A DNA stretch of 14,059 nucleotides from Irineochytrium annulatum (Eukaryota > Chytridiomycota > Chytridiomycetes > Chytridiales > Chytridiaceae). The stretch covers positions 1 to 14,059 of the forward strand of contig JADGJL010000773.1 of NCBI GenBank assembly GCA_027600665.1, written 5' to 3'. The notes under the pieces were generated by a model, which was not told the DNA's origin, did no database searches, and saw nothing but the letters and a program-made list of their open reading frames with translations. Both the position numbers and the translations under genes were made by a program. The number at the start of each line of letters is the position of its first letter. Position 1 is the stretch's first letter. Below, in pieces: positions 1-14,059 of the stretch.

Positions 1-2955
1 GGGAACAGCAACGCGCCACAGATCGAGAGGCTGGAGCGACGGTGGCGGGTTTTCTTCCTCCAGACGTTCAAGGACGTCGACCGGGAGCGGGAATACTCGC
101 GGTGGTATTGGAAGCGGAACAAGCACGCGTACGAGCGCGGGCTGGTCTACGTGCTGGGCGCCTCGGTGCTCTACTACCTGCAGTACTTCATCGTGAGCCC
201 AATACAGGCGAACAGCCTATGGAGTTTGAGGTCGACGAACGTCGACGCGACGTGTGGGTGCTACAGCTTTTGCGGGACATCTTACAGCTACCTGCCGGAC
301 GTGTTGTTTCTCGTCATCGGAAACGTCGTGCCCATATGTGGGATCTTGCTCGTCGTGCACTACGCGCCTATTCAGCTCATGTCCCGGTATATTCACCTGC
401 TGTCTGCGTTCCTGGCCATGTGCCTCACTTGCATCAACTTTGGTATGATCACCGTTTTCCCTTTCCGAGCCTTAATGATACATCTGATCGTAAAATCTAG
501 TTATCCGTTTTCGCGTCGTGGATCCCGAGGGCTCCGTCTGGTTCCGGTCCTTGATCTCCCTCAACATCCTATTCATCCCCATGCTTCTGAAGATGTCACC
601 GGACATGACACTCCTCAGCGCCGTAATTACAATCTCTGTCTACATCGCCCTCTTTCACGACCAAATCTTCGGCGGCGTGTCCTCGGACTCGTACGACGAC
701 GGCGGCTGGCTCGCGATCCTCGTGGCGCAGATCGCCATTCTGGCCTACATTGCCTGCTGCGCGGGCACCAGCGTCTTCCTCATGTCCCAGTACGAGTCTA
801 ATGAGAGGAAGGCTTTCATGGTCAACCTGGGCCTGATAAGGAACAACGACAAGCTGAGACATCAGCTTAACCATCTTCAGAGGGAGTTTACTCATGAGAT
901 CAACGACCTCGAGTCGCCGCTGGAGAAGGCCATATTAACGCTTAAAAGCGTTCTCGCGAACCCGAACCTGGACATGGTGACGCACGCGCAGATCGAGGCC
1001 ACGGTCGGGTGGCTCAGCGCGAGCGAGAACATCTTCACCCCGATGTTTGACCAGAGGCTGGAGAATGATGACCACATGAGTTTGGACGATGAGCAGGAGG
1101 TGTGTCTCGTTGTAAAATCTTATCCGATGTGCCTGTTGGTTAACATCGCGTTCTTCACCGCATTAGAAATGGTTGCTCGATCTCCTCCCCGCCCAGCAAC
1201 GCAAGGATGAGATCAAGAAGCGCCGCAACCGCATGGAATCCGACTCCTCCGCCATCATGTCGATCCCCGGCGCCGTTGACGACCGGCCCATAACCGGCCC
1301 GCGGTCCTCAAGCGCGCGTCGCCTCTCTAGCGTCACCTCCCCCGCCCGTCAGCTCCTCCAGCAGCCATCCCTCACCACCACGGGAGACTCCTCCCTCAAC
1401 GTGAACGCCGGCGCGGGCCCCATCCGCATCACCGGGACGAGCTACAAGAGCGAGAGCTACAGCTCCATCTCGACCCTCAAGCTGACGCGCGACTACGCGG
1501 CCGAGGCGACGGCCGAGGCCGCCATTGAGGGCGCGGCTGCGGCCTTCGCGGTTGTCGCCGACGAACTTAAGCACTACCGCTCGGGGTCGACGTCTGTAGC
1601 GCGGTCAGAGTTCGGGGTCGACGTTCCCGCCGTGAAGCACTCGTTTAAAGCCACGAATGAGGACGGCATCGTGATCGAGGAAGGCGTGACGAACGGTTCG
1701 AGGGAGAGCTTTGTGTACCGCGGGTCCGGGGATGGGGTGCTTGCGGGAGGCGGCGGCAGGAGGTTGCCGTCGTTGCATCAAGTGGATTCGAGCAACCAGC
1801 TAATGTCGGAGCGGGATAAGACGCATATACAGGAGCTGCTAGAGGAGGTCGGGAGATGGAATTGGAGGATCTTTGAGTTCGAGGCCATTGCGCCGAAGCC
1901 GCTTTACACGCTGGGGCTGTACATGTTTTTTAAGGCGGGGTTGGTGGGGAGGTTGGGACTGCCGGTGGATAAATTGAGGCACTTCTTGTTGAAAGTGGAG
2001 GCTGGTTATCACCCGGAAGTCCCTTGTAAGTTCGTTTTGCAACGCATTTGTCGTTTCGGAACACATTTGTAAATGCTCGGTTGCAGATCATAACGCGACA
2101 CACGCGTGCGATGTACTTCACGCAACGAATTATTTTGTCAGCAGCGCTGCATTAAACGGTCGGCTGACAGACCTGGAAGTGCTTGCGGGATATCTAGCGG
2201 CCATCATTCATGGTAACTCTCTGGACATGAACGAAACATGCCCTAACATTCACTTACGTTCCAAGATTACGACCACCCCGGCTTTAACAACCAATACCTC
2301 ATCGCGACGCGCCACTCAAAAGCGATCTTTTACAACGACCGCTCCGTCCTCGAAAACCACCACCTCGCGGCTACTTGGAACCTTCTCTGCAAGGACGACT
2401 CAAATTTCCTTATCAACCTCTCTCGCGACGACTACCGGCAGGTCCGGGACCAGTGCGTCGACATGGTTCTCGCGACGGACTTGAGCAACCACTTTATCAC
2501 GCTCTCGGCCTTCAAGAACAAGGTGCTCGTCGCGGGGACGTTCGACCTTGGGAACCGGGACGACCGGAGCCTGTTTTGGAAGATCGTGATCAAGTCCGCA
2601 GATGTCAGCAACCTGACAAAAGAATGGGGGATTTATGATGGGTGGCTCACGAGGCTAGTGGAGGAGTGGTTCAGACAAGGGGACGATGAGAAAAGACTCG
2701 GCGTCCCAGTTTCGCCGTTCATGGACAGGGACACTGCGCAAATTCCCAGCTCACAAATTGGGTTCATGGATTTCATCTGCTTCCCAAGTGAGTTTCGCGC
2801 GTCGGCGTTTGAGCATCTTCTAACAAACTTCGATGGTAGTGTATGAGGCTTTCACGAGGGTGTTACAAGATGGCGAGATTTTGGACAGCTTGCTGCGGAA
2901 TCGGGAAACGTTGGTGGAAATGAAAGAGAGAGAGAAGAGGGTCGTTCTCAAGTAG
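1..2955 (+). CDS. Six-TM membrane-anchored class I cyclic-nucleotide phosphodiesterase (5' partial)
   Basis: Hydrolyses cAMP and/or cGMP to the 5'-monophosphate; specificity cannot be read here. Model: exons 1-442, 501-1099, 1167-2025, 2087-2212, 2266-2787, 2840-2955, TAG stop at 2953; introns of 58, 67, 61, 53 and 52 bp. The start lies left of the window; 887 residues are visible (numbered from base 1). Residues about 20-45 form a charged lead-in (FKDVDREREY) followed by six hydrophobic spans, about 49-69, 98-120, 127-148, 162-180, 186-203 and 222-248, then a helical segment likely to coil (about 249-290). A Ser-rich linker contains RRLSS at 398-402. The PDE domain (about 570-860) has HNATH at 635-639, HDYDHPG at 675-681, SADVSN at 786-791 and SSQIGF at 837-842. 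This gives the metal ligands H639, H675, D676 and D788, and the purine-clamp Q839 and F842, all expected of an active class I PDE. The lead-in plus six TMs resembles the membrane module of many class III adenylyl cyclases (from memory of the family). The gene is convergent with the TTLL gene. Confidence 0.88.
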
Positions 2956-3165
2956 ACTGCGATGTGAAGGATCTCACCCGATGGCGACTTTTCGTTGCAG
3001 CACAGTATATATAATTTGTACTTAGTGAAGAAGGATGTCAAGTCAATCGAATGAAGGCAAAACTGTTTGATTGCTGTATTCTCTGATGCCTTCGTACAAA
3101 ACGTCTGCGTACACAATTATACAATTTACATATAAACGTGAGCCTCCACTTATCCACTGCTAGCG
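2956..3165. terminator. Convergent 3' ends of the PDE and TTLL genes
   Basis: These 210 bases separate two facing stop codons. They are AT-rich in the middle (TATATATAA around 3005-3013; TATAAAC around 3131), as expected for polyadenylation regions of both genes. No canonical AATAAA is evident on the plus strand. The two 3' UTRs probably overlap; that is an inference. Confidence 0.4.
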
Positions 3166-6100
3166 CTACCTCCTCCCCATTAATGCCGGGACAGGCTGAA
3201 CCCAAGGCGCCCAAGGCGACATCCTCCCCTCGTCTACCCCAACCGCGAGCGGGCTGGCGACTTTCGTCGCCGCCCTCGATACAGCTACGACCGCCCTCTC
3301 CTCTTTCTTCACATGTGCTTCTTTCCTCCTCCTCCCGCTCCAGTCCGGCTTACCCCAAGACGGGAATAGCGGCGGCACGACCGCCCCGTCCATCTCCCTC
3401 TCCTCCCCAAGCTCGCTGTAGAATTCGGCAACATTGGACCGCCCGGACACCGACCCCCGCCCGTCATCGTACCCGTACGCGGCGCCATCGTCCACCATCG
3501 TCATTATACCCCCCGCGTCCAATACTCCCACAGTCCTCGCCTCGCCCGCGGAATCGATGTACCTCAGCGACGCCTCCGGCTGCACCTGGAGCGCCGGATA
3601 CTCCGCGCCACCTTGCTGGCCGCCCATCATCACAACATCCATCATCACCTCCCTCCTCGACCTTCTCATGGTCGAAAACGCGTGGTGGATCGACCGCAGC
3701 CTTGCGGCGCCCCTGGCAATTTCGGCTACCGTGCCCGGGTCCGGCCCACGGAAGGTCCCTTCCTCGTTGAAGTTGATCTTGACGGGCTTGGTCACCAGGA
3801 GGCCGTCGAATTGGGGCAACGCGGGCGCCTGCAGGGGCTCCCTCGCCGCGACGGAGTTGCGCGAGGATGTTGCAAGGAGGAAGTTCGGGACACGACGGGC
3901 GGCGGCATAGCTAGGGTGAACCATCCCAAAGGCCGTCGGCGGGGGCGTGGCGTGAGGCTCAAGCTTAGGGGTCGGGATGGTGGCTGCACTGGACCCGCTG
4001 TACTCGTAGGCCTTCATATCATGAATCGCCGGATGGAAAGTCGGAGCCCGTCGATCGGTCGGGACAGCCGCGGGGAGGGAGCTTTGCGATGTAGATGCGG
4101 AAGTGGACGAGGCCTTTGATGTTCGCTTCGGTTGCGAAGGCTTGGCTATTGAGGGTCTTGCGTAACCGCCCCTCGCGACGCGGGATGGTGACGAAAGGCT
4201 TGTCCGATTGGATGCGGGGGGTGTTGCGGTGATGGAAGATACCGGCACATTGCTGAAGGCGGGGTCTAAGCAGTGCTCGAGCTGGTATCTCGTGAGCGGC
4301 GACCCTCGGAGGATAGTCACCGCCATTGCAGGATCCTCACTGTGCCTTAACACCCATTGCTGCAGAAGTCGGTCGTAGTAGGAGATGCTTCCGAAAAGTT
4401 GGTTGAGATAGGAGATGTTGCCTACTACCGGAAACACGCATTCGAAGTTGCCCCGGCGGCTTAACTGATCAAGGAGCATGGTTAGGTAATGAAGGCTTCT
4501 GATTACTTAACCTCGTCTTCAGTCTCCTTCAGGATCTTAATGTCATCCCCCGACAGCTCTCCAAGGCAGTCGTAGTCCTTGTTCCGATAGTGTTCTCTGT
4601 GCTTCGATCTCTCCTTGTTTGACAATCCAGGGCGCTTCCAGTTATCTCTGAGGTGATTGCGGTGAATACGTAGAAAGAAAAGGAATTGAACTTACTTGTA
4701 CTTCTTGATTCGCGACGCCTCGAGGTCCTTAATTCTGATGCCGACGAGATTTAAGAGGTCTGTGACCATCCTCGACTTCAGGTTGTAATCCATGTCGCAA
4801 GACGCCTTCAAAGACGGGGAAATGTTGACCTCCATCAACCAGGGCTTCAAATCGCTGTCAAGCAGAACATCAAAGCCGAACAATTCGTAGCAACTCGCAC
4901 TGTTTGGCACGCACAACCGTACGCCGCTTGCATTGACGGTGTTGGCGCTGATGATGGTCTTAACGACTAGGCATTTGATGGACTCCATCACCCTGCCAAA
5001 ATCGATTGACCGCAAGGCGAGGTATTCCCGTAAGGTCTCCAAATCCCACTTAGAGCTGCTCGTGTTAAATTTCCCTGACAAGGGCTCGTTCGCCTGAAAC
5101 CTCGGCTTCCCGCCCTTGTTCTTCTTTGAGACGCTGTAGTTTGTCAAGTGAGCGAACCGGTTTTTGACGTTATGGGTATTGGTGCTGCTCGAGTATCTAG
5201 TGTGCGTCTTTAATATCCCTAGGTGGACCAACAACATAACTTACTGATCCGCAGCAAACCGAACAAGGCCCTCCCGAAAAAGATATATTCTGAGCGGGTC
5301 GAAGCTGGTGACGGCGACGTACAGGCGCAGGTCAAACTTTTTACCGTCTATCAGGTATGGGTTCGAAATGTATCTAGAAACGACAACTTCCCGCTTCCGC
5401 GGTACGTCTGTCCACTTCGCCGCAAGCCGAATCCCTAACCCCCGTGCCGATGCCGGCGGCTTCACAATCCAGAGCGCCGAAGTGTTGAACTGGTTCTTCA
5501 AGTTCCGTCGCTGATGCGGCAAGAGGAAGGTTTGAGGCAGGAAGTCCACAGTCTGGATTCAATGGACACCATTAGCTGATATGCTTCCTTAAAAGTCGAA
5601 CTTTGAAAGCAACTCACATGTGCACCTGCCCTCTCCCTCATCCGCGAGACATTGACGTACATCCTATCCTTCCGACCGATCTCAAACGACATGGGAAAGT
5701 GGTTGACCTTTTGCCATGGCTGGACAAGCTTAAAGCGCTCGACGGGGAAGTGCTTCCCCCAGTATCCGATCCACTTCTTCCCACCCTTCACCAGTTTAAA
5801 TCCAGCCCTCCTCAAAGCATCTGGATGAAGGGCTGGTTAGAAAGGTCGACGAGAGAAAGGAGAAAATAACACTTACTTCGAACCACTTTGGGCGTGAATT
5901 TACATATCTTCCAGTACAGAACTTTTGAGAACTCTTTCGGCAGATTTCGAACTGTGAACTGTTGAGCTTCCCGTCCGCATCAATGGACCAAAGGCACTCA
6001 CCAGCTTCATTCTCAGGCGGGAAGTACAACACTGCGTCTCCGTCCTCAAACAAACTCGGTGTAATTGGTGACTTGACATAGACGTCAGGCTGCACGAACG

Positions 6101-6755
6101 CCTTCGACGTCAGCAGCACCGCAACCTCCTCCAGCGACACCTCGCCATCCCCATCCCCCCCACTACTGGTTGGTGTCTCGAGCTCCATCCTCTTCAGCTT
6201 CGCCACAATGTCCGCTGTACTCTCCTCCGACTCCTGATCGTCGTCGAAGTCGCTTATCTCCTGCTCCTCCTCATCGTCCTCACAGTCCACGTCCGAGCAC
6301 GTCTCCGCATCATCGTCGTCGTCCCCATCCTCGTCGCCCTCTTCCCCAAGCAACAACCCTGCGGCTCGGCTCCGCGCAATCGCCTCCGCGATGGCGGCCG
6401 CAGTTGGCACGAGCGTCGGCTCGCTTGCCGTTCCCCCAACAAGCTGCCGCGGCGCCTCTGCCCGTGTCCTAGGTCTGTTAGGGGACGCGGAGGTCACCCT
6501 GTCGATCAGCAGCGTGCCGTCCGCGAGCTTCGACGTCGCGTCGCCGGCCCGATCTCTCCTCGGTCTCTGCGGGCTCGACCGACGACGGCCGGGCGTGAAC
6601 GCGGTCCGGGGCCTGACGAGGCGGATCTCGTCGATGTCGTCGCCGACGGCCCCCGCGAGCGTCAGTGACTGCACGAACGATTCGGACCTTGGTGTCGGCT
6701 TTGGTTGAGTGAGCGCCAGCAGCCTGACGGATGACGTCGCAGCGGGGTTACTCAT
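3166..6755 (-). CDS. Tubulin polyglutamylase, TTLL family (TTLL4/5-like)
   Basis: ATP-dependent ligase of the ATP-grasp type expected to add glutamates to tubulin tails on axonemal or cytoplasmic microtubules. Exons on the minus strand: 6755-6002, 5951-5877, 5820-5618, 5552-5245, 5196-4696, 4647-4512, 4464-3166; introns of 50, 56, 65, 48, 48 and 47 bp; 1091 residues. Residues 1-230 are low-complexity with an acidic run at 138-179. The TTLL core (about 231-680) starts with TPSLF (232-236) and VLYFP (242-246). It then shows KFTPKVV, NHFPMSFEIGRKDR, KPPASARGLGI (375-385), DLRLYVAVTSFDPLRIYL (418-435), LTNYSVSKKN (464-473) and LKPWLMEVNISPSL (563-576) with metal ligands E569 and N571. SRRGNFECVFP (661-671) closes the core. 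This KPP-x-S-x-RG-x-GI pattern is typical of polyglutamylases. A Ser/Pro/Ala-rich tail of about 400 residues follows. Start chosen at 6755: in-frame ATGs further upstream (for example about 7030) add only low-complexity sequence. Confidence 0.88.
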
Positions 6756-7169
6756 GATGACGGCCGATGCGGTTCGTCTCGGGAAGTGGAGGCCTGAGTG
6801 ATCTCCAAGGACGGCATGCGAATCCGCGGGTAAGCGATCGCCGCGATCTCCACGACTGCGACATCGAGGCTGACGCCAAACGGGAAGCTTGAAGAGCGGT
6901 CGTTCGCATCGCGATCGCGTAAGATCTCGACGGTTTACCTCGGCCAGTGGCCCAGTGACGACTGCCGGCTCTGTTTGGCCGATAGCGCGACTGATAGAGG
7001 CGAGGCGCGGCTGGGCAACGTAGCCCTCCATCGAAGGCGACCGACGCGGCTGCTTCGGGATACCCTCCCGGCGGTCTTCGCGCCATCTCGGAGGGGGGCC
7101 AGAACACCGCGGTGATCCGGAAGGGCGTGTGAAAATCTTTGCGCGCCAGCGGCGTCTCCACTGTCCGCT
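6756..7169. promoter_or_regulatory. Divergent promoter region between TTLL and the first 7-TM gene
   Basis: These 414 bases lie between two genes transcribed away from each other, so both promoters should be here. The stretch is GC-rich and shows no clear TATA box. Long overlapping open frames on the minus strand are Arg/Ser/Pro-rich and look like by-products of composition. If the TTLL gene starts further upstream, part of this region is coding. Confidence 0.45.
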
Positions 7170-8506
7170 ATGGCCCCAGCTATGAACGGGAGCGATTGTT
7201 ACGTCGTGAGTACCTTGTTGCCTTCTTCTTTTCGGTGTCCCGATGCTTGGAGCTGACGCACGAATAAGGCTCAAATTATGAATTGCGACAACATACCCTT
7301 TATCGTCCCCTTCACGCGATCCTTCGCTATCCTGTGCTGGATCTCGGCCGCGACGGGCCTCGTGGCGGTCGTGACCAGAGCAATCAGGCGGAGGCGGGAG
7401 GCGACAGTTCAAGGCGCGGTTAGTGGCAGGAGCGCCATCCTCAGCCAGTTCGAGCTCTCGATGGTGCTTATGACGGCCGACAGCGCCATGACTGCTCTGC
7501 AGCTAACCATCTCGGCTTTTGTAAACGTGACGTCCGTGGTGTTCAAGTGAGTGAGACGGGGTTCACGGCAACTTCTAAGCCTTGCGGGTACAGCTCCATT
7601 CTTAGCGCCCGCGCCTTCAGCATTGTGGCCATATTTATTATGCATATAAGCATGGTGAGCTAGTGAATTTGCCTGCTGTGAGAAGTAATCGTCGCACTGA
7701 GCAGCTGCTTAAAGCGAACCCGCACCCGACAGCCCGCGTTAACAACTTCAGAATTTTGTGGTTGCGCCTGCTTGTCATTCCCTTGCTTCTGCTCTGCGCC
7801 GCGCACATTTACGCGGGCTATCAGATTGACAGGGTGCATTACGACGACCGGTCCGACAACGGTGTGAAGATGTTGGGCATTGCCAACACCGTCGACGTGG
7901 TCATATGGTTTGCCATCTGCATCTGGCTTCTCGCCGTCATCCACTTCCCTAAAAAGGAGCTTTACGAGCGATTGCGCGACATCGCCAACGATAAGCCATT
8001 GTTCGACGCACAGCTGGGTACCGCAACCGGGACAAGGCTTCTGCCTGTGATGAAGCTCGAATCTACGCCTGAACCTTTTCTATGCAAGAGGATATCACAA
8101 TGCGTTACCGTTACGGAGGAGCGGCTTGCGGCGTCCCTGAAGGGCGCCATCTGGACGCTAACGGTCATGTGGTGGACCGTCCTTGCCTACCTAGTGTACT
8201 CGGCGCTGTTCGCAATCGCGACCTTAACGATTGGGTACCCGCAATGGATCTACTTTTGCCTAGTCGCGTTTATGTACGCGTGAGTAGGCGCATTGTCTCA
8301 ACGACCGTTATTCCCTCGCTCTCTTTGTCATTTAAATGCTCATACTTCTTGCACTCGCTCTCAGGTTCCCCGGCTTGGCGCCATTTGCAGTATTTGCTGC
8401 TGTCCTTCACCGCGACTGGCTAAAGCGAGATGTAAGCGGAAGGAACAGTGATGGCGCGATCACGCAATCAATTTACTCTCGGGTACGAAATCAATCCAGG
8501 TGTTAG
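7170..8506 (+). CDS. Putative seven-transmembrane protein, tandem paralogue 1
   Basis: Family not recognised. Five exons: 7170-7205, 7269-7546, 7594-7654, 7705-8279, 8365-8506 (TAG at 8504); introns of 63, 47, 50 and 85 bp in phases 0, 2, 0, 2; 363 residues. Hydrophobic spans at about 24-48, 75-97, 105-125, 142-164, 184-206, 274-300 and 305-333 give seven TM segments. A basic run (RRRRE, 52-56) follows TM1, and N-glycosylation sequons occur before TM1 (NGS at 6-8) and after TM2 (NVT at 98-100). These point to N-outside, C-inside topology. The TM5-TM6 loop is long (about 65 residues) and the TM6-TM7 turn is short (TIGYPQW). This order matches a GPCR-like layout, but no known GPCR motif is visible. 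Exon boundaries are supported by the neighbouring paralogue, which has the same intron phases and an exon 3 of the same 61 bases. It could instead be a transporter-like or structural membrane protein. Confidence 0.75.
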
Positions 8507-8865
8507 TGGTGAACGCCTCGTCCCGTCTTCACGACAATCCCTTCCGGGTGACATGGGGTAATGCAATAATCTTGAGCGTTACGATGCAATTGTGCAACAA
8601 TTACAAACGTCATAAGGTCTATTCCTTGCTCTCCGATAAGCGTGCGCTGGCTAGTGGACGAATATATGTGTATAAATTGTTAGTTGTTACAAGGCGATCA
8701 CTATTTTTCAGCGAGAAGAACTTCCAGGAGCCCGCTGCTCGTCTTGAGCCTTCTCAAGCTGGAGGCCTTCGTTGCACCCACGTAATGTGTGCTGACCGCA
8801 ACAACTTAATGCACCCCTAGCCAAATGTGTTGATTATGTAAATCAGCTCCTCCGCCACGACGTCG
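8507..8865. other. Spacer between the tandem 7-TM genes
   Basis: These 359 bases hold the 3' flank of paralogue 1 and presumably the promoter of paralogue 2. An open frame at 8500-8820 has no counterpart upstream of paralogue 1 and no recognisable domain, so I do not call it. I see no RNA gene or repeat here. Confidence 0.4.
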
Positions 8866-10094
8866 ATGGCCCCCGCTATGAACTCCAGCAGCGACTGCTA
8901 CTTCGTAGGCGTCTTGCCAGTTGGCCGAAAGGCTCCTCGACTAACCGTCCTGCCTCTTAGGCTCAAATCCTTGACTGTGAGGAAGAATTAAACGGCCTCG
9001 TCCCCTTCACGCAAACGCTTGCGGTGATGTGCTGGTTTACTACCGCGGCCGGCCTGGCTGCCGTGGTATCCGGCGTAGTGCAGCGTCGGAGGCGGAGGGA
9101 CCGCGGGGAGCGTGCCGGCAGCCTCCTCACCGCTTTCGAGACGTCGATGGCGCTCCTGACCGCCAACTCCGCTCTGTCGGCGCTCGGCCTCACCGTTACT
9201 TCGTTTGTGAACGTCACGTCGCTCGTATTTCAGTAAGAGGACATATCAATTTTCGGTTGCTTGACATCTGGTTAGCATTATTTCCAGCGTGCGCTGCGTG
9301 ACTGTTCTTGCTGCCTACAATGTTCACGTCAGCATGGTAAAAACCGAGCGATCCTTATTACATGAAGCTGACGACTAGTCGCATCAGCTCTTTAAAGCGA
9401 ATCCACACCCTTCGGAGCGGACCAACGAGAGGTGGACGCTCTACCGTCGCATCACGGCCGCACCTATCCTTCTTGGTGCTCTCGCCGATGTGTATGAAGG
9501 TTACCTCTCTGACCGGTATCACTACGATGACCCGACAAAAGCTATGGAGTTATCGTTGGCGCTCGCAACAGTCGTGGACATGATTCTATGGATTGCGGGC
9601 TGTACGGGACTTCTCGTCGTCGTGGTTGTGGCCAGAAACGGTCTTTGCGAGCGCCTACGTGAGGTGACCACCAACGCGGTGTTTGACGGCTTGCCATCAG
9701 ATCGGACACGGACTACAAAGTCATATCAAAGTGTGTTGGCGGAGGACGCCGGCGATGCAGCCCATTACATAAGCGCCACGGACGAAAGGCTACTTGCGTC
9801 CCTTAACGGGGCCATCTACACATTAACCGTCCTCGTGTACGCGATCTCGGTCGTTATCCTGTACTCAGCGTTCTTCGCGGTCGCCATTATGACCATTGGG
9901 TATCCAGCGTGGATATACTTCTCTGTCGTTGGCTTTATTTATGCGTGAGTCACCAAGTCTGCCTCTTAATCTAACACTTTAGTAACTCAAGTCTCCCCGG
10001 CATCGTACCGCTGGTAGTTTTCATTGCTTTACTTCGCCGGGATTATTTGAGGCGAGCACTCCGCGACCAGAATGCGCACACAACCAACCTCTAG
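8866..10094 (+). CDS. Putative seven-transmembrane protein, tandem paralogue 2
   Basis: Paralogue of the gene at 7170-8506; family not recognised. Five exons: 8866-8904, 8961-9232, 9276-9336, 9388-9944, 9983-10094 (TAG at 10092); introns of 56, 43, 51 and 38 bp in phases 0, 2, 0, 2; 346 residues. Both proteins start MAPAMN and share an exon 2 opening AQI, then KANPHP (127-132), the DRxHYDD motif after TM4, ERLR after TM5, a TxERLxASLxGAI block before TM6 and TIGYPxWIYF before TM7. Seven hydrophobic spans fall in the same places, with an NSS sequon near the N terminus, RRRRR after TM1 and a basic C-terminal tail. The TM5-TM6 loop differs most between the copies, which may reflect different partners (inference). 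For exon 3 I chose the TTAG acceptor at 9275 over the later CCAG because it gives an exon equal in length and aligned to that of paralogue 1. The last intron, 38 bp, is very short but has CTAAC and TTTAG. Confidence 0.75.
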
Positions 10095-10552
10095 TTTATG
10101 ATCACAAAAGTTTAGTGCATGCAAAAGGTGACCACCCGACTCAAGCAATTAAGAACACACACAAATGGCTATATAGTTTCCACCACCAATGTGAAGAAAA
10201 TGGCGCACATAATTGCTTGGAGATTTACAATGTGTGCTGTGTGTTACCAGAATGATATGGAGTTTGGGGGGGCTTGCGATCCTGAGCATGAAGATTACAA
10301 AAGTTCATATTTACAGTTTTTCTGTGTCATCGCTTCATAATGGGGATGGGTGAGCATGTATGGTGCATATGATGGGAACTTTACAAATTTTCTCCTATTC
10401 CACCCCGATATGGTTTTGCGCACAAAAATTGGACAACTCAATAGTTACCCAACATAAAGAACGAGTTGAACAGCGAACAGCAGTCGACTAAGCAGCAGCG
10501 AGTTTCAAACTCATAAGGTGACACGACAGCGCCCATCAAGCGGACGAGTTAG
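10095..10552. other. Intergenic stretch without a convincing gene
   Basis: This stretch is more AT-rich than the genic part. A 73-codon open frame at 10119-10340 has no recognisable feature and probably arises by chance. No tRNA, tandem repeat or retroelement motif was seen. Confidence 0.4.
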
Positions 10553-10870
10553 TCAGCAAAAAATTCCATCCGCTAGTTGCTGGCTGTGGACGATGATATG
10601 CGGCTGAACGTGAGACACGCTCAACTTCTCTTCATGGTCTTCTCCGTCATCGCAAACCGGATTTGTTGGTTTGACAACTAAACGTGTTGGTTCATCGAGA
10701 GTCACAACAGTCGTTAGCATCAAGTTGGTGGCTGGCGATGTGCCTTCCAGATTTATCATGTAGGACCGTAGTTTTGCTACTTGATCAAATCCATGATAGC
10801 GGTCTTGGTCGTGGCCGTGAGAGAGCCCTTCAGCATTGAAGCTTTGAAGCGAGATAGGTGTGTCGTTCGC
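10553..10870 (-). other. Uncharacterised open frame of 105 codons without a clear start
   Basis: The frame is open from just after a TGA at 10871-10873 to a TGA stop at 10553. Its first in-frame ATG is at 10759, giving 68 residues (start MINLEGTSPATNL). The composition is protein-like (LQSFNAEGLSHGHDQDRYH upstream of the ATG), but I recognise no domain. It could be an exon of an unseen gene, a decayed transposon gag fragment, or chance. Confidence 0.2.
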
Positions 10871-11180
10871 TCATGAATTGAACTTGAGAAGTCCAACTAA
10901 AAATCAAATGTTAATTGAGCGCATTCCTCTGCCTGCTTGTGTTGAAATAAGATGAGTTACACTGAGACATAACTTCCCCGACGCGTCCAAGACGGCGGCA
11001 TGGTCGAGTAGGTATATTGTTGTTAGCACCTGTGATGTGTTGATGCCAACGCGTCAGCCCATGTCTCTGAGTCTCCATAAACAGTAGAACCTGTAAATAT
11101 AACGAGTAGCTGAAATGAAGGAGCAACAACTGCTTAATGTGGTTGGCAACCTCTTTTCTCTGCCGATGCGGAGTAACGGA
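10871..11180. other. Flank left of the LTR-like unit
   Basis: This non-coding stretch adjoins the CA-side end of the minus-strand LTR-like unit. Read on the minus strand just after the unit, there is no TGG-initiated primer-binding site, which argues against an attached internal retroelement region here. Confidence 0.35.
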
Positions 11181-12088
11181 TGTTGCGGTCCCTTCCCTGT
11201 TAAGCTGCGGAACCGTAGCTCCGACGTAAGTTCGTAAGTATTGAACGTATGTGAGTAAGGTGGTAAAGCTCGTAGCGCCGTCATGAGGATCGTGTAGGCG
11301 CCGAGAGATATTCGATGCAGTGTCGAAGGTGTTGAACCTCCCGCCCGTTGCGTCTCCTCGTGGCAGAGCCTTGGGTTGCCACTGGGCACACCACGCGTAT
11401 CGCCGAAGCGATGAAGGGCATGATACGAGAAGTCTAAGAGGACTCTTTCGTCGGTGACCATATGAGAGGATAAAGAGGTTTTGACTCTTCATCCATCCGT
11501 CATTTGATCGAAGGCCTTGAGGACGTGGGCGTGAAGGAGTTTCCACATCCCTTACATGAGAAGCCTCGCCGGGCTTCTCGTACCACGTCAATATGACGTC
11601 GTCCTGATCGAACAGCGACAGCGTAACCATAACCGAGTGTTCGGGAGGGGGTATGTCGTCGGAGTTGATCCCACAGTGCGCCTTGCAATCGGCGCTAACC
11701 AAGTTCCTTTGGTTAATAACAGTAGAGGTAACAAACGCAATCGCTCAGCCGGGGTGACAATACCTCTCCCGGGGAAGAGGCGCTTCCCTTGTCGGGACGG
11801 TCTGTACCTTCCTGGGATTGAAACGTGACTCGGCCTCATACTTGTTCTTCGCCAATGGATGGGAATATGAGGTTGCTCTGTCGCTGGGGGCACGTTGGCC
11901 CTTCAGCCAGGGTGGTCCCTCAGAGGTCATTGGAAAGCTGGATCGGCAGCTCTTCCAAGCCACTTTGGTCATACAGCACCCAGTCAATCCACTAGGAGTT
12001 ATTCCTGCGGGTGGTCGTTTGGTAAAGCACGGCAGGAAGCGGTCCCTGACTATCACGGGTGACGGCCAGATTGTCCTCCCCACTAACA
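11181..12088 (-). mobile_element. LTR-like repeat, copy 1 (probable solo LTR, 908 bp)
   Basis: Read on the minus strand, the unit starts TGTTAGTGGGG at 12088 and ends CCGCAACA at 11181, giving TG...CA termini as in retroviral-type LTRs. The CA end is set by comparison with copy 2 (13102 to about 13981), where similarity stops at the same base. The TG end is supported by the plus-strand LTR start at 12774, which shares about 40 bases with it. The best conserved blocks include the 29 bases from 11374 (shared with the stretch from 13317) and the block around 11776-11806. No 5-bp target-site duplication is apparent (flanks ACGGA and TGTTA). Open frames inside are not under obvious protein constraint. 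Confidence 0.65.
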
Positions 12089-12766
12089 TGTTAATCTGTC
12101 AGGGCATGAAACAGAATGAGCGACCCACACCACCGTCTGATGACCTGCAACACGAGTTCTCGAACAATCGTCTCCAATCTCCTAAGCACTTCAACATCAA
12201 GGGACGGTTTGTTTGAGACGAGATAGAAAAAGGAACGGTCAACCTTGTGTACATATCTACTGAGGACATGGTTGCCGACATTTTCACGAAGGCATTACCA
12301 CAAGCATTACACACCCAAGTTCACTTCCCTACTAGGGATGCGGAGTCTTGCCAATTTTGAAGGCACAAGCTTAATGACTCCTTCTCGCAACATACAAGTA
12401 CGAAGGCGTCTTGGAGTGGGACTGATTTCTGGTCTCCATACTATGAAACTTACTAGGACCAATCCTTCGCCCTACGCTGCCATCACATCACGCACACGTC
12501 ATGTAGTCGCTTTGAGCTAGTCTGTTAATGAACCAGCTGTGTGTTTAAGCTTGAAACCGTTATCACTACTAGTTGATGGTGACAAATGATTTAGGAATCA
12601 TGATCCAAAATCATCGCGGACTACTACATGGGGGAGGATATTCAATGGCGGCAAGAAAGGCGCTCCGTACATGAAACTCACTACACTCACTGGACTCTAC
12701 TATGGCTCACACCTAGTGTCCTAGGCCACATGGTTGCCTTACCACTGTTTGCGTCGTCCACATTGC
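12089..12766 (+). pseudogene. Degraded Ty1/copia-type pol 3' end (RNase H) and trailing sequence
   Basis: The frame around 12181-12300 encodes the end of a copia RNase H: PKHFNIKGRF, then EKGTVNLVYISTEDM and VADIFTKALP. The last block is the hallmark of Ty1/copia polyproteins. A TGA at 12214-12216 sits where the family normally has an Arg-type residue, consistent with a CGA-to-TGA change. After TKALP (about 12300) the expected continuation moves to another frame (KFTSLLGM, from about 12318), implying a one-base indel near 12298-12304. The left side is cut by the LTR-like unit ending at 12088; reverse transcriptase and integrase are absent. About 400 bases of untranslated element DNA seem to follow, up to the polypurine tract. 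The remnant is not functional. Confidence 0.75.
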
Positions 12767-12773
12767 GGGGGAG
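12767..12773 (+). promoter_or_regulatory. Polypurine tract
   Basis: GGGGGAG lies directly before TGTTAGTGGGG. In copia-type elements a purine run abutting the 3' LTR primes plus-strand synthesis, so its position downstream of the RNase H remnant fits one plus-strand element. Confidence 0.6.
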
Positions 12774-13101
12774 TGTTAGTGGGGAGGACAATCCGGCCAT
12801 CACCCGTGGTAGTTATTGGAATAGCACGCCAGGCTGAGCCAGCGTGCACTTATGAAATTATTACGCGTCCATGCCGTGACGCACGCAAACTGCGGTGGGT
12901 CCTCATCGTGCTCTCGTTCGAAAAACCACCGCTGTTTGGTCAGCATACAACGTGCCAATCACGTCGTTGTGGGCTCAAAATCGTTCCAAAGACATGCGAA
13001 ATGCTCGAAAACTGCTTTCGCCGTAACAAGGGCAATGATTGAGCCAGCCAAAACCGGACATGACTAAACTACGCCGTTGTCTTGCTAACGTACACGCAAT
13101 T
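12774..13101 (+). mobile_element. 3' LTR start of the plus-strand copia remnant (right end undetermined)
   Basis: The segment starts TGTTAGTGGGGAGGACAATC immediately after the polypurine tract. Its first 40 bases (12774-12813) match, with a few differences, the terminal 40 bases of copy 1 read on the minus strand (12088-12049); beyond that the two differ. The right end is not defined. It stops at the latest at 13101, where copy 2 of the other repeat begins, and may have been interrupted there. Confidence 0.5.
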
Positions 13102-13981
13102 TGTTGCGGTCCCTTTCCTGTTAAGCTGCGGAATTGTAGCTCCGGCCGTAAGTTCGTAAGTGTTGGTCTTAGGTGTGAGAAAACAATAGAGTTTGTAGCG
13201 CCGTCCTTAGTGTTGTAAAGGTCACATTGGCGCAAAGATATATTCGAGCTGGTGTCGAGGTGTTGAAACCTCCCGCCCGTAGCGCCAACTTTACAGTACA
13301 GCCTTGAGTTGCCAATGGGCACACCACGCGTATCGCCGAAGCGATAAAGGGCATGGTACGACAAGTCTAAGAGGACCTTGCCGTCGACGACCAAATGGAT
13401 GATGAAGGGATTTGACTCGCCATCTTTCCGTCATTGATCAAAGGTCTTGAGGACGCGGGCGTGAAGGAACATCACATCCCTGATAGGGCAAGCCACGACG
13501 GGCTTCCCGTACCTCGTCGTTGTGACGTCGTCCCGATCAAACAGCGACAGCGTAGCCATACACGAGTGTTCGGGAGGTGATACTTTGCCGGAGTTGATTG
13601 CGTAGTGCACTTTGCAACCATCGCTAACCAAATGTGTATGGTTACTAACAATACGGGTAACAAACGCAGTCGCTCAGCCGGGTTGAAGATACCTATCCCG
13701 GAGGAGGGGCGCTTCCCTTGTCGGGACGGTCTGTATCTTCCTGGGACAGAAACGTGACTCGGCCTCATCATCGCTCTTCGCCAGCGGATGGGAATATGAG
13801 GTTGGTCTGTCTTGTCGCTGGGAGGGGAGTGGCCCTCCAACCAGGAAGGTCCCGCAGGGGTCATTGGAGCTGGATAGGCAGTTTCCAAGCCACTTTGGTC
13901 ATACAGCATCCAGTCAGTCCACTAGGTGTTAGCCTTCGGGCGGTCTTACAGTATAGCAGGGCAGGAAGAGGTCACTGACTA
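13102..13981 (-). mobile_element. LTR-like repeat, copy 2 (truncated at its TG end)
   Basis: This unit is collinear with copy 1 (11181-12088) in the same orientation, with many substitutions and small indels but long conserved blocks (from 13317, and around 13705-13735). It begins at the same terminal TGTTGCGGTCCC. It loses similarity after the TGACTA at 13976-13981, so roughly the last 40 bases of the unit are missing. No internal retroelement region belonging to it is seen. Confidence 0.65.
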
Positions 13982-14059
13982 CTGTTGAAATAGAATAAAG
14001 AAGCTTGTCTGACGACTGTCTTGCGTAGAATGAGTGGGATTAGCGTTGGCGTGATAATT
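13982..14059. other. Sequence right of truncated copy 2
   Basis: This short stretch begins CTGTTGAAATAGAATAAAG. TGTTGAAA resembles the start of some copia LTRs, but there is too little sequence to decide. No gene seen. Confidence 0.2.

Follow-up and report, generated by a model that had tools for sequence, protein, structure and literature searches.

A probable membrane receptor-phosphodiesterase of chytrid fungi that pairs a cyclase-type six-span module with a class I phosphodiesterase

The window (the whole analyzed stretch of 14,059 nucleotides, C845:1-14059 of the 26.9-Mb Irineochytrium annulatum assembly) starts within a gene that is already open at base 1 of contig C845. The order of parts in this gene raises the question of whether a membrane domain of the adenylyl cyclase type could serve as the input of a cyclic nucleotide phosphodiesterase (PDE). 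The gene product is probably a membrane receptor-phosphodiesterase of chytrid fungi consisting of a cyclase-type six-span module, a PDE-type linker, and a class I PDE.

Gene structure and the phosphodiesterase domain

The gene comprises six exons, joined at GT/AG junctions in consistent phase, that combine into one frame of 887 residues ending at a stop codon. The features are as follows.

C1040:1-233, minus strand: probable first coding exon of the gene, with the contig edge inside a glycine repeat
1..442, plus strand: exon 1 (incomplete at the N-terminal end), with the lead-in helix and spans 1-3 (span 3 finishes in exon 2)
67..96, plus strand: lead-in motif FxDxxxExxY (FKDVDREREY, aa 23-32) before span 1, from the alignment
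250..279, plus strand: cysteine-bearing loop (CGCYSFC) between spans 1 and 2, from the alignment; predicted topology
501..1099, plus strand: exon 2, covering the rest of span 3, all of spans 4-6, the continuous helix and most of the SPLEK linker
911..1211, plus strand: PDE-type SPLEK linker, across the exon 2/3 junction
1167..2025, plus strand: exon 3, linker end, a poorly conserved stretch and the start of the PDE4-aligning region
2025..2871, plus strand: PDEase_I match (Pfam PF00233, aa 634-860), exons 3-6
2087..2212, plus strand: exon 4
2089-2112, plus strand: HNATHACD, aligning with PDE4
2209-2282, plus strand: HDYDHPG, aligning with PDE4
2266..2787, plus strand: exon 5
2598-2612, plus strand: ADVSN, aligning with PDE4
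2748-2765, plus strand: SSQIGF, aligning with PDE4
2840..2955, plus strand: exon 6, containing the stop codon

When the first 100 residues of P0005, one of the database homologs described below, were compared with the genome, a single place was matched (C1040:72-227, minus strand, E 0.0014, 57% identity). Here, an ATG starts 77 codons (MERGNSLSHYISP...) that run out at the contig start within the glycine repeat. The initial annotation proposed recovering the upstream contig; this match to P0005 indicates a probable first coding exon at the edge of C1040. Contigs C1040 and C845 are likely to be adjacent; comparison of their ends revealed no shared overlap of 8 bases or more.

The match to PF00233 was strong (E 7.2e-79, 265.3 bits against a cut-off of 24.8), and the best PDB matches of the catalytic region were to PDE4. 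All four motifs listed above are present in alignment with PDE4, and we take them to be the metal-binding His/Asp motifs and the purine-pocket Gln and Phe; the class I PDE domain is complete, as was originally proposed. The Asn of ADVSN-type motifs is common in cAMP-selective families. The window protein carries this Asn, which suggests cAMP as the likelier substrate. In an hmmscan of the window protein, PF00233 was the sole Pfam match at an E value of 1 or better, with no class III cyclase catalytic domain and no rhodopsin domain, and the spans number six, not eight. A search of the genome for Bac_rhodopsin gave no match, but the control genomes gave none either, which makes this negative uninformative.

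The PDE gene adjoins a tubulin-tyrosine-ligase family gene (4692-5558, minus strand; PF03133, E 1.7e-30 and 1.3e-38, two exons). Further along lie two similar multi-span membrane proteins in tandem (7257-8283 and 8961-9948, plus strand), for which three scanned open reading frames gave neither a Pfam match over the cut-off nor a match to the module of the PDE protein. At ∼12250-12300 (plus strand), the sequence resembles by eye the final part of a polyprotein from a Copia-type retrotransposon (STEDMVADIFTKALP, presumably a Copia-type motif). The last 3.5 kb of the window has a repeat-rich look and includes three minus-strand open reading frames without a Pfam match.

The membrane module, its linker, and its relatives

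Inspection of the window protein reveals six hydrophobic spans (aa 47-65, 101-119, 131-149, 159-177, 181-199, and 218-236) preceded by a charged lead-in. In an alignment of 10 modules, the F, E, and Y of the lead-in motif are invariant and the D is present in at least 90%; in P0003, which lies outside this alignment, the Y is replaced by F. Cysteines in the loop between spans 1 and 2 occur in 9 of the 10 aligned modules, being absent from that of paralog C508. This loop is presumably extracellular, and the cysteines in its sequence suggest a disulfide-braced outer surface. According to the helix pattern of homolog models, span 6 runs on as a helix of ∼60 residues. The spans, the FKDVDREREY motif, and this helix pattern all agree with the architecture first put forward, namely, six transmembrane spans after a FxDxxxE-type lead-in and followed by a helix.

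Models of two homologs were subjected to fold comparison, in which nucleotide-cyclase membrane domains ranked first, as the initial annotation would lead one to expect, and only cyclases appeared above the score gap. The match extends to the lead-in region and the post-span helix. In these predicted models, the module has the fold of solved cyclase membrane domains. Foldseek matches of the P0001 model were mostly to PDEs; beyond its membrane part, this model is of low quality (mean pLDDT 49) and gives no reliable domain arrangement.

The helix from span 6 leads into the conserved SPLEK linker, the end of which (KWLLDLLPAQQ) opens exon 3 and is followed by the PDE4-aligning region (aa 567 onward). 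A profile of this linker matched the three paralogs and two other PDE loci, C22 (6e-5) and C3 (2.4e-4), but gave a best value of 0.22 over 20 cyclase loci. That the profile matches PDE loci and not cyclase loci places the joint within the helix, with cyclase-type input on one side and PDE-type coupling on the other. The earlier picture of a cyclase front end consequently does not extend to the linker after the helix, which is of the PDE type.

A search of the genome with aa 1-347 returned the query itself, C546 (E 6.5e-20), C321 (4.8e-11), and C508 (0.25). In all three paralogs, the module lies upstream of a PF00233 match on the same strand. C508, which was weak in the genome search, joins the group by profile (98.5-99.1%, spans alone) and by linker (E 9.5e-11).

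Three database searches yielded 11 homologs (P0001-P0011), of which 8 have a precomputed PDE domain and none a cyclase domain; these searches restrict candidate length, such that long cyclases may be missed, and the profile search scored the 7995 candidates sharing most words. Irineochytrium is the source of two homologs, and six further named chytrids are the source of eight (Blyttiomyces sp. JEL0837, B. helicus, Dinochytrium kinnereticum, Cladochytrium tenue, Phlyctochytrium planicorne, and P. bullatum). The three lacking a PDE domain are P0005, which stops shortly past the linker, P0006 (218 residues), and P0011, which stops at the start of the PDE; some spans are missing from the gene models P0002, P0003, P0004, P0006, and P0011. 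Two subfamilies were distinguished, A (the window protein and P0001-P0006) and B (P0007-P0011). P0007 of I. annulatum matches paralog C546 at 94% over the whole query, and the C546 model retains a stretch that is absent from the annotation. For P0008, a subfamily B protein also annotated in I. annulatum, searches of this assembly returned no counterpart. Five of the 11 proteins are named cAMP-specific phosphodiesterase 4A, a name that hides the membrane part.

Elsewhere in the genome, the PDE loci L025 (C22) and L027 (C3) have another multi-span part in common (hhalign 98.8% to each other) and the same linker type. Cyclase loci with multi-span cassettes were observed at L034, L037, L045, and L046 (C613, C133, C651, and C169, respectively), and these cassettes carry a similar lead-in. 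The order on C169 is spans, cyclase domain, spans, cyclase domain, as in animal membrane adenylyl cyclases.

Possible role of the membrane module

A receptor role for the membrane part may be envisaged as follows. The protein would be a homodimer, its two six-span modules pairing in the manner of the halves of a membrane adenylyl cyclase. The packing of the modules would shift in response to a signal that is lipid-like or extracellular, the helices and linker would relay this shift to the PDE dimer, and breakdown of the cyclic nucleotide, probably cAMP, would change under the membrane. The membrane part would thereby control PDE activity, and the receptor-PDE would do for breakdown what receptor cyclases do for synthesis. 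Precedents, as given in excerpts of the respective papers, are the rhodopsin-PDE (Rh-PDE), in which the helix from the last span enters a linker for which a dimeric coiled coil has been modelled (PMC7644710), and cyclases that are under lipid control via their membrane domains (PMC11606603).

Alternatively, the cyclase-fold spans could merely anchor a constitutively active PDE at the membrane and receive no signal. No ligand is known for this protein, and the PDE loci C22 and C3 are also multi-span, so anchoring may be a common need. The multi-span PDEs of Plasmodium and Toxoplasma are likewise described as membrane-associated, and most Toxoplasma PDEs as being without a defined regulatory domain, in the available portions of PMC5746546 and PMC7720076. 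However, the lead-in, cysteine loop, post-span helix, and linker are conserved in two subfamilies, and for anchoring, one span would presumably suffice. We regard simple anchoring as unlikely, although it is the rival that survives best.

Somewhat less probable still is that the cyclase resemblance reflects convergence on a compact six-helix bundle, the module being an unrelated chytrid membrane domain. No Pfam family over the cut-off was found on the membrane part of the window protein, the three paralogs, P0001, P0003, P0005, P0006, or one cyclase exon. The sub-threshold matches were Vma12 (E 4.1) on C508 and DUF3810 (E 0.018) and SPW (E 0.33) on P0006. This result is in keeping with convergence, but it also means that the profile search did not place the membrane part in an unrelated family; such a placement would have counted against the original proposal. 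Comparison of the module with cyclase cassettes by hhalign gave 93.7-95.5%, values that dropped when single rows were removed, with controls at ≤12.5% and block shuffles at ≤94.1%. For the membrane part shared by C22 and C3, values were close to zero against both the cyclase cassettes and the 10-row set and reached 12.5% against the 6-row set. The sequence signal thus rests on few rows, with high block shuffles and one control at 12.5%. PF00211 matches occur on 21 contigs; when the open reading frames of 20 of these (all but C231) were searched with the module HMM, the best E values were 1.3 and 0.64. In a PDB profile search, AC8 was third at E 3 with 6 rows and absent below E 10 with 10 rows, which alone is no evidence. 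A common arrangement can, moreover, give helical bundles high scores. Against convergence, the listings of the two homolog models hold cyclases only above the gap, the lead-in region and post-span helix fall inside the match with an identical order of elements, and the ABC-transporter control of the hhalign comparison was near zero.

It is also conceivable, but improbable, that the module pairs with cyclase membrane cassettes, a PDE docked on a cyclase forming a local synthesis-breakdown unit. An interaction role of cyclase membrane domains is discussed in the accessible part of PMC12414865. Multi-span-cassette cyclases with a similar lead-in are also encoded in this genome. Known structures show cyclase cassettes paired with one another. 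The module of the PDE is, however, far diverged from these cassettes, and homodimerization is the simpler arrangement. Finally, it is very improbable that two adjacent genes or a gene-model artefact lie behind the fusion, with the membrane part made separately from the PDE. The 451-aa P0005 has no annotated PDE domain, and its sequence diverges past DDEQE, at a point corresponding to the exon 2/3 junction. In the three paralogs, however, as in individual database proteins, the membrane part is likewise followed by the PDE, and exon 3 contains both the last part of the linker and the beginning of the PDE4-like region.

Relation to known systems and implications

The receptor-phosphodiesterase reading sets the protein beside several known systems. 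In its predicted fold and in the long helix after span 6, the membrane part resembles that of the membrane adenylyl cyclases AC5, AC8, and AC9, but these enzymes have a class III cyclase output, whereas the window protein has a PDE output and one cassette per chain. Where cyclases have the cyclase-transducing element (PMC9552081, in part), the window protein has a PDE-type linker. ImcA (8wcn), a six-span bacterial diguanylate cyclase, differs by its GGDEF output and makes c-di-GMP. The Rh-PDE of choanoflagellates likewise has a class I PDE behind a multi-span input, with a helix leading into a linker (PMC7644710, in part), but its input is an eight-span rhodopsin with retinal. The PDEs of Plasmodium and Toxoplasma are class I enzymes with membrane spans (up to six in Plasmodium) from another lineage (excerpts of PMC5746546 and PMC7720076). 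An adenylyl cyclase of basal plants (Marchantia) combines cyclase and PDE parts in a single protein (PMC5159850, in part), although there, it is a cyclase catalytic domain, and not a cyclase-type membrane domain, that accompanies the PDE. Multi-span PDEs, in apicomplexans, and cyclase membrane domains are thus already known; in the portions of the openly licensed literature available to us, no description of a cyclase-type membrane domain on a PDE was found, and a literature search for MASE7 gave no paper.

Adenylyl cyclase membrane domains make up ∼35% of the coding sequence, and their role has been called a blind spot (PMC12414865, in part). Arguments for a receptor role come largely from engineered chimeras and lipid effects, as far as the available text of PMC4821796 and PMC11606603 indicates. 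We tentatively suggest, as a possibility that falls somewhat short of probable, that this membrane domain acts as a portable receptor, transferred in the course of evolution from the synthesis to the breakdown of the same messenger, the chytrid cyclases and at least four PDEs of one genome sharing this input type; cyclase and PDE cassettes may even pair as a push-pull unit. If true, such a natural, conserved transfer to a PDE would be evolutionary evidence that the membrane domain carries a signal, beyond anchoring. The fusion family would provide a natural test of the portable-receptor idea, in which the same lipids could be tried on a different, easily assayed enzyme, and may, as a complement to Rh-PDE, yield candidate building blocks for receptors that reduce cyclic nucleotide levels.
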